A stretch of DNA of 64,000 nucleotides from Thalassovita mediterranea (GTDB lineage: Bacteria > Pseudomonadota > Alphaproteobacteria > Rhodobacterales > Rhodobacteraceae): the NCBI RefSeq assembly GCF_001458435.1, contig NZ_CYSF01000006.1, positions 248,001 through 312,000 of the forward strand. Direction: 5' to 3'. The first letter of the stretch is position 1. Every line of letters begins with the position of its first letter. The translations under genes and the position numbers were made by a program. The notes beneath the pieces are model-generated. The model searched no databases. It was not told the DNA's origin and worked only from the letters and a program-made list of their open reading frames with translations. This document shows, in pieces, positions 1-64,000 of this stretch.

Positions 1-473
1 AGATCAAAACCGCCTTCGCCAATCTCCTCGGCACGCGCGATCACGGCGGCGCTGGCCGCCGCTGACCGGCGATAGACTCCGTTCAACAGGGCAACACGCG
101 CTACGTCTTCCGGGTGTTCCGCCGCATAGCCAGCAGACACCAGCGCGCCCATCGAATGACCGGCCAAGTTGACCGGCCCCAGATCCAGCGTTGTCAACAC
201 CGCGTGTAGCCAGGCCACAAAATCGGGCAACTGTGCCCCTGTCGGCAGGGGCGCACTGCCCCCGTGGCCGGGCATGTCCAGCGCGATCACGCGGTGGGAT
301 TGCGCCAATGCCTGCACCTGCGGCGCCCATGCTGCCGATTGCATACCGACCCCGTGGATCAGCACCACAGGATCGCCAGCCCCCGCCATATGCACCGCCG
401 CCGTGCCAAATGGCGCAGGCAAGTGCAGGTCAGACCGCTGCACTTCAGACCGCTGCAGGGTTGTCGACGTCAT
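1..473 (-). CDS. alpha/beta hydrolase, 3' part outside window
   Basis: The minus strand from the ATG at 473 reads 157 codons of an alpha/beta-hydrolase fold enzyme before leaving the window. Visible are the oxyanion-hole motif HGVG (residues about 40-43), the strand-turn DMPGHGGS and the nucleophile elbow GHSMG with the catalytic Ser near residue 107. The acid and His of the triad would lie beyond position 1. The start lies inside the last 29 bases of the upstream DUF1185 gene, so the two are probably translationally coupled. Substrate unknown; 3-oxoadipate enol-lactonase-like or other ester/lactone hydrolases share this layout, and the carboxymuconolactone-decarboxylase-like gene nearby makes a ring-cleavage or lactone pathway possible (inference). 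Confidence 0.85.
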   Translation of the reverse strand, partial: MTSTTLQRSEVQRSDLHLPAPFGTAAVHMAGAGDPVVLIHGVGMQSAAWAPQVQALAQSHRVIALDMPGHGGSAPLPTGAQLPDFVAWLHAVLTTLDLGPVNLAGHSMGALVSAGYAAEHPEDVARVALLNGVYRRSAAASAAVIARAEEIGEGGFD

Positions 474-1062
474 GGCCCAATTCCTTCAGATCCTGATAAC
501 GGTCACCGATCCGGTGATGGGGACGCCCCCCGATCGAAGCGCCCAGCGCAATCACGATCTCATCCGGTGCCGGGGCATCTGCGATTTGCGTCTGGATCGT
601 CAGATAATGGCTACGACGGCCACCATCATGCTTGTCCATCAGCGGGATCTGCAAAGAAGCGTTTGCCGGACCACGGGTATTGGTGAACGACAGGTAGGAT
701 TTGGCCCCAACAGCGTTGCGATAGAAGTTTCCAAACTGCAGCGTATGGATCAGGGCAGAGCCATGCTCCACCTCACCATTCACGCCGACAATCGCGGCTT
801 TGCCGTAGCCTTCGACCTTGTCGCCGCCGCCGCTGGCCTCAAGGATCATATCCGTCAGCAATGAGCCGAGGCCGGGCGCGCAATCACGAATGCCGGGTTT
901 CAGATCCTCAACGAATCCCTGACCGGCCCACGGGTTCCTGATCACTGCCATTGCCGCAATCATCGTCAGCGGCGTTTCAGCGGCTTTGCCGCCTTCGATC
1001 AGGGTGTTTTCAACATGCAGCAGGGTTTTGCGGATTTCGGCGGGCATCTCAGGCACCTTCAC
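445..1062 (-). CDS. amino acid synthesis family protein (DUF1185)
   Basis: The 205-residue protein matches the DUF1185/AA_synth family by its general pattern, including the stretch RNPWAGQGFVEDLKPGI near the N-terminus and the Gly-rich segment around residues 75-95. Biochemical function of the family is not established; members sit in amide or amino-acid catabolic clusters. It is the first gene of a leftward operon with the alpha/beta hydrolase, which starts within its last codons. It is divergent from a GntR regulator, with a palindromic operator candidate between the two, so it is probably controlled by that regulator. The start is the ATG at 1062. Confidence 0.75.
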   Translation of the reverse strand: MKVPEMPAEIRKTLLHVENTLIEGGKAAETPLTMIAAMAVIRNPWAGQGFVEDLKPGIRDCAPGLGSLLTDMILEASGGGDKVEGYGKAAIVGVNGEVEHGSALIHTLQFGNFYRNAVGAKSYLSFTNTRGPANASLQIPLMDKHDGGRRSHYLTIQTQIADAPAPDEIVIALGASIGGRPHHRIGDRYQDLKELGHDVDNPAAV

Positions 1063-1084
1063 AGTTTGGATTGGCTAATCGTCT

Positions 1085-1098
1085 TATGGTATACCATA
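1085..1098. promoter_or_regulatory. palindromic operator candidate for the GntR regulator
   Basis: The sequence TATGGTATACCATA is a perfect 14-base palindrome in the 92-bp gap between the divergent DUF1185 and GntR genes. Its core TGGTATACCA fits the T-G-G-T-N-A-C-C-A style operators known for FCD-type GntR proteins. It probably lets the regulator at 1155 control both directions, including its own gene. Binding is inferred from position and symmetry. Confidence 0.6.
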
Positions 1099-1154
1099 TG
1101 ACCGTATGTCAATCCTACCTTGCCTCACCCCCTTCACACTGCTATCCCCAACCT

Positions 1155-1838
1155 ATGGACAAGGCTGTACTTTCAAAGATCAAACACCCGCCCGCGACCC
1201 TGCGCGATATGGTTCAAGAGCGGATGCGCGAAGCCATCATTGAGGGGCATTTCAAACCCGGCGAACGTCTTGTCGAACGTCCGCTGTGTGAACAGCTGGG
1301 GGTCAGCCGTACCGTAATCCGCGAAACCATTCGCTATCTAGAAGCCGAAGGTCTGGTCGAGATTCTGCCCGGTCGCGGCCCGATTGTGGCGACGATGAAC
1401 TGGCAGGATGCTCGCCAGATCTATGATATCCGCCGTATGCTGGAAACCGCCGCCGCCCGCACCTGCGCCGAACAGATCACACCGGATCGCGCTGAAGCTC
1501 TGCGCAACGCGCTGGTTCAGTTGCAACAGGGCTTTGCGGACAAAACACCCGGCACATTGTTCCGCGCCACAGCCGACTTTTACGCAGAAATCTTTGCGGG
1601 CGCCGGTCACCACATCGCATGGGGCATCGTCCAGCGCCTGAATGGCCGCATCAGCCGCCTGCGTATGCTAACACTCGCCACGAAGGATCGCGCCAAACCC
1701 GGCCCCGATCATATGCAGGCGATTTGCACCGCAATCGTGTCCGGCGATGCAGACGCCGCCGAAGCCGCAGTGCACAATCACCTGAACGACACAGCCACCA
1801 TTGCAGAACGCGCACTGGCCGAAGAAGAAAGCAACTGA
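1155..1838 (+). CDS. GntR family transcriptional regulator, FCD subfamily
   Basis: This 227-residue regulator has an N-terminal winged helix (about residues 12-78, with GERLVERPLCEQLGVSRTVI as the recognition region) and a C-terminal all-helical FCD ligand domain starting near DARQIYDIRRMLE. FCD domains usually bind small organic acids and a metal ion. The ATG at 1155 is chosen because the winged helix begins right after it; the frame is open further upstream but that stretch would run through the operator region. The next gene starts one base after its stop, so it leads a three-gene operon with the DUF1330 and CMD-family genes. Likely an autorepressor acting at the palindrome at 1085-1098. 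Confidence 0.88.
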   Translation: MDKAVLSKIKHPPATLRDMVQERMREAIIEGHFKPGERLVERPLCEQLGVSRTVIRETIRYLEAEGLVEILPGRGPIVATMNWQDARQIYDIRRMLETAAARTCAEQITPDRAEALRNALVQLQQGFADKTPGTLFRATADFYAEIFAGAGHHIAWGIVQRLNGRISRLRMLTLATKDRAKPGPDHMQAICTAIVSGDADAAEAAVHNHLNDTATIAERALAEEESN

Positions 1839-1839
1839 C

Positions 1840-2127
1840 ATGCCCAAAGCCTACTGGATCGCCAACGTCACGGTCACTGATCCCAACGCCTATCAGGGCT
1901 ATCAGGCCATCGCCCCTGACGCCTTTGCCCAGTTCGGGGCACGTTTTCTGGCCCGTGGAGAGGCCGAAACACTGGAAGGCACACCTTGGCAGCGCCGCGT
2001 GATCATTGAGTTTGACAGCATCGAAGACGCCCGCGCCTGCTACAACTCACCCACCTACCGCGCTGCGCGCGAAAAACGTGCCGGGGCCTGCACCGCAGAT
2101 ATCGCGCTCATCGAAGCGCTGGACTGA
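1840..2127 (+). CDS. DUF1330 family protein
   Basis: A 95-residue protein of the DUF1330 family (dimeric alpha-beta barrel fold). Family features seen are the N-terminal KAYWIANVTVTDPNAYQGY and the central RVIIEFDSIEDARACYNSP. Family members are small cytoplasmic proteins of unresolved enzymatic role that commonly sit beside catabolic genes. It begins one base after the GntR stop codon and is followed 11 bases later by the CMD-family gene with a good ribosome site, AAAGGA. It probably belongs to the pathway controlled by this GntR regulator. Confidence 0.82.
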   Translation: MPKAYWIANVTVTDPNAYQGYQAIAPDAFAQFGARFLARGEAETLEGTPWQRRVIIEFDSIEDARACYNSPTYRAAREKRAGACTADIALIEALD

Positions 2128-2138
2128 AAGGACATTCC

Positions 2139-2534
2139 ATGAGTGACAAGTTCGAGATCGGCCTTGCCAAACGAAAGGCAACCCTTGGCGCCGAATATGT
2201 GGAAAACAATCTGGCAGCCGCCGATGAATTCACCCGCCCCTTTCAGGAGGCGATGACCGAATGGTGCTGGGGATTTGGCTGGGGCGATGAAGCACTGGAT
2301 GTCAAAACGCGCTCGCTGATGAACCTCTCAATGATCGGCGCGCTTGGCAAAATGCATGAATGGGAATTGCACCTGAACGGTGCCATCACCAATGGCTGCA
2401 CGTTGGAGGAAATCCGCGCAGCGATCCATGTGATTGCGATTTACTGCGGCGTCCCTCAGGGCGTTGAATGTTTCCGCGTCGCCCGCAAGGTACTGACAGA
2501 GCGCGGCCTGATCAACGACGGGGATACCGTCTGA
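2139..2534 (+). CDS. carboxymuconolactone decarboxylase family protein
   Basis: A 131-residue all-helical CMD/AhpD-fold protein. The pattern LDVKTRSLMNLSMIGALGKMHEWELHLNGAITNG followed by TLEEIRAAIHVIAIYCGVP is typical of 4-carboxymuconolactone decarboxylase (PcaC) and relatives; given here only as landmarks around residues 48-110. It lacks the CxxC of AhpD peroxidases, which supports a decarboxylase-like rather than redox role. Third gene of the GntR operon. The real substrate is unknown; a true pcaC would normally sit with other protocatechuate genes, and none is visible here. Confidence 0.8.
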   Translation: MSDKFEIGLAKRKATLGAEYVENNLAAADEFTRPFQEAMTEWCWGFGWGDEALDVKTRSLMNLSMIGALGKMHEWELHLNGAITNGCTLEEIRAAIHVIAIYCGVPQGVECFRVARKVLTERGLINDGDTV

Positions 2535-2678
2535 TCAACCGCGGGCAGCACGGCGACAACGCTGCGAACAATAACGCACGTCATCCCAGACCTTGGCCCA
2601 TTTGCGCCGCCATGTGAATGGCAGGCCGCAATGGGCGCAGGGTTTGCTGGGCAGATCCGATTTCTTGCGCATTTTCAT
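2535..2678 (-). CDS. DUF2256 zinc-ribbon peptide
   Basis: A 47-residue ORF reading leftward from the ATG at 2678, too short for usual ORF calling. It carries a four-Cys pattern, PCAHCG near residues 13-18 and YCSQRC near 36-41, separated by the basic aromatic segment [14 protein letters not shown]. This is the DUF2256 family pattern, a likely Zn ribbon. DUF2256 genes are repeatedly found beside photolyase/cryptochrome genes, and here it lies directly downstream of one in the same direction (44-bp gap). A helper role for the photolyase is possible but unproven. Confidence 0.8.
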
Positions 2679-2722
2679 GCCTGACCTCTTCTTCACCTCG
2701 GATAATGTGCGGCCTCGTGGCT

Positions 2723-4252
2723 TCAGAATTTGAAACTCATCTGACCTGATGGCGTGGCTTTTTTGCGCGATGACGCGCGGCGGCGTGGTGATGGTTTGCG
2801 GCTTGCGTGTTTGGCCACGATGTTGCCCGCCTCATCGCGAAACCCATCACTACGCCGCACAGCCCAGACCTGATCACGCGCATGACGGGCGGCCTCTTGC
2901 GGGTCGATGATCGGATGGGGATACACTTTCCCCAAAATGGCGGCTGCATTTTCCGCCATCCATGGTTCCTGCAGGTGATGATCCGCAATAGGTGCCAATT
3001 CCGGCAACCAACGACGGGTGAATGCGCCTGTCGGGTCCTGATCCCTACCCTGTTTGACGGGGTTATAAATCCGTATGGTGTTGATCCCGGTTGTTCCGGA
3101 TTGCATCTGCACCTGTGACCAATGGATGCCCGGTTCATAGTCGGTAAAACGTCGTGCCAGAACCAACCCCGGTGCGCGCCAATCCAGCCACAGATGATAG
3201 GCCGCCACCGACATCACCATCGCCCGCATTCTAAAGTTCAGCCACCCCGTCGCCCGCAAACAGCGCATACAAGCGTCTACAAACGGCAAACCTGTTTCCC
3301 CCGCCGCCCAAGCCGCGAGCCGATCTGCATCCGGCGCCGATGGGCGTAGGCCATCATAGGCGCGATGCAGGTTCTGAAATTCGATTTCTGGCGCATCTTC
3401 GAGTTTCTGGATGAAATGACAATGCCAATGCAATCGCCCCACAAAGGAGGTCATGGATTTCGGCCACGATGGATCTGGGCGCGGTTCCATATCAGCCAAT
3501 TGCCGCTGCCGCGCCCAAGTCGCCTGCGCTGCCTCTCGCATCGATAGCGCGCCAAGCGCCAGATGCGGCGACAACCGCGAGCAGGCCTGCGCCCCTTCCA
3601 GCGGCGAAGACATCGCCCAACGATAGGATCGTCCGCGACGTTGAAGGAACGACTGCAACACACCTTCTGCAACACGGCGTCCTGCCGGTTGACGATCCGG
3701 ACACGGATCCGCACGCATGCCGAACTCATGCTGCAAGTCCCTTACACTCGGCAAAGGCCCAGCATCGACGTTCACCGGACCCAACGGCGGTGGCGTGACC
3801 GCCGGCATGGCCATCATTCGATCCCACCCATGCGCCCATCCGCTCCTTGACGACAGCCGCCGCCAAACACCGAACTGCTGCACCTCAGTCCAGCGAATAC
3901 CGTGGTCACGACACCATCGGGCAACACGTCTGTCGCGCTGGTAGGTCCAATCGTTCCCGGTTTCCTCATGCGACCAAAGAGCAGTGAGTTTCCCGTCCCG
4001 CCGGAGCGTTTCCAGCACCTCGACCACATCCCCGATCTGCACCACCAACGGCTGCCCCAACGCGGCAAAGTCGCGGCGCAATTCAGCGAGTGTTTCGACC
4101 GTAAACGCCAGTTGACGCGCCGACGTATCCGGCAACCGCCAGTACTCCCGTTCCAAAACATAAAGCGGCAGAACGTCCCCCTCTGCTGCGGCACGCACCA
4201 AAGCCTGATGATCTTGGACCCTTAGGTCGCGTTTTAGCCAGAGAACCTGCAC
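2723..4252 (-). CDS. deoxyribodipyrimidine photolyase / cryptochrome family protein
   Basis: A 509-residue flavoprotein with the normal photolyase layout. The N-terminal Rossmann antenna domain (about residues 1-165) begins [16 protein letters not shown]; the helical FAD domain (about 200-430) shows [33 protein letters not shown] and [21 protein letters not shown]. The tail (about 470-509) is strongly basic ([14 protein letters not shown]), suggesting DNA contact. Likely repairs UV-induced pyrimidine dimers with blue light; a pure photoreceptor role cannot be excluded. The start is the GTG at 4252, preceded by AAGG; no ATG fits the conserved N-terminus. It is divergent from the second FAD-domain protein at 4441 and followed by the DUF2256 peptide. 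Confidence 0.88.
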
Positions 4253-4384
4253 ACCTTGCCCCAGTTTCTTTGATGTTTCGACGGTATATTGATCATGTTG
4301 AGGGGATTACGAACCATCGGGGCCAGCGGATGAAAATCGTACCATAGAAATAACTTGGGCGCCTTGAACTATCCACGCAACAGG

Positions 4385-4414
4385 TGATCCATGGACCGGG
4401 CGCGTGCGTATCTA
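4385..4414 (+). promoter_or_regulatory. possible RpoE (group IV sigma) promoter
   Basis: TGATCC at 4385-4390 matches the -35 element of RpoE promoters described in Rhodobacter, which respond to singlet oxygen and include a photolyase gene in that regulon. Eighteen bases further, TATCTA at 4409-4414 is only a partial match to the usual -10. Transcription would begin about 20 bases before the ATG at 4441, consistent with that start. Weak on sequence alone. Confidence 0.35.
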
Positions 4415-4440
4415 CCAACAGATACACAACTGAGGTTTCG

Positions 4441-5727
4441 ATGACCGCCCCCACCAAAAATCCCACGCCGACGGTATCCGACACACACCCACCTGCCCTG
4501 CCAGTGGGAACCCGTAATGCCGGATTGCAGGGTTTGACGGAATTTGTCGAACACATGGGAACCGCCTACGCGCAGTCACGGAACTACGATCTGGGTCAGG
4601 GGCAACACCGGCATGTGTCAAAACTGTCCCCCTATCTACGACACCGTCTGTTAAGCGAAGAAGAGGTCGTGCGCGCCGCAATAAACGCCCACGGTCCCGC
4701 AGCCAGCGAGAAGTTTGTGCAAGAGGTGATATGGCGCAGCTATTTCAAGGGCTGGCTGGAACAACGCCCGCAGGTCTGGACGCAGTTTCGCTATGGACTG
4801 GAGCGGGATCTCGACACCGTCGCGTCTGATCCGGCTGTTTCCGCCCGCTTGAAGGCGGCAGAAAATGGGCGCACTGGCCTGCCGTATTTTAATGAATGGA
4901 TCAGAGAGCTGCACACAACCGGCTACCTGCACAATCATGCACGGATGTGGTTTGCCTCTATCTGGATCTTCACTCTCGGGCTGCCTTGGCGATTGGGTGC
5001 GGACCTGTTTTTGCGGCAACTTCTGGATGGGGATGCCGCTTCGAACACATGCAGTTGGCGCTGGGTGGCGGGATTGCATACGCGGGGCAAGACCTATCAA
5101 GCCACAGCGCAGAACATTGCGACCTTTACCAACGGGCGATTTGCCCCTGCAGATGCCGATCTAGCCCAAACCGCCCCCGCCCTTGTGATCGAAGAGCCTG
5201 ATGGCCTACCGCCTCTTGTCCCGCTGCGGCAGGTTGCAGCGCCAAAGGTCAATGTCCCTACTCTATTGCTGGCGACCGCAGATGACTGCCAGCTAGATGC
5301 GCGCAGCTTATCAACACTGAATATCACAGGGGTTGCGCGCCTGCCATCGGCGCACATGCGCTCCCCCCGTGCGGTGGCGGCCCATGTGCGCAGGTTCGAG
5401 GATCAAGCACTAACGGATGCCTGCGCAGATCTTGCCAAATCGCATGAGGTGGCAACAGTCACGACACCGGGTGATCTGGTCAAGATCGCCCAACTGAACG
5501 GGGCGCATCAAATCGTCCATCCATACGCCACCGTAGGTCCATTGCGCGACTGGCTGGACAGCGCACGGCCTACGCTCGATGCGAACAGCCTGCCCCTGTG
5601 TGAATGGCAGCGTGATTGGGATCGCGAAATCTGGCCTTTTTGCACTGCTGGTTTTTTCAAGGTCAAGAAACGCCTCCCACAGCTGCTGCAACAACTGGGC
5701 CTGACCAAAACAGTGGGCGATAACTAG
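4441..5727 (+). CDS. photolyase-like FAD-binding protein with inverted domain order
   Basis: A 428-residue protein that begins with what is normally the C-terminal half of a photolyase: residues about 25-235 form the FAD-binding helical domain, with FVQEVIWRSYFKGW, NHARMWFASIWIFTLGLPWR and DGDAASNTCSWRWVAGLH. The last ~190 residues (240-428) look like an alpha/beta Rossmann-type domain (VNVPTLLLATADD; HEVATVTTPGDL; AHQIVHPYATVGPLRDWLD) ending with FCTAGFFKVKKRLPQ, which resembles the linker that normally follows an antenna domain. This suggests a circularly permuted photolyase (inference). The ATG at 4441 has GAGG seven bases upstream; the GTG at 4384 in frame is less likely. Divergent from the orthodox photolyase. 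Confidence 0.8.
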   Translation: MTAPTKNPTPTVSDTHPPALPVGTRNAGLQGLTEFVEHMGTAYAQSRNYDLGQGQHRHVSKLSPYLRHRLLSEEEVVRAAINAHGPAASEKFVQEVIWRSYFKGWLEQRPQVWTQFRYGLERDLDTVASDPAVSARLKAAENGRTGLPYFNEWIRELHTTGYLHNHARMWFASIWIFTLGLPWRLGADLFLRQLLDGDAASNTCSWRWVAGLHTRGKTYQATAQNIATFTNGRFAPADADLAQTAPALVIEEPDGLPPLVPLRQVAAPKVNVPTLLLATADDCQLDARSLSTLNITGVARLPSAHMRSPRAVAAHVRRFEDQALTDACADLAKSHEVATVTTPGDLVKIAQLNGAHQIVHPYATVGPLRDWLDSARPTLDANSLPLCEWQRDWDREIWPFCTAGFFKVKKRLPQLLQQLGLTKTVGDN

Positions 5728-5810
5728 AATCGCCCCCCCTGCCCGCGCCCATAATTCGCTACAAAATGATCGACGCTGTCCTATGCGCAGCGCGATTTCG
5801 CATGCGATGC

Positions 5811-5822
5811 GGAATATATTCC
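5811..5822. promoter_or_regulatory. palindrome upstream of the sulfide module
   Basis: GGAATATATTCC is a perfect 12-base palindrome 145 bp before the DsrE-like gene. A second short dyad (ACCAC at 5861-5865 with GTGGT at 5872-5876) follows. Sulfide-responsive repressors of the BigR/SqrR type use AT-rich dyads with ATTC/GAAT arms, so this is a reasonable operator candidate, but no such regulator gene is in the window. Confidence 0.35.
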
Positions 5823-5967
5823 ACATCTAAGATGTCACTTTTTGATCCAGATCACGTTTCACCACTGATCGGTGGTTTAAACAGATTCAAAATAATGAAT
5901 GTAATGGTGGCGCCAAAACGCCGCCTTTGAAATTTTCGCGAACTGGATCTGACAAAGGACATTCCCA

Positions 5968-6432
5968 ATGAGAAACCCAATGCTCAATGTAGCCGCGACC
6001 GTCGCTCTTTCAGCAGCGTTATCCGCAACACTGATCGCCAGTCCGGCGCTGGCAGCTGACAAGCCTGAAACGCTGGTGACCGTCCTCACAGCGCCTGAGC
6101 CACAGACTCAGCTGATGGCAATGGTGCTAGCAACCCAAGCCGCCAACCAAGGCGCCGCACCACACATCCTGCTTTGCGGCCCTGCTGGCGACATCGCCCT
6201 CAAGGAAGCACCAGAAAGCGCGACCAAACCGCAACCTCCTCTGGACCTGAGCCCACAGATGCTGCTGGGCAAAATCGCCGGAATGCCTGGCGCCAAAGTT
6301 GAGGTTTGCGCTCTCTACCTTCCGAGCAAGGGCATGACCGCCGAGATCCTCATGGACGGCGTGACCGTGGCAAAGCCACCCGCGATGGCCGCTGCCATGA
6401 TCGCCCCCAATGCCCGTGTGGCCAGCTACTGA
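5968..6432 (+). CDS. DsrE-like exported protein
   Basis: A 154-residue protein with a Sec signal peptide (hydrophobic segment about residues 8-30, cleavage likely after ALAA). The mature part has the DsrE/DsrF-like fold pattern (TLVTVLTAPEPQTQLMAMVLATQA; HILLCGPAG; VEVCALYLPSKG). Two Cys remain, Cys70 and Cys114; the second occupies the place of the sulfur-carrying Cys in the family. It probably acts as a periplasmic sulfur or persulfide carrier beside the SQR-like gene 77 bp downstream. The start has AAAGGA upstream. Confidence 0.78.
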   Translation: MRNPMLNVAATVALSAALSATLIASPALAADKPETLVTVLTAPEPQTQLMAMVLATQAANQGAAPHILLCGPAGDIALKEAPESATKPQPPLDLSPQMLLGKIAGMPGAKVEVCALYLPSKGMTAEILMDGVTVAKPPAMAAAMIAPNARVASY

Positions 6433-6509
6433 TCCCAACGGCCTGCGCATCGCAACGATACGCGGGCTTTTTTCGCCCCAAAATTGAAAGTATACAAAGG
6501 CACACAATC

Positions 6510-7820
6510 ATGCCCTTCACTTTGAACAGACGCCAGATGTTGTCTCTGGCTGCCGGCAGCGCCGCCCTTGCGGCGGCAGGTTCCCAAACCGCCACCGCCG
6601 CTGCGATCCCGACGCAGGCACGCATTGTGATCATCGGTGCAGGCGCAGGTGGTACTGCGCTGGCAAACCGGCTGGTCACCCGCTTGAAAGGTGCCCAGAT
6701 CACCTTGATGGATCCGCGCGTCGAACACCTGTACCAACCCGGTCTTTCATTGGTGGCCGCAGGTCTAAAACCCGCAGACTATGTCGTGTCCAAAACCACG
6801 GACTGGCTGCCCGACGGTGTTACCCTAATTGCAGAGGCTGCGGCCGAAATTGATCCCGAAGCTAAATTCGTCGCCACAACAAGCGGCCAAAAAGTGGCCT
6901 ATGACTTTCTTGTTGTCGCGCCCGGGCTGGTGCTGGATCACGATGCAATTGATGGCTTCGATCTGAACATGGTCGGCGAAAACGGCATCGGTGCGCTCTA
7001 TGCAGGTCCGAAATATGCCGCAGCGACTTGGAAAGCCGCCTCAAAGTTTGCCGAAGAAGGCGGCGTTGGCCTGTTCACCCGCCCGGCAACAGAAATGAAA
7101 TGTGCCGGAGCCCCGCTGAAACACACTTTCCTGATCGAAGATATCACCCGCGACAAAGGCAATCGCGGCAAGGCAGAATTCCACTATGCCGCCCCGCAGG
7201 GCAGCCTGTTCGGGGTGCCTATTGTCGCCGAAAAGGTGCGTATGTTGTTTGGCGACCGCGACATCAACGCCCACATGAAGCACACTCTGACCGCAATTGA
7301 GCCAGGGGCCAAACGCGCCTATATGGCGGGCGCTGAAGGCAGCACGATCGAGATGGATTATGACTACATCCACGTCATCCCCCCTCAACGTGCCCCAGAT
7401 GTCATCCGCCAATCCGGTCTATCGTGGCCAGACAAATGGACCAATCAAGGTTGGGTGGAATGTGACAAAGGTACACTGCAGCACCTGCGTTACGATACCA
7501 TCTGGGCGCTCGGCGACGTGGCTGGCGTACCCAAAGGCAAAACTGCTGCCTCGGTCAAATGGCAGGTGCCAGTGGTAGAGGACGGGTTGATCTCCGCGAT
7601 CTCGGGACGCGCACCAACCGAAATCTATAACGGCTACACCTCTTGCCCGATGATCACCCGTGTCGGCCGCGCGATGCTGATCGAATTTGATTACAACAAT
7701 AACCTCGTCCCCTCGTTCCCCGGTGTAATCGCCCCACTGGAAGAATTGTGGATCAGCTGGCTGATGAAAGAGGTCGCGCTGAAAGCGACCTATAACGCCA
7801 TGCTGCGTGGCCGTGCCTAA
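6510..7820 (+). CDS. sulfide:quinone oxidoreductase-like flavoprotein, Tat-exported
   Basis: A 436-residue NAD(P)/FAD-type oxidoreductase. It starts with a twin-arginine signal (NRRQMLSLAAGSAAL), then a dinucleotide fold VIIGAGAGGTALANRL at about 40-55. Two Cys in the places used by type II (SQOR-like) sulfide:quinone oxidoreductases are present: Cys198 in EMKCAGAP and Cys379 in NGYTSCPMI; the FAD motif YDTIWALGDVAG is at about 328-339. Likely oxidises sulfide and passes electrons to quinone at the membrane. Located between a DsrE-like carrier and a small membrane protein, which suggests one sulfide detoxification or oxidation unit. The open frame extends upstream to 6306, but the Tat signal fixes the ATG at 6510. 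Confidence 0.85.
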   Translation: MPFTLNRRQMLSLAAGSAALAAAGSQTATAAAIPTQARIVIIGAGAGGTALANRLVTRLKGAQITLMDPRVEHLYQPGLSLVAAGLKPADYVVSKTTDWLPDGVTLIAEAAAEIDPEAKFVATTSGQKVAYDFLVVAPGLVLDHDAIDGFDLNMVGENGIGALYAGPKYAAATWKAASKFAEEGGVGLFTRPATEMKCAGAPLKHTFLIEDITRDKGNRGKAEFHYAAPQGSLFGVPIVAEKVRMLFGDRDINAHMKHTLTAIEPGAKRAYMAGAEGSTIEMDYDYIHVIPPQRAPDVIRQSGLSWPDKWTNQGWVECDKGTLQHLRYDTIWALGDVAGVPKGKTAASVKWQVPVVEDGLISAISGRAPTEIYNGYTSCPMITRVGRAMLIEFDYNNNLVPSFPGVIAPLEELWISWLMKEVALKATYNAMLRGRA

Positions 7821-7831
7821 GGAGAAGTGAA

Positions 7832-8197
7832 ATGAAAGATATGACGTTTGGCACCATTCTGGCCGTATTCGAAGAGATCTTTGGCACCGGCATGTTCTGG
7901 TCAATGGTGGCCGCCGCGCTGATCGTGACGCTGGCCTATCTCTACGTTCTGATGCGCGATCACAGCATCGCGTGGCGCAAATTCCTGTTGGCACAGCTGT
8001 CGATGCCTGTCGGGGCTGTTCTGGGGGTGTGGTTTGTCCTGCTGATGACCAACTCCAGCCTAAACGACCTAGGCGGGCCTGTGGACATCATCGTGTTTCT
8101 TGCCATTGCAGCCGCAGGGGCAATCGGCATGGCCATTTTGGTGTACACGATCCAATCACTGATACGCCCTGCAGCCAAGGATCGCGGCGCGCAATAA
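7832..8197 (+). CDS. small membrane protein (DUF5368-like)
   Basis: A 121-residue protein with three predicted membrane segments (about residues 22-42, 55-75 and 85-108) and a short basic C-terminus. It follows the SQR-like gene by 11 bases behind a good AAGGAG ribosome site and is surely cotranscribed with it. It resembles the small Rhodobacterales membrane protein family DUF5368 as I remember it; this family name should be checked. A role as membrane anchor or quinone-site partner for the SQR-like enzyme is conceivable (inference). Confidence 0.7.
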   Translation: MKDMTFGTILAVFEEIFGTGMFWSMVAAALIVTLAYLYVLMRDHSIAWRKFLLAQLSMPVGAVLGVWFVLLMTNSSLNDLGGPVDIIVFLAIAAAGAIGMAILVYTIQSLIRPAAKDRGAQ

Positions 8198-8223
8198 CCG
8201 GCGTTATTGCCATCGACATAAAA

Positions 8224-8252
8224 GCCAGGCGCCGTGCCCCGCGGCGCCTGGC
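8224..8252. terminator. strong hairpin after the sulfide operon
   Basis: Arms GCCAGGCGCCG (8224-8234) and CGGCGCCTGGC (8242-8252) pair perfectly over 11 bp with a 7-base loop. There is no T run on the plus side, but on the minus strand the stem is followed by TTTTAT. It probably ends transcription of the DsrE-SQR-membrane protein operon. Confidence 0.6.
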
Positions 8253-8320
8253 AATCCGAACATCCAAAAAACCGCCACACGACATTTGCTTAATGACGTT
8301 TTTTTGGTCAGGTTGGCGCT

Positions 8321-9565
8321 ATGGAATTCCTTAACGTTAGCCATAACACGTTCCTCGTTTTGATGTCCTGCCTCATTGCATTGGTTGCGGGGTTCACCGG
8401 TCTGTCACTGACCCGTTCTCTCGCCAGCAAGCCGATGTTTGAAAAAAAGGCATCAATCGCGCTTGCCTCGGTCGCTTTGGGCGGGGGCATTTGGGCGATG
8501 CATTTTGTTGCGATGCTGGGCCTGCAGATGCCAATCCTGTTTTACTATGATGCGGCAATCACGCTGGTATCCGCACTCACAGCGATCCTGATCGTCGGCG
8601 CCGCTCTGATCCTGTTGCATTTCGTTGAACGCACCCCTTTGACCATCGCACTGGCCGGGGGGATTGTGGGCCTTGGCATTTTGACCATGCACTATATCGG
8701 CATGGCCGGTCTGGAACTATGCCGCGCGGTCTACACGCCGTTTGGCGTTGTGCTGTCGTCCTTGGTGGCGATTGTTCTATGCGTTCTGGCCTTTGGCGTT
8801 GCCTATGGTCAGCGCACCAACCGCCATATCCTGCTGGGTACACTGTGTTTTGCGGCAGCAGTCACCGCGGTGCATTTTCTGGCGATGCTGGGAACCGAAT
8901 TTGTCGCTGTGCCCAGTGGTCCAGAATTTGGCCCACTGATGAGCAACGAAACACTCGCCCTTGGGGTGATTGTCTTCAGCTTCATCATGTTCGGCGCCTG
9001 TTTGTGGGTCAGTATAACCTACTTGCCCGGTCCGGAAACACCTGCCGCGGACACCAGCGATGCAACAGCCAACAGCGCAGAACCTTCAGATCCGATCAAA
9101 ACCCCACCAACCCCAAACGCTCCGCTGGCCAGCGCACAATCGTCAAAGCCCGCCGCTGGGCAGGCAGCGCCCCATACACGAACAGTGATCGCTACAAACG
9201 ACAGCCTACCCTTTCTACAAATCCCGTGCGAACGCGACGGCGGCAAAGTGTTTATAGCCGCGCGTGACGTTTTGTTTGTGCGGGCAGATGGCCATTACAC
9301 GCAGGTTTACACAGAACAAGATCGCCTGTTCTGCGCCTGGTCTGTAACCGAAGCCGCGAAACGGCTGCTGCCTGAAGGTTTTTTGCAAACGCATCGCAGC
9401 TATTTGGTCAATCCTCAGCATGTGGCCCGATTTGAACGCACCAAAGATAAGGGCACATGCTTGTTTGATGCCGAAGGTGTACCTCCGGCCCCTGTCAGTC
9501 GTTCCAAACTCAAGGCCACGCAGGATGCGCTTGCCGCGCAGGTTGGCGCACTTCGTGCTGACTAA
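8321..9565 (+). CDS. MHYT-domain sensor with LytTR DNA-binding domain (CoxC/CoxH-like)
   Basis: A 414-residue membrane regulator. The N-terminal half has about seven membrane helices with MHYT-type motifs (WAMHFVAMLGL, LTMHYIGMAGL, AVHFLAMLGT), proposed to bind a metal and sense O2, CO or NO. A Pro/Ala/Ser-rich linker (about residues 245-295) leads to a C-terminal LytTR DNA-binding domain (VLFVRADGHYTQVYT; FLQTHRSYLVNP). This is the architecture of CoxC and CoxH of Oligotropha carboxidovorans. It lies 111 bp upstream of coxM on the same strand, so it is probably the CO-responsive regulator of the cox operon. Confidence 0.85.
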   Translation: MEFLNVSHNTFLVLMSCLIALVAGFTGLSLTRSLASKPMFEKKASIALASVALGGGIWAMHFVAMLGLQMPILFYYDAAITLVSALTAILIVGAALILLHFVERTPLTIALAGGIVGLGILTMHYIGMAGLELCRAVYTPFGVVLSSLVAIVLCVLAFGVAYGQRTNRHILLGTLCFAAAVTAVHFLAMLGTEFVAVPSGPEFGPLMSNETLALGVIVFSFIMFGACLWVSITYLPGPETPAADTSDATANSAEPSDPIKTPPTPNAPLASAQSSKPAAGQAAPHTRTVIATNDSLPFLQIPCERDGGKVFIAARDVLFVRADGHYTQVYTEQDRLFCAWSVTEAAKRLLPEGFLQTHRSYLVNPQHVARFERTKDKGTCLFDAEGVPPAPVSRSKLKATQDALAAQVGALRAD

Positions 9566-9676
9566 GGCGCATTTCGTGCAAAACTGTTGTTTTTCATTGA
9601 TTTTCTAAAGCGCTAACACGCGCCTTCCGGCCACGCTCTTCCCAGCCAGAACATTTGCTTGAAGGGAGGAGAGCCG

Positions 9677-10531
9677 ATGATTCCAGCGGCATTTGAATAC
9701 TACAGACCCAAGGATATGGACGGCGTCCTGTCCATCCTAGCCGAACATGGCGATGATGCGCGCGTGATGGCCGGTGGCCACAGCCTGATCCCGATGATGA
9801 AGCTACGCATGGCGGACGTCCCGCACTTGATCGACTTGCAAGACGTCGCAGGCCTGTCCGGGATTGAGGTCGACGGCGGCCAGATCCGGATTGGCGCGAT
9901 GGTTACCCAGCATGACATTATCGATCACGCTGATCTAACCGCAGCAGCGCCCATCCTGCGCGAGGCGGCCCTGCAAATCGCTGACCCACAGGTGCGCTAC
10001 ATGGGCACCGTCGGCGGCAACGTCGCCAATGGTGATCCCGGTAACGACATGCCTGGATTGATGCAGTGCCTAGATGCGCAGTTCACTGTTGTCGGCACTG
10101 ATGGCGAACGCACGATTGCGGCGCGCGACTTCTACGAAGCGGCCTACATGACCGCCCGCGAAGACGAAGAAGTGCTGACATCCGTGACGTTTGCAGCCCC
10201 CAAGGGCGGCTACGCCTATGAAAAGCAAAAGCGCAAAATTGGCGACTATGCCACCGCCGCAGCGGCGGTGCAGATCGTCCGCGACGGCGACATCTGCACT
10301 GAGGCCTCCATCGCGATGACCAACCTTAGCGACACCCCTATCTATTCCGAAGCAGCCGGCGCGGCGCTGATCGGCACCATGGTAGATGCGGCGGCGTTAA
10401 CTGCAGCGGTCAACGCCATGCTGGGTGATATCGACCCAACCGAGGACAACCGCGGCCCCATCGCGTTCAAGAAACATGTGGCTGGCGTGATCCTGCGCCG
10501 CGCCATCGAACGTGCTTGGTCGCGCGCCTGA
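9677..10531 (+). CDS. coxM: aerobic CO dehydrogenase medium (FAD) subunit
   Basis: A 284-residue FAD subunit of the xanthine oxidase family. FAD-binding motifs are [14 protein letters not shown] near the N-terminus and [15 protein letters not shown] in the middle. It accepts electrons from the CoxS iron-sulfur subunit and passes them to the quinone pool. The ATG at 9677 follows a strong GGGAGGA ribosome site; the upstream in-frame start at 9659 would overlap that site. First gene of coxMSLDEF-G; the M-S-L order is the hallmark of form I CODH operons, as opposed to the S-L-M order of form II. Confidence 0.93.
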
Positions 10532-10584
10532 TCAAATCACCGGCCGACCCGCCACACGGAGTCCGTCGGCAGAGAGGAAATCCA

Positions 10585-11079
10585 ATGTCCAACAAACAAC
10601 ACTACAAATTGACCGTGAACGGCAAACAGGAAGAGTTTCTGGCGGAGCCGCGCGAGTTGTTGATCTATACCTTGCGCGAACGTCTGAATATCACCGGTCC
10701 GCACATCGGTTGTGAAACCTCCCATTGTGGTGCCTGTACCGTGACCATTGACGGGAAATCAGTCAAAGCCTGCACCATGTTCGTGGCTCAGGCCGATGGC
10801 AAAGACATCACCACCATCGAAGGTATCGGCAACCCTGACGCGCTGCATCCGCTGCAAACCGCGTTCAAGGAACACCACGGTCTGCAATGTGGGTACTGTA
10901 CCCCCGGCATGATCACCCGCGCGACCAAGCTCCTCGAAGAGAACCCGACCCCCACCGAAGAAGACATCCGGTTTGGCATGGCGGGCAATATCTGCCGCTG
11001 CACCGGCTATCAGAACATCGTGAAATCCATTCAGGCCGCCGCGGCGGAAATGAATGCAGCCAAGGAGGCGGCAGAATGA
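10585..11079 (+). CDS. coxS: aerobic CO dehydrogenase small (2x[2Fe-2S]) subunit
   Basis: A 164-residue iron-sulfur subunit. The N-terminal plant-type ferredoxin domain holds [12 protein letters not shown] with a fourth Cys in VKACTMF; the C-terminal helical domain holds CGYCTPGMI and ICRCTGYQN. Together these bind two [2Fe-2S] clusters that carry electrons from the Mo-Cu site of CoxL to the FAD of CoxM. The start at 10585 follows AGAGGAAA. The stop overlaps the coxL start in ATGA, so the two are translationally coupled. Confidence 0.95.
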
Positions 11080-13511
11080 AAGACGACGTAACCAGCCGCG
11101 AAGAACGTGTCGAAAACCTCAAAGGCATGGGGTGTTCGCGCAAGCGGGTTGAAGATGCCCGTTTCACCCAGGGCAAAGGCAACTATGTCGATGACATCAA
11201 ACTGGATGGGATGCTGTTTGGCGACTTTGTCCGTTCGCCTTACGCCCATGCACGGATCAAAAACATCGACACCTCTGCCGCGCTTGAAGTTCCCGGCGTT
11301 CTGGCTGTCTTGACGGCCAAAGATCTGGAACCGCTGGGACTGCACTGGATGCCAACATTGGCCGGGGACAAACAGATGGTTCTGGCCGATGGCAAGGTCC
11401 TGTTCCAAGGACAAGAAGTTGCCTTCGTCGTTGCCGAAGACCGCTATGCTGCGGCCGACGGGATCGAAGCCGTCGAAGTAGACTATGAAGAACTGCCGGT
11501 CATCGTCGACCCGTTTGAAGCGCTGACATCAGATGTTGTCCTGCGCGAAGATCTGGTCGCAGAGGATGGATCGCTGCCCGATGGGGCGCATGGACCACGC
11601 AAACACCACAACCATATCTTCACCTGGGAAGCAGGGGATAAGGATCCGACCTTTGACACGATCGACGCAGCTGAGGTCGTCGCAGAGGAAACGATGTATT
11701 ATCATCGTACCCACCCTTGTCCGCTGGAAACCTGTGGGTCTGTTGCCTCCATGGATAAGGTCAACGGCAAGCTGACCCTCTGGGGCACATTTCAGGCCCC
11801 CCATGCCATTCGAACGGTTGTATCACTGATCTCGGGGATCGAAGAACACAACATCCGCGTCATCAGCCCAGACATCGGGGGCGGCTTTGGCAACAAAGTA
11901 GGCGCCTACCCGGGATATGTCTGCACTGTTGTGGCCTCCATCGTGACCGGAAAACCGGTGAAATGGATCGAAGACCGGATGGACAACCTGATGACCACCG
12001 CCTTTGCCCGCGACTACTGGATGAAAGGCCGCATCAGCGCCACCAAAGACGGCAAGATCACTGGTCTGCATTGCCACGTCACCGCAGATCATGGCGGGTT
12101 TGACGCCTGTGCGGATCCGACCAAGTTTCCCGCTGGGTTTATGAATATCTGTACCGGCTCCTACGACATTCCCACCGCCTATCTGGAAGTGGACGGCGTC
12201 TACACCAACAAGGCACCGGGTGGGGTCAGTTACCGCTGTTCATTCCGCGTGACAGAAGCGGTCTATTTCATCGAACGCATGATCGAAGTGCTGGCGATCG
12301 AATTGAATATGGACGCCGCCGAGCTGCGCCGGATCAACTTTATCCGGAAGGAACAGTTCCCCTACACCGCTGCGTTGGGATGGGAATATGACAGCGGCGA
12401 CTACCATACCGCCTGGGACAAGGCGCTCTCCACTGTTGACTACGATGGATTGCGTGCGGAACAAGCCGAGCGTGTGGAGGCCTTTAAGCGTGGTGAAACC
12501 CGATCACTGATGGGGATTGGTCTGTCGTTCTTTACCGAAATCGTCGGGGCAGGCCCCGTGAAAAACTGTGATATTCTGGGCCTTGGCATGTTTGACAGCT
12601 GCGAAATCCGCATCCACCCCACCGGATCGGCCATCGCGCGCCTCGGCACCATTTCACAAGGTCAGGGGCACGCAACCACATTTGCACAGATCCTTGCCTC
12701 GGAAATCGGCCTACCGGCAGACAGTATCACCATCGAAGAAGGCGACACCGACACAGCGCCTTATGGGCTGGGCACCTACGGGTCACGTTCGACCCCGGTG
12801 GCGGGCGCGGCAACAGCGATGGCCGGTCGTAAAATCCGTGCCAAAGCGCAGATGATCGCGGCCTATCTACTGGAAGTGCATGACGACGACGTCGAGTTTG
12901 ACGTGGATCGATTTGTCGTCAAAGGCGCGCCAGAGCGGTTCAAGACAATGAAGGAAATCGCCTTTGCCGCCTACAATCAGGCCATTCCGGGAATAGAACC
13001 GGGGCTGGAAGCTGTCAGTTACTATGACCCGCCCAATATGACCTATCCCTTCGGCGCCTACGTCTGTGTGATGGACATTGACGTGGATACAGGTGTCACC
13101 GACATCCGCCGCTTCTACGCGCTGGATGATTGCGGCACCCGGATCAACCCGATGATCATCGAAGGACAGGTGCATGGTGGCCTGACCGAAGCGCTGGCCG
13201 TCGCACTGGGACAGGAAATTGCCTATGACGACATGGGCAACGTCAAGACCGGCACGCTTATGGACTTTTTCCTGCCTACCGCGTGGGAGGTGCCAAACTA
13301 CGAAACCGACTACACAGTCACCCCGAGCCCCCATCATCCGATCGGCGCCAAGGGTGTGGGCGAAAGCCCCCATGTCGGCGGCGTGCCCTGTTTTTCCAAT
13401 GCGGTTCAGGATGCATTCCGTGCATTTGGCCTGCGGCACACCAACATGCCCCACGATCATTGGCGGATCTGGAAAACCGCGAATGAACTGGGTCTGCATG
13501 ACATGAGCTGA
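11076..13511 (+). CDS. coxL: aerobic CO dehydrogenase large (Mo-Cu) subunit, form I
   Basis: An 811-residue molybdenum hydroxylase subunit that oxidises CO to CO2. From the ATG at 11076 the active-site loop reads SYRCSFR at residues 385-391, putting the Cu-binding Cys at 388 and the catalytic Glu of GVGES at 763, the same numbers as in Oligotropha carboxidovorans CoxL. This marks form I (AYXCSFR) rather than form II (AYRGAGR), although the first loop residue is Ser instead of Ala. Other conserved parts are [11 protein letters not shown] and [11 protein letters not shown]. Needs molybdopterin cytosine dinucleotide and the CoxDEF maturation proteins that follow. The ATG overlaps the coxS stop and has AAGGAGG upstream. 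Confidence 0.95.
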
Positions 13512-13517
13512 TCCCCT

Positions 13518-13559
13518 GCCCCGTGTCACGGTTCCAATAGAGCCACACTGGCACGGGGC
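13518..13559 (+). other. hairpin between coxL and coxD
   Basis: GCCCCGTG (13518-13525) can pair with CACGGGGC (13552-13559) across a 26-base spacer in the only sizeable gap inside the cox operon. There is no T run. It could be an mRNA-processing or stabilising element that separates structural from maturation genes, or a weak terminator. Confidence 0.4.
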
Positions 13560-13585
13560 GGGTTTCCCAAGGACGCGGAGCACCA

Positions 13586-14461
13586 ATGAGCTATACTGAC
13601 CTGCAATCCGACCTGGCCGCACAGGGCTATATCGCTGCTGATGATCTGGCCGTTGCCTTGCATCTGGCGCTGGATCTTGGACGGCCTTTGCTGCTGGAAG
13701 GCGCCGCTGGAGTCGGCAAAACAGATGTCGCCCGCATGCTGGCACAGACCAAAGGGACACAGCTGATCCGGCTTCAATGCTACGAAGGTCTGGACGCAGC
13801 GCAGGCCATTTATGAATGGAACTACCAGCGCCAGCTGCTGACAATCCGCGCCTCTGCCGAGGCGGGGGAAACCGGCCAATCTGTAGAAGACCGCATTTTT
13901 TCCCGCGATTTCCTGCTCGAGCGTCCACTACTGGCTGCCATTTCACAACCTGAACCGCCCGTTTTGCTGATCGATGAAATAGACCGGGCGGATGAAGAGT
14001 TCGAAGCCTACCTGCTAGAGGTTCTGTCGGATTTTCAGGTCTCGATCCCTGAGCTGGGCACTATTGAGGCAACCTGCCGCCCGATTGTCATCCTAACCTC
14101 GAACGGCACCCGTGATCTATCCGACGCACTGCGTCGGCGGTGCCTTTATAGCTATGTGCCGTTTCCAGATCGCAATACGGAACTGGCAATTTTGCAATCA
14201 CGATGCCCCACGATTGATCAGGAATTGGCGCAACAGGTGATCGGGTTTGTGCAAAAGCTGCGCGAAGAAGAACTGGAAAAGGTGCCCGGCATCGCAGAAA
14301 TGCTGGACTTTGCCGCCGCGCTGATGGGCCTTGGGGTTGGGGATCTAACAGATCGACCCTCGGTCTTGCACGCGACGCTGTCGACGCTCTTGAAAACCCA
14401 AAGTGATCAGGCCCAGATCACCGCGGATGTTGCTGCGCGCATCGCCGGAAAAGCCGCATGA
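13586..14461 (+). CDS. coxD: MoxR-type AAA+ ATPase for CODH maturation
   Basis: A 291-residue AAA+ ATPase of the MoxR family. Walker A is GAAGVGKT at residues 39-46, Walker B LLIDEID at 127-133, with sensor 1 ILTSNGTRD and the arginine-finger region LRRRCLY downstream. In Oligotropha, CoxD helps insert sulfur and copper into the CoxL active site with the vWA protein CoxE. It ends in an ATGA overlap with coxE, so the pair is translationally coupled, as usual for MoxR-vWA partners. Confidence 0.92.
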   Translation: MSYTDLQSDLAAQGYIAADDLAVALHLALDLGRPLLLEGAAGVGKTDVARMLAQTKGTQLIRLQCYEGLDAAQAIYEWNYQRQLLTIRASAEAGETGQSVEDRIFSRDFLLERPLLAAISQPEPPVLLIDEIDRADEEFEAYLLEVLSDFQVSIPELGTIEATCRPIVILTSNGTRDLSDALRRRCLYSYVPFPDRNTELAILQSRCPTIDQELAQQVIGFVQKLREEELEKVPGIAEMLDFAAALMGLGVGDLTDRPSVLHATLSTLLKTQSDQAQITADVAARIAGKAA

Positions 14462-15642
14462 GCCGGGTCACCAAATTTGCCAGCCGCGATAGCGGACCCT
14501 CTGCACGTATGGTGGGGTTTGTGGCCCATCTGCGCGACAATGGATTACGCCTAGGCGTCGCTGAGGCAGAGTTGGCCTTGAGCGCGTTAACCTCGATCAA
14601 AGCCGCCACACCCAATGACTGTCGTCGCGCCCTGCGTGCGGTTTTTACCGGCTGCCAAGACGAAGCCGACAAATTTGATGCCCTCTTTGACAGCTACTGG
14701 ATGGACGCTGGTCGCGTACGCCAGAAAGCAATCCCCAAAACATCAAACACTCTAAGCGACAGCACACATTCTTCCCGCGATGCGCAGTCTGAGGGTGCTG
14801 CATCCTCTGCGGGCAACATGACAGCACCCGACGGCGGCGAAGGTGATGCCGACAGCGACGGCACCGGCAAACTGATCGCCACCAGACAGCAAAACCTGGC
14901 GCGTAAGGATCTACGCGATCTGGTCCGCCCCGAAGACATTGCTGCCGCCCAAGAGGTGGCCCACCGTCTGGGCGCAGCGCTGCGAGACAAACGATCGCGC
15001 CGCCGCATTGCTGCGCAGCGTGGTGATCGGCTGCATTTTCGCAAGATCATCCGCCATAGCCTTGCGACTGGTGGAGAGCCTATCCGCCTGCTGCACAAGA
15101 AGCGCCCTGATCGTAGCCGTAAGGTGGTGGCGCTATGTGATGTTTCAGGGTCGATGAGTATTTATGCACAGGTTTTTCTGGCCTTTCTGGCGGGCCTGAT
15201 GCGCGCGGACACAAAGGCCGACGCTTATCTGTTTCATACCCGTCTGGTCCGCATCACCGAAGGATTGCGCGACAAAGATGCAATGCGCGCCATCGGTCGC
15301 CTGTCCCTAATGGCAGACGGTTTCGGAGGGGGATCAAAAATCGGGGCGTCGCTGCAGCGGTTTTCCGACACCTATGCCAAACGGTTTGTCGACGGCCGCA
15401 GCGTGGTGCTGATCCTATCAGACGGTTACGACACCGCCCCCGCCAGCGACACCGTGAGCGCCCTGCAAAAACTGAAAAAGCGGGGGTGTAAAATCATCTG
15501 GCTGAACCCGCTCAAGGGCTGGAAGGATTATAGCCCGACCGCGGCCTGCATGGCTGCCGCATTGCCCCATCTGGACCTGTTTGAACCTGCCAATACGCTG
15601 GCCGATCTGGCCGCATTGGAACCTGAATTGGTGCGCCTATGA
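14458..15642 (+). CDS. coxE: vWA-domain protein for CODH maturation
   Basis: A 394-residue cytoplasmic protein with a C-terminal von Willebrand A domain. The MIDAS metal site starts DVSGSMS at residues 228-234, and ILSDGYDTAP supplies the later MIDAS acid. A low-complexity Asp/Gly/Ser-rich stretch (about residues 95-140) separates the helical N-terminal domain from the vWA part. Works with CoxD in building the Mo-Cu site. Start and stop overlap coxD and coxF respectively (ATGA at both ends). Confidence 0.92.
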   Translation: MSRVTKFASRDSGPSARMVGFVAHLRDNGLRLGVAEAELALSALTSIKAATPNDCRRALRAVFTGCQDEADKFDALFDSYWMDAGRVRQKAIPKTSNTLSDSTHSSRDAQSEGAASSAGNMTAPDGGEGDADSDGTGKLIATRQQNLARKDLRDLVRPEDIAAAQEVAHRLGAALRDKRSRRRIAAQRGDRLHFRKIIRHSLATGGEPIRLLHKKRPDRSRKVVALCDVSGSMSIYAQVFLAFLAGLMRADTKADAYLFHTRLVRITEGLRDKDAMRAIGRLSLMADGFGGGSKIGASLQRFSDTYAKRFVDGRSVVLILSDGYDTAPASDTVSALQKLKKRGCKIIWLNPLKGWKDYSPTAACMAAALPHLDLFEPANTLADLAALEPELVRL

Positions 15643-16442
15643 TCCCTGCTGAACTCCTAGATACCGAACTGGCTGAAACCGCGCAAATGCTGCGTCAGCG
15701 ACAAGAACCCTTTGCCTTTGCCACCATTGTGCGCACGGCTGGCCTGACTGCTGCCAAACCAGGGGCGAAGGCACTGCTCAGCGCGGATGGCACCATTGTA
15801 CAGGGTTGGCTGGGGGGCGGCTGCACGCGCGGAGCGGTCAAACGTGCCGCACTAACCGCCCTGTCCGAAGGAACCCCGCAACTGGTTTCTGTTGCGCCCG
15901 AAGATCTGCTGGAACAACGCGGTGTCGCACCCGGCGATGAAGTGGACGGCACCCGATACGCCCGAAACGGCTGCCCGTCTCGGGGCACCGTGGATATCTT
16001 TATCGAACCCTGCCTGCCCGTGCCCGAATTGACGGTTCTGGGAACCTCTCCCGTGGCGCAGACCCTTGCCCGTCTGGCACCACAATTTCACTGGTCTGTT
16101 GGGTCTACGGTGCCCACAACGCATGCGGGCGCGCAGCAACGTGTCATCGTGATTGCCACACAGGGTCAAGGGGATCTGGATGCGTTGAAATCCGCACTGG
16201 ACGCTACCCCCGACTATATCGCCTTTGTCGGCAGTCGGCTGAAGTTTGCGACACTTGCCGACAAGCTGATCGCTGCCGGGCACCCGCCCGACGATGTGGC
16301 AAACGTCCACGCGCCTGCGGGTCTGGATCTGGGTGCCGTCACACCAGAAGAAATCGCCCTATCCATTCTGGCCCAACTGGTGCGCGTCCGCCGCAAGCGC
16401 CCCACCCCATCACAATTATCGCAGCCTGAGGTCCGCACATGA
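15639..16442 (+). CDS. coxF: XdhC/CoxF-type molybdenum cofactor maturation protein
   Basis: A 267-residue XdhC/CoxI-family protein. The N-terminal domain contains RTAGLTAAKPGAKALL and GWLGGGCTRGAV, with the Cys that family members use for sulfuration of the cofactor; the C-terminal Rossmann-like domain contains AFVGSRLKFATL and HAPAGLDLGAVTPEEIALSI. It likely sulfurates or hands over the Mo cofactor for CoxL. It sits between coxE (ATGA overlap) and a 30-codon ORF whose ATG overlaps its own stop. Confidence 0.88.
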   Translation: MIPAELLDTELAETAQMLRQRQEPFAFATIVRTAGLTAAKPGAKALLSADGTIVQGWLGGGCTRGAVKRAALTALSEGTPQLVSVAPEDLLEQRGVAPGDEVDGTRYARNGCPSRGTVDIFIEPCLPVPELTVLGTSPVAQTLARLAPQFHWSVGSTVPTTHAGAQQRVIVIATQGQGDLDALKSALDATPDYIAFVGSRLKFATLADKLIAAGHPPDDVANVHAPAGLDLGAVTPEEIALSILAQLVRVRRKRPTPSQLSQPEVRT

Positions 16443-16531
16443 GAACCCTCATCACCCGCCTAAACGCCCTGCGCAAAAAATGCCGGATGACGCCCGAACA
16501 GGCGGACAACATCCGTTTCCCCTGTTGCTAG
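16439..16531 (+). CDS. 30-residue Cys-containing peptide in the cox operon
   Basis: An ORF of 30 codons fits exactly into the gap between coxF and coxG: its ATG overlaps the coxF stop in ATGA, and coxG starts 16 bases after its TAG. The peptide is basic at the start (TRLNALRKKCR) and ends RFPCC, giving Cys15, Cys29 and Cys30. No known family is recognised. The coupling to both neighbours argues for real translation. Three thiols in an operon that builds a Cu-containing enzyme invite a metal-handling hypothesis, but nothing in the sequence proves it. Confidence 0.55.
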   Translation: MRTLITRLNALRKKCRMTPEQADNIRFPCC

Positions 16532-16546
16532 AAGAGGAGCAAAGCA

Positions 16547-17005
16547 ATGGAACTGAACGACGAAATCGTCATCAATGCCCCCCAAGATCGTGTTTACGCC
16601 GCCCTGAATGATCCAGAGGTTCTGAAACAGTGCATTCCCGGATGCGAGGAGCTGATCAAGCATTCCGACACCGAACTAGAGGCCAAGGTAGTGCTGAAAA
16701 TTGGGCCGGTGAAGGCGCGTTTCAGTGGCAATGTGGTCCTGGACCAATCTGGCGCACCGGATACGTTTTCATTGACAGGTCAAGGCAATGGTGGCGCTGC
16801 CGGTCACGCCAAAGGTGGCGCAGATGTCAGCCTGATCGCTGATGGTGACACCACCGTATTGCGCTATGCTGCCAAGGCAGAGATCGGTGGCAAACTGGCC
16901 CAGCTGGGCAGCCGTCTGATCCAAAGCACAGCGAAAAAGCTGGCAGCTAAGTTTTTCAAGTCCTTCGCAGAAGTAGTAAACGAAGACGCCTCGGTTCAGG
17001 CTTAA
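16547..17005 (+). CDS. coxG: CoxG family protein (SRPBCC fold)
   Basis: A 152-residue CoxG/SRPBCC protein: ELNDEIVINAPQDRVYAALNDPEVLKQCIPGC at the N-terminus (landmarks at residues 2-33), LKIGPVKARFSG in the middle and FFKSFAEVV at the end. CoxG is reported to recruit CO dehydrogenase to the cytoplasmic membrane and quinone pool in actinobacteria; the same role is probable here. Preceded by a good GAGGAG ribosome site. Last gene of the cox operon; convergent with dnaE2. Confidence 0.9.
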   Translation: MELNDEIVINAPQDRVYAALNDPEVLKQCIPGCEELIKHSDTELEAKVVLKIGPVKARFSGNVVLDQSGAPDTFSLTGQGNGGAAGHAKGGADVSLIADGDTTVLRYAAKAEIGGKLAQLGSRLIQSTAKKLAAKFFKSFAEVVNEDASVQA

Positions 17006-17023
17006 GCCAACGTGACGCCATCT

Positions 17024-17058
17024 GTCGTGACCACCTTTGCCTGCCGGGTGGTCGCGAC
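17024..17058. terminator. hairpin between convergent coxG and dnaE2
   Basis: GTCGTGACCACC (17024-17035) pairs with GGTGGTCGCGAC (17047-17058) over 12 bp with one G-T wobble and an 11-base loop. It lies in the 75-bp gap between two converging genes, where a shared terminator is expected. Neither side shows a T run, so termination may rely on the stem alone or on Rho. Confidence 0.5.
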
Positions 17059-17080
17059 ACGCCGCATCTGCTGTTCTGCA

Positions 17081-20000
17081 TCAGTGAAAATCGCGACTGG
17101 GGAACAGACGCTTTGCCTGATCACGCGGGTGCATTGCACGGGCGGGATAACGGGATTTCTTCGGCGTTTCATCCGCACGTGGACCTTCGGTTGTCAACGC
17201 CTCGGGCTGCGGGTGGCCCAATTCAGACAGTTTATGCGATAGGTCTTCGACCTCTCGGGCGATCAGATGCACGACGATGCCTTCGCGTTGCAGATAACCG
17301 GTGATGCGCAGCAATCGCGCCCCCATGACCGAACGACGATTGGCCTCAAAGATCTTGGGCCAGACCACCACATTGCTGACACCAGTTTCATCCTCCAACG
17401 TCAGAAAGATCACACCTGAAGCAGTGCCAGGGCGTTGGCGCGTAATAACCAACCCACACACGCTATAACGTCCCAAGGCAATATCAGTCAGTGCCGCATG
17501 GGCCACCAAAGGCGCCGCGCGCCGCCCCTCTGCTGCTGCCAGCAATCCCGGCCGCAGCAATTCCATCGGGTGCGCGCGAAGTGTCAGGCGGGTAGAGACA
17601 TAATCCTCCACCACTTCTTCACCCAGTTGCATAGAGGGCAAGATTACATCTGGCTCTGCAATCGCTTCGCCATCCAAGGGGTCATTGAACAGCGGCAGTG
17701 GTTTTGGGCTTTGGATTGCTTTCACCTGCCACAGCGCATCGCGCCGCGTCAGCCCCATATCGGCAAAGGCATCCGCCTCTGCCAAACGGGTCAACACATC
17801 AGGGCGCAACCCCGCGCGCAACCACAGTGCCTGCGGATCACGGTAGCCATTGCCCCGCGCCGCCATCAACCAATCCGCATCCTCACGCCGCAACCCCTTG
17901 ATTTGGCGCAGTCCCAACCGCAGTGCCAGCGCCCCATCCGCCCGCCGTTCCAGCGTATTGTCCCAATCGGAATGGTTCACGCAGATGGGCCGCGTTTCCA
18001 CGCCATGTTCGCGCACATCGCGCACGATCTGGGCTGGTGCGTAAAACCCCATCGGCTGTGCATTGAGCAGCGCGCAGGCAAAGATCGCCGGATGGTGACA
18101 CTTCAACCACGCGGACACATAGGCCAGCATCGCAAAGGCTGCCGCGTGGCTTTCGGGGAAGCCATAATCCGCAAACCCCTCAATCTGGCCGAAACACCGT
18201 TCGGCCACCTCTTGGGAATAGCCGTTTTGCAGCATACCGGCGACGAACTTGTCGCGATGTTTGCCGATGGTGCCCATGCGCCGAAAGGTGGCGAGGGAGC
18301 GGCGCAGATGATCCGCCTCCTCCGCCGAAAAACCCGCGCCGACCATCGCGATCTGCAGGGCCTGTTCCTGAAACAGCGGCACGCCGAGGGTGCGGCGCGT
18401 CACCTCTTCCAATGCGGGGCCGAAGGGTTCCACCTTCTCTACCCCGCTGCGGCGGCGGATATAGGGCTGCACCATATCGCCCTGAATGGGACCCGGGCGC
18501 ACAATCGCCACTTCGATCACCAGATCATAGAATTTCCGTGGTTTCATCCGCGGCAAGAAGTTCATCTGCGCCCGGCTTTCCACTTGAAACACCCCCACCG
18601 CATCAGCACGACACAGCATGTCATAGGTCGCCGGATCATCCTGTGGGATGGTGGCGATGCTGTGGGTGGTTTTCTCATGCTCTTGCAACAGATCAAACGA
18701 CTTGTGCAGGCAGCTGAGCATCCCGAGCGATAGGATATCGATCTTCAAGATCCCCAGCGCGTCAATGTCATCCTTATCCCAGCAAATCACTGTGCGATCC
18801 TCCATCGCGGCGTTTTCGATCGGTGCCAGTTCATCCAGCCGTCCGGCAGTGATGACAAAGCCGCCCACATGTTGGGACAAATGGCGCGGAAAGCCGATCA
18901 CCTCACCAATCAGGCGGATGGTCTGCATCAGGCGGCGATCCTCAGGGTCCAGCCCCAATTCCCGCATCCGGTCCAGATCCACGCCACCACTGCCGCTGCC
19001 CCAGATCTGACTGGACAGGCCCGCAGTGACATCCTCACTAAGCCCCATGACCTTACCTACCTCACGGATGGCAGCGCGGGTGCGGAAATGGATCACCGTG
19101 GCGCAAAGACCCGCGCGGTGGCGGCCGTAGGTTTCATAGATCCACTGGATCACCTCTTCGCGCCGCTCGTGTTCAAAATCCACGTCAATGTCAGGCGGTT
19201 CGCCCCTGTGTTTCGAGACAAACCGTTCAAACACCATCGCGATCATATCAGGGCTGACATCGGTGATCCCCAACAGATAACACAGGATCGAGTTGGCCGC
19301 CGATCCGCGCCCCTGACATAGGATCCCGCGTGATCGGGCAAACTGCACGATGTCATAGACAGTCAGGAAATAGGCGGGGAAGTTCAGCTCGGCCACCACG
19401 GCCAGCTCTTTTTCCATCAGATCCAGCGCCCGCTGCGGTGCGCCATCTGGATAGCGACGCGCAAGCCCCTCCTGTGCCAGACGTTCCAGCCGCGCCTGCG
19501 GGGTTTCACCCTCGCGGTCCTCATGCGGGTAGTCATAGGACAGCTCTGACAGGTCAAAACTACACTTATCGGCAATCTCCAGACTGCGGCGCAGGGCGGC
19601 GGGGTGGTGTCGAAACAGCCGCGCCATGTCATGCCCCGCTTTCAGGCGGCGTTCGCTATTGGGCAAGGCGCGGGTGCCGATCTGATCGATGGTGGTGTGT
19701 TCGCGCAGACAGGTCAGCACATCGGCCAGTTGGCGGCGACTGGCATGGTGCATCAACACATCCCCCACCGCGACCATCGGCGCTGAAACCTGCTGGGCCA
19801 GCGTGGCACAGGCGGTGAAATAGGCCTGATCGCTACCATCATAACGCGGTGCAGCACCCAGAAAGACATGATGTGGATAGTGCCGGCTCAAATTGCGGAT
19901 ATCTTCGCGCGCCGCACGCAAACTGTTCTGCGGTAAAGCGATCAGGATCATACCACGACAGCCCGCGATCAAATCCTGTGTGTACAGCAGGCACTGCCCT

Positions 20001-20509
20001 TTTTCGGCACGCCGTTTACCCAATGTTAGCAACCGCGAGAGGCGTTGATAGGCCGCCAGATCGCGCGGCAGCGCCAGCCAGTCCACCGAACTGTCGGCCA
20101 GAACCAGACGGCAGCCGGCAATCAGGCGCGGCAGCCCCGTTTCTGCCCCAGAAACAGTCAGCATCCCACCCGCGCCGATCGACTGACGGGAAGAGGAATC
20201 AATGCGCTGATGCGACCGGATCTGCACACTGGCCTGCCCTTGGGCCCGTTCTTGGGCCTGCTCTTCAGCCTGTTCCCGCAACTCCTCCCGCAGCTGTTTC
20301 AGCGCACTCCATGCGCGCACCACGCCAGCCAGCGAATTGCGATCGGTGATCGCGATAGCTGGTAAGCCCAATTCCGCCGCCCGCAGCATCAGCTCTTCGG
20401 GATGTGATGCGCCAGTAAGGAAGGTGAAATTGGTGGTCACGCATAACTCGGCGTAATCTAACGCGAAGTGGTCAGGTACCGGCAGAGAAATGGAATGCTG
20501 ATTGCTCAT
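17081..20509 (-). CDS. dnaE2: error-prone DNA polymerase III alpha subunit
   Basis: A 1142-residue C-family DNA polymerase of the DnaE2/ImuC type. It begins with the PHP domain (YAELCVTTNFTFLTGASHPEEL; AIAITDRNSLAGVVRAW), continues with the polymerase core (CQGRGSAANSILCYLLGIT; PPDIDVDFEHERREEV, carrying the catalytic Asp pair) and ends with an OB-fold region (YSVCGLVITRQRPGTASGVIFLTLED). It performs mutagenic bypass of lesions with ImuA and ImuB after DNA damage. An acidic/Gln-rich insertion (EEQAQERAQGQA) lies in the PHP region. The ATG at 20509 overlaps the imuB stop in ATGA, which fixes the start over the upstream codons at 20563. Confidence 0.94.
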   Translation of the reverse strand: MSNQHSISLPVPDHFALDYAELCVTTNFTFLTGASHPEELMLRAAELGLPAIAITDRNSLAGVVRAWSALKQLREELREQAEEQAQERAQGQASVQIRSHQRIDSSSRQSIGAGGMLTVSGAETGLPRLIAGCRLVLADSSVDWLALPRDLAAYQRLSRLLTLGKRRAEKGQCLLYTQDLIAGCRGMILIALPQNSLRAAREDIRNLSRHYPHHVFLGAAPRYDGSDQAYFTACATLAQQVSAPMVAVGDVLMHHASRRQLADVLTCLREHTTIDQIGTRALPNSERRLKAGHDMARLFRHHPAALRRSLEIADKCSFDLSELSYDYPHEDREGETPQARLERLAQEGLARRYPDGAPQRALDLMEKELAVVAELNFPAYFLTVYDIVQFARSRGILCQGRGSAANSILCYLLGITDVSPDMIAMVFERFVSKHRGEPPDIDVDFEHERREEVIQWIYETYGRHRAGLCATVIHFRTRAAIREVGKVMGLSEDVTAGLSSQIWGSGSGGVDLDRMRELGLDPEDRRLMQTIRLIGEVIGFPRHLSQHVGGFVITAGRLDELAPIENAAMEDRTVICWDKDDIDALGILKIDILSLGMLSCLHKSFDLLQEHEKTTHSIATIPQDDPATYDMLCRADAVGVFQVESRAQMNFLPRMKPRKFYDLVIEVAIVRPGPIQGDMVQPYIRRRSGVEKVEPFGPALEEVTRRTLGVPLFQEQALQIAMVGAGFSAEEADHLRRSLATFRRMGTIGKHRDKFVAGMLQNGYSQEVAERCFGQIEGFADYGFPESHAAAFAMLAYVSAWLKCHHPAIFACALLNAQPMGFYAPAQIVRDVREHGVETRPICVNHSDWDNTLERRADGALALRLGLRQIKGLRREDADWLMAARGNGYRDPQALWLRAGLRPDVLTRLAEADAFADMGLTRRDALWQVKAIQSPKPLPLFNDPLDGEAIAEPDVILPSMQLGEEVVEDYVSTRLTLRAHPMELLRPGLLAAAEGRRAAPLVAHAALTDIALGRYSVCGLVITRQRPGTASGVIFLTLEDETGVSNVVVWPKIFEANRRSVMGARLLRITGYLQREGIVVHLIAREVEDLSHKLSELGHPQPEALTTEGPRADETPKKSRYPARAMHPRDQAKRLFPSRDFH

Positions 20510-22014
20510 GCGAATTCCCCCTGCACGAACCATCCTGGGTTTTGCGGGGTGTAAAACAGCCATAGCCGACGGCCCTCGCGCGTTTCAACCCGCCAGTAAT
20601 CGCGCAAGCCACTGCGCCAGTTTTCATCTTCCAACCACCATTCAGGGGCGATCCGTTCGGGTCCGGATGCGCGTCCGGTGGTCAACGACATGCGCCGCCA
20701 ACGAAACCGCTGAGGCGGTCGCGGACCAGTGCCTGCAATCGCTTCTGGGCGGAACAGAACCAGCGGACGCGGCTGATGACGCGCCCAGCCTCCTGCAGGT
20801 TGCGAATACGCTGCCGGCGCCAAAACAAAACTGCGGTCGGGGATGTGACTGTCTGCGGGCAGAAACCGCAATATATTGTCCAGCCCGATCCGCGTCCCCA
20901 ACCGCGAGATCAAGTCATCCAACCTGTCCTGCCCACCATCTGACACATGGCTCAACTGTTCTACCGGCAACGGTTCCACCACCGTGGCCTCCAACCGCAG
21001 TTGATCTATGCCGAACCCCGCATCCATTTCCCCTAATCCCCGTTCGAACAGGGGCAAAATACGTCCCGCATCCCGCAGCGGGCGCGCCAGTCGCAGTTCA
21101 ACTTGTTGCTGATCCTGATCGACTCGCCGCAGGGTTAAGCACAAAACGCGCGCGCCCATCTCCTGCGTCTTGAGCTTGCTGCACAGCTGACGCAACAGAC
21201 GGTCCGTGCCAGCCATCACATCGGCCAACAGGCCAATGGGCTCTGGCAAGGTCATCCGCACACCGTAGTGTGGCGGATCTGTATGTGGTGAAATCTGCTC
21301 CGGTTGCTGCCCCAGCGCCTGATCCAGCCGCCGCAGCAATCCCGGCCCGAAACGGCGCGTCAGTGGCCCACGCGCAGCCCCTGCCAGATCCCTGATATAA
21401 CGCAATCCCAACCGTTCCAGACCCAGCGCCACCTGCGGTTCAATCCGCAAGGCCGCCACCGGCAACGGCGCCAATGCCGCCAGCATCTGGCCCGCCTCGG
21501 CAATGCTGCAGTGACCATTTCGGCCCTGCTGCCCGTGACGTGCCAGCGCCCACGCCGCGCCACGGGTATCCGCCAAACCGATGCGCACCGACAGCCCTGC
21601 CCGCGCCAAACGCCTTTGCAGATCTTCCAGCATCATCGCCTCGCCACCAAACAGATGCGCCGATCCGGTGATATCCAACACCAGTCCATCGCGCCCTTCT
21701 AATCCGACCCAAGGACAATAGCGCGTCGCCCAGCGCCGCAGCGCCAGCAAAAACCGCTGATCTCCTTCGGGATCGGCGCCACGGCTTTGTAGATCGGGAC
21801 AGAACGCCCGGGCATCGGTATAGGCCATGCCCACCTCCAGCCCCTGCGCTGATGCGGGGGGGTTTAGACAGTAGATCCGATTGGCATTCTGTTCTTTACG
21901 GGTCAGCACAAACGGCCCAGCAAGCGGCCACACCCGCAGAGCCCGGTCACTTGCCAGCCGGGGAAACCACAGAGAGACGACGCGACGCTGTATCCCATCG
22001 AACATGCCAAACAC
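20506..22014 (-). CDS. imuB: Y-family polymerase-like mutagenesis protein ImuB
   Basis: A 502-residue catalytically degenerate Y-family polymerase homologue. It shows the family start RRVVSLWFPRLASDRALR, then AYTDARAFCPDL, and later GLERLGLRYIRDLAGAARGPLTRRFGP (landmarks only). ImuB docks DnaE2 to the sliding clamp. An ATG at 22005 gives a protein closer to the usual ImuB N-terminus than 22014; either way it begins inside imuA. It ends in an ATGA overlap with dnaE2, so the cassette is one translationally coupled unit. Confidence 0.9.
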   Translation of the reverse strand: MFGMFDGIQRRVVSLWFPRLASDRALRVWPLAGPFVLTRKEQNANRIYCLNPPASAQGLEVGMAYTDARAFCPDLQSRGADPEGDQRFLLALRRWATRYCPWVGLEGRDGLVLDITGSAHLFGGEAMMLEDLQRRLARAGLSVRIGLADTRGAAWALARHGQQGRNGHCSIAEAGQMLAALAPLPVAALRIEPQVALGLERLGLRYIRDLAGAARGPLTRRFGPGLLRRLDQALGQQPEQISPHTDPPHYGVRMTLPEPIGLLADVMAGTDRLLRQLCSKLKTQEMGARVLCLTLRRVDQDQQQVELRLARPLRDAGRILPLFERGLGEMDAGFGIDQLRLEATVVEPLPVEQLSHVSDGGQDRLDDLISRLGTRIGLDNILRFLPADSHIPDRSFVLAPAAYSQPAGGWARHQPRPLVLFRPEAIAGTGPRPPQRFRWRRMSLTTGRASGPERIAPEWWLEDENWRSGLRDYWRVETREGRRLWLFYTPQNPGWFVQGEFA

Positions 22015-22513
22015 CCAATGTTCCCGATTTGTTCTTTATAAGATCCCACCGTTGAAGAGTCGAGTCACCACGCCCACCTTCGGCATCAAAAATGGGGGTT
22101 GCGCGCCAGCGTGTCTCGGTTGCGTTGCTACCCGCCCCATCTGCAATCAAAGCCAGCCCAGTTGCCGCACCGTCCCGCGCGGCCAGTTGCAGGCGGCGAC
22201 CTTCGGTCAGGCCAATAGGTTTGCTGGGCGTCAGCACAACCAGAGACACCGCACCAGACCTCAGCGCCTCTTCGGCGACGGCCAACGTTTCCAGCGGGCC
22301 TTGGGTCAGCGACAAGGTCAGCCGCGCAGGATCCAAAAAGTCTGACACGCCGTGCGGATGAATCTGCTGCCCCTGCCAGCCCTCTTGCACCCACATCACA
22401 TTTCCACCCACCCGCGCCGCATAGGCCAGCGCCAACATAGGCGCGCCTGCACCGCAGGCTTCGTGCATGCGGCCCCGCAACAAGAAAGTGGACTGTGGAT
22501 CAACTGGTTTCAT
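21947..22513 (-). CDS. imuA: ImuA-like mutagenesis protein (RecA-related)
   Basis: A 188-residue RecA-like accessory protein without an obvious Walker A. It carries VMWVQEGWQGQQIHPHGV, FLDPARLTLSLTQGPLETL and the C-terminal segment GVWHVRWDTASRRLS, matching the short ImuA form of Rhodobacterales. Overlaps the start of imuB by about 60 bases. The ATG at 22513 is preferred over the GTG at 22519. I see no GTTC-N7-GTTC LexA site in the ~150 bp upstream, although these cassettes are normally in the SOS regulon. Confidence 0.85.
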   Translation of the reverse strand: MKPVDPQSTFLLRGRMHEACGAGAPMLALAYAARVGGNVMWVQEGWQGQQIHPHGVSDFLDPARLTLSLTQGPLETLAVAEEALRSGAVSLVVLTPSKPIGLTEGRRLQLAARDGAATGLALIADGAGSNATETRWRATPIFDAEGGRGDSTLQRWDLIKNKSGTLGVWHVRWDTASRRLSVVSPAGK

Positions 22514-22609
22514 GGCCACTAACTGTAGGGGCGATGCGGGCAGATTTCAAATCCCGGGACACAGACCATGCCAAGCGATCAGCAAACGCGCCCCACTTCA
22601 AATGTAAAT

Positions 22610-22632
22610 GGGCGCCCCGACAAGGGACGCCC
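22610..22632 (-). terminator. terminator candidate of the beta-barrel gene
   Basis: On the minus strand GGGCGTCCC and GGGGCGCCC form a 9-bp stem (one wobble) with a 5-base loop, followed by ATTTACATTT. It lies 22 bp after the stop of the beta-barrel gene. The T tract is interrupted, so efficiency is uncertain. Confidence 0.45.
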
Positions 22633-22654
22633 AACATATTGTTTTTACATCCGA

Positions 22655-23857
22655 TCAGAAGTTCCGGTTAAACCCGAAACTCACTGTCGTGGCGCGGGCT
22701 CCGTCAAAGATTTCGCCTCCATCCAGAGTAAGGTGGTACCCACCATTTGCGAAATCGCCAACAATCCCCAGGCCCAGGCTAGGCGCAACACTGTTCAATC
22801 TGGTTCCCCCATCTCTGAACCGCGTTGCATCCGCACCAATCCGTACAAACGGGCGCGCATTTCCGGTGCGGTTGAAGTCAAAACGCGCGCCGATCCGTGC
22901 GGTTTGGCTGGTCACAGTGCGGGCCCCACCGGGCGCAGCATCCGGTAGTTTTTCACTATAGGCATCCAATCCGGCATAACCTTCGAACAGAGTGTTCCCC
23001 AACACAATGTCGCCACGCAATGTCACAGAGCCAAGCACACGGTCAGATCTGTAGGAACTGCCACCGTTGGCATATTCCGGCCGTGCAAACGTCAGATAGG
23101 CGTCCAACTCTTTGTTGTTGTCAAAACGCGCACTTAGATAGGGCCCAACACTCCAGGCGGTGTTGTCAAAATTATTCCCGTCAGAGGTAATATCGTAGTC
23201 ACCATAAGACACCAGAACGCCAGCAAACTTGTCCTGGCCGATCTGCCAATCCACACCGGCGGTCAACTCAAAGCCGTTGCCATCAAGGGATCCCGAAAAA
23301 TCTGTTCCCTTAAGCTGTGTCCAGACATAGGTTCCCGCGTCACTTTTGCCGGTAAAATGCAGGCTATTTTGCGTCACCTGCGAACTGCCGCCACTGGATG
23401 AACGGCCGCTTTGTGCCCCGGCAAGGCCCTGTCGGATTGCTGTCCCAGACGCAGATCCCGCGGCGGCGGCGGCTCCGCTGTCGGCGGTTCCACCTGCCGA
23501 AGGTCGGCAGCTTACATTCATCGACCCGCCGATCGAGCTCGGGTCCAATTGAACCAGAATAGACGCGATTACGTCTTCGGGGACGACAAACTCATATTCA
23601 TCGCAATTTGATCCGCTGCAAAATAGCTCAGTACCTTTCGAGCGGATACTAACAGCATCAAAACTTGATTCAGGGCCAAAATTTACCAAAAGCCTATCGC
23701 CCGCTTGAAGAGACAAGGTGAAAACCTCGGAGGTCCTAGAAGAATAAGTTTCGGAAAACCCTTCACAGGTGCGGAAGCTATCCGCCGCGACGGGCGATGC
23801 CGAATAGGCCAATAGGGACGCAACAGGCGCCAAAATTCCAAATGCTTTTTTGATCAT
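22655..23857 (-). CDS. autotransporter-type outer-membrane beta-barrel protein
   Basis: A 400-residue exported protein. A signal peptide (about residues 1-25, SPVAA then DSF) is followed by a small ~100-residue domain with two Cys pairs (RTCEGFSET; ELFCSGSNCDEYEF; VSCRPS), a low-complexity Ala/Gly/Ser linker (about 120-160), then a C-terminal barrel of alternating strands (TAGVDWQIGQDKFAGVLVSYG; TARIGARFDFNRTG) ending in Phe, the usual barrel-assembly signal. The N-terminal part resembles a small beta-sandwich that would face the surface or periplasm. Passenger is much shorter than in classical autotransporters. Function unknown; surface or biofilm role possible. Confidence 0.78.
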   Translation of the reverse strand: MIKKAFGILAPVASLLAYSASPVAADSFRTCEGFSETYSSRTSEVFTLSLQAGDRLLVNFGPESSFDAVSIRSKGTELFCSGSNCDEYEFVVPEDVIASILVQLDPSSIGGSMNVSCRPSAGGTADSGAAAAAGSASGTAIRQGLAGAQSGRSSSGGSSQVTQNSLHFTGKSDAGTYVWTQLKGTDFSGSLDGNGFELTAGVDWQIGQDKFAGVLVSYGDYDITSDGNNFDNTAWSVGPYLSARFDNNKELDAYLTFARPEYANGGSSYRSDRVLGSVTLRGDIVLGNTLFEGYAGLDAYSEKLPDAAPGGARTVTSQTARIGARFDFNRTGNARPFVRIGADATRFRDGGTRLNSVAPSLGLGIVGDFANGGYHLTLDGGEIFDGARATTVSFGFNRNF

Positions 23858-24249
23858 TGCGCAAACTCCCCAATCGAACCAGCAGAAGGTTCACAGAAGG
23901 AAGACACCGCATCCTTTACATACGTCGCCACTGTTTCTGTGCGGCCCACGCCCGCATTGATTGTCTGCGCACACATGCCTTGTGTCGCAGTTTCTGCGGC
24001 GATCTGATCGCCCCAACTGTGCTGTCCCATGATAGTCCCTCAAGTCAATTCTGGCGCTCCACGCGCACCACTTTCCCCTGCATTTGCCCGCCTCACGAAC
24101 TGAAGCCGCGCAAAACATGTGGATATTTAAGGAGCTATGGCGAAAGCCGACAATCACCCGAACGGGTGATTGCCAAAGACCACAATAGAAAGTGGTTTCT
24201 TAACAGACGCTTTGCGTCCAAGATGCCAACAGGGGACTTTGAGCGAGAA
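23858..24249. other. 392-bp gap between divergent beta-barrel and MFS genes
   Basis: No convincing gene lies here; the open frame that runs through it on the plus strand lacks family features and a ribosome site. It contains a perfect inverted repeat with arms CAATCACCCG (24151-24160) and CGGGTGATTG (24163-24172) separated by AA, 77 bp before the MFS start. It is a plausible operator or, if transcribed, a short hairpin. Confidence 0.6.
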
Positions 24250-25548
24250 ATGCAACCAACCAACCGCAACATGAACATTTGGCAGCTGATGTGTTTCAGC
24301 GCCCTAAGCGCACCACTTGCGATGGTTGGTTTTGCGGTCGTCAGTTTTGTTCCCACGTTTTACGCCATTGATATGGGCATAGGGTTAGGGCTGGTTGGCA
24401 TGATCTTTATGTTCGGGCGGTTCTTTGACGTTTTTACGGACCCTCTGATCGGCGCCCTCAGTGACCAGACCAGAGGCAAATGGGGGCCACGCCTGCCCTG
24501 GATGGTCGTGGCCTTTCCGGGGGTAATACTGTTTGCCTGGTTGCTTTTGACGCCGCCGCAAAACGTGGGCCCTGTGTATCTGTTCTGCGTGATTTCGGGC
24601 TACCTTCTGTTTGTGACCGCCTTCGACGTTCCATATTCCAGCATCGGCCTTGAAATATCGCCCCATGTCCACGAACGGTCCGTCCTTGCCGGCACCAAGG
24701 CGGTTTTCCAGATTATAGGTGCGTTGGGCGCATCTGCGGTTCCCATACTTGTTGGCGTCGGCATGCAGGCATCCCTTGCAACGCTGGCTACCATATTTCT
24801 GGTGTCGTTCCCTGCGGCATTGGCCCTGTTTCTCCTTTGGTCCCCGCGCCATATTGGCGCGTCTCGTGGCGCACGGACAACGGCATGGGCCTCTTGGCGC
24901 AACTGCTTGAAACAGTCAGCATTTCGCCGCCTGATGTTCGTTTTTTTCACCGTGCAAGCCGCAAATGCGATGACCGTTGGTCTGCTGGTCCTGTTTGTGC
25001 GGCACGTCCTGCAGGCACCCGAAATGGTAGGTCAGATGTTCCTGATGCTGCTGTTAGCCACAGCGCTATTTGTGCCGCTTTGGGTGTTGTTGTCCAAACG
25101 CATCGGCAAACGCCACACCTGGGCGCTGGCGGTATTGTCCTGCACGGCCATTCTGCTGGCCAGCTACAGCATCGGCGCAAACGACGTGATGCTGATGCGC
25201 ACAATCTGTTTGGGACTTGGTGCTTGCATGACTTGTGATGCGATCATGCCCACATCCATTCTTGCCGACATTGTCGCACAGGACGAACGCCGCGCAGGCC
25301 ACCCAAGGGCGGCAAGTTATCTGGCATTGAAAAACGCGGCCTCGAAAATGGCGTTTGTCGCCCCAATGGGGATCGCCTTTCCTGTGCTGGGCTTGTTCGG
25401 ATTTGACCAGGCGGGCGCTGGCAGTTCAGAACACCTTGGCGTGCTGCTGTTCTTTTTCGCCGGCTTACCCTGTGTTTTGCGCTTGGCGGTTGCGGGTTTC
25501 CTGCTGCGCAAGTCAGGGGATTTTACCATACATGCGCATTCGGCATGA
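24250..25548 (+). CDS. MFS transporter (GPH/sugar-cation-like)
   Basis: A 432-residue integral membrane protein with about 12 helices. Near the N-terminus it carries FGRFFDVFTDPLIGALSDQTRGKWGPRLPW (landmark at residues 55-85), the signature of the GPH/MFS_2 family of sugar- or glycoside-cation symporters. The ATG at 24250 is chosen because the first helix starts soon after; an alternative ATG is at 24223. Its last codon overlaps the ATG of the histidine kinase (ATGA), making transporter and sensor kinase translationally coupled. Substrate unknown. Confidence 0.82.
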   Translation: MQPTNRNMNIWQLMCFSALSAPLAMVGFAVVSFVPTFYAIDMGIGLGLVGMIFMFGRFFDVFTDPLIGALSDQTRGKWGPRLPWMVVAFPGVILFAWLLLTPPQNVGPVYLFCVISGYLLFVTAFDVPYSSIGLEISPHVHERSVLAGTKAVFQIIGALGASAVPILVGVGMQASLATLATIFLVSFPAALALFLLWSPRHIGASRGARTTAWASWRNCLKQSAFRRLMFVFFTVQAANAMTVGLLVLFVRHVLQAPEMVGQMFLMLLLATALFVPLWVLLSKRIGKRHTWALAVLSCTAILLASYSIGANDVMLMRTICLGLGACMTCDAIMPTSILADIVAQDERRAGHPRAASYLALKNAASKMAFVAPMGIAFPVLGLFGFDQAGAGSSEHLGVLLFFFAGLPCVLRLAVAGFLLRKSGDFTIHAHSA

Positions 25549-27224
25549 GCCAGTCATTCACCCCACCAACACCCGACGAGTTGCGCGCCGAAGAAGCCCG
25601 CATGCTGCGCGAGCGCGCGATAGGCTCGGCGCGCTCTGTCTTTGTCCTGATCGGCGTCATCGCCATCAGCCTCGCATCGGTCGAACTATATAGAGAAGCA
25701 ATCCTATGGACCTGCGCGACTTCTGCCATGGTCGTTATCACAATCCTATACGCCCGCTCTGGGATGCGCGGCGAACACACAGACCGACAGGTCGACCAAT
25801 ATCTGAGGGGGCATGTGGTGATCTCGGCCTGTACGGGCATCCTGTGGGCTGCTGGGGCATTGAAACTGGCCAGCCCAACATCCGAGTTGCAGACATTTCT
25901 GGCGGGCCTTTTCCTGACCTCAATCACTGCGGGTGGCGTCATGGCCGGAACAGTCTACCGTCCAGGGTATGTCGCTTTGGCGTTGGCAGCACTGACACCT
26001 TTCGGTGTGTACCTGATCGTCAGCATGGAGGGCGTTCAACGGATCTACGGTAGTTTTATCCTGCTTTATCTGGCCTTTGCCCTGACAACCAACAAAGCCG
26101 CAAGCCAGAAAACCCGTGACGTTATCGCCGCCAGAATAACCAGCCGCAAAACAGCGGCTGCCCTGGAAGAGTATCAGCACGCAGCAAAAGCCAATCGCGC
26201 CACCAAACGCTCTGTCGAGGCGATCCGGCACGACATGGCGCAACCGATGAAGGCTCTGAATAATTTTCTAGCCGAACTGGACCGTCAGGCGACATCACAA
26301 CAACAGGCCATTCTGGTGCAGCAAATCCGTCTGGCCGTAGCCAGTCAAGAAACACTGATCCAAGAGCTTTCTCATGTGGAACGTTCCAATGTCAGACCAG
26401 AGTCTACCGAAATAGATGTTCCAGCACTTTTATCCCAGCTGGAGAATGAATACCGCCCACAATTCAAAGCCACGCATTGCGAATTTGCTGTCATTTCAGA
26501 CACGCCCAGCGTCACCACCAATCAAGCCAGTCTTGAACGAATTCTACGAAATTTTCTGAGCAACGCGGTCAAATACGGCACTTCGGGCGGAAAGGTCACG
26601 TTATCGGTGCAAACCACCGAAGCAGAAAGCCTATGGCTGGTTTCGGATCAGGGCCCAGGCCTGACAGCCGAGCAGCTGCGCGACATTCGCCAGGGCCAGT
26701 CGCCGCTAGCATCTGCAGCAGGGAACGGATTGGGCATCGGCATTGCCCAGCAGCTGGCGCAGAATCTTGGCGGCACAGTGGCCGTGAATGCCAACATCCC
26801 ACAAGGCGCCACTTTTTCACTGCATCTGCCCCATCTGGACCCTCCTCAGCCGCAAGAGCAGGCCTTTGTCTTGTGTATCGGCAACGATCAGGTGCCCGGC
26901 ATCGGGGCATGGTCCGATGTTATTTCGTCGTGGGTCTGGAAATTTGCGCATGTTGAAACCGGAACAGAGGCGGCGCAGTTGCTGGAGGTTCTGGGACAGA
27001 TCCCTGACCTAATCGTGCTTGATCCCATTAACGGAAAAAAACCACCCAAGGATGAATTGGATCTATTGAAGCAAGTCGCGCCTGTCGTTTATTTCCGACG
27101 GAACGCAAGCCAACCACCCTGCCCCATGGCGACAGTATCGACGCGCTTGCCCGAAGATGAGACAGATCTGCGCAATATTCTGGAGAGTGCCCTTCAGAAC
27201 AACGCCAGCTCCCGCGCACGCTGA
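25545..27224 (+). CDS. membrane histidine kinase with degenerate receiver-like C-terminus
   Basis: A 559-residue sensor kinase. About six N-terminal membrane helices (residues 30-185) lack a large periplasmic loop. The phospho-acceptor region is EAIRHDMAQPMKAL (His229), the ATPase domain shows the N box ERILRNFLSNAVKYG, G1 VSDQGPGL and G2 GNGLGIGIAQQ. After about residue 425 follows a domain with receiver-like spacing (AFVLCIGNDQ; DLIVLDPINGKKPP) in which the acidic pair at the first strand is missing, so it is probably a pseudo-receiver. Coupled to the MFS gene upstream (ATGA). Its 3' end overlaps the convergent LuxR-type regulator by 31 bp. Confidence 0.85.
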   Translation: MSQSFTPPTPDELRAEEARMLRERAIGSARSVFVLIGVIAISLASVELYREAILWTCATSAMVVITILYARSGMRGEHTDRQVDQYLRGHVVISACTGILWAAGALKLASPTSELQTFLAGLFLTSITAGGVMAGTVYRPGYVALALAALTPFGVYLIVSMEGVQRIYGSFILLYLAFALTTNKAASQKTRDVIAARITSRKTAAALEEYQHAAKANRATKRSVEAIRHDMAQPMKALNNFLAELDRQATSQQQAILVQQIRLAVASQETLIQELSHVERSNVRPESTEIDVPALLSQLENEYRPQFKATHCEFAVISDTPSVTTNQASLERILRNFLSNAVKYGTSGGKVTLSVQTTEAESLWLVSDQGPGLTAEQLRDIRQGQSPLASAAGNGLGIGIAQQLAQNLGGTVAVNANIPQGATFSLHLPHLDPPQPQEQAFVLCIGNDQVPGIGAWSDVISSWVWKFAHVETGTEAAQLLEVLGQIPDLIVLDPINGKKPPKDELDLLKQVAPVVYFRRNASQPPCPMATVSTRLPEDETDLRNILESALQNNASSRAR

Positions 27225-27868
27225 ACTGCAGCTGCGCGACTGCCAACCGACAATTCCCGATATATGATTTTGGCGTGTGTCTTGACCGTATTCTCGCTGA
27301 TCGACAAAGCCTTGACGATGTCCTTGTTGGTGCCACCATCAGCCATCATCGACAAAATCCGCCGCTGTTGCGGGCCAAGTTGCGGGCGAACAACCGTATC
27401 GGTGCCATCATGAGCAAACATGGTTCGACGGGCACCATTCTGGATCGAACGCCCCGCCAAAGGCCCTGCTTGAACAGCAGCCTGGATTGCCTCTAGCAGC
27501 ACTTGTTCTTCGTCAGATTTATGAACAAAACAAAAGGCACCGATCATTTCTGCATTGGTGCGGGTCATCGCATCCTCGGACGCCGACAACACAATCACCT
27601 GCACCCCGATACTACGGGCCCGCAATGCCCCGATCAGCGCAATCCCATTAATCTGTTTCATGGCCAGATCGGTGATGACCACATCATAGGTGGAACCTTG
27701 ATCAACGGCCTGCAGAAAATCCGTTGCCTGTGTGAACTTTTCAACATTCAGATTGAGAGGACAATTGTCGAAAACATAGGAAATGCCCTGCAGAAAAAGC
27801 AGGTGATCATCAATAATAGCCACCCGGATCAAACTGTCCGCGTCTGGCGATTTGACCAAATTCAGCAT
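27194..27868 (-). CDS. NarL/LuxR-type response regulator
   Basis: A 224-residue response regulator. The receiver domain has the acidic pair Asp20-Asp21, the phospho-acceptor Asp67 (VVITDLAM), Ser95 and Lys117 (VHKSDEE). The C-terminal LuxR-type helix-turn-helix reads RRILSMMADGGTNKDIVKAL then SISENTVKTHAKIIY. It is tail-to-tail with, and overlaps, the histidine kinase gene and is the obvious partner. A TTAA-N7-TTAA site lies about 82 bp upstream of its start. Confidence 0.9.
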   Translation of the reverse strand: MLNLVKSPDADSLIRVAIIDDHLLFLQGISYVFDNCPLNLNVEKFTQATDFLQAVDQGSTYDVVITDLAMKQINGIALIGALRARSIGVQVIVLSASEDAMTRTNAEMIGAFCFVHKSDEEQVLLEAIQAAVQAGPLAGRSIQNGARRTMFAHDGTDTVVRPQLGPQQRRILSMMADGGTNKDIVKALSISENTVKTHAKIIYRELSVGSRAAAVQRARELALF

Positions 27869-27945
27869 GTGCCCCTCTGTCCGTTTCAGAGCCCAATCAC
27901 CGACGCCCAGCGCCAGAAATCTGGTAGGAAATACCTCCGAACCGT

Positions 27946-27968
27946 TTGATTAATGTCGATTTAATCAA
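27946..27968. promoter_or_regulatory. candidate CtrA box / dyad upstream of the response regulator
   Basis: TTGATTAA (27946-27953) and TTAATCAA (27961-27968) form a perfect inverted repeat with a 7-base spacer. The inner part is TTAA-N7-TTAA, the consensus of the alphaproteobacterial cell-cycle regulator CtrA. It precedes the minus-strand response regulator. Alternatively it is an operator of another regulator. Confidence 0.45.
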
Positions 27969-28126
27969 TTGATGTGTCAAGCATCCTAGGCGCACACACA
28001 CCTAGAGTTGTTAAGCCCCATCGCAAGATGCGGCGACATCGAAACCGGAAAACAGACCCAATGCCCAAACGCAAAGGTATGACACCGTTTCAGTATATTT
28101 TGGGGGGATCACATCAAAATGTGAGA

Positions 28127-28213
28127 TGGTGCGGTCGAGAAGACTCGAACTTCCACTCCGGTTAAGGAACAGCGACCTCAACGCTGCGCGTCTACCAATT
28201 CCGCCACGACCGC
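28127..28213 (-). tRNA. tRNA-Leu (GAG)
   Basis: On the minus strand a full tRNA begins GCGGTCG at 28213 and closes with CGACCGC, then discriminator A and an encoded CCA ending at 28127. It has a TGGTAGACGC D-arm, an anticodon loop TTGAGGT with anticodon GAG, a long variable arm (CTGTTCCTTAACCGGAG region) and the T-arm GTTCGAGTC. The long variable arm and anticodon identify leucine. Confidence 0.95.
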
Positions 28214-28479
28214 ACGTGCTCAGATGAGTGGGGGGTGTTTAGAACAGCCTTGCGGGGATGTGAAGAGGCAAAAAACGCTTTGCCGCATATTTTTGGCTGC
28301 AGCGATTTGGCATAGCAATGCGACCCCGTGTCTATTGGTCGCTGTTCTCACCACCTCAGGTCTGAGGGCGGGGCATACTGGCTTATCGGCTTGGAAATCA
28401 TGGTGCATTCTGTATGGTCGCGCGTACCGCCGCTGTTGCGCACAGTTCATCTACTCAGGCCTCATTAACGGAGATCCCA

Positions 28480-29139
28480 ATGGTCGAATGGATCGTCAGC
28501 CAAGATCTTGTCCCCTATCAGGAGGCAGTCGATTTCATGGAGGCACGCGCCACCGCGATTGCTGCGGGTGAGGCCGAAGAATGTGTGTGGCTGCTGGAAC
28601 ATCCGCCCCTTTACACTGCGGGCACCTCGGCCAAGGCGCCTGATCTGACCGATCCCGACCGTTTTCCCGTGCATGTGACGAAACGGGGCGGGGAATACAC
28701 CTATCACGGCCCCGGCCAGCGTGTGGTTTACGTGATGCTGAATGTCGGCCAGCGCGGCCACGATGTGCGCAAGTTCGTCAAACAGCTGGAACAATGGGTC
28801 ATAGACACCCTGGATGAGTTCAACCTCAAAGGTGAAATCCGCGAAGGCCGCGTCGGCGTCTGGATCGAACGACCGGACAAACCCAAGACAATCACCGGAA
28901 AAACCGCCGAGGATAAAATTGCAGCCATCGGCATCCGTCTGCGGAAATGGGTCAGTTTCCACGGGATTTCGATCAACGTGGAACCGGATCTTGATCATTT
29001 CACCGGCATCGTGCCCTGCGGCATCACCGATTACGGCGTGACCAGTCTGGTGGATCTGGGTTTGCCCGTCACGATGGAAGATGTGGATGTCGCGCTGAAA
29101 CGTCAGTTCGATAAGGTTTTCGGCGAACTGGTAGAATAA
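28480..29139 (+). CDS. lipB: lipoyl(octanoyl) transferase
   Basis: A 219-residue LipB that moves octanoyl groups from ACP to lipoyl domains. Conserved motifs are [46 protein letters not shown] and the catalytic-Cys segment GIVPCGI with the essential Lys upstream in KIAAIGI. The ATG at 28480 is set by the homology start and GGAG upstream; the open frame begins earlier at 28414. Its last 37 bases overlap the end of the convergent membrane-protein gene. Confidence 0.95.
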
Positions 29140-29651
29140 CGGGGCTCCTCCGCCCCGCCGACATGGCGCCGACGCCCCCAAACTGCGCGCACGACCAGGC
29201 CCAACAAAACCAGCGCAATCAGGTAGATCCCGATCTGTCCCGCCTCCCCCAAGAGGGCGTTGTTGATCAGACGACCGGGTAGGAAATTGAACGCCCCAGC
29301 CAGGACCAATCCATACCAATAAAGGCTGCGCATTGCCCGCTGATGCGCTTCTATGCGGCCCTGCCGTGCCCACGCATACGACAGCACCAAAGTGCAAAGG
29401 GTCACGACCGACAATAAATGGATCGCGCTGAAACCGTCTTCCCCTGCTAATCCGTTGATCCAGAACGACGACAACGCCGTCAGGGCCATCATCAAAACCC
29501 AAGTATAACCAACCCAACGATGCCAGCGCCCCGCGGCCCCCGCCCCTTTGGGACCATAGAGCGCGAATGGGCCGATGCACTGGGCCACCAGCGCAGCGAT
29601 CACGTGGAGCTGGATGACACCCGAGGCATCATAAAAAGGCGTAGGCGACAT
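29103..29651 (-). CDS. DUF2306-like membrane protein
   Basis: A 182-residue protein with four to five membrane helices. Features are the early [18 protein letters not shown] with a conserved His in the first helix, [12 protein letters not shown] and the second His-containing region [19 protein letters not shown]. This arrangement fits the DUF2306 family, whose His residues suggest heme or metal binding; function unknown. The ATG at 29651 matches the start of the first helix; the frame is open to 29846. It overlaps the lipB 3' end tail-to-tail. Confidence 0.7.
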
Positions 29652-29743
29652 AGGCACACCCGGTTGGCAGTTGGATGTTATGATCGCTAGACAAGGCCAT
29701 GCGCCCGTGCCATCACTCCTTCGCAAATTCATAGGTGGATTTC

Positions 29744-30592
29744 GTGACTGACCCGACCCCACAGCCCGCGCTGCGTGAATGGCGGCGTCATATGACACTA
29801 CCGGAAACCATGACCATCTTGGCCAGTGTGTGGGGGGTGCTTGCACTGGTGGGGCCTTTTGGCACCATCGACATGCTGAACATAGCCGAGCGTTTGGGCT
29901 ATTGGGGTGTCGTCAGTATTGCCAGCTATGGCTGGGGTAGTCTGATGGCAATCCTGTTTCGCCCAAAGTTGGAACAGCGGGGCCTGATCCTCCATATTCT
30001 TGCCAGCACAGTCGCAACTGGCGTGGGTATTTCTGCGCTTGTTCTGACGATGAACATGCTCACATTGGATTGGTCCCCAACGTCTGAGGAACTGAGCAGG
30101 CTGCTCCCCATCCTTTTCGGTATTTGTCTGATTGTCAGCGCAAGCGTCATCCATTTCAGCCACAAACGCCGCAAGGCAGCTGCGGCCGCTTTGCCAGCGT
30201 CCTCATCAACAGATGACGAAGTCACCAACACACCACCCATCGGAGAGAGCGTCACCCCGGCGGATGCAGACATAACGCCGCCGATTTGGGAACGACTGCC
30301 CTTTGACAAACGCGGCCCGTTGGTCGCGCTCAGCGTAGAAGATCACTATGTGCGCATCAAAACCCTGCAAGGCGAAGAAATGATTCTGATGCGCCTGTCC
30401 GATGCTATCCGCGAAGTCGGCTCTACCCCTGGCGCACAGGTACACAGATCCCACTGGGCTGCATTCGATCAGGTCAAATCCGTCCGCCGCGAAGGTGACC
30501 GTGCCATTCTGACAATGATCAACGGTGACGAAATCCCCGTTAGCCGCGCCAATATGCCCAAGATCAAAGAAGCCAGTTTACTGCCGCGCTGA
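29744..30592 (+). CDS. membrane-anchored LytTR transcriptional regulator
   Basis: A 282-residue protein with four N-terminal membrane helices (about residues 20-140), a short polar linker, and a C-terminal LytTR DNA-binding domain (LVALSVEDHYVRIKTLQGEEMILMRL region; HRSHWAAFDQVKSV; GDEIPVSRANMPKI). The start is uncertain: the GTG at 29744 has AGGTGG five bases upstream, the GTG at 29735 is also in frame. No kinase or partner gene is adjacent, so it is probably a one-component membrane regulator. Same general design as the MHYT-LytTR regulator at 8321 but with an unrelated sensor part. Confidence 0.8.
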   Translation: MTDPTPQPALREWRRHMTLPETMTILASVWGVLALVGPFGTIDMLNIAERLGYWGVVSIASYGWGSLMAILFRPKLEQRGLILHILASTVATGVGISALVLTMNMLTLDWSPTSEELSRLLPILFGICLIVSASVIHFSHKRRKAAAAALPASSSTDDEVTNTPPIGESVTPADADITPPIWERLPFDKRGPLVALSVEDHYVRIKTLQGEEMILMRLSDAIREVGSTPGAQVHRSHWAAFDQVKSVRREGDRAILTMINGDEIPVSRANMPKIKEASLLPR

Positions 30593-30612
30593 ACACAGCC
30601 GCAAACCGCAAC

Positions 30613-31473
30613 TTACAAAAGGCGTCGATACGCCCCCGGCGTCAGCCCTGCGTGTGCCTTGAACGATCGGCTCAGGTGGCTCTGACTGGAAAATCCAGTT
30701 GCGCTGGCCACGTCAGCCAAAGGGGCACCTTTACGGATCATCTGCTTGGCTGCTTCGATCCTTTGCCGCAGCAACCAGTCGTTTGGACTGATGCCTAGGG
30801 TGGTACGGAAACTGCGTTGCAGGTGAAATTCCGACAGGTCGCACAGCCGTGCCAGATCATGCAGTGTCACCTTGCGCGACAGGTCGGCGCACACATAATC
30901 GCGGATCTGCCGCATCCGGTAGGGCGACAGTCCACCCGCCAGTTGCCGCCGCCGCTGCGTGACGCCGATCCCTTCGGCAAAGATCCCATGCACCAATTCA
31001 CTTACGGCTTCTTCTGCTTGCACCGGATTGCCGCTGGCGGTGGCCTGTTGAATGGTCAGGAAATGCCCCGCCAACCATGGTGCATCGAAATAGGTTTCAT
31101 CGCTAAGTTCCATCAAGCGACTGTCGCAATCAAACGTCTCGGCAAAGACGCGGCGCAGTTCCGCATCACTCATATAGAGATGAACGAAAGCAAAAGGATC
31201 GGTGATCTCCCACTCTGAATCCATACCATGCGGCAAAATACAAACCGCGCCAGCCCAACCGCTGATCGGCGCGCCGTCGACACGACGGGTGCCGCGCCCG
31301 CCTTGGGCGTAGAAGCTGAAGCAATGCCCCTCTGGCGCGACATAGCTGACGCGATCATCGCAATTGCGCCAGAGTGATGCCTGCCGCTGGAAACCAAGGT
31401 CAATATGCCCCTCTCGCCGCGCCTGAGGCGAGGCAGCCAGAAATCCGGCAACTGAAGGAGGGGTCGCGGTCAT
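30613..31473 (-). CDS. AraC family transcriptional regulator
   Basis: A 286-residue regulator with an N-terminal cupin-like ligand domain (GHCFSFYAQGGRGTRRVDG; GAVCILPHGMDSEW) and a C-terminal double helix-turn-helix AraC domain (VTLHDLARLCDLSEFHLQRSF; PLADVASATGFSSQSHLSRSFK). It is divergent from a DMT-family exporter at 31631 with about 157 bp between, the common arrangement of a regulator with the transporter it controls. Ligand unknown. Confidence 0.9.
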   Translation of the reverse strand: MTATPPSVAGFLAASPQARREGHIDLGFQRQASLWRNCDDRVSYVAPEGHCFSFYAQGGRGTRRVDGAPISGWAGAVCILPHGMDSEWEITDPFAFVHLYMSDAELRRVFAETFDCDSRLMELSDETYFDAPWLAGHFLTIQQATASGNPVQAEEAVSELVHGIFAEGIGVTQRRRQLAGGLSPYRMRQIRDYVCADLSRKVTLHDLARLCDLSEFHLQRSFRTTLGISPNDWLLRQRIEAAKQMIRKGAPLADVASATGFSSQSHLSRSFKAHAGLTPGAYRRLL

Positions 31474-31630
31474 CTCATGTCACACAATTCAAATCTACAG
31501 CACGTTTTTAGGCATCAGACGGTTAGAGGGGAATGGTCAAAATCGCTGACCTGAATGATTACCGCAAGATTGTGCAATACACAGCCCAGCGCAGCCATTA
31601 CCCCCACCCCGACTATTCGGAGGACCGTCC

Positions 31631-32539
31631 ATGACGCTGTTGCTATTCATCACCACCGTCCTGATCTGGGGCACAACATGGATCGCTATCGCGCTACAGG
31701 TGGGCGATGTACCTGTACTGGTATCGGTCTTTTACCGGTTCGCATTGGCTGGGGTGGTGTTTGTTCTGGGGCTGGCGCTGCTGCGGCGACTGGAATGGCC
31801 CAACTGGCAGGCCCAACGGTGGATCTGGTTGCAGGCAATGTGCCTGTTCAGTTTCAACTTCCTCTGTTTTTACACAGCTGCAGGCTACCTGCCGTCTGGG
31901 GTAATCTCACTCATCTTTTCGCTGGCGACGGTGTTTAACGCGGTGAACGCGCGGTTGTTCTTTGGCGACCGGATCAGTGGACAGACCCTGTTGGCAGCGC
32001 TGCTGGGGCTTGGCGGGCTGGCGTTGATCTTTGCTGGCGATATTGCGGATGCGCGCGTCGGGGCGAATGCCTGGATAGGGATGGTGTTTGCGGGGATTGG
32101 CACCTTGTGCTTTTCGCTGGGCAATATGGTGTCGCGGCGCAATTCGGCACATGGGATCAGTCCGGTGACCGCGAACGCCTGGGGCATGAGTTATGGCGCG
32201 CTGATCCTGCTTGCACTGATCTGGCTGAGCGGCACGCCTGTCAGCCTGCCCCGCGATCCCATCTATCTGGGCGCGCTGGCTTATCTGTCGGTGATCGGCA
32301 CCGTTGTGGGGTTCACCACCTATCTGATCATGGTGGCCCGCATCGGATCGGCCAAGGCCGCCTATGCCACAGTGATGTTCCCAATTGTCGCGCTGGCGAT
32401 CTCTACCGTGGTTGAGGGATATAGCTGGGGGATCATGAATGCGGCGGGGTTGATGCTGGCGCTCAGTGGTAACCTAGTGATGTTTACGCCGGTCGACATG
32501 CTCCGGCGCCATTTGCACCGCTCGCGCCGTGCAATCTGA
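31631..32539 (+). CDS. EamA/DMT family transporter
   Basis: A 302-residue membrane protein with ten predicted helices in two EamA repeats; the first begins LLFITTVLIWGTTWIAIALQ, with the characteristic WGxxW near residue 13. Family members export amino acids or other metabolites, or import a range of small molecules. Divergent from the AraC-type regulator, which probably controls it. Followed by a strong bidirectional terminator. Confidence 0.88.
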   Translation: MTLLLFITTVLIWGTTWIAIALQVGDVPVLVSVFYRFALAGVVFVLGLALLRRLEWPNWQAQRWIWLQAMCLFSFNFLCFYTAAGYLPSGVISLIFSLATVFNAVNARLFFGDRISGQTLLAALLGLGGLALIFAGDIADARVGANAWIGMVFAGIGTLCFSLGNMVSRRNSAHGISPVTANAWGMSYGALILLALIWLSGTPVSLPRDPIYLGALAYLSVIGTVVGFTTYLIMVARIGSAKAAYATVMFPIVALAISTVVEGYSWGIMNAAGLMLALSGNLVMFTPVDMLRRHLHRSRRAI

Positions 32540-32562
32540 TGCAAGGTACCCCCTTCAACGCC

Positions 32563-32592
32563 AAAGGCCCCGATGATTGCATCGGGGCCTTT
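32563..32592. terminator. bidirectional rho-independent terminator
   Basis: AAAGGCCCCGATG (32563-32575) and CATCGGGGCCTTT (32580-32592) form a perfect 13-bp stem with a 4-base loop and short T runs on both strands. It sits between the converging DMT transporter and argC genes and serves both. Confidence 0.85.
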
Positions 32593-32615
32593 GTGTATTC
32601 AGATAAGATCGTGCG

Positions 32616-33524
32616 TTAGGCGCTGATCATCAGGTCAAGGTTTTGCACCGCCGCACCCGATGCGCCCTTACCGAGGTTATCAAGAACCGCAACCAGCACC
32701 ACCCGCCCGTCTTCGGCGTTGCCGCGGACATATACGGTCAGGTCATTGGTGTCGTTGTTAGCTGTCGGATCAATACGACTGTCCTGATCGGCAAGGTCCG
32801 CAACCTTTACATGCGCCGCGCCTGCGTAGGCCGCAGCCAGTGCCGCGTGAACGTCGCCCATGCTGACATCACCCGGCAGGTCCGCCAGATGCAGCGGGAT
32901 CGATACCGCCATCCCTTGGGCAAAGTTGCCGACAGACGGCACAAAGATCGGTTTCGCTGTCAGACCGGTGAAATTCATGATCTCGGGCAGGTGTTTATGC
33001 GACATGCCTGTAGCGTAGAGGAACGCATCAGGCGCGCTGCCCTCTTCGTATTCACCAATCAGCCCCTTGCCACCGCCAGTATAGCCGGAAATCGCATTGA
33101 TATTAACAGAGGCATCTGCTGGCAGCAGGCCCGCTTTGATCAGCGGCGCCAGCAGCACAATCGCGCCGGTCGCATAGCAACCGCAGTTGGCCACATAACG
33201 CGCCGATTTGATCTGCGCCTCTTGGTCAGCGGACAGTTCCGGCAGGCCATAGGCCCAGTCAGGGTTCACCCGATGCGCGGTCGAGGCATCAATGATGCGC
33301 ACGTCCAGATCTTTGGACAATTCAACCGCTTCGATCGCGGCCTGATCGGGCAAGCACAGAATCGCCACATCTGCAGCAGCAAAGGCCGCCTTGCGCGCTT
33401 CCGCATCCTTACGCAGGGCTGGGTCGATCTGCACCAGTTCGATGTCATCGCGGCGGATCAGGCGGTCGCGGATCTGGAGCCCCGTCGTGCCTGCTTCGCC
33501 GTCGATGAAAACCTTGGTGGTCAT
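32616..33524 (-). CDS. argC: N-acetyl-gamma-glutamyl-phosphate reductase, type 2
   Basis: A 302-residue enzyme of arginine synthesis that reduces N-acetylglutamyl phosphate with NADPH. It shows the N-terminal VFIDGEAGTTGLQIRDRL, the catalytic-Cys segment VANCGCYATG, and GYTGGGKGLIGEY. Its short length and these motifs fit the type 2 ArgC of proteobacteria rather than the ~350-residue type 1. Stand-alone gene; the start ATG at 33524 has a purine-rich upstream region. Confidence 0.93.
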   Translation of the reverse strand: MTTKVFIDGEAGTTGLQIRDRLIRRDDIELVQIDPALRKDAEARKAAFAAADVAILCLPDQAAIEAVELSKDLDVRIIDASTAHRVNPDWAYGLPELSADQEAQIKSARYVANCGCYATGAIVLLAPLIKAGLLPADASVNINAISGYTGGGKGLIGEYEEGSAPDAFLYATGMSHKHLPEIMNFTGLTAKPIFVPSVGNFAQGMAVSIPLHLADLPGDVSMGDVHAALAAAYAGAAHVKVADLADQDSRIDPTANNDTNDLTVYVRGNAEDGRVVLVAVLDNLGKGASGAAVQNLDLMISA

Positions 33525-33873
33525 GGATCTAACCCTTCGTGTTGAGTACAGTCAAAATTCAGTATGAAGCCGACCCCCAAGGGCCGACCGTGCCCCTATA
33601 CACGCAAAGCTGCCAAAGCAGAAGAGCCCTTGGCAAAGCTACGCCTTTATAGTTTGCCAAGGGTAACCAACCTATAACGCCACAGTCCGCTGCCGTTTTG
33701 TTCATCACCAAACTGTGCACAAGAAGCTGCGCCAATCACCGCCCCGTCAGGATTGGCAAACATCTGCCTGCGACATTTCGGACCGTACACAAAACCGCGA
33801 AGACGGTTGTTATTCTAACGAGCCCATTATTTAGTGGCACCGACGCGAACCCATATCAAACACGAGGCACGCA
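33525..33873. other. 349-bp intergenic region between argC and cytochrome c
   Basis: No gene seen. It holds the divergent promoters of argC and the cytochrome c gene. A perfect 11-bp inverted repeat, CCCTTGGCAAA (33627-33637) and TTTGCCAAGGG (33653-33663), lies about 100 bp upstream of argC; without a T run it looks more like an operator than a terminator. Confidence 0.6.
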
Positions 33874-34299
33874 ATGAAAAAACTGCTGATCGCAACTGCT
33901 GCACTGGCCGCACTGACCGCCCCCGCTTTCGCTGAAGGCGACGCGGACAAAGGCAAGAAAGCCTTTAACAAGTGCAAATCCTGCCACATGCTGAAATCCG
34001 ACGAAGGCGACGTGATCGTCAAAGGCGGCAAGACCGGCCCCAACCTCTACGGCATCATCGGCAAACAAGCCGGTAGCGTCGAAGGTTTCAAATACGGCGC
34101 CTCGATCGTTGCTGCCGGTGAAGGCGGCCTGATCTGGGACGAAACCACCCTGGCCGCATACGTCAAAGACCCCAAAGGCTACCTGAAAGAAGTCACTGGT
34201 GATTCCAAAGCGAAATCCAAAATGACCTTCAAACTGAAGAAAGGCGGCGAAGACGTCGCAGCTTATCTGGCGTCTGTGGCACCTGCCGCGACCGAATAA
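33874..34299 (+). CDS. periplasmic class I cytochrome c (c2/c550 type)
   Basis: A 141-residue monoheme cytochrome. A Sec signal peptide ends at AFA-EG (residue 20). The heme site is CKSCH at 34-38 and the probable sixth ligand is Met117 in KSKMTFKL; TGPNLYGIIGKQAGSV is typical of cytochromes c2. Lys-rich surface suits docking to an oxidase or bc1 complex. It lies just upstream of ctaD, with its own terminator between, and is a likely electron donor to that oxidase. Confidence 0.9.
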   Translation: MKKLLIATAALAALTAPAFAEGDADKGKKAFNKCKSCHMLKSDEGDVIVKGGKTGPNLYGIIGKQAGSVEGFKYGASIVAAGEGGLIWDETTLAAYVKDPKGYLKEVTGDSKAKSKMTFKLKKGGEDVAAYLASVAPAATE

Positions 34300-34352
34300 G
34301 GTTTTCAGGGGGCGTGCGTCCCCGGTTTTAGGTCGCAGATTTGCGGCCAATG

Positions 34353-34380
34353 CAGGCGCCTTGCGGGCGCCTGTTTTTAT
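34353..34380 (+). terminator. rho-independent terminator of the cytochrome c gene
   Basis: CAGGCGCC (34353-34360) pairs with GGCGCCTG (34366-34373) around a 5-base loop, followed by TTTTTAT. It ends the cytochrome c transcript 54 bp after the stop codon, separating it from ctaD. Confidence 0.85.
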
Positions 34381-34455
34381 TTGCCCAAAAGCAGCGTTTT
34401 CTGGCATCAGTCACCCTGAAAAACAGGGCCCTGCAGGCAGGTGCGACAAATTAGT

Positions 34456-34469
34456 TTGATCTAAATCAA
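34456..34469. promoter_or_regulatory. FNR/FnrL-type box upstream of ctaD
   Basis: TTGATCTAAATCAA is an exact match to the FNR-family consensus TTGAT-N4-ATCAA used by FnrL and related Crp/Fnr regulators in alphaproteobacteria. It lies 106 bp before the ctaD start codon. It suggests oxygen- or nitric-oxide-dependent control, for example repression or activation as oxygen falls. Confidence 0.7.
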
Positions 34470-34575
34470 ATTCACCAATTGCCCCGCTCGGCACACCAAA
34501 CTAAAACAAGTCCTGATCACAGACGCGTGGGGGCTTTCCCCTTGCGCCTTTTAAACACACCAACAGGAGGCAAGA

Positions 34576-36234
34576 ATGGCAGACGCAGCCATCCACGGCC
34601 ACGATCATGAAGATGAGCGCAGCTTTTTCACGCGCTGGTTCATGTCGACCAACCACAAGGACATCGGTATCCTATACCTGATCACATCGGCAATCGTCGG
34701 TCTGATTTCGGTCTGTTTCACCGTTTACATGCGACTGGAGCTGATGGAGCCCGGCGTTCAATACATGTGCCTCGAAGGCTTCATGGCTGAACCCTGTACC
34801 CCCAACGGCCACCTGTGGAACGTCCTGATCACCTACCACGGTGTTCTGATGATGTTCTTTGTTGTTATTCCCGCACTGTTCGGCGGTTTTGGCAACTATT
34901 TCATGCCCTTGCAGATCGGCGCGCCGGACATGGCGTTCCCGCGCATGAACAACCTGTCCTACTGGATGTACTTCGCTGGTACCGCCCTGGGTGTCGCTTC
35001 GATGCTGAGCCCCGGTGGCAACGGGCAGCTGGGCTCCGGTGTTGGTTGGGTTCTGTATCCGCCGCTGTCCACCAACGAAGGCGGCATGTCGATGGATCTG
35101 GCGATCTTCGCGGTACACGTTTCCGGTGCCTCCTCGATCCTGGGTGCGATCAACATGATCACCACCTTCCTGAACATGCGTGCCCCCGGCATGACCCTGT
35201 TCAAGGTTCCGCTGTTCGCTTGGTCGATCTTCGTTACCTCGTGGCTGATTCTTCTGTCGCTGCCGGTTCTGGCGGGCGCGATCACCATGCTGCTGACCGA
35301 CCGTAACTTCGGCACCACCTTCTTTGACCCTGCTGGCGGCGGCGACCCGATCCTGTACCAGCACATTCTGTGGTTCTTTGGTCACCCCGAAGTGTACATC
35401 GTGATTCTGCCCGGCTTCGGTCTGGTATCCCACGTGTTCGCAACCTTCGCCCGCAAGCCCGTTTTCGGCTACCTGCCGATGGTATGGGCGCTGATCGCCA
35501 TTGGCGGTCTGGGCTTCGTTGTTTGGGCGCACCACATGTACACCGTTGGCATGTCGCTGACCCAGCAGTCCTACTTCATGCTGGCCACCATGGTCATCGC
35601 GGTTCCGACGGGTGTTAAGATCTTCTCGTGGATCGCAACCATGTGGGGCGGCTCGCTGGAATTCAAAGCGCCGATGCTGTTCGGTCTGGGCTTCCTCGTA
35701 CTGTTCACCATCGGTGGTGTGACCGGCATCGTTCTGTCGCAGGCTGGCGTAGACCGCGCCTACCACGACACCTACTATGTTGTTGCACACTTCCACTACA
35801 CCATGTCGATGGGTGCTGCGTTCACCATCTTTGCCGGTATCTACTTCTACTTCGGCAAGATGACGGGCCGTCACTACAATGAATTTGCCGCCAAGATCCA
35901 CTTCTGGCTGTTCTTCATCGGTGTGAACGTAACCTTCTTCCCGCAGCACTTCCTGGGTCGTCAGGGCATGCCGCGTCGTTACATCGACTACCCAGAGGCA
36001 TTCGCCTACTTCAACAAGATCAGCTCCGTTGGTGCCATGATCTCGTTTGCATCGTTCATCCTGTTCTTCGGCATCGTGATCCACGCTCTGCTGCGCGGCC
36101 GTAAGGTTGAAGAGAACAACTACTGGAACGAATACGCAGACACGCTGGAGTGGACCCTGCCCTGCCCGCCGCCGGAGCACACCTTTGAGACGCTCCCCAA
36201 GCAGGAAGACTGGGACAAGGCGCCCGCGCACTAA
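34576..36234 (+). CDS. ctaD: cytochrome c oxidase subunit I (aa3 type)
   Basis: A 552-residue heme-copper oxidase core with twelve membrane helices. Conserved parts include [10 protein letters not shown] at the N-terminus, [11 protein letters not shown] with the low-spin heme His, [17 protein letters not shown] with the Cu-B His and the cross-linked Tyr, WAHHMYTVG with two more Cu-B His, and [12 protein letters not shown] with both axial heme His. GHPEVY with the downstream Tyr marks an A-type oxidase with D and K channels. It reduces oxygen to water with electrons from cytochrome c. Subunits II and III are not in the window, as is usual in this order. Preceded by an FNR-type box and CAGGAGG. 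Confidence 0.96.
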
Positions 36235-36257
36235 GCGCCTGAGCCACTGAAAACGCC

Positions 36258-36291
36258 AAGGCCCCGGAGTAACGCTCCGGGGCCTTTTCTT
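36258..36291 (+). terminator. rho-independent terminator of ctaD
   Basis: AAGGCCCCGGAG (36258-36269) pairs with CTCCGGGGCCTT (36275-36286) over 12 bp around a 5-base loop, followed by TTCTTT. It ends ctaD transcription before the DUF2244 gene. Confidence 0.88.
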
Positions 36292-36331
36292 TAGCCCTTT
36301 CCTAAAGCGGGCCTCGCCCTACACTTGCCTC

Positions 36332-36844
36332 ATGCCGCATCAATGGTCCCCCTCTCCTAGCGTTCCCGACAGTGCAGTTCCCGCACTGAGCCTGACACCA
36401 TTCCGATCGCTGCCGCGACGCGGTTTTGCCTGGATGATCCTCTTGGCATTTGGGCTTAGTCTGATACCGCTCCTGGGGGTACTCGGGACGATGGCGCTAT
36501 GGGGGCTACTGCCCTTTGTGCTGCTGATGGTGGCTGGCCTTTGGTGGGGACTGGAGCAGTCCTACAAATCCGGCGACATTCTAGAAGAGCTGCACCTGAG
36601 GGGCGACGAACTGTGCCTGACACACAAACCGGTCAAAGGCCCCACACAGGAATGGCGCTGTAACTGCTACTGGGCGCGGGTGGACATGCACGTTTCCGGC
36701 GGCAAGGTCCCGTTCTACATCACGCTGTCCGGCAACGGGCGACAGGTAGAAATCGGCAGTTTCCTGTCAGAGGATGAACGTAAGGTGCTGTTTGGCGAGT
36801 TGAAAGACTACCTGAAGGCCCTTCAGCAAGTACAAGCCCCCTGA
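36332..36844 (+). CDS. DUF2244 membrane protein
   Basis: A 170-residue protein with two closely spaced membrane helices (about residues 33-72) and a C-terminal soluble part containing RGDELCLTHKPVKGPTQEW and NGRQVEIGSFLSEDERKVL. This is the DUF2244 pattern. The family occurs next to ctaD in many alphaproteobacteria, hinting at a link to oxidase biogenesis or function (inference from context). An earlier terminator separates it from ctaD, so it has its own promoter. Confidence 0.8.
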   Translation: MPHQWSPSPSVPDSAVPALSLTPFRSLPRRGFAWMILLAFGLSLIPLLGVLGTMALWGLLPFVLLMVAGLWWGLEQSYKSGDILEELHLRGDELCLTHKPVKGPTQEWRCNCYWARVDMHVSGGKVPFYITLSGNGRQVEIGSFLSEDERKVLFGELKDYLKALQQVQAP

Positions 36845-36927
36845 TCTGCCACGTCCGATTTTTCCCCGCGACATCAGCAGCTGTTTCAGCGATGCTGCCC
36901 CTGTTCTTTTAGGGAAAGATATACTCA

Positions 36928-37821
36928 ATGACGGCACCTGCATTTTCACGCCTGAAACCGATCCTGATGGTGCTGGTGGCGCTTAGCTGCCTCGCCATTG
37001 GCATTGCTGGTCTAAACGGTCGCTCCGATGCGAACCCGTTGATCACCACGGCAGAACATCGCGCACAAGACGTGGCAACCGCGACCGTCGCTGTCTACAT
37101 CTCGCTACGCGCCATCAACGCCGCCCTGTCCACCGCACAAGAGATTGAGATTGGCGCCTCTCTTGGTGGGCAGGCCAGCTTGCAGCCGCTCAAGGTTTTG
37201 GAACCCGTCGATGATACCGTAGAACGGGTCGCTGACGCCCTGTTCCTTGTCGCCGCCGCGGCGGCGTTGGCAACAGTGGGGTTGGGGCCGGTCGCCTCAA
37301 TCGGATTGAGTCTTCTGGGTTTGGGCCTCCTCCTCCGCTCAATGCATACCCTACCGCAGCCGCTCAGCGCGCTAAGCGGCAAAGCCCAACGCTTTGGCCT
37401 GATCCTTGGGGTGGCAATGCCTTTGGTCTTCACCTGTGGCAGCACTTTCGGCACATGGGCGACCGAGGCACAGAGGACCGCCGCACAGGGCGAGATTGAC
37501 CGCGTGGCACAGCAGGCGAACCTGCTGATTGGCAACGGCAAGGACGCGCAGCCTGTCGCCACCAACGTGGCGGAGGATGACGGCTGGTTTTCCTCCATCA
37601 GCAACACATGGAATGATGCCGCCGATGGCGTGCGGGGCGTGTTTGAGAGCAGCCGCCAGTATTTGGATGCAGCAAGCGTTTTTGTGAGTGAGGCGGATAC
37701 AATCCTCCACGCCTCCCTCACCCTGATCGGCGTGTTTGTGCTGCGGATGATAGTCCTACCGCTGTTCCTGCTGTGGGGCGCCATTGCCCTTCTGCGGGGC
37801 GGGGGTGGGCGCAGCGCCTGA
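36928..37821 (+). CDS. hypothetical membrane protein
   Basis: A 297-residue protein I do not recognise. It has an N-terminal membrane helix (about residues 10-29), an amphipathic Ala-rich region, a hydrophobic pair (about 98-135), another helix (about 155-172) and a C-terminal helix (about 262-288). Between the last two lies a soluble loop of ~85 residues rich in Asp, Asn and Gln (IDRVAQQANLLIGNGKDAQ). Function unknown; 83 bp after the DUF2244 gene and probably independent. Confidence 0.65.
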   Translation: MTAPAFSRLKPILMVLVALSCLAIGIAGLNGRSDANPLITTAEHRAQDVATATVAVYISLRAINAALSTAQEIEIGASLGGQASLQPLKVLEPVDDTVERVADALFLVAAAAALATVGLGPVASIGLSLLGLGLLLRSMHTLPQPLSALSGKAQRFGLILGVAMPLVFTCGSTFGTWATEAQRTAAQGEIDRVAQQANLLIGNGKDAQPVATNVAEDDGWFSSISNTWNDAADGVRGVFESSRQYLDAASVFVSEADTILHASLTLIGVFVLRMIVLPLFLLWGAIALLRGGGGRSA

Positions 37822-37848
37822 CCTCAGCGAACAGATAAACCGCAAACA

Positions 37849-37873
37849 CAAAAAAGGGGCCACCCGGCCCCTT
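37849..37873 (-). terminator. rho-independent terminator of yqeY
   Basis: Read on the minus strand, AAGGGGCC (from 37873) and GGCCCCTT (to 37854) close an 8-bp stem on a 4-base loop, followed by TTTTT. It lies 25 bp beyond the stop of the leftward yqeY gene. Confidence 0.85.
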
Positions 37874-37897
37874 CCCTTGTCACAGATCTGATCGCGC

Positions 37898-38359
37898 TTA
37901 GGCGCTCAGGCGGTCCTTAACCATCGGGCCGACGGCGCCGAAGTCCATCTGGCCGGTGTATTGGCCTTTCAGCACGCCCATCACCTTGCCCATATCGCGA
38001 ATCGAGCTGCCGCCAACCTCGGCGATCGCAGCATCCACGGCATTGGCCACCTCATCGTCGTTCAACTGACGCGGCAGAAAGTCTTCGATCACAGCGATTT
38101 CCACCTGCTCACGCTCTGCCAGATCAAACCGGCTGGCCTCTTCGTATTGGCGGGCGCTTTCCTGGCGCTGTTTGACCATTTTGCCAAGGATCGCCAGCAC
38201 ATCCGCGTCGCTGACGCCTTCGTCACGGCCTTCGCCACGGGCGGCAATATCACGGTCTTTGATCGCGGCATTGATCAAACGCAGAGTCGATACACGGGTG
38301 GTGTTTTTGTCTTTCATAGCCTGTTTCATTTCGGCCATGACACGGTCACGCAATTCCAT
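37898..38359 (-). CDS. yqeY: GatB/YqeY domain-containing protein
   Basis: A 153-residue single-domain protein related to the C-terminal tRNA-binding domain of the amidotransferase subunit GatB. Features are RVSTLRLINAAIKDRDI, VLAILGKMVKQRQESARQYEEA and EDFLPRQLNDDEV. Believed to act in tRNA-dependent processes, precise role unknown. Divergent from carA, a neighbourhood kept in many alphaproteobacteria. Confidence 0.9.
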   Translation of the reverse strand: MELRDRVMAEMKQAMKDKNTTRVSTLRLINAAIKDRDIAARGEGRDEGVSDADVLAILGKMVKQRQESARQYEEASRFDLAEREQVEIAVIEDFLPRQLNDDEVANAVDAAIAEVGGSSIRDMGKVMGVLKGQYTGQMDFGAVGPMVKDRLSA

Positions 38360-38568
38360 TTGGTCCCATCCCCAAGGGTTTCCGATAGCCGCTGACCCTA
38401 GCCGTAACCGTTGCCGGTGACAACCGTTGCCTTACGTTCACGGCAAGCGTGCGCGCCACTTGGGCGAAGTGATGCGTAAAACCTGCTCCGCTTGGCTCAA
38501 ACAGCCTTGACCCCCGCCCCCTGCAGCCGTATTACCCGCGCAATTTGCCCACACCGGAGATGAGACAC

Positions 38569-39723
38569 ATGGCCCACGAGCCCGATACCCGCCCCACCGC
38601 ATGTCTTGCCCTTGCTGATGGTACCGTTTTCTACGGTCGCGGATTTGGCGCCACCGGTGTGACGCAGGCGGAACTGTGCTTCAACACCGCAATGACCGGC
38701 TATCAGGAAATCATGACTGACCCCTCTTATGCGGGCCAGATCGTGACCTTTACCTTCCCGCACATCGGCAACACCGGCACCAACCCCGAAGATGACGAAA
38801 CCGGCGATCCGGTTGCGGCTGGCATGGTGGTGAAATGGGATCCGACCGATCCCAGCAACTGGCGTAACGTCGAGGTGCTGGACGACTGGATGGCCAAACG
38901 CGGCCGCATCGCCATCGGCGGCATCGACACCCGCCGCCTGACCCGCGCAATCCGCCAACAAGGCGCACCGCATGTGGCACTGGCCCACGATCCCGAAGGC
39001 AACTTCGACGTTGAGGCGCTGGTTGCAAAAGCGCGTGACTTTGCCGGTCTGGAAGGCATGGATCTGGCCAAGGATGTGACCTGCGCCCAATCCTACAAGT
39101 GGGACGAAATGCGTTGGGCATGGCCCGATGGCTACCCGCGCCAAGAGGCGCCGAAGCACAAGGTGGTTGCCGTTGATTTCGGTGCCAAGCGCAACATCCT
39201 GCGCTGCTTGGCCTCGGCCGGTTGTGACGTGACCGTCCTGCCTGCCACCGCCACCGCAGAAGAGGTGCTGTCGCACAATCCCGATGGTGTGTTCCTGTCG
39301 AACGGTCCCGGCGATCCCGCGGCCACTGGCGAATACGCCGTGCCGATGATCAAAGGCGTTTTGGAAGCAGACCTGCCGGTCTTTGGCATTTGTCTGGGCC
39401 ACCAGATGCTGGCGCTGGCACTGGGTGCCAAAACCATCAAGATGAGCCACGGCCACCACGGCGCCAACCACCCCGTGAAGGAACACGCGACCGGCAAGGT
39501 AGAGATCACCTCGATGAACCACGGCTTTGCAGTGGACGCGCAATCCCTGCCCGAAGGGGTCGAGGAAAGCCACGTGTCGCTGTTTGACGGGTCGAACTGT
39601 GGCATTCGCATCACCGACAAACCGGTCTTCTCCGTGCAGCATCACCCCGAGGCAAGCCCGGGTCCGCAGGATAGCTACTACCTGTTCGAGCGTTTTGCCG
39701 AAAACATGGCCGCACGCGGCTAA
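38569..39723 (+). CDS. carA: carbamoyl-phosphate synthase small subunit
   Basis: A 384-residue glutamine amidotransferase subunit. The N-terminal half has LADGTVFYGRGFGATG and FNTAMTGYQEIMTDPSY; the C-terminal class I glutaminase has the oxyanion SNGPGDP, the nucleophile Cys in GICLGHQ and the His/Glu pair in QHHPEASPG. It supplies ammonia to CarB for arginine and pyrimidine synthesis; carB is not in the window. The ATG at 38569 has GGAGATGAG upstream and is preferred over the in-frame ATG at 38545. Confidence 0.95.
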   Translation: MAHEPDTRPTACLALADGTVFYGRGFGATGVTQAELCFNTAMTGYQEIMTDPSYAGQIVTFTFPHIGNTGTNPEDDETGDPVAAGMVVKWDPTDPSNWRNVEVLDDWMAKRGRIAIGGIDTRRLTRAIRQQGAPHVALAHDPEGNFDVEALVAKARDFAGLEGMDLAKDVTCAQSYKWDEMRWAWPDGYPRQEAPKHKVVAVDFGAKRNILRCLASAGCDVTVLPATATAEEVLSHNPDGVFLSNGPGDPAATGEYAVPMIKGVLEADLPVFGICLGHQMLALALGAKTIKMSHGHHGANHPVKEHATGKVEITSMNHGFAVDAQSLPEGVEESHVSLFDGSNCGIRITDKPVFSVQHHPEASPGPQDSYYLFERFAENMAARG

Positions 39724-39745
39724 AAACGGGCATTGCCTGACACCG

Positions 39746-39761
39746 TTAACCTAATGTTAAC
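39746..39761. promoter_or_regulatory. candidate CtrA box before the glycosyltransferase
   Basis: TTAACCTAATGTTAAC matches TTAA-N7-TTAAC, the CtrA consensus, and is flanked by a further dyad (CCGTTAAC and GTTAACGG with a 5-base spacer). It lies between carA and the glycosyltransferase gene, about 45-100 bp before the possible starts of the latter. It suggests cell-cycle or CtrA-phosphorelay control of polysaccharide synthesis. Confidence 0.5.
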
Positions 39762-39771
39762 GGCAATGAAC

Positions 39772-39807
39772 AAAAATCGCTCCTGTCTGGTACAGGGGCG
39801 ATTTTTT
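39772..39807 (+). terminator. rho-independent terminator after carA
   Basis: AAAAATCGCTCCTG (39772-39785) pairs with CAGGGGCGATTTTT (39793-39806) over 14 bp with one wobble and a 7-base loop, ending in a T run. It terminates carA, yet it abuts the first possible codon of the next gene, so transcripts of the glycosyltransferase must start within or beyond it or read through. Confidence 0.75.
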
Positions 39808-41818
39808 GGTTTCTACGCATTCACCCGATCTGCTGCGGCGCGTCAGCTCTGGCGCTGTGACCATCAACGGCTCAGGCCGCGGTGCATTCCAGGGTGCGGT
39901 GGACCGTCCGCAGCCGCCAAGTGTGGTGCCCAAAAACGCACCCACCGCCCTCGCGCCCCAATTCGGCCAGTATGTTCTGGATCACGGCCTTATCAAAGCC
40001 GCCGAGTTGCTCGCGGCGCAGCAGTTGGCATTGCGCCGTGGAATACCCCTGTTTGACAGCCTTTGCGCATTGCACCCAAACCACGAAGAGACGCTGGCGC
40101 GTTACCATGCCGACTGGTTGGGCCTGCCCTACTACATTGGCGACTGCAGCGACGTTGCACCCGATGTGCTGGCAGGGTTTGACCCACAACGGTGTCTGCG
40201 CTTGTCAGCGCTGCCGCTTTACCGACGGGCTGGAAAACTGCATCTGGCCGTGGCTAATCCGGCCGAATTTGAACCCAAAGCCTTGCGTGCTGATCTGGAT
40301 TGGTCAGATTGCGCTTTGCAATACGCGCCGCGGTCCAGAATTCACGCGCAGGTGCAGGCCATGTGCGACACCCAGCTATCCCTTGCGGCCAGCGCGCGGG
40401 TCGATCTGCACGAAAGCTGCCGCACCTGGGGCCTACGGCCTAACCGGCGCACCATAACACTCGGGTCTGTACCAGTTGCTATGATCGTTTGCTTTGCCTT
40501 TTGGCCGCAGCCGACTTTTCTGGCACTGACACTTTGGGCATTGCTAACATTGGTGCTGGCAGCGACAATGAAAACACTCTCGCTCGCCTCTTTTCTGACA
40601 AGGCCGCGCACGTCCCACAGTGTAGCGCAGCACAGTCCGCTGCCCCATATCAGCGTTTTGGTTCCTCTTTACAAAGAGCCAGAGGTTCTCCCAAACCTAT
40701 TGCGCCGCCTAAACAGGCTCGATTACCCAAATGCGCTGCTGGAGGTTCTGGTTCTGCTAGAAGAAAGCGACCAGATCACACGCACCGCAATGGAGCGTGC
40801 CGACCTACCAATGCATCTGCGTGTGATTATCGTGCCCGATGGCACCCCGCGTACCAAACCACGGGCGATGAATTACGCACTGGATTTCTGCCGTGGCGAT
40901 ATCATCGGAATTTATGACGCCGAAGATGCGCCAGAACCCGATCAACTGCGCAAAGTGGCCGCCGCCTTGCACGACGCGCCCGATGATCTGGCGGGCGTAC
41001 AGGGTATCCTAGATTACTACAACCCACGCCAAAACTGGATCGCACGCTGTTTCACCATTGAATACGCCGCATGGTTTCGTGTGATGCTGCCTGGCATGCG
41101 CCGCTTGGGTTTTGCGATACCGCTCGGGGGCACCACCGTTTTCTGTCGCCGCGATGTCCTGCTCACCCTAGGGGGGTGGGATGCACATAACGTGACCGAG
41201 GATGCAGACTTGGGCATCCGCCTGGCGCGCCACGGCTACCGGATCGAAATGCTGGCCAGCACCACATTCGAAGAAGCAACCTGTCGCCCGCTATCGTGGG
41301 TGCGGCAACGATCACGCTGGTTAAAGGGGTATATCGCCACCTACTTGGTTCACATGCGGTCACCACGACAACTGCTGCACCAACTGGGCGTCTGGCAGTT
41401 TTGCGGCGTACAACTGCATTTCGTCACCGCCCTATCGCAGTTCTTTCTGGCACCATTGTTGTGGAGTTTCTGGATCCTGCCATTGGGGTTTGGCCACCCG
41501 CTGCAATCCGTGGCGCCCGCCCCGCTGCTACAGGCGGTGGTCGTTGGTTTTATCGTTGTCGAATGCCTGACGTTCGCGGTCGCCATCACCGCCTGCCATC
41601 CGCGTGAACGGCGGTATCTATTGCCGTGGGTGCCGACCCTGCACCTCTATTTTCCAATGGCTGTATTCGCCGCCTACAAGGCCTCGATAGAACTGATCAT
41701 TGCCCCGTTCTACTGGGACAAAACGCAGCACGGACATGCGCAGGACACGGCTGATATGTCAGATCAAACGCCGATCCGCCTCCAAGCGGGATCAGCCCAG
41801 CCGGCTGATGTTACGTGA
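39806..41818 (+). CDS. membrane glycosyltransferase family 2 with MshE-N-like domain
   Basis: A protein of up to 670 residues. Residues about 45-190 resemble the MshE/GspE N-terminal domain (QYVLDHGLIKAAELLAAQQL; WLGLPYYIG; LPLYRRAGKLHLAVANP), which in relatives binds cyclic-di-GMP. After a membrane segment (about 225-262) comes a GT2 processive-type catalytic domain (HISVLVPLYKEPEVL; YDAEDAPEPDQL; TEDADLGIRL; RQRSRWLKGY), then three to four C-terminal helices. Probably makes or exports a cell-surface polysaccharide. The start is uncertain: the TTG at 39806 lacks a ribosome site and lies in the carA terminator; GTG codons at 39857 and a little downstream are alternatives. Confidence 0.82.
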   Translation: MVSTHSPDLLRRVSSGAVTINGSGRGAFQGAVDRPQPPSVVPKNAPTALAPQFGQYVLDHGLIKAAELLAAQQLALRRGIPLFDSLCALHPNHEETLARYHADWLGLPYYIGDCSDVAPDVLAGFDPQRCLRLSALPLYRRAGKLHLAVANPAEFEPKALRADLDWSDCALQYAPRSRIHAQVQAMCDTQLSLAASARVDLHESCRTWGLRPNRRTITLGSVPVAMIVCFAFWPQPTFLALTLWALLTLVLAATMKTLSLASFLTRPRTSHSVAQHSPLPHISVLVPLYKEPEVLPNLLRRLNRLDYPNALLEVLVLLEESDQITRTAMERADLPMHLRVIIVPDGTPRTKPRAMNYALDFCRGDIIGIYDAEDAPEPDQLRKVAAALHDAPDDLAGVQGILDYYNPRQNWIARCFTIEYAAWFRVMLPGMRRLGFAIPLGGTTVFCRRDVLLTLGGWDAHNVTEDADLGIRLARHGYRIEMLASTTFEEATCRPLSWVRQRSRWLKGYIATYLVHMRSPRQLLHQLGVWQFCGVQLHFVTALSQFFLAPLLWSFWILPLGFGHPLQSVAPAPLLQAVVVGFIVVECLTFAVAITACHPRERRYLLPWVPTLHLYFPMAVFAAYKASIELIIAPFYWDKTQHGHAQDTADMSDQTPIRLQAGSAQPADVT

Positions 41819-42442
41819 ATCAAGCTTAAGGCGCGTGGTAAACGCCTTGGAAATGTGCTGTTTCAGCGCATCACCCGCGCGTTGCTCGTCACCCGCAGCG
41901 ATCGCTGTGACAATTGCATCGTGCTCGGCCAACGCATCCACACCGCGCCCTTCGGCCGCCAGCGAGGTGGTCGCCATAAGGGCCATCGTCCGGTGAACCA
42001 TATCCAACTGCTGCACCAGGTAGCGGTTGTGAGAGGCCAGATGGATCTGTTTATGGAACCGACGGTTTGCGCGACTCAGGGCGGAAGGATCATCTACCAA
42101 CTGACGGTCTTCTTCGACCATGTCGCGCAGTACGCCCACCTCTTCTTTGGTGGCGTGCCGTGCGGCAAGGCGTGCGGCGAGTGCTTCCAGTTCGGCCCGT
42201 ACAGCATAAAGTTCGCTTAGCTGGTTATGATCCAGCGATGCGACGATTAAGCTGCGCCCGTCACGCGCCAGCAAGGATTGCGTTTCCAAACGCTGAAGCG
42301 CCTCACGGATCGGCGTGCGCGATACACCGAAACGATCTGCCAACTCGCTTTCGACCAACCGATCACCGGGTCTGTAAATGCCGCTGTCGATCGCCTCCAA
42401 GATCAGGCGGTAGGCGTCTTTTTGCGGTTTGGTGTCTGTCAT
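41792..42442 (-). CDS. GntR family transcriptional regulator, FCD subfamily
   Basis: A 216-residue regulator with a winged helix (YRLILEAIDSGIYRPGDRL; ELADRFGVSRTPIREALQRLE) and an FCD ligand domain (LYAVRAELEALAARLAARH; FHKQIHLASHNRYLVQQL). The ATG at 42442 follows GGAGAGG. Its 3' end overlaps the glycosyltransferase end by 27 bp, tail-to-tail. A small dyad ATACAGTAT (42493-42501) lies 50 bp upstream and may be its own operator. Target genes are not evident; no catabolic gene is adjacent. Confidence 0.88.
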   Translation of the reverse strand: MTDTKPQKDAYRLILEAIDSGIYRPGDRLVESELADRFGVSRTPIREALQRLETQSLLARDGRSLIVASLDHNQLSELYAVRAELEALAARLAARHATKEEVGVLRDMVEEDRQLVDDPSALSRANRRFHKQIHLASHNRYLVQQLDMVHRTMALMATTSLAAEGRGVDALAEHDAIVTAIAAGDEQRAGDALKQHISKAFTTRLKLDSRNISRLG

Positions 42443-42492
42443 GGAGCCTCTCCGAAGTGGGCTATGGGGTTGGTTCAGTGGCAAGATGCGAC

Positions 42493-42501
42493 ATACAGTA
42501 T
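42493..42501. promoter_or_regulatory. small dyad upstream of the GntR gene
   Basis: ATACAGTAT (ATAC and GTAT around one base) resembles half-sites of FCD-type GntR operators and lies in the GntR promoter region. Too short to be convincing alone. Confidence 0.3.
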
Positions 42502-42620
42502 CGGCGCACAGTAACGCCCCCGCGCGCAGGATCAAGGCAAACTGGCGGATGAAACCGACCTCTGTGCCGTGCCACAGTCCGCCCCTTGCCCACAGGGGGC
42601 CAAACGCCTAGGTTTCGCGC

Positions 42621-43271
42621 ATGCCGAAACAAGATTTTGCACATGTGGATCAATGGGTCTTTGACCTTGATAACACGCTTTACCCGCCCCACGCCCGCCT
42701 CTTTGATCAGATCGAGGTGAAGATGACCAATTATGTCATGCAGACGCTTGGCGTCGATCAGGCACGGGCAGATTACCTGCGCAGCCACTATTGGGCCACC
42801 TATGGCACCACACTGGCGGGATTGATGCGCGAACATGATGTGGATCCTGGTCCCTATCTGACAGAGGTGCATGAAATCTCGCTGGATCATCTGGAACAGG
42901 ATCACGATCTGGCCGCCCACATCCGCGACCTGCCGGGGCGCAAGATTGTCTACACCAACGGCTCCGCCCCATATGCGGAACGGGTGCTGGCGGCGCGCGG
43001 CCTGACCGGATTGTTTGATGCAATCTATGGCGTAGAACACGCAGATTTCCGCCCCAAACCTGAATTGGAAGCCTTTCAAATGGTCTTTGCCAAAGACGGG
43101 ATCACGCCAGATCGCGCGGCAATGTTTGAAGATGATCCGCGCAATCTGGCCGTGCCGCATCAACTGGGCATGAAAACGGTGCATGTGGCCCCTGATCCGC
43201 ATGATGGCGACCATATCCATCACCACACAGATGACCTGACGGCGTTCCTGCAACGCCTGACCGCGTCCTGA
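42621..43271 (+). CDS. HAD family pyrimidine 5'-nucleotidase
   Basis: A 216-residue HAD phosphatase with motif I FDLDNTLYP (residues 14-22), motif II YTNGSAPYA, Lys in RPKPELEAF and motif IV FEDDPRNL. The segment DNTLYPP and the overall pattern match the pyrimidine 5'-nucleotidase group (SDT1/PHM8-like). It dephosphorylates nucleotides or related phosphates. A C-terminal His-rich stretch (HDGDHIHHHTDD) is unusual and may bind metal or be incidental. Confidence 0.87.
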   Translation: MPKQDFAHVDQWVFDLDNTLYPPHARLFDQIEVKMTNYVMQTLGVDQARADYLRSHYWATYGTTLAGLMREHDVDPGPYLTEVHEISLDHLEQDHDLAAHIRDLPGRKIVYTNGSAPYAERVLAARGLTGLFDAIYGVEHADFRPKPELEAFQMVFAKDGITPDRAAMFEDDPRNLAVPHQLGMKTVHVAPDPHDGDHIHHHTDDLTAFLQRLTAS

Positions 43272-43428
43272 CAAGAGCGATCAGCCCCCCTGACACCCCA
43301 GCGCGGCGCGTTGCCGCAGAGCAGCATTCACCACTGGGGTTCTGGCGGTTACGGGACTATGTGCTTGTCACAAACCGACAGCGGCCCGTAAAGCGCGCCT
43401 CTGCCTTACCCAAGATTGGAGACACGCC

Positions 43429-43641
43429 ATGACCGCAACCGAAGCAAACCTGAACGTAGAAGCCCCTGCCAAAGCAGAGAAAAAGAACTCTGGCGAAATG
43501 ATCGGCTTCCTGTTTGCACTGATCGCTGCGGTTCTGTGGGGCCTGTCGATCTACACCTTTGGTGTGCCCGGCCTTTACATCCCTGCGCTCTGCGCCGTTC
43601 CCGTCCTGTACATCATGCTGATCGTGATCAGCCGCGGGTGA
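43429..43641 (+). CDS. small membrane protein, function unknown
   Basis: A 70-residue protein with a Lys/Glu/Ala-rich cytoplasmic start (about residues 1-24) and two membrane helices (about 26-44 and 46-67). Good GGAG upstream of the ATG. No family recognised with certainty. It lies 63 bp before the ubiH-type gene on the same strand and may be cotranscribed. Confidence 0.65.
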   Translation: MTATEANLNVEAPAKAEKKNSGEMIGFLFALIAAVLWGLSIYTFGVPGLYIPALCAVPVLYIMLIVISRG

Positions 43642-43704
43642 CAGGATGCCGCTTGGACTGCCTGACAGTTAGAGCTAAATTGCCGCTCAACAGGAGGCAG
43701 TCCA

Positions 43705-44907
43705 ATGCAAACATATGACGTAGATATCCTAGTGTCCGGCGGTGGTGTCGCCGGCCTGACCGCTGCCGCGATGTTCGGTCAGGCGGGGTTTTCGGTGATC
43801 TGCGTGGATCCCACACCGCCTGTTACAGAACGCGATGTGCAGGGTTCGGACATGCGCACCACCGCGTTTTTGCAGCCCTCGCAAACCCTGCTGGAAGAAG
43901 CAGGCCTCTGGACGCGACTGGCAGATGAGGCTGCACCGCTGCAGATCATGCGCATCGTGGACGCAGGCGGCGCGGTAGCAGAACCGCGCATCGTCAAAGA
44001 TTTCAACGCCTCCGACATTTCCGACAAACCCTTTGGCTGGAACCTGCCCAACTGGCTGCTGCGTCGTGAGTTGACCGCGCATCTGGACGCGATGGAAAAC
44101 GTTACCTTCCGCCCCGGCACTGGCACGACGACGCTTTTTACCCGCACCTCGATGGCGAAGGTCGGCCTTAGCGATGGCAGCACTGTCACCTGCAAACTGG
44201 TTGTCGCCGCAGATGGGCGCAATTCCCCCATGCGCGAGGCGGCAGGGATCAAAGTGAAAACCACCCGCTACGGCCAAAAGGCGCTGGCCTTTGCCGTGAC
44301 CCACCCGATTCCGCATGAAAATGTGTCGACGGAAATTCACCGTTCCGGCGGCCCCTTCACGCTGGTGCCACTGCCTGATTACAACGGGCTGCCCTCCTCG
44401 GCGATAGTGTGGATGGAACAGGGGCCGGAGGTCGCGCGGCTGGCCGACCTGCCTGAGGCAGAGTTTGAGACCGCGATGAACGAACGGTCCTGCCAGTTGT
44501 TTGGCCCGTTGAAGCTGGCATCGCGCCGCACGGTCTGGCCGATCATCAATCAAGTAGCTGAACGTATGGACGGCGAACGCATCGCGCTGGTGGCCGAGGC
44601 TGCGCATGTGGTGCCGCCCATTGGCGCACAGGGTCTGAACATGTCGCTGGGCGATATGCGTGTGCTGCGCGATCTGGCTGTGGCACGGCCCGAAGGTTTG
44701 GGCGATGCCAAAATGCTGGCAGAGTTCAACCGCCAACGCCACCGCGAGGTGCAGGTGCGCGCCGCAGGCATTGATGTGCTGAACCGTGCGTCGATGATGG
44801 CGGCGCAGCCATTGCGGGATCTGCGGGCAACGGGGCTGAACGCGATTTATTCCATGGCGCCAGTGCGCAAGCTGATGATGCAGATGGGATTGGGTGCGCG
44901 GGGATAA
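43705..44907 (+). CDS. UbiH/UbiF/VisC-type FAD-dependent hydroxylase
   Basis: A 400-residue flavoprotein monooxygenase. The N-terminal dinucleotide fold is DILVSGGGVAGLTAAAMFG, the DG motif is AADGRNSPMRE and the second FAD motif is VAEAAHVVPPIGAQGLNMS. In most relatives that last motif starts GDAAH; here it is AEAAH. Likely one of the ubiquinone-ring hydroxylases. The ATG at 43705 follows CAGGAGG. Followed by two hairpins and convergent with the class V aminotransferase. Confidence 0.88.
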   Translation: MQTYDVDILVSGGGVAGLTAAAMFGQAGFSVICVDPTPPVTERDVQGSDMRTTAFLQPSQTLLEEAGLWTRLADEAAPLQIMRIVDAGGAVAEPRIVKDFNASDISDKPFGWNLPNWLLRRELTAHLDAMENVTFRPGTGTTTLFTRTSMAKVGLSDGSTVTCKLVVAADGRNSPMREAAGIKVKTTRYGQKALAFAVTHPIPHENVSTEIHRSGGPFTLVPLPDYNGLPSSAIVWMEQGPEVARLADLPEAEFETAMNERSCQLFGPLKLASRRTVWPIINQVAERMDGERIALVAEAAHVVPPIGAQGLNMSLGDMRVLRDLAVARPEGLGDAKMLAEFNRQRHREVQVRAAGIDVLNRASMMAAQPLRDLRATGLNAIYSMAPVRKLMMQMGLGARG

Positions 44908-44935
44908 GCCACCGCGATTGAGGGCGCTGCCCTCT

Positions 44936-44960
44936 GCGTTCAAAATGAGATTTTGAACGC
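44936..44960. other. perfect stem-loop after the UbiH-type gene
   Basis: GCGTTCAAAA (44936-44945) and TTTTGAACGC (44951-44960) form a 10-bp perfect stem with a 5-base loop. It is followed by ACCCGGAGTATTTTTG, a stretch I recall as recurring in intergenic regions of Rhodobacteraceae near gene ends; this should be checked. Confidence 0.55.
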
Positions 44961-44988
44961 ATTCACCCGGAGTATTTTTGAAACGATG

Positions 44989-45020
44989 AAAGGCCGCCGA
45001 GGTGAAATCGGCGGCCTTTT
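44989..45020. terminator. bidirectional rho-independent terminator
   Basis: AAAGGCCGCCGA (44989-45000) and TCGGCGGCCTTT (45008-45019) pair perfectly over 12 bp with a 7-base loop, with T runs on both strands. It lies between the converging UbiH-type and aminotransferase genes. Confidence 0.88.
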
Positions 45021-45024
45021 GGAT

Positions 45025-46152
45025 TTAAAGAACCTTGTCCAGCGTGGTTTGCAAACGCGCCAGCGTGGCGTCCACGTCATAGAGTTTATCGAGACCAAAG
45101 AGGCCAAGGCGGAAGGTCATAAAGCCCTCAGGCTCATCACAGGCCAGCGGTACACCAGCGGCGATTTGCATACCCTCGGCCGCAAACTTGCTACCGTTCT
45201 GAATGGCCGGATCGCTTGTGTAGCTGACCACCACGCCGGGGGCGCCGAAACCTTCGGCGGCGACAGAGGTGATGCCCTTGTCTGCAAGCATGGCACGCAC
45301 ACCGTTGCCCAGCGCCCATTGCGCATCGCGCAGCTTGTCAAAACCATAGTCCTTGGTCTCAACCATCGTGTCGCGGAAGGCCCGCAGCGCATCGGTGGGC
45401 ATGGTGGCGTGATAGGCGTGGCCACCGTTTTCATAGGCGACCATGATGTCGCGCCATTTTTTCAGATCAATGGCAAAGCTGTCAGAGGTGGTTGCGGCCA
45501 ACCGTTCCTCAGCCCGCGCGGACAACATCACCAGACCTGCGGAGGGGGAAGCCGACCAGCCCTTTTGCGGTGCGGAAATCAGCACATCAACGCCGGTTTC
45601 CTTCATATCCACCCACGCACAGCCAGAGGCGATGCAATCCAGCACCATCAGCGCGCCAACCTCATGGGCGGCTGCGGCCAGCGCCTTGATATAATCATCC
45701 GGCAGGATCAACCCGGCAGAGGTTTCCACATGCGGGGCAAAGACCACATCGGGCTTGGCCTCTTGGATCGCAGCAACCACCTCTTCGATCGGGGCGGGTG
45801 CGAAAGGCTCGGCAATGCCGTTGCCGGTCTGGCGGGCCTTGAACACGGTGGTTTCAGCGGCGAAGTCGCCTGCATCGAAAATCTGGCTCCAGCGGTAGGA
45901 AAACCAGCCGTTACGCACGATCAACGCATGAGCATCGTGGCCGAACTGACGGGCCACCGCCTCCATCGCGTAGGATCCACCACCGGGCACCAAGGCGACG
46001 GCATCGGCATTGTAGACCTCTTTCAGCATCGAAGAAATATCGGTCATCACGCCCTGAAAGGCTGCCGACATGTGGTTAAGAGAGCGGTCAGTGAAGACGA
46101 CCGAAAATTCCAACAGACCGTCAGGGTCAACGGTATCCAGCAGCGCAGCCAT
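45025..46152 (-). CDS. class V aminotransferase (PLP-dependent)
   Basis: A 375-residue PLP enzyme. The family features are LVPGGGSYAMEAVARQF, FAPHVETSAGLIL, VLDCIASGCAWVDM with the PLP-binding Asp, and the Schiff-base Lys in SAPQKGWSASP. Length and pattern fit the serine/alanine/aspartate-glyoxylate aminotransferase group; the substrate cannot be read from the sequence. The ATG at 46152 follows AAAGGA. It lies downstream of two Lrp/AsnC regulators on the same strand, which suggests amino-acid-responsive control. Confidence 0.85.
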   Translation of the reverse strand: MAALLDTVDPDGLLEFSVVFTDRSLNHMSAAFQGVMTDISSMLKEVYNADAVALVPGGGSYAMEAVARQFGHDAHALIVRNGWFSYRWSQIFDAGDFAAETTVFKARQTGNGIAEPFAPAPIEEVVAAIQEAKPDVVFAPHVETSAGLILPDDYIKALAAAAHEVGALMVLDCIASGCAWVDMKETGVDVLISAPQKGWSASPSAGLVMLSARAEERLAATTSDSFAIDLKKWRDIMVAYENGGHAYHATMPTDALRAFRDTMVETKDYGFDKLRDAQWALGNGVRAMLADKGITSVAAEGFGAPGVVVSYTSDPAIQNGSKFAAEGMQIAAGVPLACDEPEGFMTFRLGLFGLDKLYDVDATLARLQTTLDKVL

Positions 46153-46260
46153 GGCACATCCTTTGTTTTCTGGGCGTATAGTGTGTTTTCCGTGCGACCT
46201 GTTTATGCGCCCCTGCGACAGGGTCCAAGGGCCAAGTTGCGCTCGGGTCGCCCAGATCGC

Positions 46261-46734
46261 TCACGATCCGGTGGGTAGGCCCAGTGGTCCGGGACGGCGT
46301 TCTTCGCTGAGCAGCACGTTTGCCTCTACATTACCGGCCCCCGGCAGGGTCATGATCCGGCGCCGCAGCACCCGTTCAAAGTCGGAAATGTCGCGCGCCG
46401 TGACACGCAGGCGATAGTCATACATGCCAAGGACGTGTTCGACCGTCTGCACCTCTGGGATCGCGGCGACGGCGCGCTCAAAATCCTCTAGGCTCACACG
46501 CCCCTTGGTCGCCAATTTGATCCCGAGGAAGACGGTCACGCCAAACCCCAGCTTTTCCTTATCCAGATCCAGCTTGCGGCCCGCGATGATGCCTGCATCC
46601 TGCAAACGTTTGATCCGCCGCCATGTGGCAGGCTGGCTGAGGCTGAACCGACGCCCAAGGGCCGACGCGCTTTGCGTCGCATCGCGTGACAGGGCCAAGA
46701 GGATCTGGCGGTCGATGTCATCCAGGTCGATCAT
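46261..46734 (-). CDS. Lrp/AsnC family transcriptional regulator
   Basis: A 157-residue regulator with an N-terminal helix-turn-helix (LDDIDRQILLALSRDATQSASAL; FSLSQPATWRRIKRLQDAGII) and a C-terminal RAM/AsnC ligand domain (GVTVFLGIKLATKGRVSLEDF; VEHVLGMYDYRLRVTA). Its ATG overlaps the stop of the upstream Lrp/AsnC gene (ATGA), so the two are coupled and may form heteromers. Probably senses an amino acid and controls the aminotransferase and perhaps ilvC. Confidence 0.9.
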   Translation of the reverse strand: MIDLDDIDRQILLALSRDATQSASALGRRFSLSQPATWRRIKRLQDAGIIAGRKLDLDKEKLGFGVTVFLGIKLATKGRVSLEDFERAVAAIPEVQTVEHVLGMYDYRLRVTARDISDFERVLRRRIMTLPGAGNVEANVLLSEERRPGPLGLPTGS

Positions 46735-47186
46735 ATCGGCAGGCTTTCGTCTGATTTGATCCGCGCCACCTGCATCAAGGCCTCAATGTCATTGATATGA
46801 GGCAGCGTTAGGATCTGTTCGCGGTAGATATCCTGATAATGGGCCATATCGCGAGCGATCACCGACAGGCGCACGTCCACCTGCCCAAGAAAGGTTTGAA
46901 TTTCCACCACCTCTGGGATCAAACGCGCCGCTTCGATAAATTCGTCAAAGGCGCGGGTCTGGGTTTTGTCCAGCGTGGTGCGCAGCGACACCTCAACCGC
47001 ATATCCCAGCGCCTGCCAGTTGATCACCGCGCGGGTGCCAAGGATCACGCCGGTTTCGCGCAACTTATCCAGTCGCCGCGACAGACGCGATGCGGTCATG
47101 CCGATACGATCGGCCAGATCGGGGATGGATGTGTCAGGATCGCCCTGCATGTAGCGCAATATGCGCCGGTCCAGATCATCAAGCAT
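46731..47186 (-). CDS. Lrp/AsnC family transcriptional regulator
   Basis: A 151-residue Lrp/AsnC protein, paralogous to the next gene, with the helix-turn-helix DDLDRRILRYMQGDPDTSIPDL and IGMTASRLSRRLDKLRETGVI, and a RAM domain (VEVSLRTTLDKTQTRAFDEF; VEIQTFLGQVDVRLSVIA). It is the first gene of the leftward pair and is divergent from ilvC with a 145-bp gap, which makes branched-chain amino-acid control of ilvC likely (inference). Confidence 0.9.
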   Translation of the reverse strand: MLDDLDRRILRYMQGDPDTSIPDLADRIGMTASRLSRRLDKLRETGVILGTRAVINWQALGYAVEVSLRTTLDKTQTRAFDEFIEAARLIPEVVEIQTFLGQVDVRLSVIARDMAHYQDIYREQILTLPHINDIEALMQVARIKSDESLPI

Positions 47187-47319
47187 GATTTAGTCGCTAT
47201 TTGCTAAATTTACGAATAACTATCACATCAAGGCAGGCAATTCCATGCGTTTCTCTCTCGCACTCGTCGGTCCAATCCCTATGCTGGCCCCAGACGAAAG
47301 TTAACACACATCACAGTGA

Positions 47320-48354
<1,035 letters not shown>

Positions 48355-48392
48355 GGGCTTGGCGGGCACGGCCCGCTGACCTAAATCCTTGG

Positions 48393-48424
48393 GGGCGCGC
48401 CACATTTAGGGTGCGCCCTTTTCA
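48393..48424 (+). terminator. rho-independent terminator of ilvC
   Basis: GGGCGCGCC (48393-48401) pairs with GGTGCGCCC (48410-48418) with one wobble around an 8-base loop, followed by TTTTCATTT. It lies 38 bp after the ilvC stop. Confidence 0.85.
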
Positions 48425-48445
48425 TTTGAGAACAAAGACTTCGCC

Positions 48446-49363
48446 ATGACAGAAACGCCCACCACTCCCGGCCTCACCAACTGGATCAAGCTGATCACCC
48501 TTGGCATTATCTGGGGTGCGTCATTTATGGCGGTCACGGTCGCGCTGGACGGGCTTGGCCCGATGACCATCGCCGCGACCCGAATCGTGATCGGTGCGTT
48601 GAGTCTGATGGCGCTGATCACCGCCATGGGCATTTCACTGCCCTCCTTTGCGACCAGACAGGGCCGCATCATCTGGGCCTGTGCGCTGGCGATGGGGCTG
48701 TTTTCAAACGCCCTGCCCTTTACCCTGCTCAGCTGGGGGCAAACCTATGTGGCCAGCGGATTTGCGGGCGTCTGCATGGCGATTGTGCCGCTGTTTGTTC
48801 TGCCGCTGGCGCATCTTTTGGTTCCCGGCGAACGGATGACCCTGCGCCGCAGCTTGGGATTTTCGGTGGGCTTCGTGGGCGTTGTGGTGCTGATCGGGCT
48901 GGACGCTTTCACCAGTGCCGGCAGTGATTATGAATCGCTGGCGCGGCTGGCCTGTCTGGCAGCGTCGCTGTGTTATGCGATCGGCGCGATTGTCACCCGC
49001 CTGTGCCCGCAGGTGAATATGCTGTCGCTTTCCGCTGCCGCGCTGTCCTGTGGCGCCGCTATGATCCTGCCCGTTGCCCTGTGGCAGGAGGGCGCGCCTG
49101 TGATGCCAGACACCAACCCCTTCCTCGCGATCCTATACCTTGGCCTGTTCCCCACGGCGGTTGCGCAGATCCTGCTGGTTCAGGTCGCCCGCTCTGCTGG
49201 TCCCGCGTTCCTGTCCACGGTGAACTATCAGGTGCCAGTCTGGTCGGTAATCTTTGGCGCAGCCCTGCTGTCCGAGGCCGTGCCGCCCCAGCTGTTCGCC
49301 GCCCTTGCACTGATCCTTGGTGGGCTACTGCTGTCACGCCAACCGAGCCGTCGCCACGCCTAA
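48446..49363 (+). CDS. EamA/DMT family transporter
   Basis: A 305-residue membrane protein with ten predicted helices in two EamA halves. It carries GIIWGASFMAVTVAL near the N-terminus and PFTLLSWGQTYVASGFAGV in helix 4. It is clearly paralogous to the DMT gene at 50587 (shared LSWG-Y--SGFAGV and GERM-LRR segments). Substrate unknown, probably an amino acid or metabolite exporter. Confidence 0.88.
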   Translation: MTETPTTPGLTNWIKLITLGIIWGASFMAVTVALDGLGPMTIAATRIVIGALSLMALITAMGISLPSFATRQGRIIWACALAMGLFSNALPFTLLSWGQTYVASGFAGVCMAIVPLFVLPLAHLLVPGERMTLRRSLGFSVGFVGVVVLIGLDAFTSAGSDYESLARLACLAASLCYAIGAIVTRLCPQVNMLSLSAAALSCGAAMILPVALWQEGAPVMPDTNPFLAILYLGLFPTAVAQILLVQVARSAGPAFLSTVNYQVPVWSVIFGAALLSEAVPPQLFAALALILGGLLLSRQPSRRHA

Positions 49364-49387
49364 ACTAACTATTGAAGCGAGAAACGA

Positions 49388-49840
49388 ATGAAAGAGCGAG
49401 ACACTGCTAAAGATTGGGCCAAAGCGATAGTAATCTGGGCCTTCCTTGGCATTTGGATATTCGCTTTCACCACGAGTCTCTATGCAGGGGGCTGCTACAA
49501 GGCCAAAAACACACCGGAAGAACGTCTCAGAATCTGCACCAATGCAAAACGCCTCAACGGATTTCTATACACAAAGCATCAAGAAGCGGGCCATAGCTTT
49601 GCAGTTGGGATGGCACTTGCCGATCTCGACAGAATGGAAGAGGCGACTGAAAGCTTCAAATTCTCCCTCTCGCACACCAATGCCGCTTATCGCATCCAAG
49701 GTCAGGCCTCTTTGCTACGCTACTTGAAAGACAATGCAAGAGGCATCAACGTGACTGACAACACCCGCACAGCGTTCTTTGCGGCTTTTGTTTCACTGCG
49801 TGGACAAACCGCCCTCGATGCTGTTCTCAGCAAACCCTAG
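49388..49840 (+). CDS. hypothetical membrane-anchored protein
   Basis: A 150-residue protein with an N-terminal signal-anchor (about residues 12-33, hydrophobic IVIWAFLGIWIFAFTTSL) and a soluble domain with TPR-like helical character (FAVGMALADLDRMEEATESFKFSLSHTN). Not recognised. Codon use is noticeably less G+C-rich than in the neighbours, suggesting recent acquisition or relaxed selection. Sits 24 bp after the DMT gene. Confidence 0.65.
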   Translation: MKERDTAKDWAKAIVIWAFLGIWIFAFTTSLYAGGCYKAKNTPEERLRICTNAKRLNGFLYTKHQEAGHSFAVGMALADLDRMEEATESFKFSLSHTNAAYRIQGQASLLRYLKDNARGINVTDNTRTAFFAAFVSLRGQTALDAVLSKP

Positions 49841-49917
49841 CGCGTCGCACAGAACCGGTTCACCCCTGCACAGGCCGCCCTGTTGTACCGCGCATCGCGC
49901 ATCCCCACCTGACAGTC

Positions 49918-50484
49918 ATGACCCAATATGACATCACCGTCAGACAGGGTCTGCCCGAGGAAATGCAGACCCTGCTTCGGGAGTATCCGCGCGATGCTTG
50001 GCCGGATCACCCGAACTTCGCCGCCTCTATCGAACGTTGGATGGGGGCACACACCATGTTCCGACAGATCGCCGCAATTGTGGCCACCGACACCGAAGAG
50101 ATGCTGGATAAGCAGCTGGACCCTGACTGGTACGCCATGCGGCTGGGCCATTTCGGCAACGCACTGGTGCGCAATCTGCATGGCCACCACACTTGGGAGG
50201 ACCGAAAATTCTTCCCCGAGTTGATGGAGGCGGATGAGCGTTTTACCAATGGGCTAGAGATGCTGGAGGCAGATCATGACGCAATGGACGGTCTACTGGA
50301 TGGGTTGGTGCAATCGTCGAACCGGTTCATCAAGCTGATGGACCTGTCACGGCAGGATGCGCCATCGGAACTGCCCGAGGTTCTCAATCAGGCGACGGGC
50401 ATTCAGGCCTTCCTTGATCGTCACCTGACGGATGAGGAGGATCTGACTGTTCCGATCCTGCTGCACCACAAACTGCGTGGTTAA
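49918..50484 (+). CDS. hemerythrin HHE domain protein
   Basis: A 188-residue four-helix protein with the hemerythrin-like His/Glu pattern: GAHTMFRQ, LHGHHTWEDRKFFPEL, LEADHDAMDGL and LDRHLTDEEDLTVPILLHH. These would form a di-iron site. Possible roles are oxygen or NO binding, or iron handling; it is not a classical YtfE. It lies between two paralogous DMT transporters. Confidence 0.8.
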   Translation: MTQYDITVRQGLPEEMQTLLREYPRDAWPDHPNFAASIERWMGAHTMFRQIAAIVATDTEEMLDKQLDPDWYAMRLGHFGNALVRNLHGHHTWEDRKFFPELMEADERFTNGLEMLEADHDAMDGLLDGLVQSSNRFIKLMDLSRQDAPSELPEVLNQATGIQAFLDRHLTDEEDLTVPILLHHKLRG

Positions 50485-50586
50485 CGCACTGCGCTGGCGG
50501 GGCCCGATGCGGCCCTGCCCTCCTAGCCCCTTGACCTTCAACGCTGAAACCTATCAGGTCGCGGCGAAGACAACGAAGGGCAACAG

Positions 50587-51495
50587 ATGCAACCGGTGAT
50601 CACCCGCGCCTCTTGGGCGATGATTTTGGGCCTTGGGCTGGTCTGGGGCGCAACCTTTATGGTGATGGAACTGGCCCTTCGCGGCATCACCCCGATTTGG
50701 CTGACCTTCGCCCGCCTCAGCTTTGCCGCGCTCTTGCTGACCCTTGTTTGGCAGATACGCGGCGGGCAGCTGTGGCTGAGTGAGGATCGCCCGTGGCACA
50801 TTCTGTTGATCGCAGGCACCCTCAGCGCAGCGCTGCCCTTCATGCTGCTAAGCTGGGGGCTGCAATACGTCACCTCCGGCTTTGCCGGTGTGTCGATGGC
50901 GGCGATCCCATTGATTGTACTACCGCTGGCGCATTTCTTCTTGGTTGGGGAGCGGATGAGCCTTCGTCGCCTCATCGGGTTCATCACCGGATTTATCGGC
51001 GTCTTTATTCTGATTGGTGGACCGTCCGTGTTTCAGGCCAGCGGCACAGATGGCGAACTATGGGGCCGCATCGCCTGTGTCAGCGCCGCGATGTGCTATG
51101 GCGTCAATTCGATCATTACGCGCCGCCTGCCCGCGATTGATCCTGTGGGCCTATCCGCCTGCCTAATGCTGATCGGCAGCGTGATCATCCTGCCCGTTGC
51201 CCTGTGGGTTGAGGGCATTCCGCGCAACGTCAGTGCAGAAACCTTCGGCTATCTGGCCCTACTGGGGCTGGTGCCCACGGCGGCGGCGAACCTGCTGCGG
51301 GTGTTGGTGATCCGGTCGGCCGGATCCACCTTTATGTCGCTGACCAATTACATGGTGCCCGTCTGGTCAATCTTCCTCGGTGCTTGGGTGCTGGGGGAAG
51401 AGTTGCCAGACGGCATGCTCACCGCGCTGGCGCTGATCCTTGGCGGTGTGATGGTGTCGCAGCTGGGGGCGCTCAGACGGTTGTTTAACCGCTGA
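50587..51495 (+). CDS. EamA/DMT family transporter (paralogue)
   Basis: A 302-residue membrane protein of ten helices, starting GLVWGATFMVMELALRG, with PFMLLSWGLQYVTSGFAGVSM in helix 4. It shares long conserved segments with the DMT gene at 48446 and looks like a product of an old tandem duplication with two genes between. Its 3' end overlaps that of folP by 11 bp. Confidence 0.88.
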   Translation: MQPVITRASWAMILGLGLVWGATFMVMELALRGITPIWLTFARLSFAALLLTLVWQIRGGQLWLSEDRPWHILLIAGTLSAALPFMLLSWGLQYVTSGFAGVSMAAIPLIVLPLAHFFLVGERMSLRRLIGFITGFIGVFILIGGPSVFQASGTDGELWGRIACVSAAMCYGVNSIITRRLPAIDPVGLSACLMLIGSVIILPVALWVEGIPRNVSAETFGYLALLGLVPTAAANLLRVLVIRSAGSTFMSLTNYMVPVWSIFLGAWVLGEELPDGMLTALALILGGVMVSQLGALRRLFNR

Positions 51496-52486
51496 CCGCC
51501 TGCCACATGTTCAATGCGGACCGCGTTTCAAACACGTCATGCACCCGCAGCACCTGCACCCCCTGCGCCACAGCGGCTAGGGCCACGGCAACAGATCCCG
51601 CCACACGGTCGCGCGGCTCTGGCGCATTGCCGAGCGTGCCGATGAATTTCTTGCGCGACACGCCCAGCAGGATCGGACAGCCGAGGCTGTGAAACAGCGA
51701 AATCCGTTTCAGCAGGGCAAGGTTGTGCTGCACTGTTTTACCAAACCCGATACCGGGATCGACCATGATCTGATCGCGCGCCACTCCAGCAGCGACCAGC
51801 GCCTCAACCTGCCCCTCGAGGAAGTCGTAGATGTCCAACAGGACCGCGTCGTAATTCGGATCGTCCTGCATGGTGGTCGGGTCGCCCAGACTGTGCATCA
51901 CGCAGACCGGCAGTGTCTGATTGCCCACATAGGTCAGCAGATCGTCATCAAAGGTGAAGCCAGACACGTCGTTCACCAGATCGGCACCCGCGGCAATCGC
52001 CGCTGCGGCCACCACTTGTTTGCGGGTGTCGATGGAGATCGGCACGTTCATCTCTTCACGGATCGCCTTGATCACTGGGGCTGTGCGTTCGATTTCCGCC
52101 TGACGCTCCACCTCTTCCGCGCCGGGACGAGTGGATTCGCCGCCCACGTCGATCATATCGGCCCCCTGATCGCGCATCGCATGGGCATGACGCAGCGCCT
52201 GCGCAATCCCCTGATGTTCACCGCCATCGCTGAAACTGTCAGGCGTCACGTTGAGGATGCCCATGATCTGCGGCTGGCTAAGATCAAGACGGGCGATATC
52301 TGCACGCGGCGCGGTCAGCCGGTCGCGCATTTCCCCCGGCAGATCGAGGGCCGAAATGCGTTGCGGCGCGTCATGGCGGCTGAGGACTTCGACCTCAGCA
52401 AACCATGCCCAACCACCGGCCAGTGTCAGCGCATGGTCGGGTCGGGAGGGATCGGTTTGTACGATGGGACGATAGTAGGCTTGCAT
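51485..52486 (-). CDS. folP: dihydropteroate synthase
   Basis: A 333-residue TIM-barrel enzyme of folate synthesis. Motifs are IMGILNVTPDSFSDGG, DVGGESTRPGA, SIDTRKQVVAAAAIAAGADLVNDVSG (landmark), DPGIGFGKTVQHN and LLGVSRKKFIG. It condenses hydroxymethyl-dihydropterin diphosphate with p-aminobenzoate. An N-terminal ~70-residue extension precedes the barrel. The ATG at 52486 follows a purine-rich site (GGGGGATAAG); the frame is open upstream to 52591. It is 11 bp after the FolB-domain gene, in one operon. Confidence 0.93.
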   Translation of the reverse strand: MQAYYRPIVQTDPSRPDHALTLAGGWAWFAEVEVLSRHDAPQRISALDLPGEMRDRLTAPRADIARLDLSQPQIMGILNVTPDSFSDGGEHQGIAQALRHAHAMRDQGADMIDVGGESTRPGAEEVERQAEIERTAPVIKAIREEMNVPISIDTRKQVVAAAAIAAGADLVNDVSGFTFDDDLLTYVGNQTLPVCVMHSLGDPTTMQDDPNYDAVLLDIYDFLEGQVEALVAAGVARDQIMVDPGIGFGKTVQHNLALLKRISLFHSLGCPILLGVSRKKFIGTLGNAPEPRDRVAGSVAVALAAVAQGVQVLRVHDVFETRSALNMWQAVSG

Positions 52487-52497
52487 CTTATCCCCCC

Positions 52498-53394
52498 TCA
52501 GATCGCGATGGTCTTGCAGGGCAGGTCCAGCGCCGGCGCGTCCGCGCCAATCACCACCAGATCCAGTGCGTCCATCTCTGCGGCAAACCACGCCACCAGC
52601 GCCGCACCATCAACGGTTTCCGGCGGGGTGGTGGCATCCAGCACCATTTTGGCAGGGGCCCAAATGCTGACATGTCCCTGTTTCATCGCCCAGTCGAGTT
52701 CCGTGCGCGTGTTCGCCACGTTCAGGCGTTCGTCCCGCGCCATCAGGGTCCATGCGGCCTGATCAACCTGCAACAGATCAATATTCAGCTGCGCACGTGC
52801 ATTCGCCACCGTATGATCACCAGCAATAGGGGGCTCCAGGCATAGGATCAGCGGAGCCTCCCCCGTCAGATCATCCAACCACTGCGGCAGAGCATTCGAA
52901 GATTGCGCTGCACGGCTGAGGTAGGCCAGACGAGGGCGCACATTCTGGTCTTCCGCGCGCCCTGCCACATCGGCACGGCTGCGCACGATTTCAACACCCA
53001 GTTTGAAAGGTCCCCGATCCAGCTTCTCAATCCGCAGAAACACCCGCATCGCCTGCGGTTCCGCCAAAATGCGGGCGGCAATGTTGTCGGCCAGCGTTTC
53101 CAAGAGGTTTAGACGTTCGGAGGCCAATTCAATGGCAATCGCCTCTGTCACCTTGTCGTAGGACAGGATGCGATCCACGTCATCCTCTAGCGGGGCATCA
53201 ACCGGCGCCACCTCAACCGCGACGTCGAAGGACAGACGTTGGGTCAGGTCTCGTTCCACCTGAAAAGCGCCGATTTCCACCTCAACCACATGATCACGCA
53301 CAGAAATCCGATCCAATGGCGCGGTGGCCATTGCAGCAGCACGCTCTTCGGGATGGGCGAAAGCCTGAGTGATTTCAGAAGCGGTGTCAGACAT
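52498..53394 (-). CDS. folB: dihydroneopterin aldolase with amino-acid-kinase-like extension
   Basis: A 298-residue protein, more than twice the usual FolB length. Residues about 25-140 are the FolB domain (ISVRDHVVEVEIGAFQVERD; LSYDKVTEAIAIEL; LNLLETLADNIAARI). Residues about 150-298 have a different fold; SIWAPAKMVLDATTPPETVD followed by GAALVAWFAAEMDALDLVVIG resembles part of the amino-acid-kinase family, but no ATP-binding Lys/Gly signature is obvious. Upstream of folP, so the folate role is firm for the first half. Confidence 0.82.
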   Translation of the reverse strand: MSDTASEITQAFAHPEERAAAMATAPLDRISVRDHVVEVEIGAFQVERDLTQRLSFDVAVEVAPVDAPLEDDVDRILSYDKVTEAIAIELASERLNLLETLADNIAARILAEPQAMRVFLRIEKLDRGPFKLGVEIVRSRADVAGRAEDQNVRPRLAYLSRAAQSSNALPQWLDDLTGEAPLILCLEPPIAGDHTVANARAQLNIDLLQVDQAAWTLMARDERLNVANTRTELDWAMKQGHVSIWAPAKMVLDATTPPETVDGAALVAWFAAEMDALDLVVIGADAPALDLPCKTIAI

Positions 53395-53417
53395 GGTCAG
53401 CCTCTCAGCATGTGCAA

Positions 53418-53441
53418 ATAAAAAGGGGGCAATGCCCCCTT
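53418..53441 (-). terminator. rho-independent terminator of the SleB-type hydrolase gene
   Basis: On the minus strand AAGGGGGC and GCCCCCTT form an 8-bp stem with a 3-base loop, followed by TTTTTATTT. It is 39 bp past the stop of the wall-hydrolase gene and just before the folB start. Confidence 0.85.
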
Positions 53442-53480
53442 CCCTTCAGCTAGCCCAATTGTCGTGGTCCGACAAGAGCC

Positions 53481-54137
53481 TCACTTCATCGAAACTTCGG
53501 TCGGATGACGATAGAAATGATGCACACCGATCGTGGTGGTGCGGGCGAATTTACGCGACCAGCTGGGGCGTACCGCTTTGGTGTGGTAGTAGGTTGCGTT
53601 GTCCGTCAGTGTCCGCGGCGCACCGTTGATCATCAGCTGTGCAACCTTCGATACACGATCAAAGGCCTGTTGTTCATGCACAACCTCGGCATGACCGTCG
53701 CAGGTGTAGGTGAACTGGCACTGATATTTGCGCCCAGTCCCTTGATTGACCACACCGCAGATCGTGTCTGGGAAACGGGCAGAGTCCACACGGTTCAAGA
53801 TCACTTCGGCCACTGCGAATTGGCCTTTGACACTTTCGCCGCGCGCCTCAAAATACAGTGCCTCAGAAAGGCAGGCCCATTCTTCGTCACCTTTAGCGGC
53901 GGGCAGGCCGTCCAGATAGGCGCGGGTATAGTTCACCTTCGCCGGCGCTTTTTGCGGATTGAACAGACGCTCCAGCAAACCCGGGCGCACGGATACCAAG
54001 CCACGGCGTTCCTGCTGCAATACATCCTGCACCTTTGCTTCGGCACTGGCGGTGCCTGCAAAGGGGGCAGCAACAGCCATTGACAGCGCCAGTGTCAGCG
54101 CCGCCCAACGAGCAGACTTCAGAACTTTGCGATCCAT
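53481..54137 (-). CDS. SleB-type cell wall hydrolase
   Basis: A 218-residue exported protein. A signal peptide (about residues 1-32, ending GTASA) is followed by a Hydrolase_2/SleB domain: ACLSEALYFEARGESVKGQFAVAEVILNRV (landmark around residues 95-125), with the catalytic Glu in EARGE, then FPDTICGVVNQ and CQFTYTCDG. Likely a lytic transglycosylase-like peptidoglycan hydrolase. The ATG at 54137 follows AGGAGAT. Confidence 0.9.
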   Translation of the reverse strand: MDRKVLKSARWAALTLALSMAVAAPFAGTASAEAKVQDVLQQERRGLVSVRPGLLERLFNPQKAPAKVNYTRAYLDGLPAAKGDEEWACLSEALYFEARGESVKGQFAVAEVILNRVDSARFPDTICGVVNQGTGRKYQCQFTYTCDGHAEVVHEQQAFDRVSKVAQLMINGAPRTLTDNATYYHTKAVRPSWSRKFARTTTIGVHHFYRHPTEVSMK

Positions 54138-54323
54138 GACGATCTCCTGTTTCAGTTCTCGTAGAGCCCCCGCTCCTGCGAGTGAACGTGAATAAACAGG
54201 CGGCCAAATAGCTAAAATACCGCGAATAGTCCAGCAGATGAGAAAAACGGCGCGCACGATACGCAGACGCCTACTATTTCTCAAGTGAAATTTTCAGGAA
54301 ACTTATGCAAAAACCACAAGGCT

Positions 54324-56873
54324 TTAGCTATTTCTAAGACCCACCTTTTCCATCACTGCAAATTGTGCGGCGGCCAACCGTGCTACGGGCACACGGAAGG
54401 GCGAACAGGACACATAGTTGAAACCTGCCGCGCGAGAAAAGGCGATTGATTCGGGGCTGCCCCCATGTTCACCGCAAATCGACAGAACCAGATCCGACCG
54501 CGCGCTGCGACCCCTTTCTGCGCCGATCTGCAAAAGTTCGCCGACGCCTTCGGTGTCGAGTTCGTGAAACGGATCTTCGGGGAACACGCCTTGCTGCACA
54601 TAGGCCGACATGAAACGCCCCGCGTCATCGCGCGAAAGGCCATAGGTCATCTGCGTAAGGTCGTTGGTGCCAAACGACAGGAAGGATGCGTGCGGTGCAA
54701 TCTCCCCCGCCTTCAACGCTGCGCGCGGTGTTTCCACCATCACACCCAGACGATAATCAAATTCCTGCCCCTGCTCGTTGCGCACGGCGGCCGCGACAGC
54801 ATCGATACGGGTTTTCACCAGTTCCACCTCACGTTTGGCGGATACCAATGGGATCATGATCTCAGGTACGACAGCGTCACCGTCCTGACTGGCCTCGATC
54901 GTGGCCTCAAAGATCGCACGCGCCTGCATGTCGTAAATCTCTGGCACGGTGATACCCAACCGGACGCCACGCATACCCAGCATCGGGTTATATTCGCCCA
55001 ATGCCTCAACTCGACGGGTCACATCGGACAAGGGCAGATCCAGCGCCTCTGCCAATTCACGATGGCCCGCACGATCAGACGGCAGAAATTCATGCAAAGG
55101 CGGATCAAACAGGCGGATGCAGACAGGCTTGCCCTGCATAATGCGGAACAGTTCGGAAAAGTCTGCCCGCTGCATCGGCAACAAACGATCGAGCGCCGCC
55201 GCGCGGTCCTGCGATGTATCTGCGAAAATCATCTCTCGCATCACGGTCAGACGATCAGCATCAAAGAACATGTGTTCGGTCCGGCACAGACCAATCCCTT
55301 CGGCAGCAAAGTTTTTGGCTGTTTGCGCATCTGCCGGCGTATCGGCATTGGCCCGAACGCCAATATCGCGCACCTCATCCGCCCATGCCATCAAACTGCG
55401 GAATGCGTCATCCTGTGCAGCTTCTAGCATTGGCGGTTCACCCCACAGAACTTCGCCATTGCTACCGTCAATGGTTACTGTATCGCCGGCGTGCAATTCG
55501 CGGCCATCTGGCGCGACCAGCATTTTCTTGCGAATGTGAAACTTGATATCCGATGCGCCGACTACACAGGGCAAACCAATACCGCGCGCAATCACCGCAG
55601 CGTGGCTGGTCATCCCGCCCCGTTCTGTCAGAACGGCGGCGGCGGCGTGCATGCCACGGATATCTTCGGGGTTGGTTTCGCGGCGTACCAGAACGCAGGC
55701 TTCTCCGCGGGCGGCACTGGCCTGTGCCTCATCAGCGGTGAACACAATGCGCCCAGTGGCAGCGCCAGGGCTGGCGGCAATGCCGGTGGCCAGTGTGTCA
55801 CGCGGTGCAGCTGGATCAACCTGACGGTGCAGCAATTCGTTGATGGCGCGGGGATCAATACGGGTCAGCGCCTCTTCGCGCGGGATAATCCCATCCTCAG
55901 CCAGACTGACAGCGATCCGCACCGCCGCACGGGCGGAGCGCGCAACGCGCACACCGTCCAGAATATGCACGCGGCCGTTTTCGATAGTAAACTCTGCCTG
56001 CATTTCCTCACGCAGGCGCTCCCGCATCAGACGGGTATGTTCCAAGAGCTGTTCAAACGGTTCCGGCAGCACCGCTTGCAGCGACGGACCGCGATCGTCC
56101 TCCTCAAGAAACATCGAGGCAGAGCGGTTTAGAAGCGCATCGCGCCCCTGCGACTGGCACATGTAGCGGCCAGTGATCTGCGCTTCGCCGGTTTTGGAGT
56201 TGACCAGCTGGATTACACCAGACCCACACTCGCCCAGACCAAGTCCATGCGCCATTTCCTGCACTACAAGGCCAAGGCCCGCATCCGCAGGCGCGCCCTT
56301 TGCCTGCCGCAAGAGCCGCGCGGTCGTCCCCTCCCATGCGCGGGCCATTGATCGCAGCACCTCGGCCAGTTGCACGGCGGGATCTTGGGGAAATTCCTCT
56401 TCGGTTTCATCCTCATAGGCGCGCAAAGCTTCACTTAGGGCATCGGCGCTATCCGGCAGGATGTGGTCGAACATATCGGGGTCGAGGCGGGCAACGTGAA
56501 TCGCATAGGCCTGCACAAAGCGCAGGTAGATCGAACTGGCCGCGTCACGTCCCAGCGTTTCGCACAGATCGACAAAACGCGCGTCATTCATGCCGATGTT
56601 CAGCACCGCACCGGGACCGCCCCAATCGGGATCCTCGGACGATGGGCGCACACAAAGCAGCGCATCTTCGCCAAAGGGGGCCAGCATTGCCGCCATATCC
56701 GGCATGTCCCCCGCCGCAATGCCATGCACCTCATCAAAGGATAGCGCGACGGTTTTCGGCACCGGCAGGTCCAGACGCACCAGACGCTGCAGGCATTTCG
56801 CCCGCCCACCATGGGTGTCGGTCGCCAGTTTGGCGGTTGGGGTGATGACGGTAATTTCTTGATCGTGCTGCAC
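54324..56873 (-). CDS. ppdK: pyruvate, phosphate dikinase, divergent N-terminal domain
   Basis: An 849-residue PPDK-type enzyme that interconverts pyruvate and PEP using ATP and phosphate. The phospho-His domain has LTERGGMTSHAAVIARGIGLPC with the catalytic His, and the TIM barrel has GIGLCRTEHMFF, FLSFGTNDLTQMTYGLSRDDAG and SICGEHGG. The N-terminal ATP-grasp part is altered: the Gly-rich start is THGGRAKCL instead of GGKGANLAEM, and the loop reads GGPGAVLNIG. It may have changed nucleotide handling. The start is the GTG at 56873 with AAGGA seven bases upstream. Confidence 0.87.
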   Translation of the reverse strand: MQHDQEITVITPTAKLATDTHGGRAKCLQRLVRLDLPVPKTVALSFDEVHGIAAGDMPDMAAMLAPFGEDALLCVRPSSEDPDWGGPGAVLNIGMNDARFVDLCETLGRDAASSIYLRFVQAYAIHVARLDPDMFDHILPDSADALSEALRAYEDETEEEFPQDPAVQLAEVLRSMARAWEGTTARLLRQAKGAPADAGLGLVVQEMAHGLGLGECGSGVIQLVNSKTGEAQITGRYMCQSQGRDALLNRSASMFLEEDDRGPSLQAVLPEPFEQLLEHTRLMRERLREEMQAEFTIENGRVHILDGVRVARSARAAVRIAVSLAEDGIIPREEALTRIDPRAINELLHRQVDPAAPRDTLATGIAASPGAATGRIVFTADEAQASAARGEACVLVRRETNPEDIRGMHAAAAVLTERGGMTSHAAVIARGIGLPCVVGASDIKFHIRKKMLVAPDGRELHAGDTVTIDGSNGEVLWGEPPMLEAAQDDAFRSLMAWADEVRDIGVRANADTPADAQTAKNFAAEGIGLCRTEHMFFDADRLTVMREMIFADTSQDRAAALDRLLPMQRADFSELFRIMQGKPVCIRLFDPPLHEFLPSDRAGHRELAEALDLPLSDVTRRVEALGEYNPMLGMRGVRLGITVPEIYDMQARAIFEATIEASQDGDAVVPEIMIPLVSAKREVELVKTRIDAVAAAVRNEQGQEFDYRLGVMVETPRAALKAGEIAPHASFLSFGTNDLTQMTYGLSRDDAGRFMSAYVQQGVFPEDPFHELDTEGVGELLQIGAERGRSARSDLVLSICGEHGGSPESIAFSRAAGFNYVSCSPFRVPVARLAAAQFAVMEKVGLRNS

Positions 56874-57004
56874 TGCCGCATCCTTTCTGCGTCACTGCAG
56901 CATAAACGGGATGGGCAGTAAGGCAAGGGAAGCTTCGGTGTGAAACGCGAGGGAATGAGCGCTGAATGACATCATTTTGCACAGCGATGCTACGCACGTT
57001 AGGA

Positions 57005-57038
57005 AACAAAAAGGCCGAGGGGATGAACCCTCGGCCTT
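57005..57038 (-). terminator. rho-independent terminator of glyS
   Basis: On the minus strand AAGGCCGAGGG and CCCTCGGCCTT arms (plus coordinates 57011-57021 and 57028-57038) pair over 11 bp with a 6-base loop and are followed by TTTTTG. It ends the glyQ-glyS operon. Confidence 0.88.
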
Positions 57039-57063
57039 CTGCAATTCAGTCAAAGCTGGGCGT

Positions 57064-59124
57064 TCAGCCCTCAACCCGCGTCAGGTCGGCCACACCACCA
57101 CAGATCTGGCGGATACGGCTAAGGAGGTTCAGGCGGTTACGGCGCACGATCTCATTGTCGCTGTTGACCTGCACCCCTTCAAAAAAGGCGTCAATCGGCG
57201 CGCGCAGCGCGGCCATGGCAGACATCGCGGCCTCAAAATCCTCGCCCTGCATCGCGGGAGCAATCGCAGCGGCGGCTTGATCCAACGCAGCAAACAGCGC
57301 CTTTTCCTCATCGGTTTCAGCGAACTTCACGTCCGCGCCGAAGGAATATTCAACACCATCCTTATCCTCAGCCTGTGTCAGGATGTTGTTGGCGCGTTTG
57401 TAGCCCTGCAACAGGTTTTCACCATCATCAGTCTTCAGGAAAGCCCCCAGCGCACGGGCGCGTTTGACCAAGAGCGTCAGGTCATCATTGCCCGGCATCG
57501 ACAGGCAAGCGTCAATCACGTCGTGGCGCAGGCCCTCATCCTTCAGGTAGACCTTCAGACGGTCATGGAAGAAGGACAGAAGGTCAGCGGCATCCGCACC
57601 CTCATAGCCCTTACCAAACACCTCAACCAAGCTGGCGCGCACACCGTTTTCCAGCACCAGACGGATCACACCCAGTGCGGCGCGGCGCAGGGCGTAGGGG
57701 TCTTTGGAACCGGTGGGCTTTTCATCAATCGCCCAGAAACCAGTGAGCGTGTCGATCTTATCCGCCAGCGCCACGGTGGCGGAAACCGGCGCGGTGGGCA
57801 CATCATCGGACGGGCCGAGGGGGGAATAGTGTTCCTCACACGCGGCAGCGACATCAGACGGTAGGCCAGCAGCCTCAGCATAGTAGCGGCCCATCAGACC
57901 CTGCAATTCAGGGAATTCATAGACCATTTCCGAGCTGAGGTCCGCCTTGGCCACCCGTGCGGCCTGTTCGGCCAGATCGGCGTCGACACCCAGAACAGGT
58001 GCAATGTCACGCGACAGGGCGGTGATACGGTCAATCCGTGCGGCCTGCGTGCCCAGTTTGTTGTGGAAGGTCACATTGGACAGCTGATCGGTCCATGCCT
58101 CCATCCCCGATTTCGCGACGCGCAAGTCGTTGGTCCAGAAGAATTTGGCATCCGCCAGACGAGCGGATAGCACCTTTTGGTTGCCCGCCAGAATTGTTGC
58201 GCCCTGATCTTTGGTTTCACGGTTGGCAACCGTAATGAATTTCTCAATACGGCCCGTTTTGGGGTTCTTCACACTGAAGAATTTCTGGTGCTCTTTCATC
58301 GAGGTTTGCAGAACCTCGGCGGGCAATTCCAGAAACTCCTCATCAATGGCACCCATCAGAACGACGGGCCATTCGACCAGACCTGCGACCTCACGCAGCA
58401 GCCCCTGATCCTCAACCACTTCCAGACCAGAGGCAAAGGCCTGATTGGTCGCGTCCTGCCAGATGGCATCAGCACGTTCCGCAGGGTCCAGAACCACATG
58501 GTCGCGCTTCAGCTTCACCGCATAATCGTCAAACGAGGTGACAGCAAAACGGCCCGATCCCATGAAACGGTGGCCTTCGGTCGTGTTGCCAGATTTAATG
58601 CCGTCGATGTCCAGATCGACAACCTCTGCCTCGCCCGCCTCATTCGTCAGAATGCAGAGGATCGAGTGCAACGGACGCACCCAACGCAACGCGCCCGCGC
58701 CCCAGCGCATGGATTTCGGCCAGGGGAAGTTGCGAATGGTGGCTTCCAGCACTTCGGCGATGATCTCTGCCGCGGGGCGACCGGGCTTTTCGATGGTGGC
58801 GAAATAAACTGCGCCTTTGGGCGTGTCGCGCTCTTCGAGCTGGTCCATGGTCAGACCGGCGCCGCGCAGGAAGCCTTCGATGGCTTTTTCAGGCGCACCA
58901 ACCTTCGGGCCCTTGCGCTCTTCACGCACAGTGGGGCTTTCGGCCAGCAGACCCTCCAGCGCCAGCGTCAGACGGCGGGGTGTGGAAAAGGCGGCGGCGC
59001 CAGCGTAGGTCAATCCGGCGTCTACCAGACCGTCAGTGATGCGTTTTTTCAGATCCTCGGCCGCTTTGCCTTGCATGCGGGCGGGGATTTCTTCGGAAAA
59101 GAGTTCGATCAGCAAATCGGGCAT
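57064..59124 (-). CDS. glyS: glycyl-tRNA synthetase beta subunit
   Basis: A 686-residue subunit of the bacterial alpha2-beta2 glycyl-tRNA synthetase. It starts DLLIELFSEEIPARMQ and shows FSTPRRLTLALEGLL, WGAGALRWVRPLHSIL and SKDPYALRRAALGVIR. Its C-terminal region carries the tRNA-binding domain. The ATG at 59124 follows AAGGTGA; an upstream frame extension to 59217 overlaps the spacer gene and is rejected. Operon order is glyQ, small anchored protein, glyS. Confidence 0.95.
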   Translation of the reverse strand: MPDLLIELFSEEIPARMQGKAAEDLKKRITDGLVDAGLTYAGAAAFSTPRRLTLALEGLLAESPTVREERKGPKVGAPEKAIEGFLRGAGLTMDQLEERDTPKGAVYFATIEKPGRPAAEIIAEVLEATIRNFPWPKSMRWGAGALRWVRPLHSILCILTNEAGEAEVVDLDIDGIKSGNTTEGHRFMGSGRFAVTSFDDYAVKLKRDHVVLDPAERADAIWQDATNQAFASGLEVVEDQGLLREVAGLVEWPVVLMGAIDEEFLELPAEVLQTSMKEHQKFFSVKNPKTGRIEKFITVANRETKDQGATILAGNQKVLSARLADAKFFWTNDLRVAKSGMEAWTDQLSNVTFHNKLGTQAARIDRITALSRDIAPVLGVDADLAEQAARVAKADLSSEMVYEFPELQGLMGRYYAEAAGLPSDVAAACEEHYSPLGPSDDVPTAPVSATVALADKIDTLTGFWAIDEKPTGSKDPYALRRAALGVIRLVLENGVRASLVEVFGKGYEGADAADLLSFFHDRLKVYLKDEGLRHDVIDACLSMPGNDDLTLLVKRARALGAFLKTDDGENLLQGYKRANNILTQAEDKDGVEYSFGADVKFAETDEEKALFAALDQAAAAIAPAMQGEDFEAAMSAMAALRAPIDAFFEGVQVNSDNEIVRRNRLNLLSRIRQICGGVADLTRVEG

Positions 59125-59125
59125 A

Positions 59126-59653
59126 TCATTCACCTTCCGGGGGTGTAGGGCAGTCTGCGGGGGTGGGTTGACCGTCAAAGACAACCTCACCGCAATGGTT
59201 GATCTGGTGCCAGACATAGCCGCGTCCGTCGTCCATCACGGCGACAATGCGGTCGATGCCATAGCGGTGGTTTTCCTGCCCCATGAAGGCCAGCGCCTTG
59301 CCGCTTTCCAGCGCAGCGCCCACTTCCTTGGCATCAAAACAGTCAAACCAGCCGGGCGCCACCAGCGGGGCGGCACCTTCGTAAATTTCGTAGGTCTCGG
59401 TCATCATGGCCTGAGACATGGGGGTGGTGAAACAGGCACGGTAGCGGATGGGCGAGCTGTCAGAATCAATTGCCTGAAAATCCTCATATAGGATCGGCTC
59501 TGCCTGACCGGTTGCCAGCGACGTCATCACCACGTCATCCGTACCCGTGGCCTGCACCTCATCATAGTAGGCGTAGACCTGCAGGTAATACATCGCGATA
59601 CCGGCGATGACAGAAATCACGATAAGTGCCCCCGCAATCAGCTTGCCTGCCAT
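59126..59653 (-). CDS. anchored protein between glyQ and glyS (DUF6446-like)
   Basis: A 175-residue protein with an N-terminal membrane helix (about residues 5-27) and a soluble domain that begins VYAYYDEVQATG, with SSPIRYRACFTTPMS and GWFDCFDAKEVGAAL. This small protein is a constant feature between glyQ and glyS in Rhodobacterales; I recall the family as DUF6446, to be checked. Function unknown. Its ATG overlaps the glyQ stop (TAATG) and glyS follows one base after its stop, so all three are coupled. Confidence 0.75.
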   Translation of the reverse strand: MAGKLIAGALIVISVIAGIAMYYLQVYAYYDEVQATGTDDVVMTSLATGQAEPILYEDFQAIDSDSSPIRYRACFTTPMSQAMMTETYEIYEGAAPLVAPGWFDCFDAKEVGAALESGKALAFMGQENHRYGIDRIVAVMDDGRGYVWHQINHCGEVVFDGQPTPADCPTPPEGE

Positions 59654-60600
59654 TACGCGCCCGCCTCGGCAGTGGCGTCATAGCCCCCTGCCGTCGTCAG
59701 CACAAAGGCATCCGCGCATTGTTTGGCCAGCGCACGCACACGACCGATGTAGGCCTGACGTTCGGTGACCGAGATCACACCACGCGCGTCCAAGAGGTTA
59801 AACAGGTGGCTGGCTTTGATGCACTGATCATAGGCGGGATGCGCCATAATGATGCGTTTGCCGGTTTTGGGATCCATATGCTCTTGCGCCAGGATCTTCT
59901 CACACTCGGCTTCGGCTTCTTCGAACTGTTTCAGCAGCACATCAGTGTTGGCCACGTCGAAGTTCCAGCGCGCGTATTCTTCTTCGGTCTGTTTAAACAC
60001 ATCACCGTAGGACAGCGCGATGGTTCCGTCGGGATCGTTGAACGGCATGTCCATCACATGATCGACGCCGAGGATATACATCGCCAGACGTTCCAGACCA
60101 TAGGTCAGCTCACCAGACACCGGCGTACAGTCATGACCGCCAACCTGTTGGAAATAGGTGAACTGGCTCACTTCCATACCGTCACACCAAACCTCCCAGC
60201 CAAGGCCCCAAGCGCCCAGCGTCGGGCTTTCCCAGTCATCCTCAACAAAACGGATGTCGTGCATGTCCATGTCGATGCCGATCGCCGCGAGGGAGCCCAG
60301 ATACAGCTCTTGCAGGTTCGGCGGCGACGGTTTGATCAGCACCTGATACTGGTAGTAGTGCTGCAAACGGTTGGGGTTTTCACCATAGCGGCCATCGGTC
60401 GGACGGCGCGACGGCTGCACATAGGCCGCAGCCCAAGGGCGCGAACCGAGAGAGCGCAGCGTGGTCGCCGGGTGGAAGGTGCCTGCGCCCACTTCCATGT
60501 CATAGGGCTGCATCACGGCGCAGCCTTTGCCTGCCCAGTAATTCTGAAGTCTCAGGATGATTTCCTGAAAACTGCGCGGCTTGCTGATCGTTTCTGTCAT
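59653..60600 (-). CDS. glyQ: glycyl-tRNA synthetase alpha subunit
   Basis: A 315-residue class II synthetase catalytic subunit. Motifs are [55 protein letters not shown] and [21 protein letters not shown] (landmarks). Activates glycine for tRNA charging. The ATG at 60600 follows GGAG; the GTG at 60612 is less likely. Confidence 0.96.
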
Positions 60601-60828
60601 GGCTCCGTCCACACTGCCCTGTTCAAACCTTCGCTAAGGCCTTTGTACCACCGGAGCGCGGGTCAAAACGGCGCGAAATCAACAGTGGCAAAAGGTGCTG
60701 GCCCTACCTACGGGGGCAACAGCACGGGGTCAATTGCATCAGAGCGCATTATTTAAGTGCAGGACCCACTGAATTTGTTAAAAGGGCGCCCATACGTACA
60801 GACGCGACAGGTAAGGATACCCCTGATT

Positions 60829-62574
60829 ATGATGCGAACATTAGTTTCTTTTGTTATTTCCATCCTGATGCTGGCCCGCATCGCCAGCGCACAGGAAGAA
60901 CAAGTTTGGGTTCAGATCGAAGCCCAACCCAACCTCGCCGAAGCGCAAGCTCGCATTCGCGACTATTCCGTCGCACTGTCGGACCTAAACGGGTTCGCAA
61001 TGTCGGGCGGCTGGTATGCTCTGGCGCTAGGCCCCTACAGCCGTGAGGATGCCGAACAGGTGCTGCGCGTTCTGCGCAGCGAAGGCCAAATCCCGCGCGA
61101 CAGCTACATTGCCTTTGCCAGCGCCTATGGTCAGCAAATCTGGCCCATCGGCGTGACACAACAAACAGCCGAAGTTACCGCGCCCGTCACTGCCCCTGCC
61201 GCAGAAGAGGTCACCACCACCGAAGCGATCCCGTCCCAGCCGGTCATCCCTGATGAAACCGTTGCCGAGGCCCGCCGCTCAGAGGCGGCTCTGTCCCGCG
61301 AAGAGCGCAAGGAACTGCAAGCGATGCTGCAATGGGCAGGCTTTTATACGGCAGCCATTGATGGCGCGTTTGGCCGTGGCACCCGTGGGTCGATGGCCGC
61401 ATGGCAGGCTGCAAACGGGTTCGACGACACAGGTGTTCTGACCACCCGTCAGCGCAACATCCTGAAACAGCAGTTCAATGCTGTTCTCGAAGGTCTTGAC
61501 CTGCAACTGGTTGAAGACACGACTGCAGGTATCGCAATGAAACTGCCGCTGGGTGCCGTAAACTTTGAAAAATACGAAGCCCCCTACGCACAGTTCAACG
61601 CCACAGGCTTCGTGCCCGAAGCACGTGTACTGCTGATTTCGCAACCGGGCGATCAACAAACCTTGTTCGGTCTCTATGACATTATGCAGACGCTGGAAAT
61701 CGTGCCGCTGGAAGGTGACCGTGAACGTGGCAAAGACAGCTTCCTGCTGACCGGCAGCAACGACAGCTTCATCTCTCACACGCAAGTGGCCCTGAAAAAC
61801 GGAGAGCTGAAAGGCTTCACCTTGATCTGGCCGGCAGGCGACGAAGAGCGCCGCGCCCGTGTCTTGGGTGAAATGCAGGAAAGCTTCACCCGTCTTGACG
61901 GCGTGATGAGCGCCGCTGCTGGCAACAATGAGGCGCAGCGTATCGACCTGCTGTCTGGCCTGCAGATCCGCAAACCGCGTCTGTCGCGCTCTGGTTTCTT
62001 TGTTGATGGTCGCGGCACCGTCGTCACCACAATCGACGCGGTGGGCAGCTGTACCCGCGTCACGCTGGAAGACGGCATCGCCGCCGAGGTGGTCGGAACC
62101 GATGCGGCACTAGGTCTGGCTGCGCTGAAACCCGTTGACGATCTGGCACCCTCTGAGATTGCCGAACTGCAGCGCGCGACACCGCGCCTGCAATCGGATG
62201 TCGCGGTGTCGGGCTATTCCTACGGCGGCATTCTTGGGGCGCCGACCATGACCTTTGGTACACTGGCAGATGTGACCGGGCTGGCAGGCGAACAGGATCT
62301 GTCCCGCCTGGCACTGGCCGCCCTGCCCGGCGATACCGGCGGTCCGGTCTTTGACGCTGGTGGCGCGGTTATGGGTATGCTGCTGCCGCGCGCCACTGGT
62401 TCGCAACAGCTGCCCAAAGACGTCAGCTTTGCCGTCGATGCGGTCGCGATCGAGGGCTTCCTGACCAACCTCGGCATCACCCCAGCCGCGACAAACGCGC
62501 TGGCCAACATGGCGCCCGAGGATCTGACCAGCAAAGCATCGCAACTGACTGTGCTGGTAAACTGCTGGGACTGA
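60829..62574 (+). CDS. secreted SPOR / peptidoglycan-binding protein with degenerate trypsin-like domain
   Basis: A 581-residue exported protein. After a signal peptide (about residues 1-21) come a SPOR-like repeat (VWVQIEAQPNLAEAQARIRDY; WYALALGPYSREDAEQVL; about 26-85), an Ala/Pro/Thr-rich linker, a peptidoglycan-binding domain (MLQWAGFYTAAIDGAFGRGT; about 160-215) and a C-terminal trypsin-like domain. In the last, GDTGGP (Thr503) replaces GDSGGP and TTIDAV (Asp403) stands where the catalytic His motif is expected, so it is probably not a protease. Likely a cell-envelope scaffold or sensor. The double ATG at 60829/60832 is preferred over the GTG at 60757. Confidence 0.8.
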   Translation: MMRTLVSFVISILMLARIASAQEEQVWVQIEAQPNLAEAQARIRDYSVALSDLNGFAMSGGWYALALGPYSREDAEQVLRVLRSEGQIPRDSYIAFASAYGQQIWPIGVTQQTAEVTAPVTAPAAEEVTTTEAIPSQPVIPDETVAEARRSEAALSREERKELQAMLQWAGFYTAAIDGAFGRGTRGSMAAWQAANGFDDTGVLTTRQRNILKQQFNAVLEGLDLQLVEDTTAGIAMKLPLGAVNFEKYEAPYAQFNATGFVPEARVLLISQPGDQQTLFGLYDIMQTLEIVPLEGDRERGKDSFLLTGSNDSFISHTQVALKNGELKGFTLIWPAGDEERRARVLGEMQESFTRLDGVMSAAAGNNEAQRIDLLSGLQIRKPRLSRSGFFVDGRGTVVTTIDAVGSCTRVTLEDGIAAEVVGTDAALGLAALKPVDDLAPSEIAELQRATPRLQSDVAVSGYSYGGILGAPTMTFGTLADVTGLAGEQDLSRLALAALPGDTGGPVFDAGGAVMGMLLPRATGSQQLPKDVSFAVDAVAIEGFLTNLGITPAATNALANMAPEDLTSKASQLTVLVNCWD

Positions 62575-62602
62575 TCAAACCCGCCACATGACCAACAAAA
62601 GA

Positions 62603-62628
62603 AAAGGGCCGGAAACGGCCCTTTTTCT
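62603..62628 (+). terminator. rho-independent terminator
   Basis: AAAGGGCCG (62603-62611) and CGGCCCTTT (62616-62624) form a 9-bp stem closed by the stable GAAA loop, followed by TTC. It ends the pseudoprotease transcript. Confidence 0.88.
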
Positions 62629-62692
62629 ATGCTGAGATACCTCTGCCAAAATCACAGAAACGCATCAAACGCGCTGCTGGTGCTGCCCACCT

Positions 62693-63280
62693 TCACTTGC
62701 CACCCTGTGCAATGGTCTGATCCACAAATCGGCGCGCTTCTGATTGTAGCAATGGGAAATCCGGCGTCTGCGAGGATTGCGACAGCTGCACCCAGACACC
62801 ATCCATATACCCCTGAATGGCGTTCACCTTGATGTTCAGATCCTGTTCCGGAACCAACTGACGCAAGGCGTGAATCAGGTTACTGCGCACCCGCGCACGA
62901 TTCAGTCGCTGCAAACGGGCTAAGCGCGGATGGAACGGAGCAAAGGCCCAAAACTGTGTCCATACACGGCAGGTTTCCAGACTGAGGAAGCTCTGATCAA
63001 AGTTGGCCTGCACCACAGCATGCAAACGATCCTGCGGTGTGGTTGCGGTTGCAATATGTTGCTGGTAGGCCGCTTTCAACAGGCCCAGCAGATGCACCAT
63101 CGTCGCCTCTAGCAAGGCCTCTTTGCCACCAAAGTAGTAATGAATACTGCCAGTTGACGCCTGAGCGTCCTGCGCAATCTGGGCGACGGTCAGATCCGCG
63201 AACCCGTGATCATGGATCGCAGTGATCGTTGCACGGATCAATTCTTCACGGCGGATAGAGCGAATTTTCTGCCGACCCAC
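62693..63280 (-). CDS. betI: TetR family regulator, BetI-like
   Basis: A 195-residue repressor. The N-terminal helix-turn-helix is ELIRATITAIHDHGFADLTVAQIAQ then AQASTGSIHYYFGGKEALLEATM (landmarks, residues 12-60). The C-terminal ligand domain has WTQFWAFAPFHPRLARLQRLN, typical of BetI choline-responsive repressors. Divergent from a BCCT-like transporter with palindromic operators between; it probably represses that gene in the absence of choline or a related compound. Confidence 0.78.
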   Translation of the reverse strand: MGRQKIRSIRREELIRATITAIHDHGFADLTVAQIAQDAQASTGSIHYYFGGKEALLEATMVHLLGLLKAAYQQHIATATTPQDRLHAVVQANFDQSFLSLETCRVWTQFWAFAPFHPRLARLQRLNRARVRSNLIHALRQLVPEQDLNIKVNAIQGYMDGVWVQLSQSSQTPDFPLLQSEARRFVDQTIAQGGK

Positions 63281-63325
63281 GGGCGCCTCCTGATGACTGG
63301 GTCAGACATGCCTGAAAGAAAAAAG

Positions 63326-63369
63326 TAGCACAAGTGTGCTAATTTTAATATCAACGACCAATAAAATTA
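63326..63369. promoter_or_regulatory. operator dyads between betI-like gene and transporter
   Basis: TAGCACA (63326-63332) and TGTGCTA (63335-63341) form an inverted repeat with a 2-base spacer. A second, AT-rich dyad, TAATTTTA (63340-63347) and TAAAATTA (63362-63369), partly overlaps it. Both lie in the 149-bp divergent promoter region and are candidate TetR-protein sites. Confidence 0.5.
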
Positions 63370-63429
63370 ACATGTCATCCAAATTGACAGACCAAAACAC
63401 ACGAAAGCTATGCCAACAGGGAGAGAGCA

Positions 63430-64000
63430 ATGGCTTCAACTTTGACAATGATCATCACATTCGGAATTTTACTGGCGCTAGCGCTGGTAGCGTTCTGCGT
63501 GGTGAAGTGGTGGAACCTGCGCGCCGTTGGCGTGACACCGGTGCCGCTGTTCACCTTTATCGCGATCCTGTTCACCTCCGGCCTTGATGTCGGACTGATC
63601 ATGTTTCCGCTAGGGGAATTTCCGACCTACGCAGATCCAGCCAATGCAGCTGACTATGGGTTCACCAATCCGCTGGCGATCGAGTTCGGTTTTTGGGGGT
63701 TTCTGATCTGGGGGTTCTATTTCCTGACCAGTTTCTACTTCTGTGTGGTTGAACCACGCGTGAAGTTCTTTGACATTCCGCTGGTGAAGCTGCTGAACAA
63801 CATCGTGATCATCGGCACCTGTGCCTTCACCGCCAGCCTGTTTCTTGTTTACCTGCCATTCTACATTCCTGAAATCGGCGACGGCGAAACCGTGATCACC
63901 ACTTTCTACGTGATCGTGTTCTGCGTCATTCTGGCCGCAGCCTATTCCAGCACCGACCTAAAATTTGTGCGCGTGCTGAGTGTTGGATCAACGCTGATGT
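63430..64000 (+). CDS. BCCT-like transporter, 3' part outside window
   Basis: The plus strand from the ATG at 63430 (GGGAGAGAGCA upstream) reads 190 codons without a stop. About five membrane helices are visible (about residues 5-23, 37-57, 88-108, 128-148 and 155-175). The segments TSGLDVGLIMFPLGEFPTYAD and IEFGFWGFLIWGFYFLT (landmarks) resemble the atypical choline/betaine transporter group annotated as BCCT in roseobacters, and adjacency to a BetI-like repressor fits. Final identification needs the missing C-terminal two thirds. Confidence 0.6.
   Translation, partial: MASTLTMIITFGILLALALVAFCVVKWWNLRAVGVTPVPLFTFIAILFTSGLDVGLIMFPLGEFPTYADPANAADYGFTNPLAIEFGFWGFLIWGFYFLTSFYFCVVEPRVKFFDIPLVKLLNNIVIIGTCAFTASLFLVYLPFYIPEIGDGETVITTFYVIVFCVILAAAYSSTDLKFVRVLSVGSTLM

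Follow-up and report, generated by a model that had tools for sequence, protein, structure and literature searches.

In textbook photolyases and cryptochromes, an alpha/beta antenna domain precedes the helical FAD domain. The gene at positions 4441–5727 (+) of the window, here the whole stretch of 64,000 nucleotides that was analysed, raises the question of whether its product, P0001, carries these domains in the opposite order, and, if so, what kind of protein it is and how the order arose. The reading frame is open from an ATG at 4441 to a stop codon ending at 5727 and encodes 428 residues, while a GTG at 4384 provides an alternative upstream start that would give 447 residues. Pfam FAD_binding_7 (PF03441) matches residues 92–220 (85.3 bits, E 4.9e-24) over model positions 1–127 of 203, and the best PDB photolyase match found by phmmer covers residues 21–219. 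With the mapping of residues to E. coli photolyase and their conservation over 114 sequences, these matches define a FAD domain at residues 25–235 (4513–5145, +), whose phosphate loop, read by eye from the alignment, is V-S-x-L-S instead of T-S-x-L-S. The same Pfam search gave no match above cut-off in the C-terminal half of P0001 and no N-terminal antenna domain (PF00875). The source genome encodes three FAD_binding_7 proteins and has two PF00875 matches, both in the other two photolyase genes, so that P0001 is the only one of the three with no antenna match.

The AlphaFold2 model of the whole protein, built on 79 aligned sequences, is confident (pLDDT 94.9, pTM 0.91), with helices to about residue 229 followed by an alpha/beta domain at residues 273–418 (5257–5694, +). 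Its strands lie at residues 273–279, 294–301, 337–339, 357–361, and 386–389, and no extra tail or output domain is seen. Residues 268–428 modelled alone on 82 sequences gave a pLDDT of 93.9. The full-length alignment (A1) consists of P0001 and 78 relatives from 80 loci, L070 and L077 having been dropped as cut by contig ends; the C-domain alignment (A2) consists of P0001 and 81 relatives, after the removal of 8 of 113 at 85% or higher C-domain identity and then, by choice, of 24 of the remaining 105. The domain order proposed by the earlier sequence-only reading, FAD domain first and alpha/beta domain second, is borne out by Pfam, the PDB matches, and the model, and the reversal relative to textbook enzymes is well supported.

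The nature of the second domain was approached through both structure and sequence. In a Foldseek search with this domain alone, a class II CPD photolyase came out on top at a modest E-value of 6.3e-4, a value also reached by the unrelated enzyme TcdA. Among the best 50 of 1,711 matches, 17 were photolyases or cryptochromes with TM-scores by query of 0.51–0.61, and the remaining 33 stayed at or below 0.48. The whole model also retrieved photolyases, with TM-scores by query of 0.30–0.41 among the matches listed, such low values as would be expected with a different domain order. Comparison by hhalign of the 82 C-domains with 33 antenna-first proteins (28 class I-like and five resembling P0002, the product of the neighbouring gene) gave a score of 32.7 and an E-value of 1.4e-4, in register over most of the domain; the controls, 11 column shuffles and a reversed copy, did not score above 16.4. 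Removing the five P0002-like rows lowered the score to 24.0 (E 0.0043). The antenna-first set had been assembled from 41 loci, nine of which failed a motif filter, leaving 32 to which P0002 was added; L123 was left out. Ten sequences, seven from stand-alone antenna ORFs and three from the C-domains of Deinococcus proteins with both parts fused, were combined into a bridging alignment. This alignment matched the antenna-first domains at E 9.3e-11 and the C-domains of the P0001 class at E 1.3e-5, over about 130 columns each, with a best E of 0.018 in six shuffles; these E-values, like that of the direct hhalign match, refer to single comparisons.

The segment FCTAGFFKVKKRL (residues 400–412; 5638–5676, +) had been likened to the end of an antenna domain, a likeness upheld by its conservation in the family as WPHATAGFFKVKKxIP and by the placement in hhalign of the family GFFKVKK onto the PYKVFT segment near the antenna-domain end of antenna-first photolyases. 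Other searches were negative or equivocal. A Pfam scan of the 82 C-domains was not convincing (PF00875 in 4 of 82, best E 0.0097, and an unrelated family in 5 of 82), the A2 profile found no photolyase among PDB sequences, and it missed the antenna ORFs of four two-gene loci. Within their first 45 residues, 9 of the 82 C-domains carry the DLR motif. Taken together, the models, Foldseek, hhalign, and the bridging alignment, which address the possibility that the C-terminal part might not be antenna-like, indicate that the second domain is of the antenna type.

The reversed order is not without precedent. PMC9426592, PMC13274461, PMC12083526, and PMC8948257 describe between them the NewPHLs, photolyases of inverted topology that repair cyclobutane pyrimidine dimers (CPDs) in single-stranded DNA, with characterised members from Dinoroseobacter shibae and M. 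mesophilicum; PMC8948257 describes a Trp dyad for the D. shibae enzyme. This reversed class has been in print since 2020 (Emmerich et al., gkaa1147), and P0001 is a further, rather divergent member. A literature search on circularly permuted photolyases had returned nothing relevant, the class having been printed under other words. Emmerich et al. 2020 reportedly found that NewPHL lacks an antenna chromophore and that its C-terminal domain shields the FAD.

Of the three PF03441 proteins in the D. shibae genome, one is FAD-first (L114:4884–6101), and as the sole such protein it was taken, by elimination, to be the published NewPHL (A8LJA9). Over 404 positions, P0001 shares 45% identity with this protein; the figure is 55% for the FAD part and 34% for the C-domain. 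A phylogeny of homologues, as the sequence-only reading had suggested, places P0001 among the NewPHLs. In a tree of 78 FAD domains (unrooted, with a bootstrap not quite settled, and using 30 of 114 inverted proteins), FAD-first and two-gene proteins fall together on one side (43 rows, 100/100), and P0001 and the D. shibae protein lie inside the same 30-row clade (100/100). That tree leaves the FAD-first subclades unresolved. A tree of 114 full-length proteins, with SH-aLRT support only, assigns P0001, on a long branch, to an 85-row subclade (support 99) from which the D. shibae protein is absent; the repeats L130, L131, and L133 were dropped from the trees. Because P0001 belongs to another subclade, sits on a long branch, and has a C-domain only 34% identical, details such as the single-strand preference might differ from those of the D. 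shibae protein.

Of 295 genomes from the family to which the window belongs, 101 encode a FAD-first protein (E ≤ 1e-30). At least 590 relatives were found in a scan of genome contigs, and the 80 listed are mostly from alphaproteobacteria, with some from gammaproteobacteria and one from a Burkholderiaceae bin. Three genomes (G294, G526, and G523) hold two FAD-first proteins apiece. In another genome of the window's own genus (G363, C9:603322–605927), an inverted photolyase of a different subclade lies 23 nt from a P0002-like gene; the window's copy may have been replaced by transfer.

The relation of P0001 to known systems can be stated domain by domain. The NewPHLs of D. shibae (A8LJA9) and M. 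mesophilicum (M7YZC8) share with it the FAD domain in first place, a C-terminal second domain, the Trp dyad, and an alphaproteobacterial origin, whereas P0001 differs from the D. shibae enzyme in its subclade. Class I CPD photolyases (E. coli 1DNP, Thermus 1IQR) share the FAD fold, the CPD-site residues, and an antenna-type domain, but have the opposite domain order and three tryptophans where P0001 has two. The short photolyase-like proteins (SPL), which Xu et al. 2021 reportedly described as having no N-terminal alpha/beta domain, resemble P0001 in that absence; unlike antenna-less SPL, P0001 carries an alpha/beta domain at its C-terminus (273–418). PMC13274461 places NewPHL and SPL in one group. 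As described in PMC9426592, the picocyanobacterial Phr4/Phr5 (two genes) and Phr6 (fused) also have the FAD part first and a photolyase-type domain second, as P0001 does, and they hold four cysteines for an Fe-S cluster. P0001 is without these, C204 being the only cysteine in its FAD part, at a position occupied by Cys in 6 of 114 family sequences.

The catalytic residues of a CPD photolyase are conserved in P0001. We take the roles assigned in E. coli photolyase (CPD site, FAD N5, Trp triad) to apply to the corresponding positions. E. coli E274, W277, N341, M345, W384, N378, and D372 align with E95, W98, N165, M169, W208, N202, and D196, each conserved in 112–114 of the 114 family sequences. 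The predicted CPD site would be formed by E95, W98, N165, M169, and W208, and N202 would be the FAD N5 residue. The first two tryptophans of the triad, W382 and W359, correspond to W206 and W183, present in 114 of 114; the third, W306, corresponds to V127, at a position that is Leu in 77 and Val in 15 of the 114. By this alignment P0001 has a Trp dyad rather than a triad.

On these grounds, P0001 is very probably a NewPHL photolyase that would use blue or near-UV light to split CPDs, most likely in single-stranded DNA. Its FAD would be photoreduced via the tryptophan pair W206–W183, and excited FADH− would donate an electron to a dimer bound by E95, W98, N165, M169, and W208; the dimer would then split and the electron return. 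The antenna-type domain, in which the DLR antenna signature is largely gone, lies behind the FAD domain; it would probably cover the FAD pocket, and it may carry no antenna pigment. The substrate, the single-strand preference, the absence of pigment, and the capping role are features that we infer for P0001.

Other readings of the same evidence were weighed against this one. P0001 could belong to a sub-class separate from the characterised NewPHLs, one that acts on a different substrate or binds an antenna pigment. Its place in a subclade apart from the D. shibae protein, the uneven identity between the two domains, the genomes with two FAD-first proteins each, and the presence of both subclades in some genomes, which would make sense if work were divided, all fit this proposal. 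The catalytic and dyad residues examined are nevertheless common to P0001 and the D. shibae protein, and the subclades do not separate in the FAD-domain tree, so that a separate sub-class seems unlikely. Still less probable is that P0001 is a light receptor of the cryptochrome kind, perhaps signalling together with its divergent neighbour P0002. This reading would explain why P0002-like genes co-occur with the inverted gene and at times adjoin it, and why P0002 has lost CPD-site residues, but those examined in P0001, including W208 and M169, are kept, the model has no added tail or output domain, and the published relatives work in DNA repair according to PMC9426592 and PMC13274461.

A different kind of objection is that the protein independently gained an unrelated domain of Rossmann-like or HUP type at its C-terminus, in which case there would be no reversal of homologous domains. 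Nucleotidyltransferases and other enzymes do appear in the Foldseek list, one of them tying the best photolyase in E-value, and the Pfam antenna match is unconvincing. Against this, the highest TM-scores among the matches listed belong to photolyases, and the profile matches run in register through most of the domain, both directly and via the bridging alignment; independent acquisition is accordingly regarded as very improbable. The reading of P0001 as a NewPHL photolyase, with an antenna-type domain at its C-terminus, is retained.

The antenna-first homologue P0002 is encoded at 2723–4252 (−), divergently transcribed and 188 nt from the P0001 gene, with matches to both PF00875 and PF03441. 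It had been described as an orthodox photolyase; its domain order is ordinary, yet catalytic residues are replaced: the catalytic Glu is Arg, the Met is Ala, and the region around the DGD motif is without its usual Trp and Asn. The P0002 group stands separate in the tree of 78 FAD domains (7 rows, 100/100). Identification of P0002 as a bifunctional photolyase of the PhrSph98 type was rejected on the loss of Glu and Met: according to PMC9649867, E310 and N384 are retained in the proposed PhrSph98 homologues, and M388 in nearly all of them.

P0002-like genes are present in 74 of the 101 family genomes with an inverted protein and in 31 of the 194 without one. Class I photolyase, taken as a control, likewise co-occurs with the inverted protein (98 of 101 vs 151 of 194), which weakens co-occurrence as proof of joint action. 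The P0002-like link persists within genomes that have class I photolyase (71 of 98 vs 27 of 151), in counts that ignore lineage effects. Of the 74 genomes with both genes, 8, among them that of the window, have the two within 255 nt of each other, against 0.01 expected; the genes share a contig in 24 of the 74 (picked by eye) and are on different contigs in the other 50, where adjacency may be hidden. A P0002-like gene lies near 7 of the 80 listed loci of inverted relatives (of at least 590), and on two Persicobacter plasmids (Bacteroidota; L183, L184) a P0002-like gene follows the inverted gene on the same strand and overlaps it. The suggestion that the two proteins may act together gains comparative support from co-occurrence and linkage, and a shared role is plausible.

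ORF clustering around the 80 listed loci revealed no general neighbour that could be a conserved operon partner, the largest groups reaching 8 of 80. Within the window, at 4385–4413, beginning 56 nt before the P0001 start codon, there is a TGATCC followed 17 nt later by GTATCT, an arrangement that we take to resemble promoters of singlet-oxygen sigma factors. TGATCC stands 34–56 nt before the start in P0001, L040, L052, and the D. shibae gene. Regulation by such a factor was rejected as a family trait: TGATCC lies upstream of 12 of 116 genes, which does not significantly exceed the counts in shuffled sequence (mean 5.1, maximum 13). Further along, by reading only, the product of 8321–9565 (+) is a membrane protein whose repeats resemble MHYT and whose C-terminal part resembles LytTR; it may be a DNA-binding sensor of gas or redox state. 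Also by reading only, 9659–13511 (+) holds three genes resembling the medium, small, and large subunits of a molybdenum enzyme of the CO dehydrogenase/xanthine dehydrogenase type.

How the reversed order arose is illuminated by relatives in which the two domains are encoded separately. At L168–L173, L175, and L178, a FAD-only ORF stands directly before a distinct antenna-domain ORF, in most cases with an overlap of 4–8 nt; this adjacency holds in 8 of 8 intact cases examined (seven alphaproteobacteria and one Deinococcus). Intact FAD-only ORFs of 244–303 aa, chosen by short open frames, occur in six alphaproteobacterial genomes, the candidates G036 and G137 having been set aside as cut at contig ends. 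In all six an antenna-like ORF comes next on the same strand (131–153 aa in five; about 150 aa from an internal start in L172), with an overlap of 4–8 nt in five pairs and a gap of 14 nt in one. The antenna-first profile matched three of the six downstream ORFs with E-values no higher than 1.2e-4 and gave nothing at 0.01 for the remaining three; a profile built without L170–L172 matched the antenna ORFs of these loci at 1.6e-31, 2.7e-13, and 5.3e-11. In a seventh genome (G028, L178), the profile built without L170–L172 matched an antenna-like stretch at 1.7e-31 directly downstream of the FAD part; the longest FAD ORF there includes a long, probably untranslated leader, and its FAD-only status is our reading. 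Deinococcus sp. QL22 has the same gene pair, with the antenna annotated as a "hypothetical protein", and three other Deinococcus plasmids have both parts fused in one gene, FAD first. A tblastn search of 72,556 plasmids with one antenna ORF (E ≤ 0.01) retrieved only these four Deinococcus records. Within the partial literature coverage obtained, no published two-gene precedent was found outside the picocyanobacterial phr4/phr5 (PMC9426592).

Circular permutation had been proposed for P0001. The reversed order itself stands, and permutation in the strict sense does not follow from it: fission and fusion offer an equally good route, because the two-gene relatives have a FAD gene followed by an antenna gene. 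We give slightly better than even credence to a joint reading in which the FAD-first photolyases, two-gene enzymes included, would form one ancient clade, represented in Alphaproteobacteria, Deinococcota, and Bacteroidota by sequence and in Cyanobacteria from print only. In its two-gene form a FAD-domain gene precedes a separate antenna-domain gene, their ends usually overlapping; the fused reversed enzymes would have come from fusing such pairs, and some short photolyases would be half-enzymes whose antenna is annotated as a hypothetical protein.

In the SPL literature, short photolyases are treated as a class, and one paper states that the N-terminal domain is absent; they have been put forward as antenna-less ancestors. 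The eight FAD-only ORFs suggest that some "short, antenna-less" photolyases may be half of a pair. What deserves to be followed further is the two-gene form, together with the way P0002-like proteins pair with the inverted one. Repeated pairing with a catalytically altered photolyase homologue supplies a testable lead on what the P0002-like homologue does, and the two-gene form touches the open question of whether the first photolyases lacked an antenna domain. Should FAD-only genes regularly adjoin an antenna gene, the case for short photolyases as the ancestral form would be weaker, and the reversed order would be easily explained by gene fusion.
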